Positions 1-64,000 of a stretch of 64,000 bases of DNA are shown in pieces. Source of the stretch: a bacterium (GTDB lineage: Bacteria > Bacteroidota > Ignavibacteria > Kapaibacteriales > UBA7675); assembly GCA_030430495.1 (NCBI GenBank), contig JAUIKM010000013.1:1-64000 (forward strand). The letters run 5' to 3'. The notes under the pieces were generated by a model. It saw nothing but the letters and a program-made list of their open reading frames with translations, was not told the DNA's origin and ran no database searches. The position numbers and the translations under genes were made by a program. The stretch's first letter is position 1, and every line of letters begins with the position of its first letter.

Positions 1-36
1 TTGATTTTCAACCGGGATTACTGCATGTTGTGACAT

Positions 37-109
37 ATCGATTTCCGATCCGTTTCGTTAAGAAGGTATTTATTCTTCTCCTTAGCATCGGCCGGAAATC
101 GATTTTTTT
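37..109 (+). terminator. possible intrinsic terminator of an upstream gene
   Basis: The arms ATCGATTTCCG (37-47) and CGGAAATCGAT (93-103) are perfectly complementary and are followed by a run of T (103-109). A small inner hairpin (AGAAG / CTTCT) lies between them. This would fit the end of a plus-strand gene that stops left of the window. The loop is long (about 45 bases), so confidence is limited. Confidence 0.35.
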
Positions 110-122
110 AAACATACAGTCT

Positions 123-233
123 GCCACGACAGACCACCTCCGGTTCAGAACACAAACCTCCCACCCTGCTTCTTTCAGCAGTTTTTTGATTTAGTCCTTC
201 GCGGAGCAGCCGCCAACCGGTATCGCGGCCTGC
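123..233. repeat. 111-bp direct repeat, copy 1
   Basis: This segment is almost identical to 1605-1716: one base change and one extra T in a T-run (about 109 of 111 positions by eye). Weaker similarity continues for some 80 bases on the right, for example CAAGCGGTAAAAAACTGA near 270 against CAAGCGGGAAAAAACTGA near 1750. The two copies bracket the lipoprotein gene at 493-1431. No open reading frame or transposase is seen inside the repeat. Confidence 0.9.
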
Positions 234-492
234 CCTACAATGCTACAATGCAGAAACCACATTTCAAGCGGTAAAAAACTGAGCGGTCATGAGACGTTGA
301 CAAGCGGGCCTGGAATCGCACCAAACGGATTTGTGCACGGTGCGGTTTCTACATCCCCCGAACAACAGCGCCGCAGCCGCCAACTGGAATGTATTCAACT
401 TAACAATACGTAGCCAATACGTATTGTGCACAAGCAGCATCTATTGTAATATTGACAATTATCTGGATCCATTTAATATTCCGACAGCTACA

Positions 493-1431
493 ATGAAAAA
501 GTCACTTCCAGTCTTCTTGTTGACGCTATCAATAGTAATCTTCGCTGCCGCCTGTACCGAAGATGTCCAGAATCCCCAACCAGATGATTCTCCTCCCGAC
601 GTGGGCAGCCTGGAAGACCACGCTTACTTCCTTATGCGTCTGGAAGAAGCGACCAGATTGATTGCACAAATCGAAGATTCTCTCGATCGTTCGATTGACG
701 ATATTGAGGGAATAAGCCGCGACGCCGCAGGAAGCGAAACCGGAGAGATCAATAGCAGGAAAATACTCCAAAAGCTCGGTCGAGTCCTTCAAAATTTATC
801 TTCGTACAAACAGCAACTGGAATTCGAGTTAAACCAGAAGGACTCCGCGGCAAGTGGCGGCAAGGAACCAGCGTATGAACACTACATCAACACCATTACC
901 CATCTTCGAGCAATTCTCGAGGCGAAATCGCGCCAAATAGAAGACCTGGAGGAAAAACTTGAAGTATCAACAGCAAAGTTGCAGGACGCAGTCAAATCCA
1001 GAATCGAGAAGGAACGGCAACTGGAACAGACGAGCGCCGAGCTGCTGAATGCAGTCAATATTGCCAAACAACACAATATTACTATTGATGAGCTGAAGGA
1101 AACAATCGCCAACCTGCGCAAGGGCTTTTACATTGCACGCACAAAAGATGAGTTGTTGAATAAAGGATTTTACTTCGTCGACGAAGGAATGTTTGGATCA
1201 GGCGGCTATCTCGTTGCGCCCAGAAAGCTCATGAATTCAACGACCTTCGATGAAATAGACGACATTCTCTCTTACCCCAGCATCCGGTTTCAGAATGAGA
1301 TCAAGAAGATCCATTCCGTACACGCTTACCTCAAAGAAGCATACGAAGTTAAACAACGAAGTCTGATGATTCACGATCCTCAACTTTTCTGGTCGGTGGG
1401 AAAATATTTAGTCATAGAATTGAAGGATTGA
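493..1431 (+). CDS. coiled-coil lipoprotein of unknown function
   Basis: The start at 493 is chosen over the longer frame from 331 because it gives a clean lipoprotein signal: a basic start (MKKS), a hydrophobic stretch and a lipobox ending AAAC at about residue 21. The mature protein (312 residues in total) is acidic after the cysteine. From about residue 45 to 215 it is highly charged and heptad-like, hence predicted coiled coil, followed by a small C-terminal region with several aromatic residues. No enzymatic motif is visible, so an envelope-anchored structural or spacer role is inferred. The gene is visibly richer in A+T than its neighbours and sits between two near-identical direct repeats, which suggests transfer or a repeat-mediated cassette. 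No Shine-Dalgarno is evident. Confidence 0.75.
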   Translation: MKKSLPVFLLTLSIVIFAAACTEDVQNPQPDDSPPDVGSLEDHAYFLMRLEEATRLIAQIEDSLDRSIDDIEGISRDAAGSETGEINSRKILQKLGRVLQNLSSYKQQLEFELNQKDSAASGGKEPAYEHYINTITHLRAILEAKSRQIEDLEEKLEVSTAKLQDAVKSRIEKERQLEQTSAELLNAVNIAKQHNITIDELKETIANLRKGFYIARTKDELLNKGFYFVDEGMFGSGGYLVAPRKLMNSTTFDEIDDILSYPSIRFQNEIKKIHSVHAYLKEAYEVKQRSLMIHDPQLFWSVGKYLVIELKD

Positions 1432-1959
1432 TTTAACCTGGCAACAACATCGGCCTGTATCTCGGCAGATCATCGTTCAAGTATCTCAAGTGTGCTTTCA
1501 CATATGTTGAAAGCGGCAATGTAACAATCGGGATTATTGTTTACATGTCAACTACTTTCGCTCGGGCCGTACTCCACCGAGATCAAGGGGACCGCCCCGC
1601 CGCCGCCACGACAGACCACCTCCGGTTCAGAACACAAACCTCCCACCCTGCTTCTTTCAGCAGTTTTTTTGGTTTAGTCCTTCGCGGAGCAGCCGCCAAC
1701 CGGTATCGCGGCCTGCTGACATCAGTCTAACACGCTTTCACCGGAATTCAAGCGGGAAAAAACTGATCGGACTCTGCGCGTAGGTAAGCGGGCATTCCAG
1801 CCGTACAAACGTTTATCGGCTTCATGCTGGAGGATTTACTGGAGACACAAAACGCCAGGTATTCCAACCGGTGCAAAGGCTTCTATCCCGACACTGCACG
1901 ACAAACAAAAAATCAAGCGAGCCTGAGACCGGAGTGCAACGAAGGGCTCAAAGCGGTCA
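1432..1959. other. 528-bp intergenic region with repeat copy 2
   Basis: Lies between two genes that converge (lipoprotein on plus, ispG on minus). Apart from the repeat at 1605-1716 I see no gene; short open frames here are not supported by any recognisable protein. Confidence 0.6.
1605..1716. repeat. 111-bp direct repeat, copy 2
   Basis: Second copy of the repeat at 123-233, in the same orientation and 1482 bp further on. It contains CTGC-N8-GCAG followed by a run of T, which could act as a weak terminator. The flanking sequence on the left differs between copies from the first base, so the repeat has a sharp left border and a fading right border. Confidence 0.9.
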
Positions 1960-3939
1960 TCAGGAAATCCCCTCCACCACCGGCTCCACCCAAACCCCGT
2001 CCTCGCGTATGAGATCGATCAGTGCGTCGACGGCTTCTTCCGTGACGACGTTCTTGCGCACGACGTTCTGACCGCGGTACAGCGTGATACGCCCCGGACC
2101 CGATCCGACATAACCGTAGTCCGCGTCGGCCATTTCGCCGGGACCGTTAACAATGCAGCCCATGATCCCGATTTTGACGCCCTTTAAATGATCCGTGCGC
2201 GAACGGATCATCGCAGTGGTTTCCTGCAGGTCAAACAAGGTGCGGCCGCAGGAGGGACAGGATATATATTCGGTGCGCGAAATGCGAGTGCGCGTGGCCT
2301 GCAGAATGCCGAAGCTGAAAGAATTTAAACTGCGGTGACTGACCTGCGCTCCCCCGCTCAACCACAAGCCGTCGCCCATGCCGTCGAGCAGCAAAGCTCC
2401 CGCGTCGGTGGCGGCACGCAGCAGCAGACGATCGGCATCCAGATCGTTAAATTCTCTGCGAATAACAACCGGATTGTTAACACCGCTCCCGATCAGCGTG
2501 CACAAGGCGCGGCGCATGGCCGGCATCCTGTGTTTGTTGTCGCTCGAAAGGACAAGTACGGCGTTGGCTGTGTTCTTCAGCATCTGAACCAACGATTCGT
2601 CCAGGTCTTCCGTTCGTGTGTTAACCAGACAGACCGAGCCGACCGACCCTCCCTCCTGGAAAAACTCATCTCTATTAAACAGCGGCAGCACGTGCTCGCG
2701 CCGCGGTCGATTTTTCCAGACATTAGAATCTTCGATTAAACGCAGGGTGCCGGGAAGCTCAAAATCCACCTCTTTTGCACCGACGTACACCGCGTCGCAG
2801 GCCAGGTCTCCAATATTCCATTTGTCGAGCGGCACCGAGTAATTGTAGCCAACGGCGCTGAGTACGGCCGGAGTTATCGATTCCATGTGCGAGAGATCGG
2901 CAATCACGCGCGGAACATTTGCGCCGCCGAACGAGCCGACGGTAATCGACTCGCGCCGCGAATACACGTACGGGTCGTAGGGCAGTTGTTTAAGCGCCGG
3001 AATTGGCGCGTGATCTTTTCTGTTTGTATAACGCTCCACCAGCGCACGCGCCACCGGAATCTCCGCCTCGGGTTCCTCGGTTAAACTCACGCGCACCGTG
3101 TCGCCCAGACCGTCCTCCAGCAGCGTGCCGATACCCACCGCCGACTTTGTACGCCCGTCCTCGCCGTCGCCCGCTTCCGTCACGCCCAGATGCAGCGGAT
3201 AATTCATGCCCTCTTTTAACATCGTGGCCACCAGCAGTCGGTATGCCTGCACCATAACCTGCGTGTTGCTGGCTTTCATCGACAGCACGATGTCGTGATA
3301 GTTTTCCGCGCGACAAATTCGCAGGAACTCCATCGCGGACTCGACCATACCCAGCGGCGTGTCACCGTAACGGCTCATAATGCGATCCGACAGCGAACCG
3401 TGGTTCGTGCCGATGCGCATCGCCGTGCCGTACTCCTTGCAGATTCTAACCAGCGGCGTAAAACGCTCCGCAATGCGTTCAATCTCAGCCTCGTACTGCG
3501 CGTCGGAATATTCGATCAACTGAAACTTTTTCTTGTCGGCGTAGTTGCCGGGATTAACACGCACTTTTTCAACAATGCGCGCGGCCAGTTCGGCGGCATT
3601 CGGTGTAAAATGAATGTCGGCAATCAGCGGCGTGGTGTAGCCCTGTGCGCGCAGTTCCTGTTTAATATTCTCCAGGTTGCGCGCTTCCTTTAAACTCGGC
3701 GCGGTGATGCGCACGTACTCACAGCCGGCCTCGATCATGCGAATGCTCTGCGCCACCGTCGCGGCCGTGTCCATCGTGTCGGTCGTGGTCATCGACTGCA
3801 CGCGGATCGGCTTGTCGCCGCCGAGCGCCACGTCCCCAATCTTCACTTCACGCGTTTTGAAGCGCGAATACGCCGTCAGGCTGTTGCAATAAGGATCGTT
3901 CGGCTCAATGCTCGTATGCTGGTTGGAGCGTGTTTCCAT
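1960..3939 (-). CDS. ispG: (E)-4-hydroxy-3-methylbut-2-enyl-diphosphate synthase, long form
   Basis: IspG (GcpE) makes HMBPP from methylerythritol cyclodiphosphate, the penultimate step of the MEP isoprenoid pathway, using a [4Fe-4S] cluster in the cytoplasm. The N-terminal TIM-barrel part is clear (VQSMTTTDT, EYVRITAP, ADIHFTP, VRVNPGNYADKK). The C-terminal cluster domain has CPSCGRTLFD and MGCIVNGPGE, which supply the conserved cysteines. At 659 residues it is the long form with an extra central domain, as in Bacteroidota, Chlorobi, Chlamydiae and plants, rather than the ~370-residue enterobacterial form. The ATG at 3939 has a GGAA 6 bases upstream. It lies downstream of, and co-directional with, the surface operon but about 100 bp away, so it is probably a separate unit. 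The gene is rich in TTAA despite being a core gene. Confidence 0.96.
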   Translation of the reverse strand: METRSNQHTSIEPNDPYCNSLTAYSRFKTREVKIGDVALGGDKPIRVQSMTTTDTMDTAATVAQSIRMIEAGCEYVRITAPSLKEARNLENIKQELRAQGYTTPLIADIHFTPNAAELAARIVEKVRVNPGNYADKKKFQLIEYSDAQYEAEIERIAERFTPLVRICKEYGTAMRIGTNHGSLSDRIMSRYGDTPLGMVESAMEFLRICRAENYHDIVLSMKASNTQVMVQAYRLLVATMLKEGMNYPLHLGVTEAGDGEDGRTKSAVGIGTLLEDGLGDTVRVSLTEEPEAEIPVARALVERYTNRKDHAPIPALKQLPYDPYVYSRRESITVGSFGGANVPRVIADLSHMESITPAVLSAVGYNYSVPLDKWNIGDLACDAVYVGAKEVDFELPGTLRLIEDSNVWKNRPRREHVLPLFNRDEFFQEGGSVGSVCLVNTRTEDLDESLVQMLKNTANAVLVLSSDNKHRMPAMRRALCTLIGSGVNNPVVIRREFNDLDADRLLLRAATDAGALLLDGMGDGLWLSGGAQVSHRSLNSFSFGILQATRTRISRTEYISCPSCGRTLFDLQETTAMIRSRTDHLKGVKIGIMGCIVNGPGEMADADYGYVGSGPGRITLYRGQNVVRKNVVTEEAVDALIDLIREDGVWVEPVVEGIS

Positions 3940-4043
3940 GCGGATTCCGGGACTTTCGGATCGGTTTTGTTCGCCTGCCGCACAAGTTGCGGGCCGGTTT
4001 GCAGCTACGTCGGATTCGACGCGCTTTTATTGGATGCCGACCG

Positions 4044-6152
4044 CTATTTGCCGGGTTCGTATTCAATCACCAGCGCGGGGCTGCTGCGCCAACGCTCATC
4101 GCGCGCCTCGATTTCATATCTGTAAGCCTGATCGATCTGCGCCGAACGGTCCACAAAACTCGAAGCCGGAGCATCCAGCTGCGCCGCGTTGATCTTTTTA
4201 CCGCTTGTTTTATTAACGCGCATAATCACATATCCGGCCGGCGGTGGTCCGGCTCCCGCGCGCCAGCTCAGGGTAAGCTTGCCGTCCACATTTGTGGCGC
4301 TGCCCATTTCCGGTTGCGCCGGCAGTGTGTTTAACGGCATGGACAGAGTCTGCATTGTTGAATAATCCGACGCATTGCCCGCACTGTCCACGGCGGCAAC
4401 CGCCACTGCGACACGCCCGCTGTCGACAACCGTCCAGCGGTATTCCGGCACGGTCGACGCCGGAAACTCCACCAGCTCTTCCCTGCCATTGTTAACAGTT
4501 TTCAGGCGGTACAAGGCCAGGTCTTCGGCCGCAACGCTGGTCCACTCCACGAGCAGTTCACGCGAGCCGCCGATTTGTTCAAAGCGCCGAATAAATGGCG
4601 CGGGAGGCGGCGTCACATCCGGCAGACGCAGCGCAATCAGATCCGTGGGCGCCGAGTTGTTGTAACTCCGATCAACGGCGTGCACGACGTAGCCGTAAAA
4701 AGTCTGTGACTCGCGCGGCAGTGTGTCGACATAGCTGGTGTCCGTTAAATATCCTTCGTGCAGTTTAAAGCGCGTTCCCATTGCGCGGTCGGAGGCGCGC
4801 TCCAGCACATAACCCAGCAGGTCAGCAGCATCCACCGCATTCCAGCTTAAACGAATCAAACCGGTGTCGGCAACAGCCGTAAAACCGCCCGGCGTACGCG
4901 GCGCACGTGTGTCGGCCAGAACAATGTCGACCGTATCCGAGGGCGCGCTGAATTTCCCTTCACCTGCCGTGCTGCGCAGGAAATACCGGTAGTTAACGCC
5001 CTGCCGCACCATCGGATCGATCCAACTTGTCGCCGTGTCCCACAGCGCATCCGAGAGCGGGTGCATCCGTTTAAACTCTGTTTCGTTGTCTTCCCTGCGC
5101 CAGACTTCGTAGCCCGACGCCTTGCCGCCGCGCGGCGAGCGCCAATTAAACATCACACCGGACCCAAACTCGCGCCAGACGATATTCCGCGGCGGGCCGG
5201 GAACTTCACTTCCGTCGGGACGCGCACTCACAATCGGGCTGGGCGCGCTCTCAAATCCAAAGGCGTTGACGGATTTAACATAGTAAAAATACTCTCTGTC
5301 GAAGTCGAGAAAACGATCCTGAAAACTCTCCTCCGCTGCGGCCGCGCTCTCCGCACCGACGTTGACAACCGGCAAATAACCGCTGCCGTTGACGCGTTCA
5401 AACGGCCCCAGCACGTCGTCGGCGCGGTAGATGTTAAACGTCACAATATCGCCGCGACGCATGTCTTCAAGCGGCCTGGGCCAACTCAGGCGGATGCCGC
5501 CGTTTTGCGGTTCGATATTGACATAAGCAACCGGCGCAATCACCTGGGCCGAGGTTGTTGTAAACATCTTTGTCTGCCCAAGCTCGCTCTCGGCTCCGTT
5601 TTGCAGCGCGGTCACACGATACTGCGCCTGCACTTGCCTGGCCGATATCGAATCGATACAAATCTCGCCGTGCACAAAACCAAAATCCCAGTTGACCAGA
5701 CTGACGACTTTTAACAGAGCGACGGCATCGCGATTGTTAAACAGATTTTCAAAGACCGTCTGATCAATCGTCCGTACCGGGTTGACCGCACCGTAGAGCG
5801 AGAGCACAACATTGCCGCGCAGCTCGCCGAGCAGGTCGTTTATCTGCTCGGGCTCGCGCAGGCGCTGAATATCCGCGCCGACCTGTGTCCATCCGGCGCC
5901 GATGGAGCTGCGGCGATACACGCGAAATCCATTCACATTTGCGCTGCGCAGTCCCTCCCAACGCAGATACACGGCATCGCGGCCGACGTAGGAAATCACT
6001 TGCGGACTGTCCTGCGCCAGAACATCCACCCCGATGGTTAACAAAAGGATCATGCCAAAAGCGAGCAGCTTTTTCAGATGCTTTAACCCTCCCTGCGGTT
6101 CGGGTAGCGCAAACAGCCTCTTTTTGTTCGTCATTGTGTTTAATGCCGCCAT
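4044..6152 (-). CDS. secreted protein with six fibronectin type III repeats
   Basis: The start at 6152 is preferred: it has AGGA 6 bases upstream and lies 22 bp after the stop of the giant gene, whereas the longer frame to 6221 overlaps that gene. The protein (702 residues) opens with a basic stretch and one hydrophobic segment ending VLAQ, a signal peptide with signal peptidase I site. The rest is a string of about six fibronectin type III-like domains, each with a LRLSW/VEW-type strand and a GY-x-[VI] strand (for example LRWEGL, IRLSWPRP, MFNWRSP, IRLSWNAV, LLVEWTSV, LTLSWRAG). Such proteins are extracellular or outer-membrane-associated binding or spacer proteins. No T9SS tail is obvious at the C-terminus. 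It is the last gene of the four-gene operon starting at 18645. Confidence 0.85.
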   Translation of the reverse strand: MAALNTMTNKKRLFALPEPQGGLKHLKKLLAFGMILLLTIGVDVLAQDSPQVISYVGRDAVYLRWEGLRSANVNGFRVYRRSSIGAGWTQVGADIQRLREPEQINDLLGELRGNVVLSLYGAVNPVRTIDQTVFENLFNNRDAVALLKVVSLVNWDFGFVHGEICIDSISARQVQAQYRVTALQNGAESELGQTKMFTTTSAQVIAPVAYVNIEPQNGGIRLSWPRPLEDMRRGDIVTFNIYRADDVLGPFERVNGSGYLPVVNVGAESAAAAEESFQDRFLDFDREYFYYVKSVNAFGFESAPSPIVSARPDGSEVPGPPRNIVWREFGSGVMFNWRSPRGGKASGYEVWRREDNETEFKRMHPLSDALWDTATSWIDPMVRQGVNYRYFLRSTAGEGKFSAPSDTVDIVLADTRAPRTPGGFTAVADTGLIRLSWNAVDAADLLGYVLERASDRAMGTRFKLHEGYLTDTSYVDTLPRESQTFYGYVVHAVDRSYNNSAPTDLIALRLPDVTPPPAPFIRRFEQIGGSRELLVEWTSVAAEDLALYRLKTVNNGREELVEFPASTVPEYRWTVVDSGRVAVAVAAVDSAGNASDYSTMQTLSMPLNTLPAQPEMGSATNVDGKLTLSWRAGAGPPPAGYVIMRVNKTSGKKINAAQLDAPASSFVDRSAQIDQAYRYEIEARDERWRSSPALVIEYEPGK

Positions 6153-6174
6153 CGTCGATCCTGTTGACAGTCGC

Positions 6175-9100
6175 TTAAAGAGAAGTCTCGAATCCAACGT
6201 CGAGTTGAGCCGAATCGGCATAGATCCACACGTCCCAGCTCACCTGAGCCGTACCCGCAAGTTTCAAACGCGAAGTTGAAGCCTGAAGCTGCGCAGCGAG
6301 GAACAAACGGCCGCTGATCAGGTTTGCCGTGCCAAGCGGCGTGTCCAGATCGACGTCCCAATATCCCTCAAACGACGCGCTCGCGTTTAACGTGCTCGTC
6401 GAACGAACGTAGTCGAAGTCGCCGGTGAAGTTGACGCCGAGCGCGACTATCACGTCCACCACGCCGAAGGGAAAAGTATTGTTAAACTCGTAAAAAAGTT
6501 TGCCGTGCAGCCGCGCGCGATCGCTGCTGATGTCCACGTCGCCTTCCAGATTGAGCGCCTGGAACAGCGATCCCGAGAGTTCTTCGCTTTTGATGTAAAA
6601 GTCCGTCGGCGAATAGAGATAATTGATCTTGCCGTTAAACTGCGCTATGCCGCCGTCGGCGTCCGGCAAGGCGATAAACATGCGCACAAAACCGTCCAGT
6701 TGTTCCGTCGGCGCCCAGCGCAGATTCAACTGACCTTCGCCGAAGAGGTTGTCCTCCATCTGCAGCAGCCACATCTTGCCGTTCAGACTGAAAACACCGG
6801 GCGTCAGCACCATGCTTAAACGCCCGGCAAAGACCTCTCCGCCCGGCGTGTTGCCGATGCCGATGACGGCTTTAAACGAATAGTCGTCGTAGTGCGCCGG
6901 CGAACCCTCCTGCGAACCGATCGGCGGATTGTAGTTGTAGCCCACGCCGCCGCCCAGTTCCAGCAGCGAAAGGCCCGTCTGCCCCAGCGGAATGCGCGTG
7001 CCGAGCGTCATCTCGGCATACCAGTAGGTGTAGCTGTTTAAACTGTCAATCGGCGCGCTGCCGATCACAAGCATGCCGCTCAGGCCATTGTTGATCAGTT
7101 TTTTGATGCCGATGTCGAACTCGCCTTTGAACTCCGTACCGGAATATTCAAACGCGCCCGCAAACTCGACCGGCCCGGCCTCAAAACTGATGTGCGCTTT
7201 GTTAAACGCCACCGCAACCGTCGGCCCCGGCGCTATGCTGACCGTGCCCGTCACATCTTCGATGCCGATCAGCGGCATGGCAAAGCCGCCCTGCATCTCC
7301 AGCGAATATTCCTCATTGCTCAGTGCAAACGCAATTGTGTTAACATGCAGATCAAAGCCGCGGCCAAAGCTGATTGATCTGTCGATGCGGATCTCGTCGG
7401 CTTTGATCTCGCCCAGGGAGTTAATCTCAAAACCGCTGATGTCCATCTCGCCGTAGTTTTCCGAGGAAATGACGGCGCTTATAGTCAACGTGCCCACGCC
7501 GCTGCCCTCGTCGTAGCTGATGCCCGTGCCGTTGCGCAGCATGAAGGCCGTGTTAAGTCGCGGAATCGAAACCGGATCGTCGGTCGAAACCGTCGCGGCC
7601 CAGGTCTCACCCGAGCGCCCCACGCCGACGCGCAGCGTGCCTTCAAAAGGCGACGGCAGGCCAATCGCTCCGCCGAAATACCCGTTGCCGTTTAACTCGT
7701 TGTCCTTAAAACCTATCGCAAGGCTGTCAATTTCAAACAGATAACCGGCAAACCCGGCCTGGAACAATGTGCCGCCAAGCGAAATCTCACCGCTCAGACC
7801 TGACGGCGCAATGGCAAAGTCCTGCACGCTCAAGGTCGGCGGACGACCGCGTTCAACATCCTTGAATATCGGCGGCAGTTCCAGCGACGCGTTGTGAATG
7901 ACAATGCCTTTGAAGTCGTAGGCAAAGCCGGGCATGCTGCGCTCTTCGTGCATGTCGATGCTGAAACGCGTGCCGTCGCGCAGTTTAAATCCTCCCACCT
8001 CTATGCCGGGAACATGTGAAACCGTGCCGAGGAAATTGCCGACGGTGTCAACTTCGGCGTAGAAAGACATCGGATCTTCTATGTTGCGGTGTTTTAAACC
8101 GCCGCCGATGCCCGCGCCCATCTGCGCCCGCACCACCAGCGAGTCGAGCGTGACGGTAAAACCCCACATCGTGGTTTCAAATCCGGCGGGAGTGCGCCAG
8201 ACGACGTAGCCGCCGCGCGCTATCTGCTCCCCGGCGTCGTTTTCTTCCAGTTCCACATCAACGATGTTTAATTCCAGGTCGCTGAGCAGCGCCACAAACT
8301 GGCCATTGCTGTTGTCCAGCTTGCCGCTGCTGTTTAACAGGTCGCCAGGCGTAGCCGGCTCGTCCAGCACAACGGTAAACAACTGTTCGTCGACGCCGAT
8401 TTTGAATCGGTCAAAACTTTTGGTGCTGAGCGTGTCGCGCACTTCCGGCGGACGGCAGACGTCTTCGTAGCGTTCGTCGCAGGATTCCAGGATTGTTATC
8501 AGCTCTTCTTCAGGCGGGTCGAGTGCCAGCGTGCGGCCCATGCCGAATAGTTCGGTCGTGTCGCTCTCCGGATCGACGTCGAGTCGCGGCGTTTCCACCC
8601 TGAACATCAACTCAATATCGTTGACGTAGTTAACATCTTCATCCCAATAGCCACCCATGGCGTGCGCGCGGCCGGCGTAGTTTGTCTCGGCGTCCTCGTC
8701 GCGACTGTCGGGAAAACTGTTAACAATCGTCGCGGGATTGCCGCCGCCGCTCCACAGTTGTTTGGCGGCCTGGAAAGCAAAGTCTGGCGGTCCGTTGCTG
8801 AAACGCAGGGGTTGCAGGTTCAAGGGCGAAACGGCGTCAAACTGCTCGCTGCGGCAGACCGTGCCGGCGCGCAGCCACCTGACGGAGATGGTAAACCTGG
8901 CAAAACCCTCGCCGAAGTTAAATGTGGTGCGCGCCACGCCGCCGCCGTCGGTTTTGCGCGTCACAAGACTGTCGCTTCCGTCAAAACCGTAGCTGACGGC
9001 TTCGCCGGCCGTCAGCGTGACGGAGAACTCGACGTCTTCGCCGCTCAGGCCGCTGTGATCGCCGCGCACGACGCGCGCCGTGACTTCTTTGTTTGTTGTC

Positions 9101-12100
9101 GGCGCGCCGACCAGCGAGTCCGGCACTTCGATCAACACGCCGGCTTTAACCACTGGTTTTGACGACTTCTCAAGCGGATCGTCGCGTTTAATCTCGGCCG
9201 CGGTGTATTCTGTTTTAACTTCTTTTGGCTCCTCACAAAGACTTTTGGCCGGATCGGGCGGCTCCCACAGAATAGTTTCATAGAAGGGTTTCTGATTAAA
9301 CAACCTGCCGTCGCCGCTCCACTTGTACTTGCCCAGGTCGCGGATACCGTCGCGTTGATCGGGCGGCGCTTCACAGTTCGGCGGTTGCGGCTCACAGACC
9401 TGGATAAGGCGGTCGCTGTCGCGGCCGAGCGTGGCGACGGGCACGACGTCTTTGGCCAGCAGGTTCGTTTCAGACGCGGGAATGACCGGCCATTCCGGCC
9501 AGAGTTTGCGGCCGTTTTCGTACATCAGCGCAATCGTACGCGGCTCGGAAGCGCTCACCGTCGGCGGCGGCAGCGTGGGATCGGCCGGTTTGATAAAACT
9601 CAGATTGACCGGACAGGCCAGGTTTTTGTCGAAGTCGCCCAGCGTGTATCCGGCTACGTTGTTTTTGAACACCGGAACGCGATTGCCGCGATAACTCAAC
9701 TGCCGCACAAGCTGCTTTTTGGGGTCGTCACTGCGGTAGGCGTCCGCGGGTTCGTCGTCGGCTTCAAGCGTGATGGTCACCGTGTGTGTGACCGTGTTAA
9801 ACTCATTGACGAGAAAGGTGCGCAGGTGATCTTCGGCGCGCCGCAGCGCGTCTTCCGCCTGTTTAATGTCGTGGTCGACCTGTTGCAGCAGTTCGTCCTT
9901 GCGTTGCAGGATATCGCCCGCCGCTGTGGCGGCGGCGGTCTGTGCGTCTTTGGCGGCCTGAATATCGGCGTCGAAGGCCGCCAGCGCTTCCCGCTTGCTG
10001 CGCACATCGTTGTCGTCGTTGACGCGCGCGGCGACGGAGTCCTGCAGCACGCGGCGCTCGCGGTTGGTATTTGCGATTGCACCTTCGGCGTCGCGGCGTT
10101 CATCGCGCCAGTGCAGCCAGCCGGAAAGCGCTTCGCGCAGCTCGTTGTTTGCGTTTTCCAGGGTATCGCGCGCTGCGGCGGCGTCCAATCTGGCCTGCAC
10201 CAGTGCGGCGCGTTTGTGCTGCACGATTGAGTCGGCCGCGGTGAAGCCGCGGGCGCGTGTTTCATGCCGGTCGCTGCTCTGCGCCAGTTGTGATTCCAGT
10301 CGCGCTACTTCATCCTGCTGGTTTTTAACTTCCTGATTGCGGCTGTTTAACTGCACGCGTTGCCTTCCCGCGCCGCGCAGATCGTTGCGCGCGGTTTCAC
10401 GCGACAGCGCGTTCTGCGTCTCTTCGGCCCGATCGCGCAGTCGGTCCAGCTCGCTGCGCGCCTCATTCAACTCGTTGGCATGCTGCTCCAGAGTCAGACG
10501 CATGGCGTCCAGCTGGCGGGACTCAAAGTCGCGTTGGCTTTGTGCGGCGTCGTAGTCCCGTTGTTTAAGATCGCGCTCCTGTTCGCGGTTCTGCAACTCA
10601 CTGCGCGCCCGCGCCACGGCGGCATGCGCCTGCACGGTGTCCTGAACCGCCTGATTTTCGCGCTGCTGCGCCGCGTCGCGCTCCTGCGTGCGTTGGTCGA
10701 GCTGATCCTGCAGCTCGCGCTGCTCGTCCTGAAAAGCGCGTGTACGCGTGGTGCGCAGACGCGCCAGCGCACGGTCGACGGAGTCGCGTTCGGCGGTCAG
10801 CGCAGATTCGAGGTCTTTGGCCTGTTTAAGTCGCACCAGTTGGCGCGCCAGATTCTCAAGCCATTTGGCCAGCGTTTTTTGCGCCTGAATTTTGGCTGCG
10901 CGCGCTTCCGCCAGCTCCACGCGTTTTTGGCGCACCGAGTCTTTCAGTTCCTCAAAGCGGCTCTTGTCCTGCATGATTTCTTCAAGCGGCGGCGGAATGT
11001 AGTAGGCAATGACGCCGTCGGCGGTTTTGTTGCCGGCCGTCAGCGCGGCCAGGCGCGCGCGCAGAGCGTCAACCTGCGCCTGCAGGTCGGCAATGTCTTT
11101 GTCCAGCGCGGCGATAATTTTATCCAGCGCATCCAGCTGATCCTGCAGGTTGATGTTTAAAACATCCGTCAATCCTTCACGCACGGCGCGCAGGCGACGC
11201 TGCATCTGCATGTTCGCCGCCGTGTCGGCCTGCACCGCGACAAAGTTGACGCGCAACTGCGTGGTGTCGTTAAACACCATACCAAGCGAGTCGTTGACGA
11301 GTTCGATGCCGTGTAGGCCCTGATCGCGCAGGTTCTGCGCCGCGCCGCGCCGGCTCAGATAGTTTTCGCGGTTCAGCTCCAGGTCGCGCCGGCGCGTATC
11401 CACGATGGAGGAATAGTTTGTTTCGGCCTCCGCCAGACGCGCGGCGGCCTTTTCATGCAATTGCGCCAGGTTGTCGCGCTCGCCGCTGAGCGCTTGCACC
11501 TGCGCGGCAAAGTTGTTGCGCGCGGCGATTACAGCCTGGGCGGCCGCCTGTACCGTGGCGGCGGCACCGACGATCTGTCCCCTCACCTGATCCAGCTGAT
11601 TGCGCAGCTGGTTTAACTGCGCGCGTTTAACCGGGTCGATGCGCAGCCTGCCCGAGGCCGTCGTGTCGACCACGTATTCAAAACCGGCCGACTGCTGCGC
11701 AATCTGCGCCGCGTCCGACGCGCAGGATCCGCGCCGCGACGTGTCGGGATGCTGCGCGCAGGAAACCCGAAGTTTGCTCAGAAATCCCGCCAATTTGGAC
11801 TGAAATTCGCGGAACGCCTGACGACGGCGCGGCAGGGCCGTCAATTCGAGAATCCGATCGGCTGATCGCGCCACGCCCGACTGACGCCGAACCAGGTCTT
11901 CGTGCAGATTTGTGCCGCTGAAATTGCGCGCCACGACTTCGGCGCTTTGTCTGGTCCAGGTGCGCAGATGCTCCAGATAACGCCGCATGCGCGGGTCCGC
12001 AAACAGCTGCGTTTCAATGGTCGTGATCTGCGTGGACAGACCATTTGACTGTTGTTTAAGTTGTTCGTAGTCGGCGTTGGCCGTCTGCACCTGGCGCTCG

Positions 12101-14226
12101 GCGTTTAATATTTCCTGAGCCAGTCGTTCTGATTCACTCAGCAATTCTTCCGATTTGCGGCGCAGGCTGCTGTCGGCGCGTTCGGCGGCTTCGCGCGCCG
12201 TCCGCACCGCGGCCAGACTGTCCTGTTCCACCTGCGTGGCGTCGCCGCGCAGAATGGCGTCGAGTGAGTCGATCAGCGTTTGCGCCTGCGATACTGAATC
12301 CCGCAGCTGTGTGCGACGCTGCGCCAGCTCGTCGCCCCGGCGCTCGCGGATGCTGATGCTGTCGGTAAGTGCGCCGAGGCTGTCGATCATGATGCGCGCG
12401 GCGCTGTCCAGCCTGTTTAACTCACTGTCGATATTGTCGATTTTCCCCTGGGCGATGTCTTTGCGGCGCTGCAACTCGGCGGGCAATGAATCGCGTTCGG
12501 CACGGCGCTCGTCGCGCTCGGCTTGCAGCGCGGCTTTGCGGTTGACCAGATCGACAAGTTGTTCCTCGATCGACGTGGCCGAATCGGCGCTGAAGGGCAG
12601 GTTCAACGATCCCTTGCCGTCGAGCTTCCACGTGAATTTGCGCACGTTGTCGCGCACGGCTTTCCAGTACTCGTCCGGGCCGTCGCCGCAACCGTCACAG
12701 CCGAAAATGGCGTAGTCCCAGTCGACGGCGTCGGCGCGGATCGGCACCGCACGCGGATATGGAAATGTTTTGGGCTCGTCGACTATCATGCCGACGTCGA
12801 TGCCGCGCGCGGGAATCTTGATGAATGGCAACATCACACACTCGTCGCGCAAACTGTCGGGCGGGATGCGTTCCCAGGGCGGCCGTTCCACGACCGGAAT
12901 GCTGTCGCGCGGTTCACCTTCGGCCGGAATGCTGTCGCGCCGCACCGGATCGCGAACGATGGTGGAATCGCCGCGCAATTTGTCGGTGCTGTCGCGCACC
13001 GACGGTCCTTCAGTGATCGGACCGTCAACAACCGACTCGCCGTCAAAGCGGATTCTGGTTGATCCGGAAGACTGACCGCACCTGCATTCGCGGCCGCCGC
13101 AGCGCACGCTGACTTCGTAGTCGATCTGTGCGTCACCGGCCCGGTCGACTTCCACCGGCAGAGTCGGGCCTTCAAACTCCAGCGAGTAAGTCGTGCCGTC
13201 GTCTTCCGTCATCGTCACGAACCAGCGCACGTTAACTTCCAGCGGGCAGTCCGGTGGACAGTCGGTGATGACATTCGGATGTAAAACAAATTTGTCGCCG
13301 ACGCGAAAGCGATTGCCCGGCGTGATTATCACGCCGTTCATTTCGGCGCGAACTCCGTTAATAAAACACTCGCGGCAAACGCACTCGTTTTGCGTTCCTG
13401 ACGCAAAGGTAAACAAAAATGGCTTGGCCCAGCCGTCGGGGTCGCTCAGCGGGCGTTCATCCTGATCAAGCGCCTGGACGGACCAGATAAAGGAACTGGC
13501 CAGGTCGACCGGAATCTCGAGTCCCAGCGGCAGCGGTATCTGCGTCTGCCCGTTCAGGTCCTGTGTGAAAAGCGGCACGCCGTTGCGAAACATGTTAAGT
13601 GCGTTCTGGCCCGGCGGCACTTCAAATATCGCCAGGCGGTAGATGACGCCTTCAGTTGAGGGCGGCGTCAGCGGCGACCAGCGGAAAACGATCAGTTCGT
13701 CCTGTTGCACGACGTCGCCGTCGACCGGGTTGATGAGCACCGGCGCCTGGTAATTGGTAATGTCGAAGGGCCGACAGTTTAACTGCGAGAGTTCCTGCAT
13801 CGTCTCGGCGTCGAGCACCTGAACGCAGATCTGATGCCGCCCCGCCGGAATGCGCCCCGTGCGCAGGGCGTTTTCCTGCAGGCGCGGCGCGAGGCGTACG
13901 GCCGCGTAAGGCAAAATGTCGGCGGCGTCAAAGCGATTGATTCCCGGTACGAGTTCGAGCGGCGGCAAAAGGTTCGGATCCGTTTCAGCCAGCACGTCGC
14001 CGTTGTTTAAGTCCGAAACCTGCGTCGTGATGCGCACAAAACGCTCGTCCGTGCCGCGGTTTGTGACAATGATAGTCGCGGTTTCGCTGCGGTTCTGCCA
14101 GTCGGAAAGCCAGGGCGAAGGATTGGGGTTCATCTGCAGCGCGACCTGCACGGGCTGCGCCGCAAGCGGACGCGCCACAAACGCGAACAGGAGCAGACAC
14201 AGACAAACAGGCAGACTGCGCAGCAT
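6175..14226 (-). CDS. giant secreted coiled-coil surface protein (2683 aa)
   Basis: A signal peptide (residues 1-24, ending PLAAQ) leads into an N-terminal module of about 130 residues. A fibronectin-like domain follows (about 155-275; RWSPLTPP, FIWSVQALD). Both are clearly shared with the upstream gene product. Next come a Cys-rich segment with CVCRECF and CGRECRCG (about 280-390) and a Pro/Asp/Ser linker. A very long Gln/Arg/Glu/Ala-rich heptad region, predicted coiled coil, spans roughly 550-1475. A bacterial Ig-like domain lies near 1700-1800 (EVTARVVRGDHSG), and the last ~880 residues are repetitive and beta-rich. No catalytic motif is recognised. The start codon lies 3 bp after the upstream stop, so translation is probably coupled. 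The N-terminal module may belong to the TANFOR-type domains of Bacteroidota; that is a guess. The role is inferred to be an elongated surface or periplasm-spanning structure. Confidence 0.85.
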   Translation of the reverse strand: MLRSLPVCLCLLLFAFVARPLAAQPVQVALQMNPNPSPWLSDWQNRSETATIIVTNRGTDERFVRITTQVSDLNNGDVLAETDPNLLPPLELVPGINRFDAADILPYAAVRLAPRLQENALRTGRIPAGRHQICVQVLDAETMQELSQLNCRPFDITNYQAPVLINPVDGDVVQQDELIVFRWSPLTPPSTEGVIYRLAIFEVPPGQNALNMFRNGVPLFTQDLNGQTQIPLPLGLEIPVDLASSFIWSVQALDQDERPLSDPDGWAKPFLFTFASGTQNECVCRECFINGVRAEMNGVIITPGNRFRVGDKFVLHPNVITDCPPDCPLEVNVRWFVTMTEDDGTTYSLEFEGPTLPVEVDRAGDAQIDYEVSVRCGGRECRCGQSSGSTRIRFDGESVVDGPITEGPSVRDSTDKLRGDSTIVRDPVRRDSIPAEGEPRDSIPVVERPPWERIPPDSLRDECVMLPFIKIPARGIDVGMIVDEPKTFPYPRAVPIRADAVDWDYAIFGCDGCGDGPDEYWKAVRDNVRKFTWKLDGKGSLNLPFSADSATSIEEQLVDLVNRKAALQAERDERRAERDSLPAELQRRKDIAQGKIDNIDSELNRLDSAARIMIDSLGALTDSISIRERRGDELAQRRTQLRDSVSQAQTLIDSLDAILRGDATQVEQDSLAAVRTAREAAERADSSLRRKSEELLSESERLAQEILNAERQVQTANADYEQLKQQSNGLSTQITTIETQLFADPRMRRYLEHLRTWTRQSAEVVARNFSGTNLHEDLVRRQSGVARSADRILELTALPRRRQAFREFQSKLAGFLSKLRVSCAQHPDTSRRGSCASDAAQIAQQSAGFEYVVDTTASGRLRIDPVKRAQLNQLRNQLDQVRGQIVGAAATVQAAAQAVIAARNNFAAQVQALSGERDNLAQLHEKAAARLAEAETNYSSIVDTRRRDLELNRENYLSRRGAAQNLRDQGLHGIELVNDSLGMVFNDTTQLRVNFVAVQADTAANMQMQRRLRAVREGLTDVLNINLQDQLDALDKIIAALDKDIADLQAQVDALRARLAALTAGNKTADGVIAYYIPPPLEEIMQDKSRFEELKDSVRQKRVELAEARAAKIQAQKTLAKWLENLARQLVRLKQAKDLESALTAERDSVDRALARLRTTRTRAFQDEQRELQDQLDQRTQERDAAQQRENQAVQDTVQAHAAVARARSELQNREQERDLKQRDYDAAQSQRDFESRQLDAMRLTLEQHANELNEARSELDRLRDRAEETQNALSRETARNDLRGAGRQRVQLNSRNQEVKNQQDEVARLESQLAQSSDRHETRARGFTAADSIVQHKRAALVQARLDAAAARDTLENANNELREALSGWLHWRDERRDAEGAIANTNRERRVLQDSVAARVNDDNDVRSKREALAAFDADIQAAKDAQTAAATAAGDILQRKDELLQQVDHDIKQAEDALRRAEDHLRTFLVNEFNTVTHTVTITLEADDEPADAYRSDDPKKQLVRQLSYRGNRVPVFKNNVAGYTLGDFDKNLACPVNLSFIKPADPTLPPPTVSASEPRTIALMYENGRKLWPEWPVIPASETNLLAKDVVPVATLGRDSDRLIQVCEPQPPNCEAPPDQRDGIRDLGKYKWSGDGRLFNQKPFYETILWEPPDPAKSLCEEPKEVKTEYTAAEIKRDDPLEKSSKPVVKAGVLIEVPDSLVGAPTTNKEVTARVVRGDHSGLSGEDVEFSVTLTAGEAVSYGFDGSDSLVTRKTDGGGVARTTFNFGEGFARFTISVRWLRAGTVCRSEQFDAVSPLNLQPLRFSNGPPDFAFQAAKQLWSGGGNPATIVNSFPDSRDEDAETNYAGRAHAMGGYWDEDVNYVNDIELMFRVETPRLDVDPESDTTELFGMGRTLALDPPEEELITILESCDERYEDVCRPPEVRDTLSTKSFDRFKIGVDEQLFTVVLDEPATPGDLLNSSGKLDNSNGQFVALLSDLELNIVDVELEENDAGEQIARGGYVVWRTPAGFETTMWGFTVTLDSLVVRAQMGAGIGGGLKHRNIEDPMSFYAEVDTVGNFLGTVSHVPGIEVGGFKLRDGTRFSIDMHEERSMPGFAYDFKGIVIHNASLELPPIFKDVERGRPPTLSVQDFAIAPSGLSGEISLGGTLFQAGFAGYLFEIDSLAIGFKDNELNGNGYFGGAIGLPSPFEGTLRVGVGRSGETWAATVSTDDPVSIPRLNTAFMLRNGTGISYDEGSGVGTLTISAVISSENYGEMDISGFEINSLGEIKADEIRIDRSISFGRGFDLHVNTIAFALSNEEYSLEMQGGFAMPLIGIEDVTGTVSIAPGPTVAVAFNKAHISFEAGPVEFAGAFEYSGTEFKGEFDIGIKKLINNGLSGMLVIGSAPIDSLNSYTYWYAEMTLGTRIPLGQTGLSLLELGGGVGYNYNPPIGSQEGSPAHYDDYSFKAVIGIGNTPGGEVFAGRLSMVLTPGVFSLNGKMWLLQMEDNLFGEGQLNLRWAPTEQLDGFVRMFIALPDADGGIAQFNGKINYLYSPTDFYIKSEELSGSLFQALNLEGDVDISSDRARLHGKLFYEFNNTFPFGVVDVIVALGVNFTGDFDYVRSTSTLNASASFEGYWDVDLDTPLGTANLISGRLFLAAQLQASTSRLKLAGTAQVSWDVWIYADSAQLDVGFETSL

Positions 14227-14229
14227 GGT

Positions 14230-16770
14230 TTATTCCCCCGCCGCGTTTGTAAATGTTATCCTGCAATCAGCGCCGGAACAGGCCGGCAGCCGCGCCACAA
14301 ATGTACCCGATGCATCGCCGGCAAGCAGCAGTTCCCAGGTCTCGCCGTTGGGCATGCGCAGCAGTTGCGTAACGTCCATGGTATTGTTTTTGCGGTTGAG
14401 TGTAACGTCAATTGTTTCCAGTTTACAGGTCATGAGTGCGGGATCCACGTCGGGCAGCGGGTCCAGCGCGCAGTGCGACGTGATCAGCAGCACCGGGCCG
14501 TCCGGCCCGAAAGCGCGCGCCTGCAGCAGCGTGCCGAGGTACATTCCGTCCTTGTTTTCGGGATCGTAGAGCGAGAGCGTCTCGCCGCGCGCTGTGTTTA
14601 AGGAGTCGAGTTGTTTAACAAGACCTGCCGTTTTTTCACCTGCGTCAAACCACAGCAGGCCGACGCGCTTCCGGTCTTCGCGGCGACGCAGCGTCGGCGC
14701 TGCGCGTTGAGTGCGGCCGACCGTAAAACCGGATTCCAGAATGTCGTAGTCGTCGAATGTTTCGACGTCGGGACGCCGCCAGGGATCGATGCCCCGGTTT
14801 TTGAGGGGCGGGAGGCCGGGAGCATTCACCATTGCTGCAAGTTGTTTCAGCCCGATAGATGTATCGGCACGCGCCGGCAGATAAACGCCGATGTAATTCG
14901 TGTACCAATCGAACTCGGCCGCCTGGGCGTCGGACATCAAATTCGGGGGCAACAGCGCCAAAAAGTCGGATTCAAATTGATCGACCACCCGCTTCCGGTT
15001 TGACGAATCGATTTTGCTCGTTTCAAAGCGACGCAGCAACTTAAACAGGTCCATTGTTTGTGCGTTGTTTAACTCCGGTGCGCGCATGCATAAGGAGGCC
15101 AAAAAATCGCGACTTGCGCTTTGCGCCCGATCCGCATCATTCATAGCCCAGCTCTGCGGCCGGCTCAGCAGAAGCGGCGCCGATATGTCGGCGAGCCACA
15201 GTGTTTTGCCGGATTCCTTTGTTTCAGGTTCCGAAGCCTCGCGCACCAACTGCAAATTGTCGACAAAAGGTTTAAAGCGACCGTCGCGAATGCGGCTGTG
15301 GTTCTGATTCCCTTCGAGCAGTCTCCAGCCATCCCGCGGGACAAATGGATTGTCGGTTTCCACCTGCAATGTAAACTGCATACCGCCCAGTCGTCCCGTC
15401 GGATCGTCAACGGTTGTTAACTGTTTGTCGCCGGTTTGCAGCAGTTTGATCGCTTCCACCAGATAATCGGTTTGCGGCGCTTCGGACAGTTCGCGAATGC
15501 GCAACAGCGGGGCGCTGTAGAACGAACTCCCCGTATCGCTGCGGGCGCTGTGGTTGTAAAGGGGCTGTAGAAGAGACAAGCTGTCGCTTGTTAGTTTTGT
15601 AGCGCCGAATTCGCCTGTTAAACTCCGGGCGCGATTCTCCTGTTCGCCTTCGCGCGGTAAACGCCAGAACTGCACGTCCGCCTCGACTCCGTCGCGGCCA
15701 AGCCCAACAACCGTCGCTTCGTCCGCTGGATTAACATCGAGCGGTTTGAAGAGCGCATATTCGGGCGTAAACACTATCGTCGTGCGCTCGCGTTTGCTGT
15801 CGGCCAGGGACTTCGCGCCGGAAATGGTCAGTGGACTTTTGACCTTGTCGCCGCCGTCCGCAAGCTGAGTTGTAAACCCATTGTCGGCATCCCCGCCGAA
15901 CTCCTGCGATTCGCTCATGCCCTCGGGTGCGACGACTTCAAGCATGGCAAAGGTAAAGGGCTCGGCGTAGCCGTCCGGCTCGCCGAGCGGATTGTCGTCG
16001 GCGTCCAGCGCGCGCACGTTCCAGACGTAGCTCTGTCCGGGTGCGGGCAGCTCGACGTCCGGCGGCCAGGGCAGGCTCGTGATGCCCTGCGTCTCGGTGT
16101 TTAACACCGGCTGGTTGGCGCGGAAAGCCTGCACCGCGCGCTGCCCCGGCAGAACCTCAAAGACCTGTAAAACGTAGCGCACGGCGGCCGGCCCGTCCGG
16201 CGGCGCGGGCACGACCGGCGTCCAGCGGAATATCGGACGGCGCTCGCGCACCGGGTCGATCTGCGCTCCGTTGCTCGGCAAAACCAGCAGCGGCGCCTGA
16301 AAGTTGACAATGCGAAACGGGCGGCAAATCTCATTCTGCGTCAGTGTTCGCAGGGTCTGCGGCTCAAGCAGGTCAACGCAGATTTCATACGCGCCCCCGG
16401 GAATCCGGCCGCTGCGCAGCACCTGGTTGTCGACGTCGCCAAAAAACTGCACGTTTTCGAGCGGAAAGATCTCGGCCGGATCCAGCGTCGTCGCGCCCGG
16501 CTCAAAAGTGAGGACGTCCATCTGCGCGTCGCGCGTGGCGGCCACGCGCTCGCCCAGGCGCGCAATCGTGGTGCGCACGCGCGCCTGCACATTCTCCGGA
16601 CTGTTGTTTGTGACGATCAGCCGCGCCGTGTTGGTCTCGTTGCGCCAGTCGCTGACATAGGGCGTCGGGTTTGGCGTCATGATCAACTGAATAGTCAGTT
16701 CGTTTTGCGCGGCGAGTTGGCATATGCCGGCGCACATCAGGATCAGAACTGTGAGTGAGTATTTAAACAT
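14230..16770 (-). CDS. secreted protein sharing N-terminal module with the giant protein
   Basis: 846 residues with a signal peptide (residues 1-22, ending QLAAQ). The first ~270 residues are a paralogue of the start of the 2683-residue protein: compare LIMTPNPTPYVSDWRNETN with LQMNPNPSPWLSDWQNRSE, and RPFRIVNFQAP with RPFDITNYQAP. A fibronectin-like domain with FRWTPVVPAPPDGPAAVRYV follows. The remainder (about 290-846) is unrecognised, with no repeats or catalytic motif that I can name and a C-terminal pair of cysteines (PACSGADC). It starts 24 bp after the barrel gene and ends 3 bp before the giant gene, so the three are certainly co-transcribed. A partner or anchoring subunit of the giant protein is the natural inference. 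Confidence 0.8.
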   Translation of the reverse strand: MFKYSLTVLILMCAGICQLAAQNELTIQLIMTPNPTPYVSDWRNETNTARLIVTNNSPENVQARVRTTIARLGERVAATRDAQMDVLTFEPGATTLDPAEIFPLENVQFFGDVDNQVLRSGRIPGGAYEICVDLLEPQTLRTLTQNEICRPFRIVNFQAPLLVLPSNGAQIDPVRERRPIFRWTPVVPAPPDGPAAVRYVLQVFEVLPGQRAVQAFRANQPVLNTETQGITSLPWPPDVELPAPGQSYVWNVRALDADDNPLGEPDGYAEPFTFAMLEVVAPEGMSESQEFGGDADNGFTTQLADGGDKVKSPLTISGAKSLADSKRERTTIVFTPEYALFKPLDVNPADEATVVGLGRDGVEADVQFWRLPREGEQENRARSLTGEFGATKLTSDSLSLLQPLYNHSARSDTGSSFYSAPLLRIRELSEAPQTDYLVEAIKLLQTGDKQLTTVDDPTGRLGGMQFTLQVETDNPFVPRDGWRLLEGNQNHSRIRDGRFKPFVDNLQLVREASEPETKESGKTLWLADISAPLLLSRPQSWAMNDADRAQSASRDFLASLCMRAPELNNAQTMDLFKLLRRFETSKIDSSNRKRVVDQFESDFLALLPPNLMSDAQAAEFDWYTNYIGVYLPARADTSIGLKQLAAMVNAPGLPPLKNRGIDPWRRPDVETFDDYDILESGFTVGRTQRAAPTLRRREDRKRVGLLWFDAGEKTAGLVKQLDSLNTARGETLSLYDPENKDGMYLGTLLQARAFGPDGPVLLITSHCALDPLPDVDPALMTCKLETIDVTLNRKNNTMDVTQLLRMPNGETWELLLAGDASGTFVARLPACSGADCRITFTNAAGE

Positions 16771-16794
16771 CGTCGCGTCGTCGTCCGGAGATTG

Positions 16795-18645
16795 TTAAAA
16801 AGTCGTCGAGAGCGCCGTCTGGATGAAGTTTTCCTTGTAACTCACATCCGGGCGGGCGCTGCCGTATTCGTAGAGTTTAAGCGAGCCGGTCAGGCTCAGA
16901 GTCAGACTGCGCGCGGGGCGATAGCGCAGTCCCAGGCGCAGCAGCAGGTTCTTGTCGGCCGTAAACGCGCCGATGCTGCTGCTGGAATATGTCAGTTTAA
17001 AGGTCGGCGTCAGCATGCCCTCAAACAGGCGGTAGCTGAGCGAGCCGTGCAGGGAGTTGACGTCGAGGCTGGAACTGCCCAGCCCCCCCGCCGCCAACGA
17101 GTCCGGCCGGCTGACCATGTTGTTGAATCCGATGCCCGCGCTCAAGGGGATGCTCAGAAATTGCGCCGTGTAGTTGGCAAACACCGAACGCGTCGTTGAA
17201 CTGTTGAGCGCGCCCAGCAGCACATCGCCGTCGTTGAAGTCGTCGTAGGCAAAAGTGGCGCTCAGCTGGTGAATCAGGCGCTCGGTCGGAATGTTGATCA
17301 AGGGTGAGATTGCCAGCGAGTGAGAAATCATGTCGACGCGGCGCACGTTGAAATCGTCGACGTCGCTGCGGAAACCGAAGTTGGTGTAGTTGGCGCTGAC
17401 CATCAGGTCGGGCGAAATCTGCACGAGCAGGTTGGCCGACGCCAGCAGCTGCCGCGTCTGCGGCGAGGCCGTATCCGTAATATTGTTAAACCGCAGTCCC
17501 ACGCTGGAACTGAAGTCGAGCGCGCCGTCCAGCAGGCGCAGGCGCGGCGCGAGCGTCACCTCCAGGTTGTCCGACTGCACGTAGGGGAAACCGAGCGGCT
17601 CGTAGCCGGGACCGAGAAAACGCGCGCGCGTCTCCACGCCCCAGTCGTCGAAGTCGAGGCCGACGGAGAGCGCGGCGGCTATATCGCCGTAGGTCGATTC
17701 GCGAATATCGAAGACATCCTCAAATGCGTCCAGCGCTTCGTTGCCGCTCAGCGGCGCACTTTGATCGCGCGTGAAGGCCGAGGCGGCAAGTTCGCTTTTC
17801 ACCGTTACCGCGTCGGCAAAGCGGAGGTCGCCGGTCAGCGAGAGCAGCAGGCCGGACTCGGCGCGCAGCATGCCGTCGGTATTTGCCACCGAGTTTGAGT
17901 CGTCGCGCATGCGCACCAGGTTGAGGCCCACGCGCGCGGCGTCGGGACTGCCGTAGGCCAGGCGCAGCGTCGTCAGTTGGCGTTCGTAGGTCGAAGCTGC
18001 AAAGGCCGGCGTCGTCGATTCGGCGGCGCGCTGCGCAATGCCGTGAAAAGCCGCCAGCTGGAAGTCGCCCGGACTCAGATCAAATCCCGCGCCGAAGAGC
18101 TGGATGTCGCCCGTCGAAAGTTCGCTGTACTGCGGCACGTGATGCCCCAGATACACCGTGGCCCATTGGTAGCTGGGCGCGATTGAAATGCGGTTCATCG
18201 GATTTTCGAGAAATTGCGAGAGGTTCTGCTCGGCCACGCGCGGCGTCGTGACGTTGGTCTGGTCCGTCGAAAGCAGGAAGGTCACCGGGATGCGCAGGTC
18301 GCCCAGGTGCATGGTTGGAGCAAAGAGCAGGCGATAGAGATTGGCAGGGCGGCGGGCGGAGACGGTTCCGGCGGGATCGGGCTCCATGCTGTAATAATCG
18401 GCTGAAATACGCGCGGCGCCGTCGATGCGAAACCAGGGCTCGTCGCTCGTCGCCTCATCCGCCGCGGGAACCAGTGTATTTGCCGCCGGCCGGCCGCTGC
18501 TGTCCTGCACGGCTGCCGACGCGGCCCGCGGACACAGCACCGCGCACGCGCCGACGAACAAAATGGCCATGGAGAAAGCCATGCGTAGCAGGGCGCGCAG
18601 CAGCATAAAAACCAACGACTTAGGGAGACCGCCAAGTGCAAACAT
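16795..18645 (-). CDS. probable outer-membrane beta-barrel protein, first gene of surface operon
   Basis: 616 residues. An N-terminal hydrophobic segment (about residues 14-43, ending ASAAVQ) is a signal peptide. Translation may instead begin at an internal ATG at 18606, which would shorten the leader by 13 residues. The mature part is made of alternating polar/hydrophobic strands with many Ser, Asn, Tyr and Leu and ends in phenylalanine (LSTTF), typical of outer-membrane barrels recognised by the Bam machinery. No specific family such as PorP or TonB receptor is recognised. As the first gene of the operon it is a plausible outer-membrane anchor or export channel for the three secreted proteins encoded behind it. 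No clear Shine-Dalgarno. Confidence 0.75.
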   Translation of the reverse strand: MFALGGLPKSLVFMLLRALLRMAFSMAILFVGACAVLCPRAASAAVQDSSGRPAANTLVPAADEATSDEPWFRIDGAARISADYYSMEPDPAGTVSARRPANLYRLLFAPTMHLGDLRIPVTFLLSTDQTNVTTPRVAEQNLSQFLENPMNRISIAPSYQWATVYLGHHVPQYSELSTGDIQLFGAGFDLSPGDFQLAAFHGIAQRAAESTTPAFAASTYERQLTTLRLAYGSPDAARVGLNLVRMRDDSNSVANTDGMLRAESGLLLSLTGDLRFADAVTVKSELAASAFTRDQSAPLSGNEALDAFEDVFDIRESTYGDIAAALSVGLDFDDWGVETRARFLGPGYEPLGFPYVQSDNLEVTLAPRLRLLDGALDFSSSVGLRFNNITDTASPQTRQLLASANLLVQISPDLMVSANYTNFGFRSDVDDFNVRRVDMISHSLAISPLINIPTERLIHQLSATFAYDDFNDGDVLLGALNSSTTRSVFANYTAQFLSIPLSAGIGFNNMVSRPDSLAAGGLGSSSLDVNSLHGSLSYRLFEGMLTPTFKLTYSSSSIGAFTADKNLLLRLGLRYRPARSLTLSLTGSLKLYEYGSARPDVSYKENFIQTALSTTF

Positions 18646-18831
18646 TCCACTGTGCCGGTAGTGTTGTGTATTGGTCCGGATTTGCGCCGCTCGAGCTGCG
18701 TGGATGTCCCTGGTTTTCGGCCTGATTCTATTGCGGCGCTGACGAAAGTAGCAGCTACAAGGTACGCCGCGGCGACGGCTTACGCAAACGCCGTCGCGGA
18801 TGAAAATGAGGAATCAACCGCGCTGAATGGA

Positions 18832-19668
18832 TCAGTACTGTTGGCGGATGGCGGAACGCGCCATGTTGCGCACAAAATCGGTGGTGCCTTTGTTGAAGAC
18901 CAGCTCGCCCAGCAGGCGGACCGCCTCGTCTTTCTGGTTAAATCCGCTCAAAATGCGCGCTTTGTTGAGCAGGAGCATGCCGTAGGTCTCGGCGTCGCAC
19001 TGCGCCGTCAGCCCGCGTTCGATATAGGCCAGTTTCTGATTGGGATCTTCGGAAATCTCGGCCAGGGCGTTCCACGCCGGGCAGTAATTCGGCGCCAATT
19101 CGGTCAGCGTCAGCAGTTTTTCCTCGCGCTCCGTCAGATCTTCCACCTGAATATTGGCGATAAAATCCTTGAAGAATCCGGCGGGCAGCGTGCCGGCCAC
19201 TTCGCGGTCCAGCGTGTGGAGGGCCGCCTTGGTGTAGAAAAACCCTTCCGGCGCCAGTTCGTCGACGCGCTGAAAATACTCGTGGGCGGACTCGTACTCC
19301 TCGCGCTGCAGATATGAATAGGCGATGTCGTACCAGGGGCGCGGCCAGTCGGGCGCAGCTTCGGCGGCGCGGCGGGCGGCGTTGAGAAACTCGGGCTGCT
19401 CACCGGCTTGTCCGTGTTGGCGGGCCATTTGCAGCAGTTGGCGCGCTTCGGGCGGAACGTTCATTGTCAGGCTGCGCGGCGGCGGAATGTTGACCGGAAA
19501 GGAATTGACGTCGGCCATCGTCAGCACGTTGCCGCGGGCGTCGCTGTAAATGGTGTCGGCGCTGCCGGGCGCAACGGCATCGGCGGGTTTGGCATGTTTT
19601 TCATCGCCGCAGGCGGAAATCACGAGCAGCGCACACAAGCATGACATCAAAGCGGCAAGATTCTTCAT
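18832..19668 (-). CDS. TPR-containing lipoprotein
   Basis: The start at 19668 gives MKNLAALMSC followed by a hydrophobic stretch and the lipobox VISAC, so the protein is lipid-anchored; the frame from 19713 would bury this signal. The mature protein (278 residues in total) has a Pro-rich N-terminal part and at least two tetratricopeptide-like repeats between about residues 85 and 150 (WYDIAYSYLQREEYESAHEY and the next helix pair), with a third near LNKARILSGFNQKDEAVRLL. TPR proteins mediate protein contacts; here probably in the periplasm or at the outer membrane. It ends 186 bp before the barrel gene on the same strand and may belong with the surface operon. GGGA lies 7 bases before the ATG. 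Confidence 0.8.
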   Translation of the reverse strand: MKNLAALMSCLCALLVISACGDEKHAKPADAVAPGSADTIYSDARGNVLTMADVNSFPVNIPPPRSLTMNVPPEARQLLQMARQHGQAGEQPEFLNAARRAAEAAPDWPRPWYDIAYSYLQREEYESAHEYFQRVDELAPEGFFYTKAALHTLDREVAGTLPAGFFKDFIANIQVEDLTEREEKLLTLTELAPNYCPAWNALAEISEDPNQKLAYIERGLTAQCDAETYGMLLLNKARILSGFNQKDEAVRLLGELVFNKGTTDFVRNMARSAIRQQY

Positions 19669-19921
19669 AGCGGTCCCGGCAGTCACGATTCGGAGTAGAA
19701 AAAAGCTGGACAAATCTACGCATTCTCGCGTTTTCGGCGCATCGGACAGCGCCGGCGTCGGCGCGGATGTATTTTCCTGAACAGCCCGGAGAGCACTTCG
19801 CCCCGCTTTGCGTGGCTTGTTTTTCCCTCTTGCTCGTCGTGCAGCATCAAGCGCCCAGGCGACGAGTGAAACGTCAGGCGCGGCTTCGTCGCTGAAAATC
19901 TTGTACCGGAGGCCTGTCGGC

Positions 19922-20287
19922 TCAGGCGGAAGCCGCCCATTGTTCCCACGCGGCCTGTTTGAATCCGATCAGACCGCCGCGCTCGCTCACCAGCAGCGGC
20001 CGTTTGATGAGTTTTCCGTTGGCGGCCAGCAGGTCGAGCGCTTCGTCATCGCTCATGGCGGGCAGTTTGTCGCGCAGCTGCATTTCGCGGTACATCATGC
20101 CGGAGGTGTTGAACAGGCTGCGGACTTTGCCGCCGGCGACGTCCCGCAGTATCAACGCCAGCACGGTGCGCGTGGGCGGCGCATCCAGGACCATATCCTG
20201 TTTGTTGTACTCCACCCTGTTGGCGTCGAGGAATTTGATTGCTTTGCGGCAGGTGTCGCAGTTTTTGTAGAAGTACAGGGTTGTCAT
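19922..20287 (-). CDS. ArsC/Spx-family thioredoxin-fold protein
   Basis: 121 residues from the ATG at 20287, which has GGAA 8 bases upstream; a GTG two codons earlier is possible. The N-terminus YFYKNCDTCRKAIKFL carries the CxxC of the Spx/YffB branch of the ArsC family, followed by the basic KLIKRPLLV element that marks this fold. The family includes arsenate reductases (usually a single Cys) and RNA-polymerase-binding Spx regulators; the CxxC fits the Spx/YffB-like group better. No arsenic genes are adjacent. It follows the TPR-kinase gene on the same strand after 115 bp. The exact role, redox regulator or reductase, cannot be settled from sequence. Confidence 0.85.
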   Translation of the reverse strand: MTTLYFYKNCDTCRKAIKFLDANRVEYNKQDMVLDAPPTRTVLALILRDVAGGKVRSLFNTSGMMYREMQLRDKLPAMSDDEALDLLAANGKLIKRPLLVSERGGLIGFKQAAWEQWAASA

Positions 20288-20354
20288 GTGCACGGTTCCA
20301 GAGCGTGAACGGAAAGCGATAAGGGATTGGGGACGGCTGCTGCGGGGGGAGATT

Positions 20355-20390
20355 TTGAGCGCGACGACGTAGAACTACGTAGGAGCTCAA
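20355..20390 (-). terminator. hairpin after the kinase gene
   Basis: TTGAGC (20355-20360) pairs with GCTCAA (20385-20390), and inside it ACGTAG (20367-20372) pairs with CTACGT (20375-20380). It lies 12 bp beyond the histidine kinase stop. There is no long T-run, so it could equally be an operator for the next gene. Confidence 0.35.
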
Positions 20391-20402
20391 TTCGCCGCCG
20401 GC

Positions 20403-22628
20403 TCAGACCACTGCAAACTGCACAAAAAACGTCGCGCCCTGCCCTTCCACCGATTCGCACCAGACGCGGCCGTCCATAAGTTCGACCAGTTTGTGCACGA
20501 TGGACAGCCCCAGGCCCACGGAGTTTTCCCCGGCGGTGGGTTGCGTGGAAAGTCGCTGGAAACGCTCGAACAGGCGCGGCAATTCCTCCGGCACAATGCC
20601 CGGCCCGCTGTCCTTGACGGAAAAGAGCGCCTGCCCCTCGCTGGCCTCCAGACGCAACACGATCTGACCGCCCAGATTGGAGTATTTCACCGCATTGGAA
20701 ATGAGGTTGTCGAGCACCTGATCGATGCAGGCGGGGTCCAGGTTGACGATGACGGGCGTCGCGGCGGGTTCAAAGACAATCTCGATGTTTTTCTTTTGTG
20801 CGGCTTCCTTATAACGCCTGCCGACGGTCTCAACGATTCCCTTCCAGTCCAGCGGTCGGCACTGCGGGTCCACCTGGCCGCTTTCGATTTTGTTGACGTC
20901 CAGCAGCTTGTTAATCAGCGCGAGCATCTGGTCCGTCACCGTCAGAATATCCTGGGCGTACTCCCGCGGCAACGAACTCAACTCGACCTGTTTGTCGGTT
21001 GAAATCAGCTGGGCCAACATGCGAATGTTGTTGAGCGGACTGCGAAGGTCGTGAGCGGCGATGCCGAGAAACTCATTCTTTTCCGCGTCAAGGCGCTCCA
21101 GATCGACGTTTTTCTCGCGGATCCGCTGGTTGAGTTCGCTGACGCGTTCCAGGGCGTTGGACAGCTCCACGGAGCGCAGACGCTGAATCTCCGCTTCCTG
21201 ACGGGCGGTCTCGGCACGCTGCAGAATGCGGATGTTCTCGACGCGGCGCGACGTCTCACGCAGATGAAAAGCGCGCAGTTCCTTTGTGTATTCCTGCAGA
21301 GTCGCCGCGGATTCCCGCCAGCGCTCGAGTTTGGTGTAGATATCGGCGATGGTCCTGAGCGAATCGATATAGAGGCGGCGCGTTTCATCGCCGTTGGCCA
21401 CGGCACAGGCTTCCCGCAGCGTTGTGAGCGCTTCTTCGTCCCGGTCCAGACGGGAAAGCACTTCGCCGCGCAGGATCAGGGCGCGCACGATGTTGACGTG
21501 ATCGCGGCAGCGCTGCAGAATCTCCAGCGCGTGGCTGACGGACTCCAGCGCGTCTTCATGTCGCTGGTTGTCCGCCACGGCAATCGCCAGAGAGAGACGC
21601 GAGTACGCCTCCAGGCGCATGTTGGAGGAGCCGCGCATCAGCTCGTATGCGCGCTGTGAAACGGCGAGCTGTTTGTCCTGCGCGCCCATGTTTTTGTGCA
21701 GATTCGACTCGTTTACCAGCACCAGCGTGAGGCCGGCTACATCGCCGATTTCCTCAAAGAGGCGGCGCGATTTTTCGAGCGCGTCCAGACACTCCTCATA
21801 CTGGCCAAATTCTTCATATGCATTGCTGATTCCCATCAGCGCCTTGGCGGCTCCTTCCTTGTTGCCGCATTCCAGCATGATGTCGCGCGACTTGAAATAC
21901 CACTCCAGCGCGCGTGCGTCGCCGAGAACAAAGTAGGTGTTGGCCATGTTGCCGAAGACGCGCGCGGAGCCAAGATCGCGGCGCGCCCCCAGCAGGGTGA
22001 CGGCGCGCTGGTGATATTCGAGTCCCTTGCCGGTTTCCCCCAGGCGCGTGTGCGCCACGCCCAGATTGCTCATCAGGAGCGCGTTATCGTAGTCGTCGGA
22101 ATGGTCGCGCTGCAGGTATTCCTGACGCTGCAAATGCTCGTAGGCCTCCTGATAACGGCCGAAGTTCATCGCCCATAAAGCATTGAGAGCGGCCAACTTA
22201 CGATCGATTAACTCAGGTGGGAGTCGATCGCGCAATCCTTCGGCTTTGGCCAGATACTCCGCAAAATCTTCCTTGTCGCTGACGGCCATACTGACGCGCA
22301 GAGCGCATTCATAGGCGGTAAAAAGTTCGGCGTAATCTTCGTGTCGCAGCAGGATTTCAATGGCGCGTTTAATACTCTCGCGGGCCGAACTGAAGTTGCT
22401 GCCGGCCAGAGCGCTGAGGGCTTCGGCCAGAAGGGCGCGACCGCGGTAATACTCGCACAACTTTTTAGTTTCTTCATCGGGTTTAACGGCCTGATTGCAG
22501 CGATGCACCGCTTCCAGCGCATAGCTGCGCGCCAAAGCCGGATTCACCTGGTGCTGTGCTCGGCTTCGCTCTATCAACTCTTCGATTTGCCGCTGCTCAT
22601 CCCCTGCTGCGGGCCTTTCGACAGACAT
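20403..22628 (-). CDS. cytoplasmic sensor histidine kinase with N-terminal TPR domain
   Basis: 741 residues without a transmembrane segment. Residues up to about 430 are helical TPR-like repeats (for example ALLMSNLGVAHTRLGETGKG, VFGNMANTYFVLGDARALEW). A coiled-coil linker follows (about 440-510). The HisKA domain has H-box AAHDLRSPLNNIR, with the phosphorylatable histidine near residue 519. The HATPase domain has N-box DNLISNAVKYS, G1 DSGPGI and G2 GLGLSIVHKL. The architecture matches soluble TPR kinases that sense an intracellular protein or ligand and phosphorylate a separate response regulator. No response regulator with an intact receiver lies next to it. It is read from an ATG with a weak GAGA upstream. 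Signal and target are unknown. Confidence 0.93.
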   Translation of the reverse strand: MSVERPAAGDEQRQIEELIERSRAQHQVNPALARSYALEAVHRCNQAVKPDEETKKLCEYYRGRALLAEALSALAGSNFSSARESIKRAIEILLRHEDYAELFTAYECALRVSMAVSDKEDFAEYLAKAEGLRDRLPPELIDRKLAALNALWAMNFGRYQEAYEHLQRQEYLQRDHSDDYDNALLMSNLGVAHTRLGETGKGLEYHQRAVTLLGARRDLGSARVFGNMANTYFVLGDARALEWYFKSRDIMLECGNKEGAAKALMGISNAYEEFGQYEECLDALEKSRRLFEEIGDVAGLTLVLVNESNLHKNMGAQDKQLAVSQRAYELMRGSSNMRLEAYSRLSLAIAVADNQRHEDALESVSHALEILQRCRDHVNIVRALILRGEVLSRLDRDEEALTTLREACAVANGDETRRLYIDSLRTIADIYTKLERWRESAATLQEYTKELRAFHLRETSRRVENIRILQRAETARQEAEIQRLRSVELSNALERVSELNQRIREKNVDLERLDAEKNEFLGIAAHDLRSPLNNIRMLAQLISTDKQVELSSLPREYAQDILTVTDQMLALINKLLDVNKIESGQVDPQCRPLDWKGIVETVGRRYKEAAQKKNIEIVFEPAATPVIVNLDPACIDQVLDNLISNAVKYSNLGGQIVLRLEASEGQALFSVKDSGPGIVPEELPRLFERFQRLSTQPTAGENSVGLGLSIVHKLVELMDGRVWCESVEGQGATFFVQFAVV

Positions 22629-22744
22629 AGTATCTCTTTTGTGCTAAATCGCTCTTTCAGAATCGCAGAATAGACTGTGCGGCCGAAAGATACACCTACC
22701 AACCTATCAGATCAATTGATTTTGCGTAAAAATTTTTCATCCGT

Positions 22745-23653
22745 TCACTCCGGTGGCTCAAAGTCCACAGAACGGCCTTCGCGCTCCAGGATGTGGCGCG
22801 CAAAAGCGCCCGACGCACGTGAGAAGCGCCGGTTGGCGACGAAGGCCAGCCCGATGGAACGCATCTGCAGTTCGGCTACCTCGGCGGACCTGAGCGTTCC
22901 TTCGCGCACGTCGGCGGCGACGGCAAAATCCGGGACAATCGCCACACCCAGCCCCGCGCGCGCAAATGACTTCTGAATTTCGACGCCGCCAAATTGCATC
23001 ATGTCGCCCAGAAACAGGCCCGCGCCAAGCAGGTCGGCATCAAAATGCGCGCGCGAATGCGTGCCTTCCTCCGGCAGCAGCAAACGCCGGTCCAAGAGGT
23101 CGGCCAGCTCCAGACGCGGCAGGCCGTCGAGCGGATCGCCCGGCAAAAACACGGCCACATCGCGATACGTGAACAGGGTCGTCGTCCGGACTTCCGGCGT
23201 GGACAGCGGCAGCGTCACCATGCCCAGGTCGATTTCACGCGCCTGCAGCATCCGGCCCGTCTGGCGCGAATGACGACTGTGCATGGCGAACTCGATATCG
23301 GGAAACTCGCCCAAAAATCCCTTGAGCCACTCCGGCAGTTTGTGCATGGCAATCGTGTCCGAACATCCGATCGAGACACGGCCGCGGCGCAGATCCCGCA
23401 GCTCGCTCATCTGTCGGCGCGCCATATCCCACTCATCAAAAATGCGGCGCACGTGTTCATAGAGTACCGCGCCCGCCGGCGTCATTTCCACGCCGCGCGA
23501 GGAGCGAATCAGCAGCTGCTCGCCCAGTTCGCGTTCCAGCGCCTGCACCTGCATACTGATGGCCGGCTGCGAAACAAACATCCGCCGCGCGGCGCGTCCA
23601 AAACCGCCTTCCTCCACCACCGCCCTGAAACTGCTGAGTCGATGAATATCCAT
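22745..23653 (-). CDS. LysR-family transcriptional regulator
   Basis: 302 residues, normal length for the family. The N-terminal winged helix-turn-helix is clear (LSSFRAVVEEGGFGRAARRM, VSQPAISMQVQALEREL, MTPAG), followed by the periplasmic-binding-protein-like effector domain starting near residue 90 (RGRVSIGCSDTIA). The ATG has a very good Shine-Dalgarno (AAGGAGG). It is divergently transcribed from purL with 104 bp between the two starts, and an inverted repeat there could be its operator. The effector is unknown; control of purL is suggested only by position. Confidence 0.93.
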   Translation of the reverse strand: MDIHRLSSFRAVVEEGGFGRAARRMFVSQPAISMQVQALERELGEQLLIRSSRGVEMTPAGAVLYEHVRRIFDEWDMARRQMSELRDLRRGRVSIGCSDTIAMHKLPEWLKGFLGEFPDIEFAMHSRHSRQTGRMLQAREIDLGMVTLPLSTPEVRTTTLFTYRDVAVFLPGDPLDGLPRLELADLLDRRLLLPEEGTHSRAHFDADLLGAGLFLGDMMQFGGVEIQKSFARAGLGVAIVPDFAVAADVREGTLRSAEVAELQMRSIGLAFVANRRFSRASGAFARHILEREGRSVDFEPPE

Positions 23654-23703
23654 AAGCCCTCCTTATCGGCGGCATTAAAATAATGAACTTTTCTTATTGC
23701 TGT

Positions 23704-23726
23704 TCAGGTGGTATTTTTGGACCTGA
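23704..23726. promoter_or_regulatory. possible LysR operator between regulator and purL
   Basis: TCAGGT (23704-23709) and ACCTGA (23721-23726) form a perfect 6-bp inverted repeat separated by 11 bases, the arrangement typical of LysR-type binding sites (dyad with T-N11-A). It is 31 bp upstream of purL and about 50 bp from the LysR start. Confidence 0.45.
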
Positions 23727-23757
23727 GGTAATCGTTTGAAGCACAATCCGGGTCATC

Positions 23758-26700
23758 ATGAGCACTATTCGCCGCCTGTACGTTCGCAAACGCGCCGGTT
23801 TTGACGGCCACGCCCGCCAGCTGGGCGACGATCTCCGCAACTACCTGAACATTCCCGCTCTCGAGCATATTCAGATGCTGGTGCGCTACGATATTGAAGG
23901 GCTTTCCGAAGAGGAATTCACTCTTGCTTGTCGCCGGGTGCTCGTCGAAGCGCCTGTCGACGAGGCTATCGTCGGCGAGCTGACAACCGGTCCGGATGAG
24001 ACGCCGCTGGCCTACGAGTATCTGCCCGGTCAGTACGATCAGCGCGCCGACAGCGCCGCACAGTGCATTCAGATTCTGACGCGACGCGAAGCGCCGCTGG
24101 TGCGCTGCGCCACCGTTCTCCTGCTGCGCGGCGTTCTCAGCGAAGCCGACATCAACAAAGTCAAAGCTTACGTGATCAACAGCGTGGACTCGCGCGAGGC
24201 GACCCTGCAACTGCCGCCCAGCCTGCGGCAGGAAGCGCCGCGGCCGCCCGATGTGGCGATTATCGACGGATTTCGCGACCTGAACGTCGCCGGTCTGGAG
24301 CCCCTGCGCAAAGATCTCGGACTGGCGATGAGCAGCGCCGACCTCGAGCATTGCCGCGTATATTTCAGCGCCGAAGAAAAACGCGACCCGACGCTGACGG
24401 AGCTGCGCGTGCTCGACACGTATTGGTCGGACCACTGCCGTCACACGACCTTCCTGAGCGAACTGACGCACATCGAAATCACCGAAGGCAAGCCTGGCGA
24501 GCCGATCTTCGACGCACTCGAACTGTACCGCGAACTCCGACGCGAAACCTTCGGCGACACCCCGCCGCCGGAATGCCTCATGGACATTGCCACGATCTAC
24601 GCGCGCAACCGCAAGCGGGCGGGCACGCTGCCGGATCTGGAGGTCTCGGAGGAAATCAACGCTGCCAGCATCATCGTGCCGACCGAAGTCGACGGCAAAA
24701 CCGAAGAGTGGCTGGTGATGTTCAAGAACGAAACGCACAACCACCCCACGGAGATCGAACCATTCGGCGGCGCGGCCACCTGCGTCGGCGGCGCTATTCG
24801 CGATCCCCTGTCCGGCCGCGCCTACGTCTACCAGGCCATGCGCGTCTCAGGCGGCGCGTCTCCGCTGACGCCCTTGAACGAGACGCCGGCCGGCAAACTG
24901 CCGCAGCGCAAAATTGCGACGGAAGCCGCGCGCGGCTTCTCGTCCTACGGCAACCAGATCGGCCTGGCCACCGGCATTGTCAATGAGTTTTATCACCCGG
25001 ACTACGTCGCCAAACGCATGGAAGTCGGTGCGGTCATCGCAGCCGCCCCGCGCGAGAATGTGGTGCGCGGCGTGCCCGAACCCGGCGATGTTATCGTGCT
25101 GCTGGGCGGCCGCACCGGACGCGACGGCTGCGGCGGCGCCACGGGCTCGTCCAAAGAACACACGCAGGAATCGCTGGAAACCGCCGGCGCTGAAGTGCAG
25201 AAAGGCAACCCGCCGACCGAACGCAAAATCCAACGGCTGTTCCGCAACGGCAAGGCGACGCGGCTCATCAAACGCTGCAACGATTTCGGCGCGGGCGGCG
25301 TCTCCGTGGCCGTCGGTGAGCTTGCGCCGGGCCTGCTGATCGATCTGGACAAGGTGCCGCTCAAATACGAGGGGCTGGACGGCACCGAGCTCGCCATTTC
25401 GGAATCACAGGAACGCATGGCCGTGGTGCTCGATCCCGGCGACGTTGAACAATTCTCCCGCATGGCGGCAGCTGAAAATCTCGAGGCCGCCGCGATCGCG
25501 ACCGTCAGCGGAGACAATCGACTGACGATGAGCTGGCGCGGCAGGAAAATCGTCGATATCAGCCGCGCCTTTCTCGACACAAACGGCGTGCGCCAGACCA
25601 GCCGCGCGGTGATCCGGACGCCGAACGAAAACCACGGGTACTTCCCGATCCGCGACCACACGCCGCCGGGCCCCATCCGCACGTCCTGGGAGGCGATGAT
25701 TGGCTCGATTGAATTCTGTTCGCGCAAGGGCCTGGGCGACATGTTCGACTCCAGCATCGGCGCGGCTTCCACCTTTGTGCCCTACGGCGGCAAACGCCAG
25801 CTCAGTCCGGCGGACGTCATGGTCGCCACGCTCCCCGTCGACGGCGAACAGACGCCCACGGCAACTATTATGAGCAACGGCTTCACGCCCGACCTGGCGA
25901 CCTGGAGCCCGTTCCACGGCGGCCTGTACGCGGTGGTCGAAGCCGTCGCTAAGATTGTCGCGGCGGGAGGACAATACGACCGCACCCGCCTTTCGCTCCA
26001 GGAATACTTTGAAAAACTGGGCCGCGATCCGCAACGCTGGGGCAAACCCCTGGCGGCGCTGCTCGGCGCGCTGCGCGCGCAATGCGAACTGGGTACGCCG
26101 GCCATCGGCGGCAAGGACAGTATGTCCGGCACGTTCAAGGACATCAACGTTCCGCCGACGCTGGTTGCTTTTGCCGTTTGCCCCGCCGACGCGCGCAAGG
26201 TGGTTTCCAGCGAATTCAAATGCATGGGCACAAGCGTGCTTGTCCTCGACGCGGAATACGACGCGCACAATCTGCCCATCTGGTCGCGCCTGAAAACTCT
26301 CTACGACAGCTATCTGAAGGCCGTGGCGGAAGGTAAAATCATCTCGGCGCGTTCCGTGGGCCACGGCGGCATTGCGGCGGCGCTGACCGGTATGATGCTC
26401 GGCAACAACATCGGCATGAGGTTCAAACGCGAGCACGCCCCGCGTGAGTTGTACCGCTCGCTGTTTGGCTCGATCATCTGTGAGATGGCTCCGGGCATCG
26501 ATCCGGACGAAGTGTTTGCAGACGTCGAACACCGCGTGCTCGGCAAGACAATTGAAGAGGACGAAGTCGACATCAACGGTGAAATCGTCGAGCTGCGCCG
26601 CCTGCGGGCGGCCTGGACCGCCGGGCTCGAAAAAGTCTATCCGACCGAAAGCACTGTTGAAGGCGCGGCGCAGACGATCGAAGCCGCGGCAGCCGTCAAA

Positions 26701-27525
26701 TCCTTCCACGCCGCAACAAAAACGGCGCGGCCGCGCGTGCTGATTCCCGTGTTTCCCGGCAGCAACTGCGAAATCGACTCCGCCCGCGCCTTCCGCAAGG
26801 CCGGCGCCGAGGTGGAAACATTTGTGTTCCGCAACCTGACGCCGCAGGCCGTCGAGGAGTCGCTGCAAGGACTGGCGCGCAGCCTGGACAACAGCAACAT
26901 CCTGATGCTGCCCGGGGGATTCAGCGCCGGCGACGAACCGGACGGCTCCGGCAAGTTCATTGCGGCGGTCTTCCACAATACGCGCGTGGCGGACGCCGCC
27001 ATGCGTCTGCTGCAGGAACGCGACGGCCTGGCGCTGGGTATCTGCAATGGTTTCCAGGCGCTGATCAAACTGGGACTGCTGCCCTACGGCGAGATCCGCG
27101 AACTGACGGCCGACGCACCGACGCTGACCTTCAACGCCATCGGACGCCACGTGGCCACGATGGTGCGCACGCGCATCACGACCGCGGCAACGCCGTGGTT
27201 CGCCTGTACCGAACCCGGCGCCGTGCATTGCGTGCCCGTTTCTCACGGCGAAGGGCGCTTTGTCTGCTCGCCGGAAGCCATGCGGGAACTGGTTCAAAAC
27301 GGACAGATTGCCGCGCAGTACGTCGACCACGACGGCAATGCCTGCATGGAGCCGGAGTTCAATCCAAATGGATCCATGAATGCGGTGGAAGCGCTGATCA
27401 GTCCGGACGGACGAATTCTCGGCAAGATGGCGCACTCCGAGCGCGTCGGCCCCTACGTGGCGGTGAATATCTTCGGCGAGAAGGATCAGAAATTGTTTGA
27501 AGCCGGCGTGAAATACTTTGCCTGA
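23758..27525 (+). CDS. purL: phosphoribosylformylglycinamidine synthase, single-chain
   Basis: Converts FGAR, glutamine and ATP to FGAM, the fourth step of purine synthesis, in the cytoplasm. At 1255 residues it is the large fused form, with N-terminal PurS-like, central ATP-binding synthetase and C-terminal glutaminase parts. Landmarks are YWSDHCRHTTF, ETHNHPTEIEPFGGAATCVG, SNGFTPDL, GGKDSMSGTF and HGGIAAALTGM. The class I amidotransferase domain begins near residue 990 (PVFPGSNCEIDSA), with the nucleophile cysteine in LGICNGFQAL and the HGEGRF histidine region. All key motifs appear intact. No strong Shine-Dalgarno precedes the ATG. Strikingly, I find no TTAA in its 3.8 kb, in contrast to ispG and many other genes here. 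Confidence 0.97.
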   Translation: MSTIRRLYVRKRAGFDGHARQLGDDLRNYLNIPALEHIQMLVRYDIEGLSEEEFTLACRRVLVEAPVDEAIVGELTTGPDETPLAYEYLPGQYDQRADSAAQCIQILTRREAPLVRCATVLLLRGVLSEADINKVKAYVINSVDSREATLQLPPSLRQEAPRPPDVAIIDGFRDLNVAGLEPLRKDLGLAMSSADLEHCRVYFSAEEKRDPTLTELRVLDTYWSDHCRHTTFLSELTHIEITEGKPGEPIFDALELYRELRRETFGDTPPPECLMDIATIYARNRKRAGTLPDLEVSEEINAASIIVPTEVDGKTEEWLVMFKNETHNHPTEIEPFGGAATCVGGAIRDPLSGRAYVYQAMRVSGGASPLTPLNETPAGKLPQRKIATEAARGFSSYGNQIGLATGIVNEFYHPDYVAKRMEVGAVIAAAPRENVVRGVPEPGDVIVLLGGRTGRDGCGGATGSSKEHTQESLETAGAEVQKGNPPTERKIQRLFRNGKATRLIKRCNDFGAGGVSVAVGELAPGLLIDLDKVPLKYEGLDGTELAISESQERMAVVLDPGDVEQFSRMAAAENLEAAAIATVSGDNRLTMSWRGRKIVDISRAFLDTNGVRQTSRAVIRTPNENHGYFPIRDHTPPGPIRTSWEAMIGSIEFCSRKGLGDMFDSSIGAASTFVPYGGKRQLSPADVMVATLPVDGEQTPTATIMSNGFTPDLATWSPFHGGLYAVVEAVAKIVAAGGQYDRTRLSLQEYFEKLGRDPQRWGKPLAALLGALRAQCELGTPAIGGKDSMSGTFKDINVPPTLVAFAVCPADARKVVSSEFKCMGTSVLVLDAEYDAHNLPIWSRLKTLYDSYLKAVAEGKIISARSVGHGGIAAALTGMMLGNNIGMRFKREHAPRELYRSLFGSIICEMAPGIDPDEVFADVEHRVLGKTIEEDEVDINGEIVELRRLRAAWTAGLEKVYPTESTVEGAAQTIEAAAAVKSFHAATKTARPRVLIPVFPGSNCEIDSARAFRKAGAEVETFVFRNLTPQAVEESLQGLARSLDNSNILMLPGGFSAGDEPDGSGKFIAAVFHNTRVADAAMRLLQERDGLALGICNGFQALIKLGLLPYGEIRELTADAPTLTFNAIGRHVATMVRTRITTAATPWFACTEPGAVHCVPVSHGEGRFVCSPEAMRELVQNGQIAAQYVDHDGNACMEPEFNPNGSMNAVEALISPDGRILGKMAHSERVGPYVAVNIFGEKDQKLFEAGVKYFA

Positions 27526-27541
27526 GAACGCGCACGTGGAA

Positions 27542-28819
27542 TCAGACCCATTCGCTGTGGTGTTTGTCGCCGACGAGGCCGAGCGAAAGCTGAAAGCGGT
27601 GATTGGTGGTGTCGCTCTCAAAACCGAACTGCGCCGCCCACTCATAGCTGATGCGATTGCTCAGAGCGCTTGAACTCTCAACCGAAGAGCGATAGAGCCC
27701 CAGCTTCCAGCGATCGACCTGCGACTCGACAAAGTCGCCGACAGGCTCCAGCAGCTTGAGCAGATAGCCGCGTGTATCGGGTCGTTTTTCCTGCAGATTG
27801 TTCGTGCGCTGGATGTTGTGCACCATGGAAATCAGCTCGTCGTCGATGCCGGACAGACTCAAAACCAGACGCATCGTACTGTCGCGATTTTCGAAGCGGA
27901 TTATGGCCTGCCAATCCGTGGCAAACCGCAGATTGCGCCGGTAGCTGAACGGCATGTTGTCCGGCAGGTAGGTCTCCACCCGCTCCATTATGCAGCTGCG
28001 GAAGCGGTTCACCAGATCGCGTTTGACGATCTCCAGCAGCACCTGCTGCCGCTCGGCTTCATCGGCGTACATCTTGTTTACCAGCGACCAGACGAAATCT
28101 TCCATCGACTCGCCGCGTTCCGTCACGCCGTCCGCCAGCTGTTGCATGCCGTTGTTGCCGCCGGGCTTGCCCAGCAGCAGAATGACCGGAGGCGGCAGGC
28201 GCAGTTGCTCCCGCAGGCGGCGCACTCCGGCCTCCCAGCCTTCTTCCAGACGCGACGACAGCAGCACCACATCAAGCTGACGATTCAGAAAAGCATGCGA
28301 AACGCCCTGCTCCAGATTGGTGGCGCACTCAAGAGAGTACACGGCATCGAGCAGCGGTTCAACCTTGTTCACAAAAGCCGCATCGTTGTCAATGAGCAGG
28401 ATGGATTTGCGGTCCATGCGTCTGATGCCGCAGCGCAGCGCGACGGTATAGACTACGCGTGAGAGATTTTTGCGGGTCTGGGCCGGATCAAATGGTTTGG
28501 TGAGGATGGCCTGAATGCTGTGCGTGCTGAGTTCTTTCAGAATCGGATCGCCTTCATCACAGAGGATGACGACGGACGTGGCGGCGTAGGCCTCTATCGT
28601 GCGCACGGCGGTCAGGAATTGCGCGGCGCTCGTATCTTCAAGGCGCGCGTCCAGCAGAATCATCTCGAGCTGCGGCTTGGAACTCAACTGGGCGACGGCG
28701 TCCTTGCCGTTTTCCGCCTCGAGAATTTCGAACTCGGAGTAGTCCAACTGCCCCAGCAGATTAACCAGAATCTTGCGATGGAATCGTTCCCCCGCAACTA
28801 TCAGGACATTAATTGGCAT
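27542..28819 (-). CDS. two-receiver-domain signalling protein with degenerate receivers
   Basis: The start at 28819 (MPINVLIVAGERFH) begins directly with a receiver-like first strand; the frame from 28873 adds 18 unlikely residues. Receiver 1 (about 1-125) has the phospho-acceptor region MILLDARLED and a conserved lysine (ILTKPFD), but its acidic metal-binding pair is replaced by AG (VLIVAGE). Receiver 2 (about 135-250) has the acidic residues (LLIDNDAAF) but lacks the phospho-acceptor (VVLLSSRLEE). Each is thus missing what the other keeps. The C-terminal ~170 residues are a separate domain I do not recognise; a CheC/CheX-like relation is possible but unsupported. It converges on purL, with 16 bp between the stop codons. 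Confidence 0.75.
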   Translation of the reverse strand: MPINVLIVAGERFHRKILVNLLGQLDYSEFEILEAENGKDAVAQLSSKPQLEMILLDARLEDTSAAQFLTAVRTIEAYAATSVVILCDEGDPILKELSTHSIQAILTKPFDPAQTRKNLSRVVYTVALRCGIRRMDRKSILLIDNDAAFVNKVEPLLDAVYSLECATNLEQGVSHAFLNRQLDVVLLSSRLEEGWEAGVRRLREQLRLPPPVILLLGKPGGNNGMQQLADGVTERGESMEDFVWSLVNKMYADEAERQQVLLEIVKRDLVNRFRSCIMERVETYLPDNMPFSYRRNLRFATDWQAIIRFENRDSTMRLVLSLSGIDDELISMVHNIQRTNNLQEKRPDTRGYLLKLLEPVGDFVESQVDRWKLGLYRSSVESSSALSNRISYEWAAQFGFESDTTNHRFQLSLGLVGDKHHSEWV

Positions 28820-28941
28820 ACAAAACGCAACTCTTACACGCTCATTCGCAATCATCTTCGGAATTGGGCACAATGATAAAGATTTTTTGGGATTTTTGGT
28901 CCTGTTGATCGCTTTCGGTGGAAACTGCTACGGCCGGCGTG

Positions 28942-29142
28942 TTACTGTCCCAGTACTTCAGCCGAGAATTCCACCAGCTCGGAATCGACAAAAAAACAGC
29001 GGATCAGCATGGGATTGCAGCACACTTCACAGTCTTCGACGTATTCCTGGCGCGGCACGCCGCCGTCCAGCAGCACGCTGATTTCCTCCCAGCAATAGGG
29101 ACAGGTAAAGTGATGCTCCAGCAGTTCGCCGCCCTTGAACAT
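28942..29142 (-). CDS. CPXCG-motif cysteine-rich small protein
   Basis: 66 residues. The pattern FTCPYCWEEISVLLD followed by Q-x-YVEDCEVCCNPM matches the CPXCG family of small zinc-ribbon-like proteins, though here the family's CPxCG glycine is a tryptophan (CPYCW). The paired cysteines are expected to bind one zinc ion. The molecular function of the family is not established. It starts 14 bp after the BLUF gene and is almost certainly co-transcribed with it. Confidence 0.85.
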   Translation of the reverse strand: MFKGGELLEHHFTCPYCWEEISVLLDGGVPRQEYVEDCEVCCNPMLIRCFFVDSELVEFSAEVLGQ

Positions 29143-29156
29143 GCGCCGTCCGGATT

Positions 29157-29579
29157 TCAGGTTCTGAATTTGCGCGCTATCGCCAGCGCCTTCTTTTGCG
29201 CGATGTTGATCTCGGACGAATCCACACTGATATCCATGTTGGTAATTGCCTGCAGGCGGGCCTGGTCGATGGTGAGGCGTTCCTCCAGATTGAGCAGTCC
29301 CATGTGCCAGCGCTCAAACATGCGCTTCTCGATGGTGGCGTGCAGCAGCAGGCGGATGTCCGTGTGGCGTTTGTCGTGCAGGATACGCGAATACAGCCGG
29401 GTGAGCACCTCGATCGGCCCTTCCAGAATCTGCAGGAAATTGCCGCCGCGGTAAATCAGCAGACCGGAAACATCGTGTTCCTGATTGAATCTTCTTGCCT
29501 GAGTGAGCAGTTCTTCCAGCTCCGGCTTGGTCATTTGCCGGACGGAGCGACTGACATAAATCAAGGTAGAAAGTTGCAT
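29157..29579 (-). CDS. BLUF-domain blue-light sensor protein
   Basis: With the start at 29579 (MQLSTLIYVSRS) the protein has 140 residues and the flavin-binding residues fall at Tyr8, Asn32 and Gln50, the same numbering as in the short PixD-type BLUF proteins. This supports that start over 29663. Other family marks are SGLLIY, GGNFLQILEG and ERWHMGL. BLUF domains bind FAD non-covalently and signal through a light-driven hydrogen-bond switch. There is no attached output domain, so it must act through a partner; the downstream CPXCG gene (14 bp away) and the two-receiver protein are candidates by position only. Confidence 0.93.
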   Translation of the reverse strand: MQLSTLIYVSRSVRQMTKPELEELLTQARRFNQEHDVSGLLIYRGGNFLQILEGPIEVLTRLYSRILHDKRHTDIRLLLHATIEKRMFERWHMGLLNLEERLTIDQARLQAITNMDISVDSSEINIAQKKALAIARKFRT

Positions 29580-29831
29580 AAACTCAGTGCATCGAAACTG
29601 TAGCCAACGGCAGGCCGGCCTTAGTATGAGTACTCGGACAGTCGGAGGCGCAAACCAGCCCAAGGGGAATGAGATAAACGCCTGGAAATTCGGAGCAGCA
29701 CATTGTACGAGTCATCTTGAATAGTCCGCGCGGAAGATACAACCAATTGAACTTGGAACCGAATACCTTATTTTCCGGTTAATCCGCCGAAGCAGTTCAA
29801 AGACAAATTTGCAAACCCTGCCGACCTCGCC

Positions 29832-30815
29832 ATGCGCCATCTCCTTCCCTGCTTTCTCTTGTTTGTCATTGTGTTGCCCGCTTCGAGCCCGGCACAGATC
29901 GAGCTGGGCCCCAGGTTTGGAAGCGAGCTGGAACCGCAAGACGACGCGCCTGTCTGCGAGATTCCAACACTCGTGACGCCCGACGTCGAGACTCACGGTT
30001 TCCACGTCGGCAATGTGGTCGACGACTTCAGCCTGTTCACGCCCGACGGCGAGCAGGTCACGCTGAAGGACGAGCTGAGCCGCGGCCTGCCGGTACTGCT
30101 GATCGCCTGCAGTTACACCTGCACCGTCTTCCGCGATCGCATTCCACAGATCAATGCACTCCATGAAATTTTCGACGGACGCGTGCGCTTGCTGCTGGTG
30201 TACACGCTGGAAGCTCATCCGATTCAGGACATAAGCCCCTATTTCGGCTACGTCAGCGTGGGACGCAACCTGCAGGACGACATCCTGTATCGCCAGCCGA
30301 CGACCTACGGCGCACGCCGCGAGGTCGCGCGCGACATGCTGGCGGCGCTTGACGTGCGGCAGCGCGTGGTGATTGACGGCCCCTGCAACGAGTGGTGGTG
30401 GGCCTACGGCCCGGCGGCGAACAACGCCTACCTGCTCGACGCGGAGGGACGCGTGGTCGCCAAACACTGGTGGTTCAATCACATCCCGCAAAACATGGAA
30501 CGCGATATCGAAGAACTGCTCTCGCCCACCACGGATTTCGCCGATGCGATGGAAACTCACTCGCCCGAGGTCGAGGTTCGCAGGCTGGGCGACGTGATAC
30601 TCGTGGACGGACGCAGCGACGGGACTCTCAACAACTTTGAACTGACGCTCTGCGACCTGCTCGGCCGCACGATTCAGCGGCTGGAATTCGACGACCTGCC
30701 GTTCCGCTTTCGGTGGCAAACAAAAGCGGATTTGGGATTGGCTTTGTATTTTATCAGGTCAAATGGAAACGTTTTGGCGCGCGGCGTTTTACCGCTTATC
30801 GAGGAGAAACCATGA
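29832..30815 (+). CDS. secreted deiodinase-like thioredoxin-fold protein with T9SS-like tail
   Basis: 327 residues. A signal peptide covers residues 1-22 (ending SSPAQ). Residues about 60-235 resemble the iodothyronine-deiodinase branch of the thioredoxin fold: SYTCTVFRDRIPQ, where vertebrate deiodinases have SCTU-PP-F, then VYTLEAHPIQD and AYGPAANNAYLLD. Cysteine occupies the position of the selenocysteine. Bacterial members are secreted redox proteins of uncertain substrate. The last ~80 residues (LCDLLGRTIQRLEFDD, LALYFIRSNGNVLARG) look like a type A T9SS sorting domain, so surface delivery by T9SS is inferred. It overlaps the next gene by 4 bp (ATGA). Confidence 0.78.
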   Translation: MRHLLPCFLLFVIVLPASSPAQIELGPRFGSELEPQDDAPVCEIPTLVTPDVETHGFHVGNVVDDFSLFTPDGEQVTLKDELSRGLPVLLIACSYTCTVFRDRIPQINALHEIFDGRVRLLLVYTLEAHPIQDISPYFGYVSVGRNLQDDILYRQPTTYGARREVARDMLAALDVRQRVVIDGPCNEWWWAYGPAANNAYLLDAEGRVVAKHWWFNHIPQNMERDIEELLSPTTDFADAMETHSPEVEVRRLGDVILVDGRSDGTLNNFELTLCDLLGRTIQRLEFDDLPFRFRWQTKADLGLALYFIRSNGNVLARGVLPLIEEKP

Positions 30816-31513
30816 CAAAAAAATACTTGATTGTTCTGCTGCCCACTATCCTGCTGTTTAGCGCACATCGCGCCGTAGCGCAGGAGTTCAACGTCTTTTT
30901 TGCATCGGACCTCATTGCGAGCGATGAGGAGTATCCCTATCTGTATCTGGAGGGTTCGATGAACAACCTGACGGACGAAGCGATCACGCTGAGGATCGTG
31001 CGCACCGTCGAGGAACTGCCGGAAAACTGGGCGTCGTCCATCTGCACCGGCGATGTTTGCCTGCCGCCGAACGTCGACACAACATATGTTGAACTTCCCG
31101 CGCAGGGACACGAGAAAGTTGCCGTAACGTATTATTCGGACGGCATTCGCGGCGAAGGATACGTGGACCTTCAATTCAGCCTGGGCGACTCCCCCGGAAT
31201 CAGCAAACGCCTTTTTGTTCGTCACGACCGCGTGAGTTCGGTGTGGGAAGGCGGCCGGTTGTACGGCGAGAGTCCGCTGGTCTGGATCAGCGGCGCAAAC
31301 AGCCTCCGCGTCGGTGATCACGCAGCGAATCTGCCGGGCAAACAGCTGGAGCTGACGGTCTTCGACGCCCTGGGCAACAAACTGCTGAGCGTGCCCAATG
31401 TCGCGCCGGGACAGATTGAAACCGGCTTTGCATTCTCGCGTCAGCCGCACCCCTACCGCGTAACGGCGGACGGCGTGCTGATTGAGGCGGGACTGCTGCC
31501 CTCGACGGAATAA
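30812..31513 (+). CDS. secreted protein of unknown function
   Basis: The ATG at 30812 overlaps the preceding stop (ATGA) and has GGAGA 5 bases upstream; the frame from 30713 is only read-through inside the upstream gene. 233 residues with a signal peptide (residues 1-22, ending AVAQE). The body is beta-rich with no cofactor motif and one cysteine pair (ICTGDVCLPP). The last ~60 residues (KQLELTVFDALGNKLLSVPN) resemble a degenerate T9SS sorting domain. Its place between two thioredoxin-fold exported proteins suggests a shared process, possibly extracellular disulfide or redox chemistry; this is inference only. Confidence 0.7.
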   Translation: MTKKYLIVLLPTILLFSAHRAVAQEFNVFFASDLIASDEEYPYLYLEGSMNNLTDEAITLRIVRTVEELPENWASSICTGDVCLPPNVDTTYVELPAQGHEKVAVTYYSDGIRGEGYVDLQFSLGDSPGISKRLFVRHDRVSSVWEGGRLYGESPLVWISGANSLRVGDHAANLPGKQLELTVFDALGNKLLSVPNVAPGQIETGFAFSRQPHPYRVTADGVLIEAGLLPSTE

Positions 31514-31555
31514 ACCGAACTTAAACTGAACTCAATACACTGGTCAAACACAGCT

Positions 31556-32377
31556 ATGAAAACTGTTATCAAATTGAAATTCGTGCAGCAGGTGGCGTTG
31601 CTGTGTCTGGGCATTGCGGTTCTGCCGCTGACAATTCTGGCGCAGAGCAGTAAAACGGTCGAAGATTTTACCCTGACGGACGTGGACGGCGTTGAGACCT
31701 CGCTCTATGCCGAGCTGGAAACCGGCCGTTTTGTGCTGTTGGATTTTTTCAGCGTGCAGTGCCACATCTGCAAGGAAAACACGGCCAAGGTCAATCGCAT
31801 CCAGGAGAATTACAGCGATTTCCTGAGCGTGTGGAAAATGGGCGTCTACGGTCCGGACCGCGAGCCGCCGAGCTGGGTGGAAGATTTCAACCGTTGGTAC
31901 GACTCCAAAGTGCGGGCTTTTCCGAATGCGACGGCGGCGCTGAAGTATTTCAACGACGAGTTTAACATTGGCTACGGCACGCCGACCTATGTGCTGATCA
32001 GCCCCGACCACAAAGTTTCGTTTATCTACCGCGGTTTCAACGACGACGTGATGCGCCGCAAGCTGAACGATGCGATGTTTTTACCGACTTCGGTGAGCGA
32101 GCGCCAGGACCTTTCGGCCGAGGTGAAAATCGCGCCGCAGCCCGTCAGGGACGTGATGACGCTGAGCGTGCCGGCGGACCAGCAGATCAAAGTCCTGACG
32201 ATTGTTGACGGTCGCGGGGTTGAAATCGCGCGTTTGAGCGGCGGACGCGACATTGAGAGCACCGGCGCTGTAGAGCTGGACCTGACGGCTCTGAACACGG
32301 CGAACGGCGTTCACATGCTGAGGATTGAATTTGCGGACGGCGGACTGGCGCAACGCAGTTTTGTGCTTGTGCGCTGA
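31556..32377 (+). CDS. secreted TlpA/AhpC-like thioredoxin-fold protein with T9SS tail
   Basis: 273 residues. A signal peptide (about 1-31, ending TILAQ) is followed by a thioredoxin-like domain (about 35-180) with VEDFTLTDVDG, LLDFFSVQCHICKEN (active-site CHIC) and the cis-proline strand GTPTYVLIS. The C-terminal ~80 residues (PQPVRDVMTLSVPADQ, GVHMLRIEFADGG, FVLVR) form a T9SS sorting domain. It is probably an extracellular or surface thiol-disulfide oxidoreductase. It begins 42 bp after the previous gene and is closed by a good terminator at 32414-32449. Confidence 0.83.
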   Translation: MKTVIKLKFVQQVALLCLGIAVLPLTILAQSSKTVEDFTLTDVDGVETSLYAELETGRFVLLDFFSVQCHICKENTAKVNRIQENYSDFLSVWKMGVYGPDREPPSWVEDFNRWYDSKVRAFPNATAALKYFNDEFNIGYGTPTYVLISPDHKVSFIYRGFNDDVMRRKLNDAMFLPTSVSERQDLSAEVKIAPQPVRDVMTLSVPADQQIKVLTIVDGRGVEIARLSGGRDIESTGAVELDLTALNTANGVHMLRIEFADGGLAQRSFVLVR

Positions 32378-32852
32378 CGCCTGACAGACTCAGGGACTTT
32401 TGACTGACTTTGGACGCCTCGTCTTGACTGAAAGACGGGGCGTTTTTTTGTTTGGGGGCCGGGAATCCGGTTAAGCGCAAGAGTAATTGTGAATTGATTT
32501 GGGTCCGGCCGAGATGTTGGGACAGGTTTTGGATGCCGATAAAGCAGAAAATCAGCCCGTTGGGGAGCGAAGACGGTACGGTAATAAAAAAGTGCTTTTG
32601 GAAACGCCGGGGAGGCCACATTTTCCGTCGATAAGCGTACCTTGTCAGACCCCGGGATGGATCCGATGGTTAACCGACGTTGGAGTGCGGAGTGCCTGAA
32701 TTGGCAAATTAAACGCGATGCCAAAGTAGTTCCCGAGAGCGAATATCAACGCGATGTCCACGGGTGTTTCCAATTTCTTAGGCCTGTCTGGTTGGACCTG
32801 GCTGTCCCGCAGACGCAAGGTGCGATGTGCAGACATTACGGCAGGAGGGAAA
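32378..32852. other. 475-bp intergenic region
   Basis: Contains the terminator at 32414-32449. The remainder shows no gene I can support; it presumably holds the promoter of the two small membrane-protein genes that follow. Confidence 0.5.
32414..32449 (+). terminator. intrinsic terminator of the secreted-protein operon
   Basis: A 12-bp stem (32414-32425 with 32432-32443, one G-U pair) with a 6-base loop is followed by seven T. It lies 37 bp after the stop at 32377. Confidence 0.9.
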
Positions 32853-33086
32853 ATGCGAGGAATTGAATTGTTAAACAGGAACAGCTTGAAACGGCAGAGT
32901 CGACCGGCGACGGAGCCTGTGTTGGCGGGTCCGAGTGTGGAATTGCGCGCCGGGCTGAGCATACCCGCATTGATGATCGGGGGTGCGTCGTTTGGCAACA
33001 TTGTACTGCCCGGGCCGGTCGGGGCTCTGGCGGGCGCTGTTTTTGGCCTGGCTATCGGGATCGTACACCGCGTGTGTTATGAATGA
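32853..33086 (+). CDS. small membrane protein
   Basis: 77 residues, chosen from the ATG at 32853 because a strong GGAGG lies 6 bases before it. After a basic N-terminus there is one long hydrophobic, Gly-rich stretch (SIPALMIGGASFGNIVLPGP and onward to about residue 70), long enough for one or two membrane helices. No family recognised. It overlaps the next gene by 8 bp, so the two are translationally coupled. Confidence 0.6.
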   Translation: MRGIELLNRNSLKRQSRPATEPVLAGPSVELRAGLSIPALMIGGASFGNIVLPGPVGALAGAVFGLAIGIVHRVCYE

Positions 33087-33438
33087 AGCGCTGTCGCATC
33101 CGATTGAGCTTTTGGCTGCGCTGTTGATAACCCTGTACTTTGTTCTTGTGGCGTTTCGGTCGGCATTGCGCCCGGAATTACTGGAAGTAATTGCCTTGAT
33201 ATTGACCAGCTCCGGCATAGTCTCCGCGATTGATCTCGGGCTTCTCGCGATCGGCGACGGCGCGCTGCTCGGCGAGAGCTTGCGAGACAAACACACCTTG
33301 ATTCTGATCGGCGCTGTCGCAATCATGTGGGTATCGCTTGTTCAGACGGGACAGATCATGTTGCATCACTATCACTCAAACAGGGACACGCGTCAAAGGC
33401 GCGGACGCCGCCCGCCGGTCAACATCAGGAACAATTAA
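33079..33438 (+). CDS. small multi-pass membrane protein
   Basis: 119 residues from the ATG at 33079 inside the end of the previous gene. Three hydrophobic segments are visible (about 9-25, 34-58 and 71-92), followed by a basic, hydrophilic tail (HSNRDTRQRRGRRPP). No motif recognised. With its overlapping partner it may form a small membrane complex such as a holin/antiholin-like or transporter pair; this is not supported beyond topology. A bidirectional terminator follows immediately. Confidence 0.6.
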   Translation: MNEALSHPIELLAALLITLYFVLVAFRSALRPELLEVIALILTSSGIVSAIDLGLLAIGDGALLGESLRDKHTLILIGAVAIMWVSLVQTGQIMLHHYHSNRDTRQRRGRRPPVNIRNN

Positions 33439-33476
33439 ACAACAGGCGGATTTGCCGCTGCAAATCCGCCTGTTGT
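33439..33476. terminator. bidirectional terminator between convergent genes
   Basis: A perfect 16-bp inverted repeat (33439-33454 with 33461-33476) has a 6-base loop, with GTTT on the right and AATTAA on the left. It separates the small membrane genes from the large surface-protein gene ending at 33509. Confidence 0.88.
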
Positions 33477-33508
33477 GTTTCATGCTGATCCGTCGTCGCA
33501 ATGCCGAC

Positions 33509-36500
33509 TTAACGGCGAATCAGTTTAATCGACCACTGCTCTGCTCCACGCCTGATGTTAAGCATGTAAACTCCGGCCGGCAGTCCTTCAGCTTCGAGAT
33601 TGACGTTCTCGACGCCGTTGCCGATGGTCCGATGCAGGACGCGCTCACCGAGAATGTTAAGCAGCTCGATCGACACCTCGCCCTTCGGCAAGCCGTCGAT
33701 GCGAATTCGATTGTCGAAGGGATTCGGGAAGACCTGCGGCTGTGATCCCGCAAGTTCGTCACCGACGGACGTGGTAATGCGATACTCGTATGCTTCGGAC
33801 TCGTTGCTGCAGCCGCGCTCATCGGTGATGAGGACGGTAAACAGCCCCTCACTTTCCGGTTTGTAGCCGCGGGAGTTGCCGTTGTTGTTGATGTCGCGTC
33901 CCTGATAACGCCACTGGTAGTGCGGCGCTTCCGAAGAAAGCAACTGAAATTTGTCGGCCAGTGTGATAGTCGGGCGCGGCGGCAGCGCCAACAGTTCAAC
34001 GGTGAAAGTCTCACTACGGCCCGTCGAGTTCGTGACGAGCAGATGAGCAACGCCGTCGACAGCGTCATCAAGCAAGCGAATTTCGATTGATGCTGCGATA
34101 CTGCCGAGTCCTTCCACATCGATTGCGGTGTTGTTGGATTCTGCATCGACAAGCTCGACCGACTGGATGCGCGCGCCGGCGTCGAGAACGCGAATCTGCG
34201 CGCCGCCGCAGCCGCCGCTGCTGTCGCTGAGAACCGGGTAACATCCGCGGCACTCGCCGAAGTCCGTCGCCGCCAGATCGCCGCGCAGTTCCTGCAGGGA
34301 GAGAACGGCGCCGGGTTCGCCGTCTTCAGCGCCGTAGGTGCCGCCTTCGAGCGCGTCGCCGGCGGGACCGCCGTCAACAACGATCGTTAGATTGTCGCGG
34401 GATACGGCATCTGCGGCGAGCAGGCCGACGTATCCGCCGCCGCCGCCGCCGCCGGGACCGGCCGTGACGTGTTCGTTGCCGAGTCGACTGCCGCCCTTGC
34501 CGCCGCTGACGTCCACCGTGATTCCGGAGACGACCTGCCGCACGTCGAGCAGGACGCTGCCGCCTGCGCCGCCGCCGCCCAGGCCGTCGGGATTGAGAGT
34601 CGAAAAGTCGTCGTCGGCTTTAGCGCCGCGCGCAGAGATTCCGAAATCGCCGCTGCTTTTGAGAGTGCCGCCGCGAACGATGACTATTCCGCCGCCGTCC
34701 GCACCGCCGGAACCGTGCCGGTGATTGGAGTGTCCGCATCCGCCGCCGCCGCCGGCAAACGCATGGCGACCGCGAATGAAATCATTCTGGTAGGCGGATT
34801 TGCCGCCGATGCCGCCCGCAAAACGTCGGTTTTCGACGACGCCGCGGAAGCCGAATCCACCCGCTCCGCCGGCTCCGAGGCCTGCGCCGCCGCCGCCGCC
34901 GGCGTTGTGGTTGTTGCCGCCGCCGCCGGCATTGGCGGGACTGCCGCGACCGTAGCGGAAAGCTCCGATGCCGTCTTCAGCCACGCCCTCGCCTTTCGGC
35001 GAGTAATAACAGTCTTCGTCGGTCACGTAGTCGACGCGGTGGGGCGATACGTTGCAGGGCGGATAATTTTCGAACTCGGCGCCGCGGAAGCCGCGGCCGT
35101 CAACATTCAGATCGGCTTCAAGCATCAGGCACTCCGCGCTCAGAGCCAGGACGCCGCCGGTTTCGCCGTCCCAGGGGCGGCAGGTCAGCTCGCCGCTGAC
35201 AATGATGTGGCTGTAGGCCGGAACGGAGATCAGCTGGATTTTACCGCTGATGTCGTACTCCTCGTTCTGCAGTCTTTCTTCCAGGCGCACATCAAAACCA
35301 CTGACAGATTTTACGACGGCAAACTCGTAGAGTCCCGCCCCGTTCAGGTTTGTGATGCTGCCGTACTTTTCGTCGTTGTCGGGATAAATTTCAGCGCCCT
35401 GCATCTGGATAATCAGCACTTGCAGGCCGGGACGCAAGCCCGTTGTATCGGCCACGCGAAGACGTCCCGAGGCCGGGGCAATCGATTCCACGGCGTGATA
35501 GGTATTGACAATTCCGCTGATTTCATCGCAGCCTTCACAGGCTTCAACTACAACTTCGATGGAGTCCGTGTAACGGCATCCGGCCGGCGTTTCCACTGTG
35601 AGACGGTACGTGATCGACTCGGTCGGCGTGGCCAGCGGAGCGGCGATCGTCGGATCGTCGAGGCCGTCGATCGGATTCCACTGATACGTCAGATTCTCGC
35701 CCTGAATGTCAAAGGGTTCCAGTTGCACTTCGTCGCCGGTGCAGATGACCGCTTCGCGGCGCAGCTGGAAACGCGGTGCGGGATTGACTTCCACCAAAAC
35801 GGAATCGCGTGCAACGCAGCCGCCGGCGGTAATTTCCACGCGGTACAAAGTCGACTGTTGCGGAGCGGCGACCGGGCGCAGGGTGCGCGGATTGTTCAGG
35901 CCGTTGGCCGGCGTCCAGCGAATCTCCACGTCGTTGCCCGCACCCGTGGCGGCGTCGAGAACCACGGACTCGCCGCGACAGATCTGTTGATCGGGACCGG
36001 CTTCAACGTCAATTTCCGGAATGACAACAACCAGGATGGAGTCGCGCGCATCACAGCCCGCTTCGTCGCTGACGCGCAGATAATACATTTGGGTGGCGGA
36101 CGGTGTGGCCCGCGGCTGCCGGACAGCGGGGTCGTCCAGTCCGTCCACCGGCGTCCAGGCGTATGTGAGCGGACCTTCGGCTTCGCTGATCTCCGGGTTG
36201 AGTACGGCGACGTCGTCGCTGCAAATCGAGATTTCATCTTCAAGCTTGATGCGCGGACGCGGGCGAACGCGAACCTGCGCCTGCGCTTCGGCGATGCAGC
36301 CGCGGTCGTCGCGCACCACGACATTGTAGGTCGTATTTTCGGATGGACTCGCAATCGGATTGCGAACGGATGGATCGCTGAGACCTTCGGACGGCGTCCA
36401 TTCAAACACGGTCGTGGAAGGCTCAAATCCGGTGATGTCCAGCATGAGCTGAATCTCGTCGCCGCGACAGATAGTGGACGACGGAGGCGAGACAGCGGCT

Positions 36501-38041
36501 GTACATTCAATTGTCTCCTGGCCGAGGCCGCCGATGTAGGCGTAGGAGTTGGCCAGGCCGTAGCCCAGGACGTACAGGCCGATCGGTTGCTGCGACTCCA
36601 CGGTGTGAACGCCGGCATCGACCTCGAGATGTGCAAACCAGAAGTCCGAAGAACCGATGCGCGTAAAGTCGCCGACGTTGACGGCGTTGCCGTCGAGCCT
36701 GACGTTGGCGCGATCATCCGTTTCGGCGATAACGGTCGCGTAGTGCAGGGTAAACACTTCGTCTTCCCGCGGCGGATTGCCGAGCTGCTGCAACGCCTGC
36801 GCGTTGATGCAGCGGTAGGATTTGAGAAACTGTTCCTTGGGCGGCAGCAGCAGCATAAAAGGATCGCTGCGCACTGCGTCCGGATCGCTGAACTGATTGT
36901 TGGACGTTTTTTTGAACTGCGCCACCTGGACTGCTTTGCTGCCCTGCACTTCCAGCGGGCCGGTAATGGTCGCCTCGTAAATCTCCCCGGCGTCCAGCGT
37001 GGCGACGGCCGCGCCGTTCACCATCACCTGCGTATCGTCGGAAGAAGCCAGCACGCGGAAGATATCGTCTCCCTCCGGAGCGGTCTCCGGAGTCTGCGGC
37101 ATCGGAACCACAAAGGCATTGCGCCCCCAGGTATTTGTCGGCAGCATCTGCTGAATGAGGTAGTCGCGCGATATGAGCATATCGCTGTTCTCAACCGGAA
37201 TGGTCGAACGCTGGTGACCGGCAAAAACCGCAATCGGATCGGTCGCCGTCACCAGAGTGCCGGTCAGGTCGCGGCGCAGGTCGTCGGTGTCAAAGCGCGC
37301 CTGGACCAGATAGACCTCGCCGCGATCGAGTCTGACTCGCTGGACATCGAGGCCGTGGTCCTGCGTTTCGGTGCTCGGCCGGATCGTCACTTCCGTGCCG
37401 TCCGCCGTCGCGACGACTGCAAACTGTGAAGGCGTGCTGCCGAAGTCGAGCTGATCGTTGATGACGTCGAAGTCGCTGTTATACGCCATGATGCGATAAC
37501 TCAGCCCCAGAACATCCTGCGGCAGAGCCAGAAACGCGTCCGACGTCGTGCGCGCCATGTTGAGGCCGTACACGGTGACTTCGTCTTCACTGGTGATGTG
37601 AAAGTGCTGCGCAGCGACAATTTCGTTCTGCGAGCGTGCATTGTTGAGAAAACCGGAGCGATTGTATCCCTCCAGCTCAAAATCTTCAAACACGATCTGA
37701 AACTGGTACACCTCGTCCGGATCGTCGATGACAAAGTCCTCGACAAAGCGGTCCCCGTCGCGATTGAAGTATTCAATCTGTCCGCGCGTCGGCTCATCCG
37801 CGGCGATGTATATGTAAAGGCTGTCCTCCTGCCCCGTTAAATTATTGTGGTAGTTCGGCGGGAAAGTAACCCAGAATTCACGCCCTTTACTGTCGGGTAT
37901 GTCCTGGGCCGCGGCGCTCCCGAACGCAGCGACAAACAAGAGTAGAACAAGAGGAATACAACGCGAGAGAATCCGGCGTGCAGCGCGGTTGTGCACAAGT
38001 GAACGGCGGCCGGCTTGCAAAAGGTGTTGCTGTAATATCAT
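33509..38041 (-). CDS. large T9SS-secreted surface protein with IgGFc-binding-like and PKD-like domains
   Basis: 1510 residues. The signal peptide is long (about 1-46, ending AAAQ). Residues about 50-500 resemble the IgGFc-binding-like N-terminal domain found in many bacterial surface proteins (GREFWVTFPPNY, FHITSEDEVTVYGLN, GHQRSTIP). Four Ig/PKD-like repeats follow (about 500-840), each with a [SI]C-x-GD-type start and a W-[TN]P-x-x-GL motif. Next is a Gly-rich, probably beta-helical region (about 850-1250) with long GGGG runs, then a further Ig-like part. A clear T9SS type A sorting domain closes the protein (about 1425-1510: VFPNPFDNRIRIDG, LLNILGERV, GVYMLNI). Likely a cell-surface adhesin or matrix protein. 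It is transcribed alone. Confidence 0.88.
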   Translation of the reverse strand: MILQQHLLQAGRRSLVHNRAARRILSRCIPLVLLLFVAAFGSAAAQDIPDSKGREFWVTFPPNYHNNLTGQEDSLYIYIAADEPTRGQIEYFNRDGDRFVEDFVIDDPDEVYQFQIVFEDFELEGYNRSGFLNNARSQNEIVAAQHFHITSEDEVTVYGLNMARTTSDAFLALPQDVLGLSYRIMAYNSDFDVINDQLDFGSTPSQFAVVATADGTEVTIRPSTETQDHGLDVQRVRLDRGEVYLVQARFDTDDLRRDLTGTLVTATDPIAVFAGHQRSTIPVENSDMLISRDYLIQQMLPTNTWGRNAFVVPMPQTPETAPEGDDIFRVLASSDDTQVMVNGAAVATLDAGEIYEATITGPLEVQGSKAVQVAQFKKTSNNQFSDPDAVRSDPFMLLLPPKEQFLKSYRCINAQALQQLGNPPREDEVFTLHYATVIAETDDRANVRLDGNAVNVGDFTRIGSSDFWFAHLEVDAGVHTVESQQPIGLYVLGYGLANSYAYIGGLGQETIECTAAVSPPSSTICRGDEIQLMLDITGFEPSTTVFEWTPSEGLSDPSVRNPIASPSENTTYNVVVRDDRGCIAEAQAQVRVRPRPRIKLEDEISICSDDVAVLNPEISEAEGPLTYAWTPVDGLDDPAVRQPRATPSATQMYYLRVSDEAGCDARDSILVVVIPEIDVEAGPDQQICRGESVVLDAATGAGNDVEIRWTPANGLNNPRTLRPVAAPQQSTLYRVEITAGGCVARDSVLVEVNPAPRFQLRREAVICTGDEVQLEPFDIQGENLTYQWNPIDGLDDPTIAAPLATPTESITYRLTVETPAGCRYTDSIEVVVEACEGCDEISGIVNTYHAVESIAPASGRLRVADTTGLRPGLQVLIIQMQGAEIYPDNDEKYGSITNLNGAGLYEFAVVKSVSGFDVRLEERLQNEEYDISGKIQLISVPAYSHIIVSGELTCRPWDGETGGVLALSAECLMLEADLNVDGRGFRGAEFENYPPCNVSPHRVDYVTDEDCYYSPKGEGVAEDGIGAFRYGRGSPANAGGGGNNHNAGGGGGAGLGAGGAGGFGFRGVVENRRFAGGIGGKSAYQNDFIRGRHAFAGGGGGCGHSNHRHGSGGADGGGIVIVRGGTLKSSGDFGISARGAKADDDFSTLNPDGLGGGGAGGSVLLDVRQVVSGITVDVSGGKGGSRLGNEHVTAGPGGGGGGGYVGLLAADAVSRDNLTIVVDGGPAGDALEGGTYGAEDGEPGAVLSLQELRGDLAATDFGECRGCYPVLSDSSGGCGGAQIRVLDAGARIQSVELVDAESNNTAIDVEGLGSIAASIEIRLLDDAVDGVAHLLVTNSTGRSETFTVELLALPPRPTITLADKFQLLSSEAPHYQWRYQGRDINNNGNSRGYKPESEGLFTVLITDERGCSNESEAYEYRITTSVGDELAGSQPQVFPNPFDNRIRIDGLPKGEVSIELLNILGERVLHRTIGNGVENVNLEAEGLPAGVYMLNIRRGAEQWSIKLIRR

Positions 38042-38687
38042 GATGAAATGGCTTCCGAATTTTTTACGGATGAAGTTGAGTACGACGTCAAATTCTGCCG
38101 TACAGACGGGAGATATGCAAGTTACGAAAGCGCCGACTCACCAGGAAATGACATGGGACGGCAGGTCGGCGACGCGGATGTGATTGTGCGTCAGGGAAAC
38201 AAACACCAGAGTGCCGCATCCGACGCACCTGGGCCGCGACCACAACAGCGTGGTTGTCGCGGCGGAAACCGGGGACGGGAAGGCATGGCGGCGCTTTGGA
38301 CCTTGTTTCAGCCGGCAAGCTGTGGACGCGGCGGCCGGTGTGACAACGCGGCGGATTGAAGCTGCTCAATAACACGAAGCTTCAATCCCGCTGACAAACA
38401 AGAGAATCACGCTGCCAAAGATCAGAGAGTCGCGCCATGGACGAAGTACGATAAAATGGGACGGCGTTTCGTCGCGGCGCAGAATGCAATTGCAGGGAGG
38501 AATTGATGTGGAGGAGACGCAATGTGCGGAAATGTTGCAGCGAAATCGATGTTAAGAAAAAGTTCCGAATGTTAAGGATTTGTGCAACATGTTAAGATTG
38601 TATTAAATGAAATGATGGGAGTTTGAGATTTATTAACTTTGTGTTTTCCGAATCAGGCGAACGCCAACAATCCTCGGAGCTCCGGGT
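38042..38687. other. 646-bp intergenic region between divergent genes
   Basis: Holds the promoters of the surface-protein gene (left) and the Na/Pi gene (right). The right 130 bases are AT-rich and contain the three phased ATGTTAAG repeats and a TAACTTTG element (38634-38641) that fits the Bacteroidota -7 consensus TAnnTTTG; a well-spaced -33 TTTG is not found. No gene is supported. Confidence 0.55.
38549..38596 (+). promoter_or_regulatory. three ATGTTAAG direct repeats at exact 20-bp spacing
   Basis: ATGTTAAG occurs at 38549-38556, 38569-38576 and 38589-38596, that is, two helical turns apart. The array lies 92-139 bp upstream of the Na/Pi-cotransporter start. On the other strand the unit reads CTTAACAT, which contains the TTAACA half-site known from PhoP/Pho boxes, although Pho boxes are normally spaced by about 11 bp. 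A binding array for an oligomeric regulator is inferred. Confidence 0.6.
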
Positions 38688-39854
38688 TTGCAAAGTTCTC
38701 AGCTCTCCGCCGCTGCCAAAGAGCCGGCAATATCGGCCCGTGAAAATTCGGTCCTCTCCTGGCTGCAAGTTGCATTATTCATCTATCTTCTGGTCCTTGC
38801 CGTAGGCGTCATCGGGTCCGGTTTCAAATGGGCTTCCGGTGGCAGTTCAGGCGCAGCCGAACTGTTTGAATTCGCCACCAATCCATTTACCGGATTGATT
38901 ATCGGGACGCTGGCAACCGCGCTGGTACAGTCCTCGAGTACGGTAACGTCGATCATCGTCGGCCTTGTGGCCGGCGGCCTGCCGGTCGCGATCGCCATTC
39001 CCATGGTCATGGGGGCGAACATCGGCACCACGGTAACCAACACGCTGGTGAGCCTTGGGCACGTGCGATTCAAAGAAGAGTTCAAACGCGCGTTTGCGGC
39101 CGCGACGGTGCACGACTTTTTCAACCTGCTGGCCGTGCTGATTTTCCTGCCGCTTGAGATTGCAACCGGTTTCCTGGAAAAACTCAGCCTGACGATGGCC
39201 CAGTGGTTTTCTGGCGGAACGGGCGTTGAAATCGGCAGCCTGAACTTTATCAAACCGATCACAAAACCCGTTATCGGCGTTATTCAGGACACCTTTGCCG
39301 TCATCCCCGAGCCTTTCGGCGGCATCGTCATGATCCTCTTCGGCGTAGCGCTGATTTTTGCCTCGATCACCTTCCTCGGCAAGCTGCTCAAACGCCTGCT
39401 GGTGGGACGCGCCAAAGACATTCTGCATTCCGCGATTGGTCGTGGACCGCTCATGGGATTGACCTCGGGCACGCTGGTGACCGTTCTGGTGCAGTCATCG
39501 TCAACCACGACGAGCCTGATTGTGCCGCTCGTCGGCTCGGGTGTCTTTAAACTGCGGCAGATTTATCCCTTCACGCTTGGAGCCAATATCGGCACGACCA
39601 TTACGGCGCTGATAGCGGCGACGGCGATCTCCGAAGGCAATGCGGTCTTTGCACTGGAAATTGCCATGGTGCACCTGATGTTCAACGTGTGTGCGGTGGC
39701 CGTGATCTTTGGCCTGCCTTTCCTGCGCTCGGTTCCGCTGATCTGCGCCGAGTATCTGTCCGAGGTGGCCGCCCATCGCAAGTCGCTGGCATTTGCCTAC
39801 ATTCTGTCGGTGTTTTTTGTCATCCCCGGCGTCATCATGCTGCTGACTTCCTGA
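38688..39854 (+). CDS. Na/Pi-cotransporter family membrane protein
   Basis: 388 residues, reading from a TTG at 38688 with GGAG 8 bases upstream; no ATG or GTG in a good context lies nearby. The two inverted halves typical of the family are evident, each with a QSSS motif (ALVQSSSTVTSIIVG and VLVQSSSTTTSLIVP) and a GANIGTT motif. About eight to ten membrane segments are present. The family includes NptA-type sodium-dependent phosphate carriers; phosphate is the best guess but substrates vary. There is no PhoU domain at the C-terminus, unlike the YjbB subgroup. Its stop lies 21 bp from the stop of the convergent ATPase gene. Confidence 0.9.
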   Translation: MQSSQLSAAAKEPAISARENSVLSWLQVALFIYLLVLAVGVIGSGFKWASGGSSGAAELFEFATNPFTGLIIGTLATALVQSSSTVTSIIVGLVAGGLPVAIAIPMVMGANIGTTVTNTLVSLGHVRFKEEFKRAFAAATVHDFFNLLAVLIFLPLEIATGFLEKLSLTMAQWFSGGTGVEIGSLNFIKPITKPVIGVIQDTFAVIPEPFGGIVMILFGVALIFASITFLGKLLKRLLVGRAKDILHSAIGRGPLMGLTSGTLVTVLVQSSSTTTSLIVPLVGSGVFKLRQIYPFTLGANIGTTITALIAATAISEGNAVFALEIAMVHLMFNVCAVAVIFGLPFLRSVPLICAEYLSEVAAHRKSLAFAYILSVFFVIPGVIMLLTS

Positions 39855-39875
39855 TGCGCTCCCGGTTCGGTTGAT

Positions 39876-42491
39876 TTATTTCTTCAGCGCTTTGCGGCGT
39901 TTGTCCAGACTCTCCAACCAGTCGGACAGCGCGGCCAGATCCGCCGCAAATTCGTCCGGCAGCGGCAGTTCTCCCGGCAATTCAAAACTCTGTGCGTGCA
40001 CAAAGGTCGAGTATCGCGACATCATGCGCTCGATCAGGCGGCAGTCCTCTTCGTCTATCACCGTCAATTCCAGCAATCTGTCTTTCGTGACGATCGCGCG
40101 CCGGTGGCGCTGAACAATCGTGCCCAGCAGATCATTCTCGACCATTCGCTCGATCAAAATGCGGATTTCCGCGCACAGATAGCGCGCATGCGGCAGATAA
40201 GCCTCAAATCCTTCCTTCCTGTGGATACTCCCGGCTTTGTTGACAAGATCGCGCAGCGGACCGATCAGGTTTTTGGTGCTGCGCGCCGACAGCGGTACGC
40301 TGCCGGGCTCGCCCGCTCCCCAGGCTTCGCGGCGGATGTTCAGCACGTTGACCTTGAGTCCGGCAAAACGTCCGGCAAATTCCGTAAAGAGCGAAAGCAG
40401 CGAAAGGCGGTGCGTAAAAACGATCACCTGGCGCTCGGTGGAGAGTTGCAGCAGCCTGTCGACCACGGCGGCTTCGTAGCGTCCGTCGAGCGATGAAATC
40501 GGATCGTCAAAGACAAAGGTCGATTTGTCGGGGCGCCCGCGCACATCGGCCAGGAATGCCGCCAGCTCGACCATGCGTTGCTCGCCTTCGCTTAACACTT
40601 CTCGCGTCGGTGCATTGCCGCGCGCATTGCGCAATTGCAGGCGCCACGCCACTCTGCCCTTCTTAACATTTTCGCGCACGATTTCCGCACCGAAGTCCCC
40701 CGCGCGCAGTTGTTCCAACTCTTCGTTAAAACGTCCGATGAATTCGCGCTCGACGATCTCGCGGATCAGTTCGGCCTTTTTGCGGGAAATCTCGCCGGTG
40801 CGGCAGAGCCTGCGGGCCCGCTCCAGGAGTTCTTTTTGTTTAAGGAGCTCAATGCCGGCGCGGATTGATTCCCTGCCCTCGTGCAGAAAACATGCGGCGC
40901 GCAACTCCTCCACACGTCGCAGATGCACAGCGGCATCGTCGCGTGACGCCCGCCGCCGCAGTGCGGCAGCGCTTTTGATCGCTTCGGACATTTCCCGCGC
41001 CACAAAACCAACGCAGTTGCTCAGCTCCTTCAGTGATTTGTTTACAGACCCGCCGTCGATCAGGTCGAGCCGGCGATTGACGATGTATCCGCGCAGACTG
41101 CGAAGCGCGGCATAAAGACAGATGATCTCTCCGGCCACGCGCGCGCCGTCGTCGGATATCGGGTCCAGCGCGGCATGCGCTCTCAGCGCGACGTCCTCCC
41201 CCAGGGCCAGGTCGTTTAATTTCTCGACCTCGGCCTCGTACTGCGCCTGAATCCCGGCGACCTGTTGCTGCGCGGCCGAACGCATGAACTCGTCAAAACT
41301 GTTCAGGCGGCGGCGCGCCCCCTCATCGTATTCGCGGCGGCATACAACACAACGCGCGCCTGACTCCGTCGAGGGAAATTCCGGGCCTGACGTCTCCCGA
41401 GTTTCGGAATAACGCCGCGCCGCACGCCACAATTCAGCCCAGGCGGCGGTGTCGATTCCCACCGGGTCGTCGGCATCTTCACTTAAACGCGCGGCGGCCC
41501 GCACGGCGTCGCCGGCTTTGAGCAGGTCCGCGTCCAGCTTGCGCAATTTCTGCAGCAGCATGCCGTTAAACACGCGCTCAACCATTTGAAGCTCATGCGT
41601 CAGCGCTGCGAGCAACTTAACGCGCAGTTCAAGTTGATCGGCGCGGCCGGACGGATCCGCTTCGGCCGCAATCGCCTGCAGTTGTTTAATTTCCCGCTGC
41701 GCGGCGTCCGCGTTAAAATCCGTCAGCTCGTCCAGTTCGCGCGGGTCGGTCGCGTGATCAATTGATTCGTACCATGCACCGGCGGCCGTGTCGCACAGGT
41801 CGGCGGGAAGGCGGTCTTTGTGCCAGTGCAGCGACCGGCTGCGACGCTCGAACATTTCACTTAAACGATCTCCGGCCGTGGTCAGAGCGGTAAAGACCTG
41901 CAGGATGCGCGGTTCGTAGCTGACTTCATCCGATGTTTCCAGGTAGGCGCGCCCGCAGCTCGTGTCAAAAATGTCGATGCCGCTCAGTTCCTCCACCACG
42001 CCCGCACCGACCGTCCATTGTACCTTGCGCTCTTTCTCGTCGCTGCAGTATTCAACCCGGCAGGAACCGGGCGACTCGGCGGGGTTAAACACATTGGGCA
42101 GCAGGCGCCCCTGGTGTTTGGCGCCGCAGATATGTTTAAGCAGGCGCACATAACCCGACTTGCCGGCTCCGTTGTGGCCGTATACAACCGTCAGATTAAC
42201 ATGTTTACCGGCGCGCTCAAATTCCAGCGGACGACGCGGGCTCAGCGCGTTAACTCCAACTATATCGCCAATCGACTGCAGGCGCAGATTCGTCCGCCGC
42301 TCGTGCAGCAAGGCATGATGTTCAAACTGCGGCGCGCTGTGTTTAAAATCGGGCCGCAACTCGGCTTCACAAAGTTCGGCCAGCTCGTCAAACTGCCGCG
42401 GTTCTATCGAACCGGTTTCCAACAGAAAAAACGCCGCCTGCGCCACCCAGGCCGGTCGCGCGCGCAGCCAATCGGACAATTCGCCTGTCAT
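39876..42491 (-). CDS. AAA_13/RloC-like ATPase with CxxC hook
   Basis: 871 residues from the ATG at 42491, which places the family's N-terminal helix region near the start; the open frame extends to 42758 with another ATG at 42701, so the start is uncertain. Walker A is GHNGAGKSG (about residue 90), the signature is LSEGEQRMVEL and Walker B with D-loop is FVFDDPISSLD (about 665). Between them lies a long helical, coiled-coil-like region with the motif CVVCRREYDEGARRRL, a CxxC at the tip like the zinc hook of Rad50 and RloC. AAA_13 proteins include the RloC anticodon nuclease and other phage-defence ATPases. I cannot identify a nuclease triad in the C-terminal ~150 residues. There is no neighbouring restriction or toxin gene. 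Confidence 0.82.
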   Translation of the reverse strand: MTGELSDWLRARPAWVAQAAFFLLETGSIEPRQFDELAELCEAELRPDFKHSAPQFEHHALLHERRTNLRLQSIGDIVGVNALSPRRPLEFERAGKHVNLTVVYGHNGAGKSGYVRLLKHICGAKHQGRLLPNVFNPAESPGSCRVEYCSDEKERKVQWTVGAGVVEELSGIDIFDTSCGRAYLETSDEVSYEPRILQVFTALTTAGDRLSEMFERRSRSLHWHKDRLPADLCDTAAGAWYESIDHATDPRELDELTDFNADAAQREIKQLQAIAAEADPSGRADQLELRVKLLAALTHELQMVERVFNGMLLQKLRKLDADLLKAGDAVRAAARLSEDADDPVGIDTAAWAELWRAARRYSETRETSGPEFPSTESGARCVVCRREYDEGARRRLNSFDEFMRSAAQQQVAGIQAQYEAEVEKLNDLALGEDVALRAHAALDPISDDGARVAGEIICLYAALRSLRGYIVNRRLDLIDGGSVNKSLKELSNCVGFVAREMSEAIKSAAALRRRASRDDAAVHLRRVEELRAACFLHEGRESIRAGIELLKQKELLERARRLCRTGEISRKKAELIREIVEREFIGRFNEELEQLRAGDFGAEIVRENVKKGRVAWRLQLRNARGNAPTREVLSEGEQRMVELAAFLADVRGRPDKSTFVFDDPISSLDGRYEAAVVDRLLQLSTERQVIVFTHRLSLLSLFTEFAGRFAGLKVNVLNIRREAWGAGEPGSVPLSARSTKNLIGPLRDLVNKAGSIHRKEGFEAYLPHARYLCAEIRILIERMVENDLLGTIVQRHRRAIVTKDRLLELTVIDEEDCRLIERMMSRYSTFVHAQSFELPGELPLPDEFAADLAALSDWLESLDKRRKALKK

Positions 42492-42948
42492 ATCACTATC
42501 GCCTGTTGTTCGGAGAATTCCCACGCAACGCGGCACACGCCTTCCACCGCCCGGTCCCTCATTTCCCGGCGACGCCCTGCCCGTTGCATTCGACGGACAA
42601 TAATACAACGCCGTCGGCACAGAGACAATCCCGTCCGGCCTTCCCGGACGCTTCGCCTTCACCTGCGGTGAGCGGCTTGCTTTTTTTCTTTTGTTTGTCA
42701 TCGAGCTGAAAACGCCAGGCACGGGCGTCCGCAGTCTTTTTGTCCCCGAACCGCACACGTCACGATTTCAGTCCGTTCCCGGCCGCGGGTCTTCCGGCTT
42801 ACATCCGGCGATCATTTTTGAGCCCAAACCATGCGTTTGAACGGGCTTCCGGGTTGCCGGATCATGTCGGTATCGCCATGTGCGCACTCCGCGCTGCGGG
42901 AGGCAAGAAAAACGCGCCGCAGTGCGGCATTGTACGCGTGCAGGAGTG

Positions 42949-42984
42949 ACGGCGAGATTGTTGCTTAGGCAACAATCTCGCCGT
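42949..42984. terminator. perfect 16-bp hairpin with TTAG loop
   Basis: Positions 42949-42964 pair perfectly with 42969-42984 around a 4-base loop. No T-run follows on either strand, so it may be a factor-assisted terminator, an RNA-stability element or a protein site rather than a classical terminator. Confidence 0.55.
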
Positions 42985-43037
42985 AGTGTTTATCAAGCCG
43001 ATTTGCGGGATTCGGATCTGGCGGGGAGGTTCTCTTC

Positions 43038-43072
43038 AAAAAAAATGCGGCGCGGACCTGGTCCGCGCCGCA
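43038..43072 (-). terminator. intrinsic terminator of the efflux operon
   Basis: A perfect 13-bp inverted repeat (43046-43058 with 43060-43072) is followed, reading the minus strand, by eight T (43038-43045). It lies 52 bp beyond the stop of the membrane-fusion-protein gene. Confidence 0.9.
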
Positions 43073-43124
43073 CATCGAATACTTGTCAGCTGAAAGAGCC
43101 CCAAGACAGGCGGGCGGATTACCC

Positions 43125-44246
43125 TCAGGCGCCCGGCTCCGGCATACTGCCGGCGGGAATGCCGCGACCGATTTTCACCTGCTCGCCTTCCTCCAGGCCG
43201 CCGAGGACTTCGACGTTGATGCCGTCGCTGAGCCCCAGCTCCACGTCGCGTCGTTCAAACTCCTGCGGCGATTCCTTCACGAGGACTTCAACAAAGGGCG
43301 TGCGCTGTTCAAACTGCAGGGCCGCCTCTCGCAGGGCCGGCACGTTGTCGCGACGATCCAGCACGATATCCGCGTTGGCGCTGTAGTTGGCGCGGATGAC
43401 GACGGAGTCTTTTTGTTTGACGCTGGCTTCCACCTCGAACTGCACGGCGCCTTCCTGCTCAAAACCCTTGGGGGCTATGTACTCCAGCGTGCCTTCAAAG
43501 CTGACGCGGTCAATCGCGCCGACTTTAATCTGCAGCGTCATTCCCTCGCGAATCTTGCCGACTTCCGACTCGTCGACCAGTCCCTTGAAGATCAGGTCGG
43601 ACATGTCGGCCACGGTGGCGACGCTGGTGCCTTCGTTGAAGGAGTTGGCCTCAATGACCGTCTCACCCTCTTTAACCGGCACTTCCAGTACGGTGCCGGC
43701 GACGGTGGAATAGATCAGGTTGGACTGCGTGCCGCTCCTTTTCGAGGCGCCTTCGCGCACCAGCTGCAGGTTGGTCTCGGCGGTTTCGAGTTCATCGGCC
43801 GCAAGCGTGGCGCGGTCCTGCGACTGCAAGAACTCTTCTTCCGAGATTACTTCGCGGTCGTAGAGTTTCTTGAGTCTGTCGGCTTCGCGACGGAAATTTT
43901 CCAGGTTGATACGCGCGGTGCGGACGCGCGCTTCGGCGTTGTTTAGTTCAACCAGATTGGGAATAATGCGCACGCGCGCAATCAGGTCGTTCTTGCGCAC
44001 TTTCTGCCCCGGCTGAACGTGCAGCGACTCAACGACGCCCGAGACCTGCGACTTGATCGCGACTTCCTCGCGCGGGACGATCGACCCGGTTGCGACGGTT
44101 TTTTTGACGATCGAAGCCGGCTGAAGCGCGACGGTGCGGTAAATCAACGGTACTTCTTCCGCTTTGGAATAGAGATAGTAGACCGTGCCGCCGGCAAGTC
44201 CGAGCAGGGGCAGCACCACGAATATCACAATCAGGGCAGTTTTCAT
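43125..44246 (-). CDS. MacA/HlyD-type periplasmic adaptor (membrane fusion) protein
   Basis: 373 residues. One N-terminal membrane segment (about 4-27) anchors the protein in the inner membrane. The biotinyl-lipoyl halves (VAIKSQVSGVVESLHVQPGQ and STVAGTVLEVPVKEGETV) enclose a short helical hairpin (about 105-165, shorter than in RND adaptors), followed by a beta-barrel domain and a C-terminal membrane-proximal region ending IGRGIPAGSMPE. It links an ABC permease to an outer-membrane exit duct. Last gene of the four-gene operon, 23 bp after a permease. No TolC homologue is in the window. The substrate is unknown. Confidence 0.9.
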   Translation of the reverse strand: MKTALIVIFVVLPLLGLAGGTVYYLYSKAEEVPLIYRTVALQPASIVKKTVATGSIVPREEVAIKSQVSGVVESLHVQPGQKVRKNDLIARVRIIPNLVELNNAEARVRTARINLENFRREADRLKKLYDREVISEEEFLQSQDRATLAADELETAETNLQLVREGASKRSGTQSNLIYSTVAGTVLEVPVKEGETVIEANSFNEGTSVATVADMSDLIFKGLVDESEVGKIREGMTLQIKVGAIDRVSFEGTLEYIAPKGFEQEGAVQFEVEASVKQKDSVVIRANYSANADIVLDRRDNVPALREAALQFEQRTPFVEVLVKESPQEFERRDVELGLSDGINVEVLGGLEEGEQVKIGRGIPAGSMPEPGA

Positions 44247-44269
44247 TGTCGCGCAATTCTTCCAGGGGT

Positions 44270-45529
44270 TTACGAACGCAGGGCTTCAATCGGCTTGACC
44301 ATGGCCGCATGCCGCGCGGGAATCACTCCGGCCAGCAATCCGGCAAACATAAGCAGTCCCAGCGCCGCCATGGCCGCATCGGCGCTGATAGTCAATGAGT
44401 CAAAAATTTGAAAGGCGCCGTCATTCTGCGGCGCAAAAGTCGTCACCAGCTCCAACAGTCCAACTCCAAGCGCCAGGCCAAAAATACCGGCGCAGGCCGT
44501 CAGCACCATGGATTCCATGAGGATCAGACTGATGATCGAACCGGGCGTGGCGCCCATCGCCTTGCGAATGCCCAGTTCCTTCATGCGCTCCTTGACGGCG
44601 ATCAGCATGATGTTCGAAACGCCGAATGCGCCGGCCAGAAGCGTCAGCACGCCGACGATCCACACAAAACCGCGAATGCCGTCAAACAGGCTCATGATTT
44701 TACCGAAGCGCTCCTCCGAGTTAAACGAGCCAAAAGCCAGCTCGTCATTCGGATGCATCGAGTGCCGCTCCGCCAGCACCGCTTTGACTTCGCTCTCCAG
44801 CTTGCTGACTTTGATGCCGGGCTGCGCCGTCAGTACAAACCAGCCGAGCCGATCGCCAAAGTTAAAGGCCTGTTGGAAGGTGGTAAACGGAATGTAGACG
44901 GATTGTTCCTCGCGCGCCGCGCGCTCGCCGGGCGACATCGATTTAAACACGCCGACAACCATGAAATACGCGCCGCGAACGGTAATGAAGTCGCCGATGG
45001 GATCTTCGTCCGCATCGAACAGAATGTCGCGCACGCGCTGGCCGATGACGGCCACTTTGCGGCGATGATCGATGTCCAGCTGGTTGATGAAGCGGCCCGC
45101 CGGGAATTCCAGTTTTTCAATTTTAGCGTAGACCGGAAAGTCGCCGTAGACGGAGAAGCTGCCGGTGCGGTTTTTGCGCACGACGTTGTTGTTGTCGCGC
45201 CAGCCGCCCAGCTGACAGCGCGGCGAAAAGTGTTCAATTCCGGAAACCGCCGCTTCAATTGCGTCGCCGTCGCCGTTGTTGAGTTTTGCACTGCGTCCCG
45301 CCGGCAGCCCTTTGTACGGCATGCTGGAACGCTGCGCCCAGATGTAACAGGCGTTCACCGTAGAGGGGCCCATCGTCATGCTGACGCCGTACTGCAGGCC
45401 GTTGCCGAAGCCCATCATGATGACCAGCATGAAAATGCCCCAGAAAACTCCCAGGGCCGTGAGCAGCGTCCGCAATTTGTTTTTGCGGATGACGTTGCCG
45501 ATTTCCTGCCAGACTTCGAGATCGAGCAT
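44270..45529 (-). CDS. MacB-type ABC transporter permease (second)
   Basis: 419 residues. N-terminal membrane helix (about 20-42), then a large periplasmic MacB_PCD-like domain and three C-terminal helices forming the FtsX domain (about 280-410; MLIAVKERMKELGIRKAMGA, PGSIISLILMESMVLT). This is the mechanotransmission permease fold. It lacks its own ATPase domain, which is supplied by the gene at 46961-47641. It pairs with the permease at 45668-46900 (same architecture, clearly paralogous starts), so the transporter is probably a heterodimer. Confidence 0.92.
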   Translation of the reverse strand: MLDLEVWQEIGNVIRKNKLRTLLTALGVFWGIFMLVIMMGFGNGLQYGVSMTMGPSTVNACYIWAQRSSMPYKGLPAGRSAKLNNGDGDAIEAAVSGIEHFSPRCQLGGWRDNNNVVRKNRTGSFSVYGDFPVYAKIEKLEFPAGRFINQLDIDHRRKVAVIGQRVRDILFDADEDPIGDFITVRGAYFMVVGVFKSMSPGERAAREEQSVYIPFTTFQQAFNFGDRLGWFVLTAQPGIKVSKLESEVKAVLAERHSMHPNDELAFGSFNSEERFGKIMSLFDGIRGFVWIVGVLTLLAGAFGVSNIMLIAVKERMKELGIRKAMGATPGSIISLILMESMVLTACAGIFGLALGVGLLELVTTFAPQNDGAFQIFDSLTISADAAMAALGLLMFAGLLAGVIPARHAAMVKPIEALRS

Positions 45530-45667
45530 GCCTTGTTTCAGTTAGTGCCCGGCGGCGGACTCGGCGCCGGGCCGGGTCGTCGCAACAGGTCGATTGCCGT
45601 AAGAGCGAAGCCGGAAAACACCTGCGCCGCGGAACGGCGCGCCGGATTCGCAAAAACTGTCGTTCAA

Positions 45668-46900
45668 TTATTCATCGCGCAGGGCGAGCACCGGTTTGAT
45701 CCGCGCTGCGCGAACAGCCGGCCAGAGTCCCGCCAGCGCGCCCGCCACGATGACAATCACCGTGGCGATGAGCCCCAGGCTGACGTCCACCGTCGGCGTG
45801 CGGAAGTAGTCGTGCGGCGGCAAATAGGTGTTGGCCAGTTCGATGACAAACACACCAAGCACCAGGCCGATATATCCGGAGAGCGCCGTCAGCACAACGG
45901 ATTCCTGCAGGATCATCGCGACGATCGAGCCGGGCGTGGCGCCGAGCGCCTTGCGCACGCCGAATTCGCGCGTGCGCTCCTTGACCGTGATCAGCATGAT
46001 GTTGGACACGCCGATCACGCCGGCGATAATCGTCATGATCGCCATGACGGAGAGGAAGATTTTCACGGTGTCCACAATCGCGGCAAAGTTCTGCATCTGC
46101 ACCAGGTTGTTGCGGACAAAAACGGCGCGCTGATCGTTGGGCGCAAAATTGTGACGCTCCGCCAGCAGTTCGCGGATGCTCTGCGCTATCTCCTCACTCT
46201 CCTCCAGGCCGGTATCGCCGATCGTCAGCATGATCTGGTTGACCCGGTTGCCGCCGCCGTACGCCTGCTGCGCCGTGGAGATCGGAATGTAGATCTTGCG
46301 TTCTTCGCCGGGACCGCCTTCGTCGCGGAAAACACCCACCACCTTGTACATGATGCCGTTGACGTTTATCCACTCGCCGATCGGATCGGCGCCCTTGAAC
46401 AGCATCTGGACGACCTGCGTCCCGATCGCCGTCACCTTGCGATTTTCGTCGATGTCGATGTCGTTGACAAAACGCCCGCGAACCATGATGGTATTTTCAA
46501 GGTAGACGTGGTCCGGATGACAGGCCCGCACCTCAAACGATGAAGCTTCGTTTTTGTAGCTGATCGTGAAGTTGCCGCTGAGGTAAAAGCGCGACGTAAT
46601 GTGCTCCACCTGCTCGATCGTGCGCCGGATAAGCTCGTAGTCGTCGTTGGTAAACTGAATCCGGCGACCGACGGGCATGCCGCGATGCGGCAGCGCAGCC
46701 TTGCCCGGATAGACCCACAGGCTGTTGATAGCATCGTCGCGGAAATTGTATTGAATGCCGTTCTGCAGACCGTTTCCGGCTGCAACCAGGATGACAAGCA
46801 GAAAAATCCCCCAGGCCACCGTCATGGCGGTCAGGATCGTGCGCATCAGGTTCTTGCGCATCGTTCCGATGATTTCTCCCCACTTGTCGAGGTCGAACAT
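45668..46900 (-). CDS. MacB-type ABC transporter permease (first)
   Basis: 410 residues with the same plan as the neighbouring permease: N-terminal helix, periplasmic domain (GRFVNDIDIDENRKVTAIG) and FtsX core (MLITVKERTREFGVRKALGA, PGSIVAMILQESVVLTAL). It starts 60 bp after the ATPase gene; 138 bp separate it from the next permease, a longer gap that might hold an internal promoter. Together the operon resembles the MacA-MacB family with ATPase and permease split, as is common in Bacteroidota. Confidence 0.92.
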   Translation of the reverse strand: MFDLDKWGEIIGTMRKNLMRTILTAMTVAWGIFLLVILVAAGNGLQNGIQYNFRDDAINSLWVYPGKAALPHRGMPVGRRIQFTNDDYELIRRTIEQVEHITSRFYLSGNFTISYKNEASSFEVRACHPDHVYLENTIMVRGRFVNDIDIDENRKVTAIGTQVVQMLFKGADPIGEWINVNGIMYKVVGVFRDEGGPGEERKIYIPISTAQQAYGGGNRVNQIMLTIGDTGLEESEEIAQSIRELLAERHNFAPNDQRAVFVRNNLVQMQNFAAIVDTVKIFLSVMAIMTIIAGVIGVSNIMLITVKERTREFGVRKALGATPGSIVAMILQESVVLTALSGYIGLVLGVFVIELANTYLPPHDYFRTPTVDVSLGLIATVIVIVAGALAGLWPAVRAARIKPVLALRDE

Positions 46901-46960
46901 AGTTGTCGTCGCGTACTACAATCTGAGTTGAAAAGTTATCCGCCCGGCCGCCCTCGGGCC

Positions 46961-47641
46961 TCAAATGTGGGCGGCGGCTTCTTCCACGATTTGCCCGTCC
47001 TTGATGTGAATCATGCGGCGCGTGCGTTCGGCGATGTCCCGTTCGTGCGTCACGATCGCCACGGTGATGCCCTCGCGGTTGACGTCCTCAAACACCTGCA
47101 TGATCTGGTCCGAGGTCGACGAATCAAGCGCACCCGTCGGCTCGTCGGCCAGCACCAGTTTGGGACGCGAAATCAGTGCCCGCGCGATCGCCACGCGTTG
47201 CTGCTGCCCGCCCGAGAGTTCATTCGGGTAGTGTTCGGCCCGGTCGGCCAGGCCGACCCGCTCAAGGAATTCCATCGCGGTGCGATTGCGCTTGCGGCGC
47301 GGCACACCCTGGTAGTAAAGCGGCAGGGCGGCATTTTCAAGCGCATTTTTGAACGGCAGAAGGTTGAAGGCCTGAAAAACAAAACCAATGTGTTCGTTGC
47401 GCAGGCGCGCCGCCTGACGCTCGGACATCGAGCCGATCGGCAGCCCCGCCAGCGTGTAACTGCCGGAGTCGTAGTTGTCCAGAATGCCGATGATGTTCAG
47501 CAGCGTGGACTTGCCGGAACCGGACGAACCCATGATTGAGACAAACTCGCCATCTTCTATCGTCAGGTCCACGTCCCGCAAAACCTGCAGGGTGTTGCTG
47601 CCGACTTTGTAGGCTTTGTTGATTTGATGCAATTCGACCAT
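46961..47641 (-). CDS. MacB/LolD-type ABC transporter ATPase
   Basis: 226 residues, normal for a free-standing ATPase of this family. Walker A GSSGSGKST (about 37-45), Q-loop FVFQAFNLLP, signature LSGGQQQR (about 140), Walker B LVLADEPTGALDS and H-loop VTHERDIA are all present. The NLLP and PTGALDS details are typical of the LolD/MacB/FtsE group. First gene of the efflux operon that runs to 43125. The long upstream non-coding region (47642-48569) must hold its promoter. Confidence 0.95.
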   Translation of the reverse strand: MVELHQINKAYKVGSNTLQVLRDVDLTIEDGEFVSIMGSSGSGKSTLLNIIGILDNYDSGSYTLAGLPIGSMSERQAARLRNEHIGFVFQAFNLLPFKNALENAALPLYYQGVPRRKRNRTAMEFLERVGLADRAEHYPNELSGGQQQRVAIARALISRPKLVLADEPTGALDSSTSDQIMQVFEDVNREGITVAIVTHERDIAERTRRMIHIKDGQIVEEAAAHI

Positions 47642-48569
47642 TCGGCTACCCGATTGCTCCCTGGTGCTGCCTGGCTGCGCGGTGTTTCCGCCACATCTGG
47701 CGGCACTACGGCAAACACCTGCTCAAGTTGCCAGTATTTACACGCGATTTTTCGATTGTCCGGCTGAGCGGTTGGAACAAGGCGGCTGTGTTCCCTGCGC
47801 CGGTGCGACTCAAAGCGAGGCAGACGCACGAGAGCCTCGTACAGTTTATTCTCATTCGCGGCGCGTGCCGCATACCGCTGCTCGCCATTTCTTTTCAAAA
47901 CCCATTCCGGGCGGCGGCTAAGTGAATTTCCGATGCTTCGCTCGGAAATCTTCTGAAGCAAAATTCAGACTTTCACCTAGCGGTTTATCCGATTTTTTCC
48001 GATTGATTGGAGCCGATCAAATCTGTAGTTTTACAGCCTCGTCGTTTCGATCGCGCAAAGCTGACGACACAATGCCCGACGAATCCAGATTTGCTGCAAT
48101 CTCCAGCCCGCAACGGTACTGAAGACTCGCGTTTTCACTGCCGCGGCACCCCCGTCAGTTTCGCTCCGCGTGTTTAATTCGCATCATTGTTAACAGGCAC
48201 TTAACAATTAAGCACATATCAATTGTCAAACAGTGCTGCCGCTACGGATGGTCCAGGTAACAGCCATCCACGCCCGGCTATGCTGTTTGTCATCGGGATC
48301 AAAAGGTCCAGCACTGTGAGGAACCGCAACGGCTTGTGATTGCCTGCACTTGATTGATCGCAATACGACCAGACATGGACATGGACATGGACAAAGTCAA
48401 GGACATGGACAAGGAGCGCGCTTGATTGCGGCAACATCAAGATTGCGGCGACAATGAGTCAGGGAGCAAAAAAACGGCTTGTGCGCGTCACTGCTTCAGC
48501 GAACGACAGTCTTGTGCCTGTTGAAGGTCGTCGCTGATTCACGCAAGGACGCGAACAGTCGTTCCGGCG
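47642..48569. other. 928-bp region without a supported gene
   Basis: Short open frames on both strands have no recognisable product. An AT-rich stretch (about 48170-48235) with several TTAA elements and a (ATGGAC)n short repeat near 48374 are the only features seen. It separates the efflux operon from the kinase gene; both are on the minus strand. Confidence 0.55.
48374..48412 (+). repeat. short imperfect ATGGAC hexamer repeat
   Basis: ATGGAC is repeated three times in tandem (48374-48391) and once more near 48404. It reads as a tiny open frame (Met-Asp repeats, 16 codons to a TGA), which I do not consider a gene. Confidence 0.6.
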
Positions 48570-49448
48570 TCATCCGGTCTCCGATGCTGCAGAGTCGGGT
48601 CCCGGCGCCGGGACGACCTTTGTGTCGCCTCCGCGCGTTTGTTTAATGTTCCCGGGCGGCGATTCGCGACCGCCGGCGGGCAGGAGAATGGTAAACCGCG
48701 CGCCGAACCCGCCGCCCTGCTCCAGCCGGATGTCGCCCCGCATCTGCCGCATCACGCGGCGGCTCAGCTCCAGTCCGAGCCCGTGCGAACGCGGCGCGCC
48801 GGACGCCGCCGGCTCCAGGCGCGAACACTGGTTAAAAATGCCCCGAGCGCCCGCAGCGCAGATTCCGGGTCCCTCATCCCCGATCGTTACCGCCCCGCGC
48901 AGCCCGGACGCGCCCTCCGCGCGGCACAGTCGGATAGTAATATCAATCTGTCCGCCGAGCGGCGAAAACCTGATCGCGTTGGCCAGCAGGTTGTCAAGCG
49001 CGTGCTCCAGCGCCGCGCGCAGACCGTAAAACGTCAGATCGCGCACCAGCGAGTGGATCTTTATGTCCAGGCCTTCCGCGTGCACCTGATGTTTAAAACG
49101 GCGCACTACGCGCCGTACGCAGTCTTCAACATCCACCATTTCTTCTGCCGCGTCGCCGACGAGGCGCTCCACATTGTGGTGTTCCAGCAGGCGGCCGATC
49201 AGCTCGTACATCTGCTCCACGCTCGACTCGATATCGCCGCAGATTTCGCTCACGAACGCTGCGTGTTCGCGACGGTCGACGCCGCGCAGATAACGCGTCG
49301 CCAGTGAAATCGCGGTAAGCGGATTCTTGAGTTCGTGCGCCGCAAAACCAAGCAGCGAAGTCACACGTTCGGCCGCCGCGTCCGCCGCCGCACGTGACCG
49401 GCCTCCATTTGCCACATACTGTAAAGTGTTTCCCGCGACTACATCCAT
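48570..49448 (-). CDS. cytoplasmic sensor histidine kinase
   Basis: 292 residues from the ATG at 49448, which has GGGAG 7 bases upstream; a longer frame begins at 49514. There is no membrane segment and almost no sensor domain: the H-box FAAHELKNPLTAI appears at about residue 36. The HATPase part has N-box DNLLANAIRFSP, G1 DEGPGI and G2 SHGLGLELSRRV. The C-terminal ~35 residues are a disordered Pro/Gly tail. With so small an N-terminus it probably senses through a partner protein. No response regulator is adjacent. 144 bp to the left of the AsmA-like gene and co-directional with it. Confidence 0.9.
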   Translation of the reverse strand: MDVVAGNTLQYVANGGRSRAAADAAAERVTSLLGFAAHELKNPLTAISLATRYLRGVDRREHAAFVSEICGDIESSVEQMYELIGRLLEHHNVERLVGDAAEEMVDVEDCVRRVVRRFKHQVHAEGLDIKIHSLVRDLTFYGLRAALEHALDNLLANAIRFSPLGGQIDITIRLCRAEGASGLRGAVTIGDEGPGICAAGARGIFNQCSRLEPAASGAPRSHGLGLELSRRVMRQMRGDIRLEQGGGFGARFTILLPAGGRESPPGNIKQTRGGDTKVVPAPGPDSAASETG

Positions 49449-49592
49449 GCTTCTGCTCCCGATAGTACGTTCAGAAAATGGCGCAGCCCTGCCGCGCATG
49501 CCGCCGCCTGTCAAAATCGTCTGTGTTGATGTTCAGAAACTTGCGCGCCGTCACCGCAAAAAGAGAAGAGCTGCTTGCAATAACGGCGTAAG

Positions 49593-51443
49593 TCAGCCGA
49601 AGCCGAGCAGGTCGCCCAGACCGCTGCGTACACTCTTCCAGAGAAATGCCAGAAAAGTGTCGTCGTTCTTCATCTGGTACTCAATAGTTCCCGTTTCGAT
49701 GCTCCCGTCGTCTTCGGGCTGGTTGTCGGTGCGGATGACAAAGGCGTTGGCCAGAAAACCCTGGAAGCGCGAAAACAGGCCTCCCTTCTGGCGGTGCTCT
49801 TTGTTCAGCAGAGTGATTCTAAGGTTGCGGTAACGCGCATCGACCACTCCCGCCGCGCGCCCGTCCTGCACCGCCATGCTGAAACGCGCGGATTCATTGC
49901 GGCCTTCGTCGATGCGAATCAATTCACCGATGCTCACAAATTGATTGAGGTTGTTGAGCGCCATGCCGTCCAGCCCGCCCTCGCACGTAAAATCCAGACC
50001 GTCGGCAAACAGCGGCAGCTCCAGGTCGAGAAACATGCGCCCTTCAGACATGAAATCGCCCGCCGCGCTCAAAAGCACGACCGGCCGTTTGCCGCCGCTT
50101 GAATCGTTGTTCAGGCCCGTCACGTCGACGCGCATGCGCTCCCAATACAACTGCCCCGGCACGCTCCAGTCTCTTTGGCGCTCCGCATAGATCAGGCGCG
50201 CATTGCGCACCTGAAGGCTGTCAATGTTAACAAAAAAGGGCAGGTTGCGAATGACCTCGTGCGGCATCTGCGGCGGCGCGCCGTCGGGATTGACTGCATG
50301 GCGTTTATCGCTCAGAACTTCGAACTCCACGTCTTCGATCAATGCCTTGCCCAGGTCGACGCCGCCTCCGCGCAGCAAACGATTAACATCCAACTCCGTG
50401 CAAAACAGCGAAGCACCTATCACTGAAAACGCGTCCTCGCGAAAGGCGAATTTATCGAGATAGTCCACCGCGTCAATGGTCAGATAATAGTTGAGTTGTT
50501 TAAGCGCCACGCTGCCGGCGTCCGAGTCAAAATTAAAACTCTCCACATTAAACATGTAGTCCTGTCCGGGCTGCAAATAGCCCGCGCCCATAACGCGACT
50601 CTGGAGGCTGCCCGCCGCCGCAAGAAAACGACCGCCGGGACGACGAAAAAACCCGAGCTCTCCAACCTCAAACCTCCCGTAGTTCAGCTTCGCCGCCCGC
50701 GCGGTATCGCCCGCAGCGACGTAATCCATCTCCACGCCGATGCTGTCCAGGGTCAAGCGTTGAATGCCAAGAATCTCGACCGCGCCGAAGAGCAACTCCT
50801 CGGCCGCGGTCTGCGCTTCAAGCGAGTCCGGATGCGGTCTTAACATAAATTCAATGGAGTTGTCGGCTTCGTTGGGCGGGCGGATGCGCGCGTCGGATTC
50901 GAGCAGAGCCTCGCTGCTCGTTGGAATGGCGGCCAGCGGATCGCCGCTGTGAATAATGCCGTTCAGTTTGATGTTAAACAGGTCAACAGATTCCAGTGCC
51001 GCGGCGTTGTTAACAATCACATCCCACCACGGAATGCCGTTGACGCGCAGTGATTCAATCGTCAGTGTGAATTCGTCGTGCAGTCGCGCGTATTCCGCCG
51101 GCGTCTCGCCAGGTGATGCGAGAGCCGAGACGGTGTCCGCAACTGTTTCAGGCGGCAGCCACCGCACGACAAGCCGGTCGATGTTGAGCCAACCGTCGAA
51201 CAGATCAAACGCCACCGAGTCGGTTCGCAAGGTCAAACGGCGCCCGGCGGCGTCGATGCTCTCCAGCGAAGCCAGCGTCGTTTTGATCTCCGAGCGCACG
51301 CGCCGTTCCACGTAGTCGCGCCCGAACCACAGTCCGATTGGCGTTAACACGATCAGCACCGCGGCAACAGCAGCTGTGCGCACCGCCGCACGCCGGCATC
51401 CCGACCGCCGAACCGTTTCTTTGCCTGCCTGTTCCAAACTCAT
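49593..51443 (-). CDS. AsmA/DUF748-like membrane-anchored envelope protein
   Basis: 616 residues. A single N-terminal transmembrane helix (about 22-42) is preceded by a basic cytoplasmic start. The rest is a long beta-rich periplasmic domain with repeated strand patterns (LTIESLRVNGIPWW, FFVNIDSLQVRNARLIY, LRITLLNKE) and a C-terminal amphipathic segment (TFLAFLWKSVRSGLGDLLG) typical of DUF748/AsmA-like proteins. Such proteins act in outer-membrane lipid transport or assembly. The assignment rests on overall pattern, so it is tentative. No partner gene is adjacent. Confidence 0.65.
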   Translation of the reverse strand: MSLEQAGKETVRRSGCRRAAVRTAAVAAVLIVLTPIGLWFGRDYVERRVRSEIKTTLASLESIDAAGRRLTLRTDSVAFDLFDGWLNIDRLVVRWLPPETVADTVSALASPGETPAEYARLHDEFTLTIESLRVNGIPWWDVIVNNAAALESVDLFNIKLNGIIHSGDPLAAIPTSSEALLESDARIRPPNEADNSIEFMLRPHPDSLEAQTAAEELLFGAVEILGIQRLTLDSIGVEMDYVAAGDTARAAKLNYGRFEVGELGFFRRPGGRFLAAAGSLQSRVMGAGYLQPGQDYMFNVESFNFDSDAGSVALKQLNYYLTIDAVDYLDKFAFREDAFSVIGASLFCTELDVNRLLRGGGVDLGKALIEDVEFEVLSDKRHAVNPDGAPPQMPHEVIRNLPFFVNIDSLQVRNARLIYAERQRDWSVPGQLYWERMRVDVTGLNNDSSGGKRPVVLLSAAGDFMSEGRMFLDLELPLFADGLDFTCEGGLDGMALNNLNQFVSIGELIRIDEGRNESARFSMAVQDGRAAGVVDARYRNLRITLLNKEHRQKGGLFSRFQGFLANAFVIRTDNQPEDDGSIETGTIEYQMKNDDTFLAFLWKSVRSGLGDLLGFG

Positions 51444-51596
51444 TTACCCGCTTCCGCGCAATTCAACTTCTGCGTTTGTGGGCAAAAGTTACGCCAAAAG
51501 ATGCGGCAGGCAAGGACAACAAAACCAACCGCAGCGGAAAATCTGGTTAAGCGGGCAGTAATTACCGTTAAACGGTCAAAGTCTGTTCGCCAAATT

Positions 51597-52409
51597 TTAC
51601 ATACGCCGATATACGCCAAATGCCAGGGTCGGCCCGAACAAGACACTGCGCCCGTGCACCGGACGCGAATACTCCGCGATATACCCCCACTCTGTTGTGG
51701 CGTCCATCATCAGTTTGAACATCATTTGCGTCTGGTTCACCGCATTGCCGTTATAACCGGCCGAAACGGGCACAAAGTCAAAATCGCCATTGCCCAATGC
51801 CCACATCGATTCTAGGCGACCGATAAGCAGAAATTGCTTGCCGAGCGGCGCGCCCAGTTCCAGCGCCGTGTGCAATTCGTAGGGAAACCAGTTCATCCGA
51901 ATGTTGATGCCGACTTCGGCAATCGCATACCAGCGCTCCCACGGCAAGGTGTGTCCGAACTGCGTCGAGAGATAGATCGGAAAATCCTGCACTCCCAACG
52001 CGACATTGTTCTGGTCGTCCGAATCGCCCAGCGGAACGCGCATCGTAACGCCCGCATTCCAGCCGATTTCCGCAGTCTGAACAAGGCCGTAGCGCAATCC
52101 CATTATTGCGTCCGACGGCCCCGTATTGCGCAGAGAGCTCAGACTGACTTCTTTCAAAAAGGGCAGGAAAAAATGCGCCGTAAAATCGTTGTCCAGGCCG
52201 TACTCGCCCGAAATACTCAGCGTAACGGCGCGGTAGGTGTTAATGTCCACCGCCCGCCCGTTCGGCAGAATATATTCATTGGCGTGAAAATCACTGGTGC
52301 CAATCTTAATGAATCCCTTTTCCCTGTACTGATTCCAGCCGCCTGCAAACAGCTGGCTGCATGACAATAACACAATGATTGGCGCTAATGTGGTACTCGC
52401 TTTTAACAT
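51597..52409 (-). CDS. outer-membrane beta-barrel protein of unknown substrate
   Basis: 270 residues with a signal peptide (1-22, ending QLFAG) and alternating amphipathic strands such as RAVTLSISGEYGLDNDFTAHFF, GVTMRVPLG and MWALGNGDFDFVPVSAGYN. Overall it looks like a 12- to 14-strand barrel similar to transporter-like or MetA-pathway-type outer-membrane proteins. The ATG has an excellent AGGAGG 8 bases upstream. It is transcribed alone: 153 bp to the AsmA-like gene downstream and over 1 kb free upstream. Confidence 0.75.
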   Translation of the reverse strand: MLKASTTLAPIIVLLSCSQLFAGGWNQYREKGFIKIGTSDFHANEYILPNGRAVDINTYRAVTLSISGEYGLDNDFTAHFFLPFLKEVSLSSLRNTGPSDAIMGLRYGLVQTAEIGWNAGVTMRVPLGDSDDQNNVALGVQDFPIYLSTQFGHTLPWERWYAIAEVGINIRMNWFPYELHTALELGAPLGKQFLLIGRLESMWALGNGDFDFVPVSAGYNGNAVNQTQMMFKLMMDATTEWGYIAEYSRPVHGRSVLFGPTLAFGVYRRM

Positions 52410-53140
52410 TTTCCTTCCTCCTACTCTTCAATGTGAGGATGTGCGACTACACGGAGTAATCACCGGATGCGAACGGGGCAGGCGAGGGAGTTTTGGTGCG
52501 CCCTGTCAACACGACAATCGGGGCGCGGTTACGAATATTAAACAATCGTGCCAAATCTTCGGCCCGGACTGATTGGGACTTCATCCCGCCGCACATCGGC
52601 CCAGGTGTGGCAAATCGACAACACTGTCAATATTCTGGTTATACGCAGAGGGGTGGGTCTGCAACTCCTGCATCGAAGGCGGACGCGGGGACATTGCGCC
52701 TGTTGTTTGCCGACGAACAAAAGCGGATTTATCGCCTGCCCGCAGGGCAAAGGCGTTGTGAAAATTGTTAAGTCGTGCAGGCTGAGCTTATGATTACAGC
52801 GCCGGCTGCGCTGAAGCTTGCGGCTCGTTTTTTTCCTTTGTTTGTCAGGGAGTTTGCGGCCGGAATGCGCCGGGACCGCGGAGAGTACTTTGAGCTGGAG
52901 CTACGTTGACCCGCCGGTGCGGCAAAGGTCTCTGCGCGGCATGGTTGAAAATTTGTTTAATGCAGCGTGGGTGATAATGCAATTTTTTGGAAGCACTGCG
53001 CAGGGAAGTTAACATTTTTTGGCGGCGTCGCCTGAAAAAATGAACGGATTTCAGGCCCGAAAACGGGCCCCCACCCCCACCTGCCAACCTGCCAAATCCC
53101 AACCACACTTCTCCCGAGGACACATCCCTCCCGGGACGCT

Positions 53141-53290
53141 TTTGCCTCCAATTTTTCTACCGTACATTCCCGTCGCGCCGCTTCAAATCGTTGGCCTCCA
53201 ATTTTTCTACCGTACATTCCCGTCGCGCCGCTTCAAATCGTTGGCCTCCGATTTTTCTACCGTACATTCCCGTCGCGCCGCTTCAAATCG
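53141..53290. repeat. tandem repeat, three 50-bp units
   Basis: Three head-to-tail units (53141-53190, 53191-53240, 53241-53290). By eye they differ at one position each: the first begins TTTG instead of TTGG and the third has CCGATTTTT instead of CCAATTTTT. Each unit contains CTACCGTACATTCCCGTCGC. The period is not a multiple of three, so it is not a protein repeat. There are no spacers, so it is not CRISPR. Confidence 0.95.
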
Positions 53291-53443
53291 ATCGATGCCG
53301 CAATCTGCAACAGTGCAGCCGACCGCACAAGAGGAAAAGACTGAACGGTGCGTCTGCGCACGCAAGCGTGCCGTAAAACTGGTTTAACGCGGCGCCAAAC
53401 TTTTGTGTCGCCTGCAAATCACCCTGCCCAGGCTTAGAAATGC

Positions 53444-53469
53444 CAAAGCCGCCCCGAGGGACGGCTTTG
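53444..53469 (-). terminator. terminator-like hairpin after the DUF697-like gene
   Basis: CAAAGCCG (53444-53451) pairs with CGGCTTTG (53462-53469), with three further C-G pairs inside. It lies about 30 bp beyond the stop at 53499 on the minus strand. The downstream T content is modest. Confidence 0.6.
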
Positions 53470-53498
53470 TGTAATCATCGTCGGACAGTGCGAGAATA

Positions 53499-54005
53499 TC
53501 AGGCCGTAGCGGCTTCTTCGCCGGCATCGGCGTTCTCGTTGTTTTTAGCCGCATCAAACTCGCGTTTGAAGTGATCGGACATCGCTTCCGGATCGAAGTT
53601 CAGCATGGTTCCGCCGCTGGCGAAGTGCATGATGAAGACACGACCGACAGCCCAGGTAGATGCCGCGGCAAATCCGGGCATCGACAGCATACCGACCAGA
53701 GAGCCGGGGCCCGGGATCGATTTCAGCCAGGTGCCGACGGCGCCGTAGGCCAGACCGGTTGCGCCGAGGCTGGAAATCAGAGTCGTGATAATCGATTTGC
53801 CGAGCGATTTGCGGAATTCCACGTCGTAGACAGCGGCAATTTCCGAAACCATTTTGAGCTGCATGCCCAGGATGGCGCCGGCATCGACAATTGGTACGGG
53901 GATCAGGCCAGCACCGGCCGACCACCACATCCAGCGGCGGAGAGATTTGTGGGCTTTCTCTTCAAGTTGGTGTGCGTTTTCTTCAACGCTAGCTGCAGTT
54001 GACAT
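53499..54005 (-). CDS. DUF697/YcjF-like small membrane protein
   Basis: 168 residues from the ATG at 54005, which has AGGAAGG upstream; the frame to 54134 lacks such a signal. A helical, charged N-terminus is followed by WWSAGAGLIPVPIVDAGAI, a hallmark of the DUF697/YcjF group (hydrophobic segment with the LIPVP-x-x-D motif). A Gly-rich hydrophobic stretch comes next (SLGATGLAYGAVG, GPGSLVGMLSMPGFAAAS) and then an acidic tail. Members are linked to stress and sometimes fused to GTPase domains; no GTPase is present here. Function unknown. Confidence 0.75.
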   Translation of the reverse strand: MSTAASVEENAHQLEEKAHKSLRRWMWWSAGAGLIPVPIVDAGAILGMQLKMVSEIAAVYDVEFRKSLGKSIITTLISSLGATGLAYGAVGTWLKSIPGPGSLVGMLSMPGFAAASTWAVGRVFIMHFASGGTMLNFDPEAMSDHFKREFDAAKNNENADAGEEAATA

Positions 54006-54134
54006 ACATGCCTTCCTGTAGATAATCAAAAAATAAGGTTCTGTCGAATTCAATTGTTTATGTCTGTTCGGCTGCCGCAGGAACGGCCCGCCGAAATTCT
54101 TCCCGTTCAGGTTGCGCTGTACGCGGCGGCGCAA

Positions 54135-54314
54135 TTAACCTTTGACGCGTACTTCGCGCACCTCACGATCCATTCCGAGGATCAATACGGCAATCCCGGC
54201 TATTGGCGTCAGAATCACCGACAAAATGAAAAATCCCCAGAAGCCCACGGTCTTGTGACGTCCAAGGACGCCCGCGATGAGACAGAGAATAATATAGGCT
54301 ACGACCATCGGCAT
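54135..54314 (-). CDS. 59-residue two-helix membrane protein
   Basis: Read by hand on the minus strand: ATG at 54314, TAA at 54135. The protein starts MPMVVAYIILCLIAGVLGR, then a short loop HKTVGFWGFFILS, a second helix ILTPIAGIAVLIL and a charged tail ending VRVKG. The GR-x-K-x-x-GFWG and LTPI-x-G pattern is one I associate with small membrane proteins frequent in Bacteroidota, of unknown function. GGGA precedes the ATG by about 9 bases. It lies 129 bp upstream of the DUF697-like gene on the same strand. Confidence 0.7.
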   Translation of the reverse strand: MPMVVAYIILCLIAGVLGRHKTVGFWGFFILSVILTPIAGIAVLILGMDREVREVRVKG

Positions 54315-54491
54315 GGAGAAATTCCCGATCCTGGAAAGTATGTGCGAGTGACCGCGTGGTAATTAACAAACGCTTCGCGTTTGTGTGGAGTTGCTTTGAG
54401 CTTTTCACGGACTCCACGGTTAAGGTGCACGCACCACGCCGAGCACGGCCTAAAATACGTGAATGCCGCGCAAATTCAAACACAATTTCAT

Positions 54492-55220
54492 TTAGTCCGG
54501 ATAATAAACAAGCTGTAGAATCTGGTCGACGCGCAGACGCTGCACTTCCTGCTCCGATTCTTCGGCTGCGGCGGCTGATGCGGAACGACAAACGGCCAGC
54601 GAATATCCCTCTTCGAACTCAGGCGTTTGCCAAATCCATTCTTGTTCGTCGCCGTGAGCGGAGTATTCCGGCCTCCAGGTCCGTCCCTGCGGCCGCATGC
54701 CGAAGGACTGCAGATCGATCTGCATACCCAGTCCGCGGGCCTTGATATAACTTTCCTTCAGCGTCCAGAGGCGGAAAAACAGCCTGGACCGTTCGTCATC
54801 GCCGACCGCGGCATCCAGCAGGGCGCGCTCCCCCGGCGTAAAACAGATGCGGCAAACCTTCCAGTCCACCGGCTGATGCTGTTCTACATCAATGCCGACC
54901 GCGCCGCCGGTACACACACAAACCGCCCAGTCGCCCGAATGCGAGACATTGAAGTCGAGCGTCCTGCCCGGCAGATGCGGCCGGCCGTTTTTGTCGCGCG
55001 GAACTTCCAGTGTGTCCGGGCGCACCTGCAACGTTCTGGACAACAACCAGCGCGCCGCCAGTTCGCCGGCCCAGGCGCGCAGTTGATCCGCGCGCCGCAC
55101 AAAACGATTGATGGCCGCCACGCGGGCGGCGTCGACGCCGGGCGGCTCGCCCGCGGCGTCCAGCAGCTCGGCGCAGCTGTGGATGTCAAACGCGACTATG
55201 TGCAGCGCCCGGCCCGGCAT
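54492..55220 (-). CDS. Sfp-type 4'-phosphopantetheinyl transferase
   Basis: 242 residues, normal for Sfp-type enzymes, which transfer phosphopantetheine from CoA to the serine of carrier domains. Diagnostic motifs are DFNVSHSGDWAV, GIDVEQ (magnesium-binding acidic residues) and FFRLWTLKESYIKARG. It is the last gene of the NRPS operon, 4 bp after the SPFH gene, and is the natural activator of the PCP domains in the synthetase at 58883. The last ~25 residues (Ala/Glu-rich then LRVDQILQLVYYPD) go slightly beyond the catalytic core. Confidence 0.94.
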   Translation of the reverse strand: MPGRALHIVAFDIHSCAELLDAAGEPPGVDAARVAAINRFVRRADQLRAWAGELAARWLLSRTLQVRPDTLEVPRDKNGRPHLPGRTLDFNVSHSGDWAVCVCTGGAVGIDVEQHQPVDWKVCRICFTPGERALLDAAVGDDERSRLFFRLWTLKESYIKARGLGMQIDLQSFGMRPQGRTWRPEYSAHGDEQEWIWQTPEFEEGYSLAVCRSASAAAAEESEQEVQRLRVDQILQLVYYPD

Positions 55221-55224
55221 GGCC

Positions 55225-56142
55225 TCAGGGCTGCCCGGCGTTGAGCAGGACGGGCAGATCGTTTTCCTTGGTGCCGACGACGATGAGTTTGGAGTTCGGC
55301 GATTTGGCCAGTTCTTCCGTCACTTCCAGCGCGCGCCACTTCAGGATCGAGATTCCCGCGAGGTCTTCAAACTCGGCGATTCCGCGCGCCTCGATGATTT
55401 TGCGTTCTTTTTCTTCGCGTTCGCGCATAATGCGGTAGCGATAGGCCTGCTGGCGCTGCTCCTGCTCCAGTTTGTCCTGGATCGCCATCTCAATCACGCG
55501 CGGCAGCTTCAGCTCCGTCAGCAGGACCTCGTCGATGATGACCTCCGGATAGTCGGCCATCTCCGACAGCAGTACGTGATCGATCTCGGCCAGCAGCCCG
55601 CGCTCGTCGGAAGCGAATACTTCCTGCACCGTATAGTTGCCGATCACCATACGCATGGATTCTATCACGGTCGGACGCACCAGTTTCTCGCAGTAGTCCG
55701 GACCGACGCGCTGGTGCAGCTGCGGCAGCAAGGTGTCCTGCGGTTTGTAGCGCATCGAAAACGCGATGTCGATCGGCAAACCGTCGCGCGACAGCAGCTG
55801 GACGGTGTCTTTTTCCTCCTGAATGCGCGTGTCGTAGATGTACATTTTATCCCAGGGAGCAATAGCGTGCAGTCCCTCCAGATAGACGTAGCGCAGTTCG
55901 GTACCGACAAATCGATCCCAGCGCACGCCCTTCTGCCCCGGTTCGAGCGAGTAGAAAATGTGGTCCCAGAAATAGGCGACAAAAAAGGCCACGATCAGCA
56001 GGCCGACGACCACGTAGGTTTTGTGTTCCCGGTACCAGCGCAGGAAACGACCGTTGAGGCGGCGCAACCCGTTCATCAGACCGCGGGGTTTCGCGCTCGT
56101 TTCGGCCTGTGTTTTATTGCCGTCTTTTGTTTCGGCGCTCAT
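55225..56142 (-). CDS. SPFH/prohibitin-family membrane protein
   Basis: 305 residues. One membrane helix (about 43-60, TYVVVGLLIVAFFVAYFW) follows a basic N-terminus; the SPFH domain comes next (about 63-235: YSLEPGQKGVRWDR, DGLPIDIAFSMRYKP), then a charged helical segment (about 235-275, EEKERKIIEARG) and a short C-terminal part. The order fits prohibitin/HflC-like scaffold proteins that organise membrane microdomains or regulate proteases. It is unusual in a peptide-biosynthesis operon; it lies 51 bp after the exporter and 4 bp before the PPTase, so a role in assembling or protecting the export complex is possible. No HflK or FtsH partner is seen. Confidence 0.88.
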   Translation of the reverse strand: MSAETKDGNKTQAETSAKPRGLMNGLRRLNGRFLRWYREHKTYVVVGLLIVAFFVAYFWDHIFYSLEPGQKGVRWDRFVGTELRYVYLEGLHAIAPWDKMYIYDTRIQEEKDTVQLLSRDGLPIDIAFSMRYKPQDTLLPQLHQRVGPDYCEKLVRPTVIESMRMVIGNYTVQEVFASDERGLLAEIDHVLLSEMADYPEVIIDEVLLTELKLPRVIEMAIQDKLEQEQRQQAYRYRIMREREEKERKIIEARGIAEFEDLAGISILKWRALEVTEELAKSPNSKLIVVGTKENDLPVLLNAGQP

Positions 56143-56193
56143 AGAGGCATGTCCTTGCGGAGTGAATCTTGCCCGGGAACCCGCAGCGGCGAA

Positions 56194-57828
56194 TCAGCCC
56201 GTGTATTCAACAATTCTGCCATAGTCCATCTTGACAACTTTGTCGGCGTTTTCAAAATAGCGATCGTCGTGCGTAACCGCCACGACGGTTTTGCCGCGCT
56301 GTTTAAGCTCCTGCAGCAGCTCTTCGTAGAAAAAGCGCCGGAACTCGGGGTCCTGCTCGGCCGCCCACTCGTCAAAGACATAAATCGGGCGGTCTTCCAG
56401 CAGTGCAACGACCATGGCCAGGCGTTTGCGCTGGCCCGTCGAGAGATCGATGTTCGTGAAGCGGCCTTCCACAAACTGCGTTTTGTCGTTGATGCCGAAC
56501 TGGTTCAACAACTCCTGCACGCGCGGCTCATTTACGTCGCGCATGCCGTAGAGGCGATCGAACAGGTGGAACTCGGCAAAAATGACCGAGAACATTTCGC
56601 GGTAAGCCTGGATGCCGTCCTCGTTGACGGCGCGTCCGTCGATCGATACCGAACCGCGGTCGGGCCGGTAGAGGCTGGTCAGCAGCTTCAGGAAGGTCGA
56701 CTTGCCGCTGCCGTTGCCGCCCACGACGAATGTTATCTCACCGCCTTTCAGCGTCAAATCGAGCGGCCCCACGCCGAACATGGGTTTGCCGTATGGATCG
56801 CGATAACTGAACTCGATGCCGTGCAGACGCAACTCGCTGAACCGATCCGCAAACACGCTCTGGTTCGGCGTCACGGGGACGTCGGACTCGTGTTTGTCGA
56901 GCACGTCTTCCAGCATGGAAATGTCCATCGCGGCCGTATTGGCATTGGTGTATGCCGGAATGCCGGCCACCACCGTCGAAAGCGGTCCAATAATGAACAG
57001 GATCGCAGAGCTGATTTCCGTGATCGAGTCCGAGTAGGTTTCGATCAGACGCGGCAGGACAAAGACTATCGCCGCCAGCAGCACATAGAAAAAGCTCTGC
57101 GCAAAAATGTAGTTGTTCGTGAACAGCGTCGAGGTGACAATCTTCAGCCCGCGCAATTCTTTTGACGTTGCATTTGTGTGGTCGGCCAGATCGGTCGCCC
57201 GCCGGGCGTTCATCTTGCTTTCCTTGAAGCCGTCCAGCGTGTGCGTCACCACCGTGAAAAACTCCACTTCCTTGCGCGTTGAACGCAGGATGTTGGACAC
57301 GATCTTTTTGTCGTAAATCAGGTAAATGTACACACCGCCGACGATCATGCCGATCGTCAGGAAAAAGGCCGGTATGGAAAGCGTCGCGATGTAGAACACC
57401 GCAAAGACAACCATCATGAGCGACTGCACTGAGGCGATGATCGCCATCCCGGACTGTGAGATGGTCGTCGTGCCCTGCGTCAGGCGGCTGTAAATCTCGG
57501 AGCGCCCCAGCGCCTCAATCGTCAGCAGATTGGACTCGCGTATCTTGTCGGCGATGCGCAGCCGGATGCGGTCGATAATACCTTCGATGATCGCCGAGGT
57601 CTCGCGGAAGATAAAACGCTGCGTGTAGATAAACGTGATCAGCGCGATCATGAAGAGCAGCAGCAGCTTGAAGTTCGATTCCTCGTGGTTGGCTTCCGCC
57701 GCCGCCGAGTTGATAATCGCCAGGATTCCGGCGTTGGCCACGCCCGAAAGCGCCGCCATCATCAGGATGGTTTTGTTGGAAGACTGCGACTCTTTTTTTA
57801 GCAGGTCGATCAGCGTCGTTGACATCAT
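56194..57828 (-). CDS. cyclic-peptide-type ABC exporter (fused permease-ATPase)
   Basis: 544 residues: six-helix transmembrane domain (about 20-310) followed by an ATPase domain with Walker A GGNGSGKST (about 360), signature-region LSTGQRKRLAMV, Walker B PIYVFDEWAAEQDP and H-loop AVTHDDRYF. The diverged signature (STGQ) and the DEWAAEQDP Walker B are those of the SyrD/PvdE cyclic-peptide and siderophore exporter group. Its ATG directly follows the thioesterase stop (TGA-ATG), giving tight coupling. The product of the adjacent NRPS is the expected substrate, exported across the inner membrane. Confidence 0.93.
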   Translation of the reverse strand: MMSTTLIDLLKKESQSSNKTILMMAALSGVANAGILAIINSAAAEANHEESNFKLLLLFMIALITFIYTQRFIFRETSAIIEGIIDRIRLRIADKIRESNLLTIEALGRSEIYSRLTQGTTTISQSGMAIIASVQSLMMVVFAVFYIATLSIPAFFLTIGMIVGGVYIYLIYDKKIVSNILRSTRKEVEFFTVVTHTLDGFKESKMNARRATDLADHTNATSKELRGLKIVTSTLFTNNYIFAQSFFYVLLAAIVFVLPRLIETYSDSITEISSAILFIIGPLSTVVAGIPAYTNANTAAMDISMLEDVLDKHESDVPVTPNQSVFADRFSELRLHGIEFSYRDPYGKPMFGVGPLDLTLKGGEITFVVGGNGSGKSTFLKLLTSLYRPDRGSVSIDGRAVNEDGIQAYREMFSVIFAEFHLFDRLYGMRDVNEPRVQELLNQFGINDKTQFVEGRFTNIDLSTGQRKRLAMVVALLEDRPIYVFDEWAAEQDPEFRRFFYEELLQELKQRGKTVVAVTHDDRYFENADKVVKMDYGRIVEYTG

Positions 57829-58521
57829 TCAGGGCCGTTGCGTCTGTGCGGAAATAGTCAGATGCTTCGCAAATTCGGAAGCCTGTTCGAACAAAAAGAA
57901 ATGCCCGCCCGGCAGGGTTATCACGGGACGCATCAGCGTCGACTCGCGCTCCCAGGCGGCGGCTTCCTCCGGCGCGATATCTTCCTCGCTGCCGATCATG
58001 ACTGTCAGTGGAATGTCGAGCGGCGGGCGCTCCACGTACCTGTAAGTTTCGACCGCTTCAAAGTCGGCGCGGAAAACCGGCTCCAGCAGTTCCATCAATT
58101 CGGGATGATCGAGCACTTCGTTCTGGCTGCCGCCAAAGTCGCGCAGCACCTCGATCAGTTCCGGCCGCGAGCGTTTGTGATAGTCGCGCCCTTTGGGCGA
58201 AAAACTGGGCGCTTCGCTGCCCGTGCAGACGATGTGCGCGGGCATCGGCAGCGAACGGCGCTTCAGTTCGTGCGCCGTCTCCCGCGCCAGCAGTGCGCCC
58301 ATGCTGTGGCCAAAGAGCGTAAAACCTTCCTCCAGCCGACCGTCCAACTGATCGACGATGTCGTTCAGAATGTGGTCAAAACGCCGCAGCAGCGGCGTGC
58401 GCAGACGACGTCCGCGCCCGGGCGGTTCCAGCATCAGCAGCTCGTGGCCGCGCAGATGGTCCCGCAGAACGTTATAGGAAAAACTGCTGCCGCCTGCATA
58501 GGGAAGTAAAACTATCTGCAT
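57829..58521 (-). CDS. type II thioesterase of the NRPS cluster
   Basis: 230 residues from the ATG at 58521 (MQIVLLPYAGGSSFSY), 8 bp after the MbtH stop; the longer frame to 58671 overlaps MbtH and is rejected. The alpha/beta hydrolase motifs are LPYAGGSS, the nucleophile in FGHSMGALLA (Ser73), the acid in the IGSEEDI region and GGHFFLF with the catalytic histidine. Such enzymes (GrsT, SrfAD type) clear misprimed carrier domains. Position and length agree. Confidence 0.93.
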   Translation of the reverse strand: MQIVLLPYAGGSSFSYNVLRDHLRGHELLMLEPPGRGRRLRTPLLRRFDHILNDIVDQLDGRLEEGFTLFGHSMGALLARETAHELKRRSLPMPAHIVCTGSEAPSFSPKGRDYHKRSRPELIEVLRDFGGSQNEVLDHPELMELLEPVFRADFEAVETYRYVERPPLDIPLTVMIGSEEDIAPEEAAAWERESTLMRPVITLPGGHFFLFEQASEFAKHLTISAQTQRP

Positions 58522-58529
58522 GCTTTGAC

Positions 58530-58772
58530 TCAGGCCTCGTTGCCCTGCTGCGCCCGGCGCTGTTCTTCTTCCATTTTCTTGCGCAGGCTGAGCGGGCGCA
58601 TGTCTGTCCAGACTTCCTCGATATAGTCCAGACATTCCTTTTTGCTGCCGCTTTTTCCGACCTCTTTCCATCCCAGCGGGATTTCGCGGCCTTCGGGCCA
58701 GATCGAATACTGCTCTTCGTGATTTATCACCACGACAAATCGGGCGTCTTCATCATCCCACATGTTTGCCAC
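58530..58772 (-). CDS. MbtH-like protein
   Basis: 80 residues if started at the GTG at 58772, which aligns MANMWDDED with the family's usual MSNPFDDED. An ATG at 58763 with AGGTGG just upstream is an alternative giving 77 residues. Conserved features: QYSIWP, GW, and [10 protein letters not shown]. MbtH-like proteins bind NRPS adenylation domains and are often needed for their folding or activity; here the Ser-type A domain of the neighbouring gene is the obvious partner. It begins 110 bp after the NRPS stop. Confidence 0.95.
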
Positions 58773-58882
58773 CTTGCACTTGAAGTGAATGTAGTTTGGT
58801 CATTTGGTCGCTTAGGAGAACAATCGGCAAATCCCGACGTCCAATTTGCGAAAAAATATGCAGTTCCGGGACACGCACCGGA

Positions 58883-61800
58883 TCATTTGCGCAGCATGTC
58901 GTGACTGTGCGCGGCGGAAGAGCGCAAACGGCTCTCGGCCAGAATCGCGTCGGCCAGGCGCATCACATGCGGTGGATAGACGATATTGTCGTGCGTTCCG
59001 CCGATCGTCACGTCGCTCAGATCGGCCGCCAGGCCGTCCCAACGCCGCATCAATTCTTCGCTGTCCCAGGGCGCTTCGTGCTCGCCCGCGCGCAGGATCG
59101 TCAGCCGACCGTCGTAATAGCGCGTTGTGTGCCGCATGCGCACATTGCCGCGGAACACGCGGATAATGCGCCCGGCTTCTTCGGCGCTCATGGCCCTGTC
59201 CAGCACGTCCGCCGCCTGCAGTTTTTCGATCAGGCGCCGCAGCATGTCGTGACTGTGCGCGCGCAATTCTTCCGCGTCGACCTTGATGTAATCTTTGACG
59301 ATAGCCGCCAGCAGCGCCGCTTCGTCCTGTTCCTCGACCACATCCGCCGCCGCAGCCGGGTAGGAATCGATCACAAACACGCCGTCAAAGCGCAGCCCGC
59401 GCTCCAGCGCCTGCACCGCCATTTCCTGCGCCAGCGTGCCGCCGAAAGACCAGCCCGCCAGGTAGAGTCGCTCCGCGGCCGCAAAACGCCCGGCAATTGC
59501 ATCCAGGTAGAGCGAGGCCATCTCCGCAATGGATGCAACAACCTCCTGCCCCGCCTGCAAACCGCGCGCCTGCAGTCCAAAAACGTTTAACTCGCCCGCC
59601 AGCACGTCCGCCAGATCGCGATAACACATGACGTTGCCGCCGGCCGGATGCACGGCCAGCAGCGTTGCAGCGCGACCGCCACCCGTCAACTGCACCAGCG
59701 GCGACCAATTCTGTGCCGTCCCCTGTTTAATCAAAACGGCCATATTGGCAATCGTGCCGCAGCGCAGCAGGTCCGCCGGAGCTATCTCACGCCTGAACAC
59801 GCGGTTAACGCGATCTATCATGCGCACGGCCAGCAGCGAACTGCCGCCCAGCGCAAAAAAGTTGTCGTCCACCCCGAAATCATTCTGTTTAAGCAGATCC
59901 GACCATATGGCGTGTACTTCCCTCTCCAGCGCCGACTCGGGCTGCCGCCCCGCAATCCTTCTTTTGTTTGTCAGCGCGTTTAACACTTTCAGTTTTCCGG
60001 TGCTGTGCAGCTCCTGAACAAGCGCGCCCACAGTTGCGTCGGCGTCCCGCAGCAGCAGGTTGAGCGCCGCCGGCATCTGGCGCAGCAGCAGCGCCGCGTT
60101 GGCGTCGTCCAGGTGGTCGCGCCGGTACACGAGGCGCAGGTGCAGCCTGTCGGTATCGCTTAACATGAGCGTCGCCGGGTAGGCCGTATGTGCGCCGCGC
60201 GCCTGAAAATCAACGACTTCGCCGGCGGTCGGTGCGGCGGCAGAATTTTCCACGGCGGCCGAGGGAAAGTTTTCAACGACAAGCAGCGTGTTAAACAAAC
60301 TGTCCGCGCCCGCCGCACCGATCCACTCGTGAATGCGTCCGGCCGACGTCCATTCGTAGTCGCGGCGCTCGAGCGCTTCCGCATGCAGCTGCGAAATCAA
60401 CATCGCGACGCTCTGGTCGGCCGCGTGGCGCACGCGCACCGGCAAAGTGTTGATGAACATGCCGGTCATGTCTTCCGCGCCGGGCAGCTCGGCCGGGCGT
60501 CCGCCGACGGTGGCGCCAAAAACAACATCGTCCCGGCCGGAGTTAAACGCCAACACAAGCGACCAGGCGGCGTGCAGCAGCGTGGTCGTCGTCGTGCGGG
60601 CCGTGCGTGCGGCGGCGCGCAGTGCGGCGCTTTCCTGTTCGCCCAAGCTTTGGTCCAGGCTGCCGAAAGCGCCTCCGGCCGCGCCATTACCGCGCGGCGC
60701 AACGGCGGAGTCGCCTGCCGCACTTTCTCCCAGTGGGGTCGGCAGCTGAGCGCCCTCAAAACCGGCACGCCACCAGTCGCGCGCCGCCTCTTCGTCGCGA
60801 TTCGCCAGCCACTGCATGTACACGCGCAGCGGCCCCGGCCGCGGGCCAAACAAGAGGGAATTTCCAAAGGCCGCCGCCAGTTCGCGCAATATGACGCTGA
60901 CCGACCAGCCGTCGACCAGGATGTGATGGTGCGTCCAGACCAACGTGGCGGCGCCCTCGCCTTCGTCGATAAACAGCAGGCGCATGAGCGGCGCGCGCTC
61001 AAGTTTAAACGGCGTTTCCAGTTCCCGTTCTATGAGTGACTGTTTCTCCGAGGCCGCGCCATTCTGTTTAAGTCCGCTGAGTTTAATCTGGCGCCAGGGC
61101 AATTCGACTTCGTCGCGGATGACCTGGATCGGACCGAGGCGTGCGTGCCAGATAAATGCAGCGCGCAGACTTTCGTGGCGCCGCAGCACCTGACGCCAAT
61201 GGCCGGCCAGGTCCGCCGGATCGCTGATATTGTTAAAGCGGTAAACGTGCTGTTCTATGTGCAGGCGATCGTCCGGATGCGAGAGCGATTCCACCAGCAT
61301 GCCGCGCTGTGTCGGGCTGATCGGTAAAACATCCCGAATCTCGCCGTCGCCGCACAGTGCATCCAGTTCCGCCTGCGAGATTGGCACAAGCGGCACATCC
61401 GACGGTGTTAACAACGCGCGACGCATGGAACGCATCCCGGCCGTAACGGCGGCCAGTTCGTCGCGGATGCCGCTGCAGAGTGCGTCGATCAATTCGGGCG
61501 TGTAGAGGCTGCGGGCGTACCGCAGCACGATGTCCATGCGTTCATTGCGGGTAGCCACGTTCATTTCCAGGCGATGCGTGCGGCGGTTGCCCGGAGCGTA
61601 CATCGGCCCGCCCTTTTCAGGCGCCGGTCCCGCCAGACTGTCCTGTGCGCCCTGAACAATACCGTGGTTGTTGTAGAGCAGATCGGCTTCGGTCGCAGGC
61701 TGGAGCGAATCGCGCACGGCGGCGTCGGAGTGTGAAAAGCGCAACGCCCCGTAGGAAGTGGCGCCGGCGGGCGCGCCGCGCAGAGCCTGTTTAACAGTTT

Positions 61801-64000
61801 TGAGATCGACGGGCACGCGTCCGGCCGGATCCGGCGCAATCAGGATCGGCTGGATGCTGGTAAACCAGCCAACCGTGCGCGAAAGGTCAATACCGCTGAT
61901 GTTAACATCGCGGCCGTGACCTTCCACGTCGATTCGCACGCGCTCGCCGCAGGCAAGGCGCGCCAGAACGCGGCTGACGGCGGTTAACAGAATTTCGTCG
62001 GTCGTGCAGCCGCGCAAACCCGCCGCCGCGTCCAGGATGGCGGCGGACAGTTCGTCCACCACGACGAGATTTAACTCGGCGGAATCGCGATTGTAGTCGT
62101 TTGCCGGATCAACACCCGCACGCAGCGGCAGACGCGCCGCCGGCACGGAAACGGAAGCGCGCCAGTAGTCGAGCGCCGCGTCGAGTTCAGCACTGTCCGC
62201 CCAGCGCTGCTGCACCTGCGCCCAGTCGCGATACGCCGTGGATTTGGACGGCAGCGCCGCAGCGCCGGGACCGCCGCTCATGCGGTACAGGCGCGTGAAG
62301 TCTTCCAGCAGAATGCGCCAGGAAACACCGTCGATCACGAAGTGATGCGCCGCCAGGAAGAGTCGACCGGGTGAAGAACCGGCCAGTTTAACATAGGCGG
62401 CGGCAAAGAGTGGACCTTCTTCGATGTTAAACGAAGCTTGCAACCCGGCGCAGAATTCCTCCAGGCGTTCGTTTTGCATTCGCGGATCGGCACTGAGGAT
62501 CTGTTTTTCAGCCCAGATGACATTGTTTGCGTCGCCTTCGGGCCAGACCTGACTCCAGATGCCTTCGCGTTGAACAAAACGCGTGCGCAGGGCATCGTGG
62601 TGGTCGAGCAAAATGTTAACAATCCGCCGCGCGCGCGCCGCGTCAAAATCGACCGGCACGCTGAACATCAGACTCTGGTTAAAATGCGAGGGGAACTCCA
62701 GCTTGCGTTGCAGCAGCCAGTGCTGGATCGGCGTCGGCGGAGCCGTGCCGGTCACGCGCCCCTGTTCCGCCTGCACAATGCCGCCGCGGCCCGCCAGCAG
62801 CGCCAGCTCGGCCACGGTCTGGCGTTCAAACATGTCGCGGACGGACAGGTGGATGCCGGCCTCGCGCGCGCGCGCCAGAATCTGAATACTCAAAATAGAG
62901 TCGCCGCCCAGCGCAAAGAAATTGTCGTGAATGCCGACGCGTTCGCGGCCCAGAACGGCGGCCTGTATCTCGGCCAGAACAGCTTCGTGTTTTGTGCGCG
63001 GCGCAACATAGGGCGTTTCTTCATCGCGCTGTTTTATCTGCGGCAGGGCGCGGCGGTCAATCTTGCCGTTGGACGTCAGCGGCAGCGCGGCCAGCATGGC
63101 AATTTCGGCCGGCAGCATGTACTCGGGCAGAACGCCGCGCAGGTGGTCGCGCAGCAGTTCGGCGGCCTCGGCGGAACGGCGGCCGTCCTCCGTTTCCACA
63201 AAAAGATGCACGGCGCGGCGGCGCACGACGGCGACGCAATTCCGCACCCAGTGCAGTTTGCGGCTTTGTTGCTCAATCTCGCCCAGTTCAATGCGGAAAC
63301 CGCGCAGTTTTATCTGGTGATCGCGCCGACCGATAAACTCGATCGCGCCGTCGGCGCGCAGACGCACGATGTCGCCGCTGCGGTACAATCGCCGACCGCT
63401 TGCCCGGGGATGCGGCACAAATGCCGCGGCCGTCTGCCCCGCCCTCCCGGCGTAACAGCGCGCCGGCGCCGCGCCGCCGATATAGAGTTCGCCGGGTGCG
63501 CCCGCCGGCAGCGGCTGCATGAAAGCATCCAGCACCAGGAGCTCCACGCCGTCGATGGCATGGCCAATCGGCACGCTGCGATCCTGCGCGCCCGCGGCGG
63601 CGCGCCAGGCGCTGACGTCGATGGCCGCTTCCGTCGGTCCGTACAAATTGTACAGCTCCGCACCGCATTTGGCGTGGCAGAGCTCGACCAGATCCGCCGG
63701 CAGCGCTTCCCCGCTGCACACGATATGCCGCAGACGCGTCAGCTGCGCCGCGTCGACCGCATTGAGAAATGCGCGCAGCATCGGCGGCACAAAGTGTACC
63801 ACGCTGACCGCTTCGGCGCGCATCAACTCGGCAAGATAGAGCGCGTCGCGCTGTCCCTCCGGCCGTGCAATCACCTGAAGCGAACCCGTGCAGAGCGGCA
63901 GCAGCAGCTCCCAGACCGACACGTCGAAGGAAATCGGCGTCTTGTGCAGGATGCGATCCAGCGGGCCGATATCCAGATAGTTTTCCATCCAGGCCAGGCG
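58883..64000 (-). CDS. non-ribosomal peptide synthetase, 5' end beyond window; A(Ser)-PCP-E-C-PCP-TE
   Basis: About 1705 residues are visible; the frame is open at the right edge, so the ATG at 63988 is internal. Residues are counted from it. The A domain begins after its A3 motif: FDVSVWE, NLYGPTEA, YRSGDIVR, RGFRIELGEIE, NGKIDRRALP. The specificity positions read D-V-W-H-V-S-L-I-D by alignment to EntF/GrsA, a serine code. PCP1 has LGGDSI (about 364). The epimerase has HHFVIDGVSW (about 551), EGHGRD and TVGWFT. The condensation domain has HHILVDG (about 1021). PCP2 has LGGSSL (about 1381), and the type I thioesterase has GWSFGG (about 1514), VIDSYP and GTHD. Between C and PCP2 there are only ~40 linker residues, so the last module has no A domain. 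The product should contain D-Ser and be released by the TE. Confidence 0.95.
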   Translation of the reverse strand, partial: RLAWMENYLDIGPLDRILHKTPISFDVSVWELLLPLCTGSLQVIARPEGQRDALYLAELMRAEAVSVVHFVPPMLRAFLNAVDAAQLTRLRHIVCSGEALPADLVELCHAKCGAELYNLYGPTEAAIDVSAWRAAAGAQDRSVPIGHAIDGVELLVLDAFMQPLPAGAPGELYIGGAAPARCYAGRAGQTAAAFVPHPRASGRRLYRSGDIVRLRADGAIEFIGRRDHQIKLRGFRIELGEIEQQSRKLHWVRNCVAVVRRRAVHLFVETEDGRRSAEAAELLRDHLRGVLPEYMLPAEIAMLAALPLTSNGKIDRRALPQIKQRDEETPYVAPRTKHEAVLAEIQAAVLGRERVGIHDNFFALGGDSILSIQILARAREAGIHLSVRDMFERQTVAELALLAGRGGIVQAEQGRVTGTAPPTPIQHWLLQRKLEFPSHFNQSLMFSVPVDFDAARARRIVNILLDHHDALRTRFVQREGIWSQVWPEGDANNVIWAEKQILSADPRMQNERLEEFCAGLQASFNIEEGPLFAAAYVKLAGSSPGRLFLAAHHFVIDGVSWRILLEDFTRLYRMSGGPGAAALPSKSTAYRDWAQVQQRWADSAELDAALDYWRASVSVPAARLPLRAGVDPANDYNRDSAELNLVVVDELSAAILDAAAGLRGCTTDEILLTAVSRVLARLACGERVRIDVEGHGRDVNISGIDLSRTVGWFTSIQPILIAPDPAGRVPVDLKTVKQALRGAPAGATSYGALRFSHSDAAVRDSLQPATEADLLYNNHGIVQGAQDSLAGPAPEKGGPMYAPGNRRTHRLEMNVATRNERMDIVLRYARSLYTPELIDALCSGIRDELAAVTAGMRSMRRALLTPSDVPLVPISQAELDALCGDGEIRDVLPISPTQRGMLVESLSHPDDRLHIEQHVYRFNNISDPADLAGHWRQVLRRHESLRAAFIWHARLGPIQVIRDEVELPWRQIKLSGLKQNGAASEKQSLIERELETPFKLERAPLMRLLFIDEGEGAATLVWTHHHILVDGWSVSVILRELAAAFGNSLLFGPRPGPLRVYMQWLANRDEEAARDWWRAGFEGAQLPTPLGESAAGDSAVAPRGNGAAGGAFGSLDQSLGEQESAALRAAARTARTTTTTLLHAAWSLVLAFNSGRDDVVFGATVGGRPAELPGAEDMTGMFINTLPVRVRHAADQSVAMLISQLHAEALERRDYEWTSAGRIHEWIGAAGADSLFNTLLVVENFPSAAVENSAAAPTAGEVVDFQARGAHTAYPATLMLSDTDRLHLRLVYRRDHLDDANAALLLRQMPAALNLLLRDADATVGALVQELHSTGKLKVLNALTNKRRIAGRQPESALEREVHAIWSDLLKQNDFGVDDNFFALGGSSLLAVRMIDRVNRVFRREIAPADLLRCGTIANMAVLIKQGTAQNWSPLVQLTGGGRAATLLAVHPAGGNVMCYRDLADVLAGELNVFGLQARGLQAGQEVVASIAEMASLYLDAIAGRFAAAERLYLAGWSFGGTLAQEMAVQALERGLRFDGVFVIDSYPAAAADVVEEQDEAALLAAIVKDYIKVDAEELRAHSHDMLRRLIEKLQAADVLDRAMSAEEAGRIIRVFRGNVRMRHTTRYYDGRLTILRAGEHEAPWDSEELMRRWDGLAADLSDVTIGGTHDNIVYPPHVMRLADAILAESRLRSSAAHSHDMLRK
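58891..58913. repeat. 23-bp exact repeat at the NRPS C-terminus, copy 1
   Basis: Identical to 59239-59261 and in the same reading frame. It encodes the AHSHDMLR near the very end of the synthetase. Confidence 0.85.
59239..59261. repeat. 23-bp exact repeat inside the thioesterase domain, copy 2
   Basis: Encodes the internal AHSHDMLR of the thioesterase lid region, 348 bp upstream (in coding sense) of the copy that forms the C-terminal tail. Confidence 0.85.

What the first reader, a model, noticed from the sequence alone, without database searches (positions are those of the whole stretch)
4044..18645. Four-gene operon for a giant coiled-coil surface structure: possible undescribed system
Seen: barrel-like protein, then two signal-peptide proteins sharing a ~270-residue N-terminal part, one of them 2683 residues with about 900 residues of coiled coil, then a six-repeat fibronectin III protein. 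Gaps are 24, 3 and 22 bp. An uninterrupted coiled coil of that length would span on the order of 130 nm, though breaks are likely. Known parts (FN3, coiled coil, barrel) point to the cell surface, but I do not recognise the set as a described secretion, gliding or adhesion machine. Inference: the shared N-terminal module is a common docking domain to the barrel, and the giant protein forms a fibre or spacer.
Basis: partly seen in the sequence, partly recalled or inferred. Interest (0 to 1): 0.62.

Follow-up and report, generated by a model that had tools for sequence, protein, structure and literature searches.

The report
Outer-membrane barrel paired with giant protein
This gene cluster makes a very wide outer-membrane barrel together with giant exported proteins, and the same pairing recurs across a whole bacterial phylum, which suggests that the barrel is the missing outer-membrane partner of the "TANFOR" family of exported proteins, some of which are toxins.

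Summary
The four genes are real and correctly described, but they are not an isolated oddity. The shared ~270-residue N-terminal module belongs to the TANFOR (TIGR02542) superfamily, known since 2020 as the N-terminus of Bacteroidota polymorphic toxins. The core is a three-gene cassette: barrel, TANFOR-type giant, FN3 protein; the 846-aa protein is an extra TANFOR paralogue. Across the phylum, 32 of 37 barrels have a TANFOR-type gene within three genes (28 directly adjacent, same strand). Two genomes carry N-module–barrel gene fusions. Cognate pairs co-evolve (r = 0.89). The barrel is predicted with confidence (pLDDT 88) as ~26 strands without POTRA or plug, closest in the PDB to MtrB and pilus ushers. 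No family library names it, and the 2020 TANFOR paper does not mention it. The giant's coiled-coil region has a nearly fixed length (1014–1025 residues) at only about 20% identity. It is better read as two hairpins with ~200-residue arms (~30 nm) than as a 130-nm fibre. Its C-terminus is conserved to the end, so it is not a swapped toxin tip. Best explanation: the barrel is the outer-membrane anchor or conduit for the TANFOR module. Function is untested.

The parts
16795..18645 (-). Outer-membrane beta-barrel (P0004, 616 aa), ~26 strands, signal peptide, no POTRA or plug domain
   Evidence: AF2 pLDDT 88.4, pTM 0.78, strands 72-615; Foldseek best hit MtrB 6r2q_B E 1.2e-11, then FimD/PapC ushers; no Pfam or NCBIfam family for 52 members beyond stray weak hits
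14230..16770 (-). Second TANFOR-type protein (P0003, 846 aa): signal peptide, N-module, then ~490 residues without homologues in 60 related genomes
15901..16770 (-). N-module of P0003 (TANFOR-like half plus FN3-like half)
   Evidence: TIGR02542 at 59-154, E 0.001-0.005, below the curated cut-off; alignment A10 of 63 modules
6175..14226 (-). Giant TANFOR-type protein (P0002, 2683 aa)
13357..14226 (-). N-module of P0002
   Evidence: 36% identity to P0003 over 274 aa
12592..12789 (-). Conserved pre-coil beta domain (residues ~480-545, ...WKLxGKGSLNxPF)
   Evidence: 48% mean pairwise identity in 12 giants
11041..12591 (-). Helical/coiled-coil block 1 (residues 546-1062) with a two-Cys helical region ~745-870; proposed hairpin 1
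10957..11040 (-). Midpoint motif K-x-A-x-G-x-x-x-YYIPPPLE (residues ~1063-1090)
   Evidence: 53% mean identity versus 16-21% in the flanking coils; strongest helix break (7.2 SD)
9805..10956 (-). Coiled-coil block 2 (residues 1091-1474); proposed hairpin 2 with apex ~1284
6178..9777 (-). C-terminal all-beta region (residues 1484-2683), conserved to the last residues in 12 orthologues
   Evidence: A7 alignment; AF2 all-beta but pLDDT 67, pTM 0.34
4044..6152 (-). FN3-repeat protein (P0001, 702 aa from ATG 6152), signal peptide, ~6 FN3 modules, no T9SS CTD

Best explanation
The cluster is a TANFOR surface-protein cassette. The barrel gene encodes a dedicated, very wide outer-membrane barrel whose partner is the N-terminal TANFOR/FN3-like module of the giant (and of its 846-aa paralogue). 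After Sec export, the N-module engages the barrel from the periplasm or inside its lumen. The barrel then holds, or lets through, the rest of the giant, so that its coiled-coil hairpins and beta-rich body are displayed on the cell surface. The FN3 protein is a third, usually co-encoded surface or periplasmic partner. In some bacteria the same module-and-barrel pair carries variable C-terminal ends. In the window the payload is a constant structural body: two fixed-length coiled-coil hairpins projecting about 30 nm from an Ig-like base, plus a ~1,100-residue beta-rich region. Shown: gene pairing, fusions, co-evolution, barrel fold (confident prediction), fixed coil length, conserved C-terminus. 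Inferred: physical docking, surface location, direction of transport, hairpin geometry, any biological role.
For: Synteny: barrel, TANFOR-type and FN3 genes together in window relatives, with order shuffled but linkage kept (L040, L044, L086, L091, L095, L096). Of 37 barrels scored across the phylum, 32 have an N-module gene within three genes, 28 directly adjacent on the same strand. Fusions of N-module and barrel in two families: L094 1357-4404 (1016 aa) and L097 1512-4352 (947 aa). Mirror-tree r 0.888 against a permutation maximum of 0.13; paralogous cassettes in the same genomes keep cognate partners (barrels 75/72% and N-modules 77/71% identical to their orthologous partners, 20-25% across cassettes). 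The nine best TIGR02542 loci of the phylum that were fetched have the FN3 protein in 9 of 9 and the barrel in 6 of 9 within 19.5 kb. Barrel ~26 strands, PDB matches MtrB and ushers. Coil span 1014-1025 aa in eight measured giants while its start varies from residue 526 to 700.
Against: No direct evidence of contact between module and barrel; no complex could be modelled. N-module genes occur without a nearby barrel in 8 of 20 loci of the order, and barrels without an N-module in four loci (L108, L125, L130, L136). The mirror-tree value partly reflects species relatedness. A wide barrel need not be a transporter: MtrB, the best match, is a sheath for a cytochrome. TM-scores to PDB barrels are about 0.4-0.5. 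A8, the first barrel profile, was built from barrels next to TANFOR genes. The beta core is not assigned to a fold.
Confidence: 0.5

Rival explanations
1. TANFOR proteins are T9SS substrates, as Jana et al. 2020 proposed; the barrel only anchors or retains them at the surface after T9SS export.
For: The genome has a full-length SprA (934.6 bits) and at least 78 T9SS CTD matches. TANFOR neighbourhoods are enriched for SprB repeats and CTD proteins, and >95% of TANFOR genomes have T9SS (PMC7073777).
Against: No T9SS CTD model matched any of the four proteins at E<=1; the giants' C-termini are a conserved beta region, not a CTD. T9SS CTDs are present in all 61 genomes searched, so co-occurrence says little. 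A dedicated barrel would then be needed only as an anchor.
Confidence: 0.22
2. The 2683-aa and 846-aa proteins are polymorphic toxins with C-terminal toxic domains.
For: TANFOR superfamily membership. In L153 two tandem TANFOR proteins are 96% identical over 484 residues and unrelated after that, in a locus that also holds the FN3 and barrel genes. P0003's last ~490 residues are an orphan.
Against: The giant's C-terminus is conserved to the last residues in 12 orthologues, the opposite of a swapped tip. No toxin or immunity family was found in P0002 or P0003, and the next gene downstream is the FN3 protein.
Confidence: 0.08
3. The system is a trans-envelope conduit: the C-terminal beta region forms a groove that carries lipid or polymer to or from the barrel, the coiled coils act as a periplasmic spacer, and the giant stays periplasmic.
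For: The core is predicted all-beta with dozens of antiparallel strands; weak Foldseek matches to LptD and ApoB. Fixed coil length would suit a spacer across a compartment of fixed width.
Against: The core model is poor (pTM 0.34) and all matches have TM below 0.25. A ~30-nm hairpin matches typical periplasm width only loosely. Relatives with variable ends argue for export.
Confidence: 0.12
4. One uninterrupted coiled-coil rod or fibre of about 130 nm.
For: About 930 residues are mostly helical with heptad signal in several windows.
Against: Break of 7.2 SD at YYIPPPLE, non-coil region 745-870 and further breaks at 665 and ~1400. Paired indels sit at mirrored places (582 with 1025-1033 in L082, L085, L086; net -6 on each side of ~1284 in L089), which fits antiparallel hairpins.
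Confidence: 0.1

Closest known systems
TANFOR-domain polymorphic toxins of Bacteroidetes (TIGR02542; Jana, Salomon and Bosis 2020, PMC7073777)
   Same: Homologous N-terminal module after a signal peptide, large proteins, FN3 proteins encoded next door, same phylum
   Different: The window's giant has a constant beta-rich C-terminus and fixed-length coiled coils instead of a swapped toxin. The barrel partner is not mentioned in that paper. The N-module scores far below the curated TIGR02542 cut-off
MtrB of the MtrCAB porin-cytochrome complex (PDB 6r2q; PMC7198977)
   Same: Best structural match of the barrel; ~26 strands; wide barrel able to hold another protein
   Different: No multihaem cytochrome in the cassette (no CXXCH in the four proteins), no detectable sequence similarity, no Pfam hit
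Chaperone-usher outer-membrane ushers (FimD, PapC)
   Same: 24-strand wide barrels that pass folded Ig-like domains; among the next-best structural matches
   Different: No plug, chaperone or pilin genes here; no detectable sequence similarity
Two-partner secretion (TpsB/TpsA)
   Same: Logic: one dedicated barrel encoded next to a giant protein with a conserved N-terminal recognition module
   Different: No POTRA domains, no Omp85 match, N-module is Ig/FN3-like rather than a beta-helix TPS domain
T9SS surface proteins and the SprB operon
   Same: Bacteroidota surface giants with signal peptides; genome has T9SS
   Different: No T9SS CTD; barrel not PorP/SprF or PorV family by profile search

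Membership tests
TANFOR proteins (TIGR02542) | N-terminal TANFOR domain above the curated score | tested here: inconclusive
   P0003 19 bits against cut-off 67. The own-genome paralogue at C17 scores 46.8 bits, E 9.8e-12. 21 of 63 aligned N-modules match at E<0.01, best 2.1e-13. No genome in a 395-genome phylum sample passes the cut-off. So superfamily yes, curated family not met
TANFOR polymorphic toxins | Variable C-terminal toxin domain with neighbouring immunity gene | tested here: not met
   C-terminus conserved in 12 giants; no toxin family in P0002 or P0003
T9SS substrates | C-terminal sorting domain (TIGR04183 or relatives) | tested here: not met
   No such match in P0001-P0004 at E<=1
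T9SS substrates | Organism carries T9SS | tested here: met
   SprA TIGR04189 934.6 bits; at least 78 CTDs
Two-partner secretion / Omp85 | Barrel with POTRA domains | tested here: not met
   Strands begin at residue 72; nothing but signal peptide and disordered linker before; no Omp85 or POTRA Pfam match
MtrB/PioB porin-cytochrome | Sequence family match and partner multihaem cytochrome | tested here: not met
   No Pfam match; no CXXCH in the cassette proteins. Fold resemblance only
Chaperone-usher | Usher family match, with chaperone and pilin genes | tested here: not met
   No usher Pfam match for the barrels; the cassette genes are barrel, TANFOR-type and FN3 proteins

The most novel reading that the evidence does not exclude
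Bacteroidota possess a dedicated two-partner export or display system, independent of T9SS, in which a ~26-strand plug-less barrel recognises the TANFOR N-module and moves or holds giant surface proteins, including the TANFOR polymorphic toxins.
Probability: 0.33. Interest if true: 0.85.

Novelty: new variant of a known kind. Interest (0 to 1): 0.58.

Why it matters
How TANFOR proteins, some of them antibacterial toxins, cross or stay in the outer membrane is an open question: the 2020 paper could only suggest T9SS. A conserved barrel paired with the module, sometimes fused to it, gives a direct candidate that can be tested by one deletion. The barrel family has no name in Pfam or NCBIfam. A second point of interest is a sequence-variable coiled coil held to almost exactly the same length across families, which implies a fixed geometry.

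Tried and rejected
Genome-contig search with P0003 alone found nothing. The first barrel alignment had no stretch conserved enough for that search. Core-to-core profile comparison A3 against A4 gave no significant match, so homology of the beta cores beyond the coiled-coil giants rests on local matches. Foldseek of the core model is uninformative: best hits have TM below 0.25. A mixed alignment of fusions, barrels and N-modules for a docking model mis-registered with both MAFFT modes, so no model of the fused protein was made. 'Toxin' was rejected for the giant because its end is conserved. 'Single 130-nm rod' was judged less likely because of breaks and mirrored indels. 'Unrelated genes side by side' was rejected by phylum-wide linkage.
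Full report
What is there. The four minus-strand genes are as described: a barrel of 616 aa, an 846-aa protein, a 2683-aa protein and an FN3 protein, with gaps of 24, 3 and 22 bp. All four begin with a hydrophobic signal-peptide-like segment (seen in the sequence). Downstream lies ispG (1960-3939; named from its sequence); upstream, a TPR protein and a histidine kinase. The N-terminal ~274 residues of the 846-aa and 2683-aa proteins are 36% identical.

The N-module is a TANFOR-superfamily module. TIGR02542 matches P0003 weakly (E 0.001-0.005), but the paralogous cassette on contig 17 of the same genome matches at 46.8 bits, E 9.8e-12, and P0003 matches that paralogue at 1.1e-11. Of 63 aligned modules, 21 match TIGR02542 at E<0.01. 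None passes the curated cut-off in the genomes sampled, so this is superfamily membership, not a clean family hit. Jana et al. 2020 (PMC7073777) describe TANFOR proteins as Bacteroidetes polymorphic toxins, report FN3 neighbours, and propose T9SS export. Their main text does not contain the word barrel; its supplements were not read.

The cassette is conserved. In the order, 46 of 61 genomes have an N-module protein. Neighbourhoods repeatedly show barrel, TANFOR-type giant and FN3 protein, sometimes in the order giant-FN3-barrel. Named MAG contigs with the closest giants carry the set where the contig allows. In other classes of the phylum, loci found only through the giant's core show the same set. 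To reduce circularity I searched 118 phylum genomes with the barrel profile, fetched the hits with E below about 1e-27 and scored neighbours. Of 37 barrels, 32 have an N-module gene within three genes and 28 directly adjacent on the same strand; one of the five misses (L114) is cut by the fetched stretch and still has the FN3 gene. The 37 include eight loci seen earlier through the giant or the module. At one to two N-module genes per ~3000-gene genome, chance adjacency would be well below 1% (my estimate). Conversely, the nine best TIGR02542 loci that were fetched all have the FN3 protein, and six have the barrel within 19.5 kb (L145, L148, L149, L150, L151, L153).

Fusions and co-evolution. 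L094 (1016 aa) and L097 (947 aa) encode an N-module followed by a barrel in one chain, in genomes of different families. For 50 cassettes the pairwise distances of barrels and of N-modules correlate at r 0.888 (permutation maximum 0.13). Two genomes with several cassettes keep cognate partners: 75% and 72% barrel identity between orthologous cassettes, 77% and 71% for their N-modules, and 20-25% across cassettes. Species relatedness contributes to r, but the within-genome comparison does not depend on it.

The barrel. With 52 sequences AlphaFold2 gives pLDDT 88.4 and pTM 0.78: 25 long strands plus one short one between residues 72 and 615, preceded only by the signal peptide and a disordered linker. 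Best PDB matches are MtrB (E 1.2e-11, TM 0.46-0.47), then pilus ushers and assorted porins and receptors. MtrB is a 26-strand sheath around a cytochrome (PMC7198977; that paper was seen as a search hit, and the strand number is my own knowledge of it); no CXXCH motif occurs in these four proteins. No Pfam or NCBIfam family describes the barrels. A barrel this wide could in principle hold or pass Ig-like domains; that is inference.

The giant. In eight orthologues the distance from GKGSLN to EPRTIAL is 1014-1025 residues, while the position of GKGSLN ranges from 526 to 700. Pairwise identity inside the coil is 16-21%, against 48% just before it and 53% at a midpoint motif K-x-A-x-G-x-x-x-YYIPPPLE. 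Length is thus kept while sequence drifts. The motif is the strongest helix break (7.2 SD). Block 1 (546-1062) holds a Cys-containing region at 745-870 flanked by segments of ~200 and ~192 residues; block 2 (1091-1474) has a weaker loop-like spot near 1286 that splits it into ~195 and ~190. L082, L085 and L086 share deletions at 581-583 and at 1025-1033, mirrored around ~807. L089 loses a net six residues on each side of ~1284. I read this as two antiparallel hairpins with ~200-residue arms (about 30 nm at 0.15 nm per residue) set into an Ig-like domain. This is inference from lengths and indels; L041 has an uncompensated deletion, the deletion sizes at 582 and 1030 differ, and no model was made. 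The C-terminal ~1,100 residues are predicted all-beta, but the model is poor (pTM 0.34) and its fold search uninformative. They are conserved to the last residues in 12 orthologues, which speaks against a swapped toxin end.

Variation. Two TANFOR proteins per cassette also occur in L094 and L153. In L153 the two are 96% identical over 484 residues and then unrelated, the mark of exchangeable ends, beside the FN3 and barrel genes. So the same pair seems to serve both variable and constant payloads.

Mechanism and limits. The best-supported reading is that barrel and N-module are partners at the outer membrane, with the giant displayed outside and the FN3 protein as an accessory. That they belong together is strongly supported (about 0.85 by my judgement). 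Whether the barrel anchors, plugs with, or transports the giant is open. T9SS is present in the genome, but none of the four proteins has a detectable T9SS CTD.

Noticed in passing
G000 contig 17, locus L049: 5451-15461: A second, diverged barrel-TANFOR-FN3 cassette in the same genome (20% identity to the window's barrel); its N-terminus is the best TIGR02542 hit of the genome.
   Followed up: yes
L137-L144: A distant family of longer barrels (about 790-920 aa) lies in a different conserved cluster: genes resembling dxr and rseP, a ~350-400 aa protein (weak N-module match in six of eight loci), a FecR-domain protein, the barrel, and a CHASE2-adenylate/guanylate cyclase. FecR and CHASE2/cyclase were confirmed by Pfam in sampled loci. 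It may be a signalling relative of the same pairing.
   Followed up: partly
L132-L135: A minimal two-gene version: a 934-1015 aa N-module protein directly followed by, or overlapping, a 644-695 aa barrel, with no giant or FN3 gene nearby.
   Followed up: partly
L153: 7827-18105: Tandem TANFOR proteins 96% identical over the first 484 residues and unrelated afterwards, in a locus with FN3 and barrel genes: modular exchange of C-terminal ends.
   Followed up: partly
window 14230-15700 (C-terminal ~490 aa of P0003): No homologue in 60 related genomes and no family match; an orphan payload region.
   Followed up: no
L080, L085, L087: MAG records named Armatimonadetes, Crocinitomicaceae and Bradyrhizobiaceae carry this cassette; some organism names look misassigned (L080 closely resembles the Chlorobiota record L081; L087 appears to be the same contig as a genome of the window's order).
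   Followed up: no
L082: 6536-13876: A giant that keeps the coiled coil and beta core but matches P0003 only in the second, FN3-like half of the N-module.
   Followed up: no
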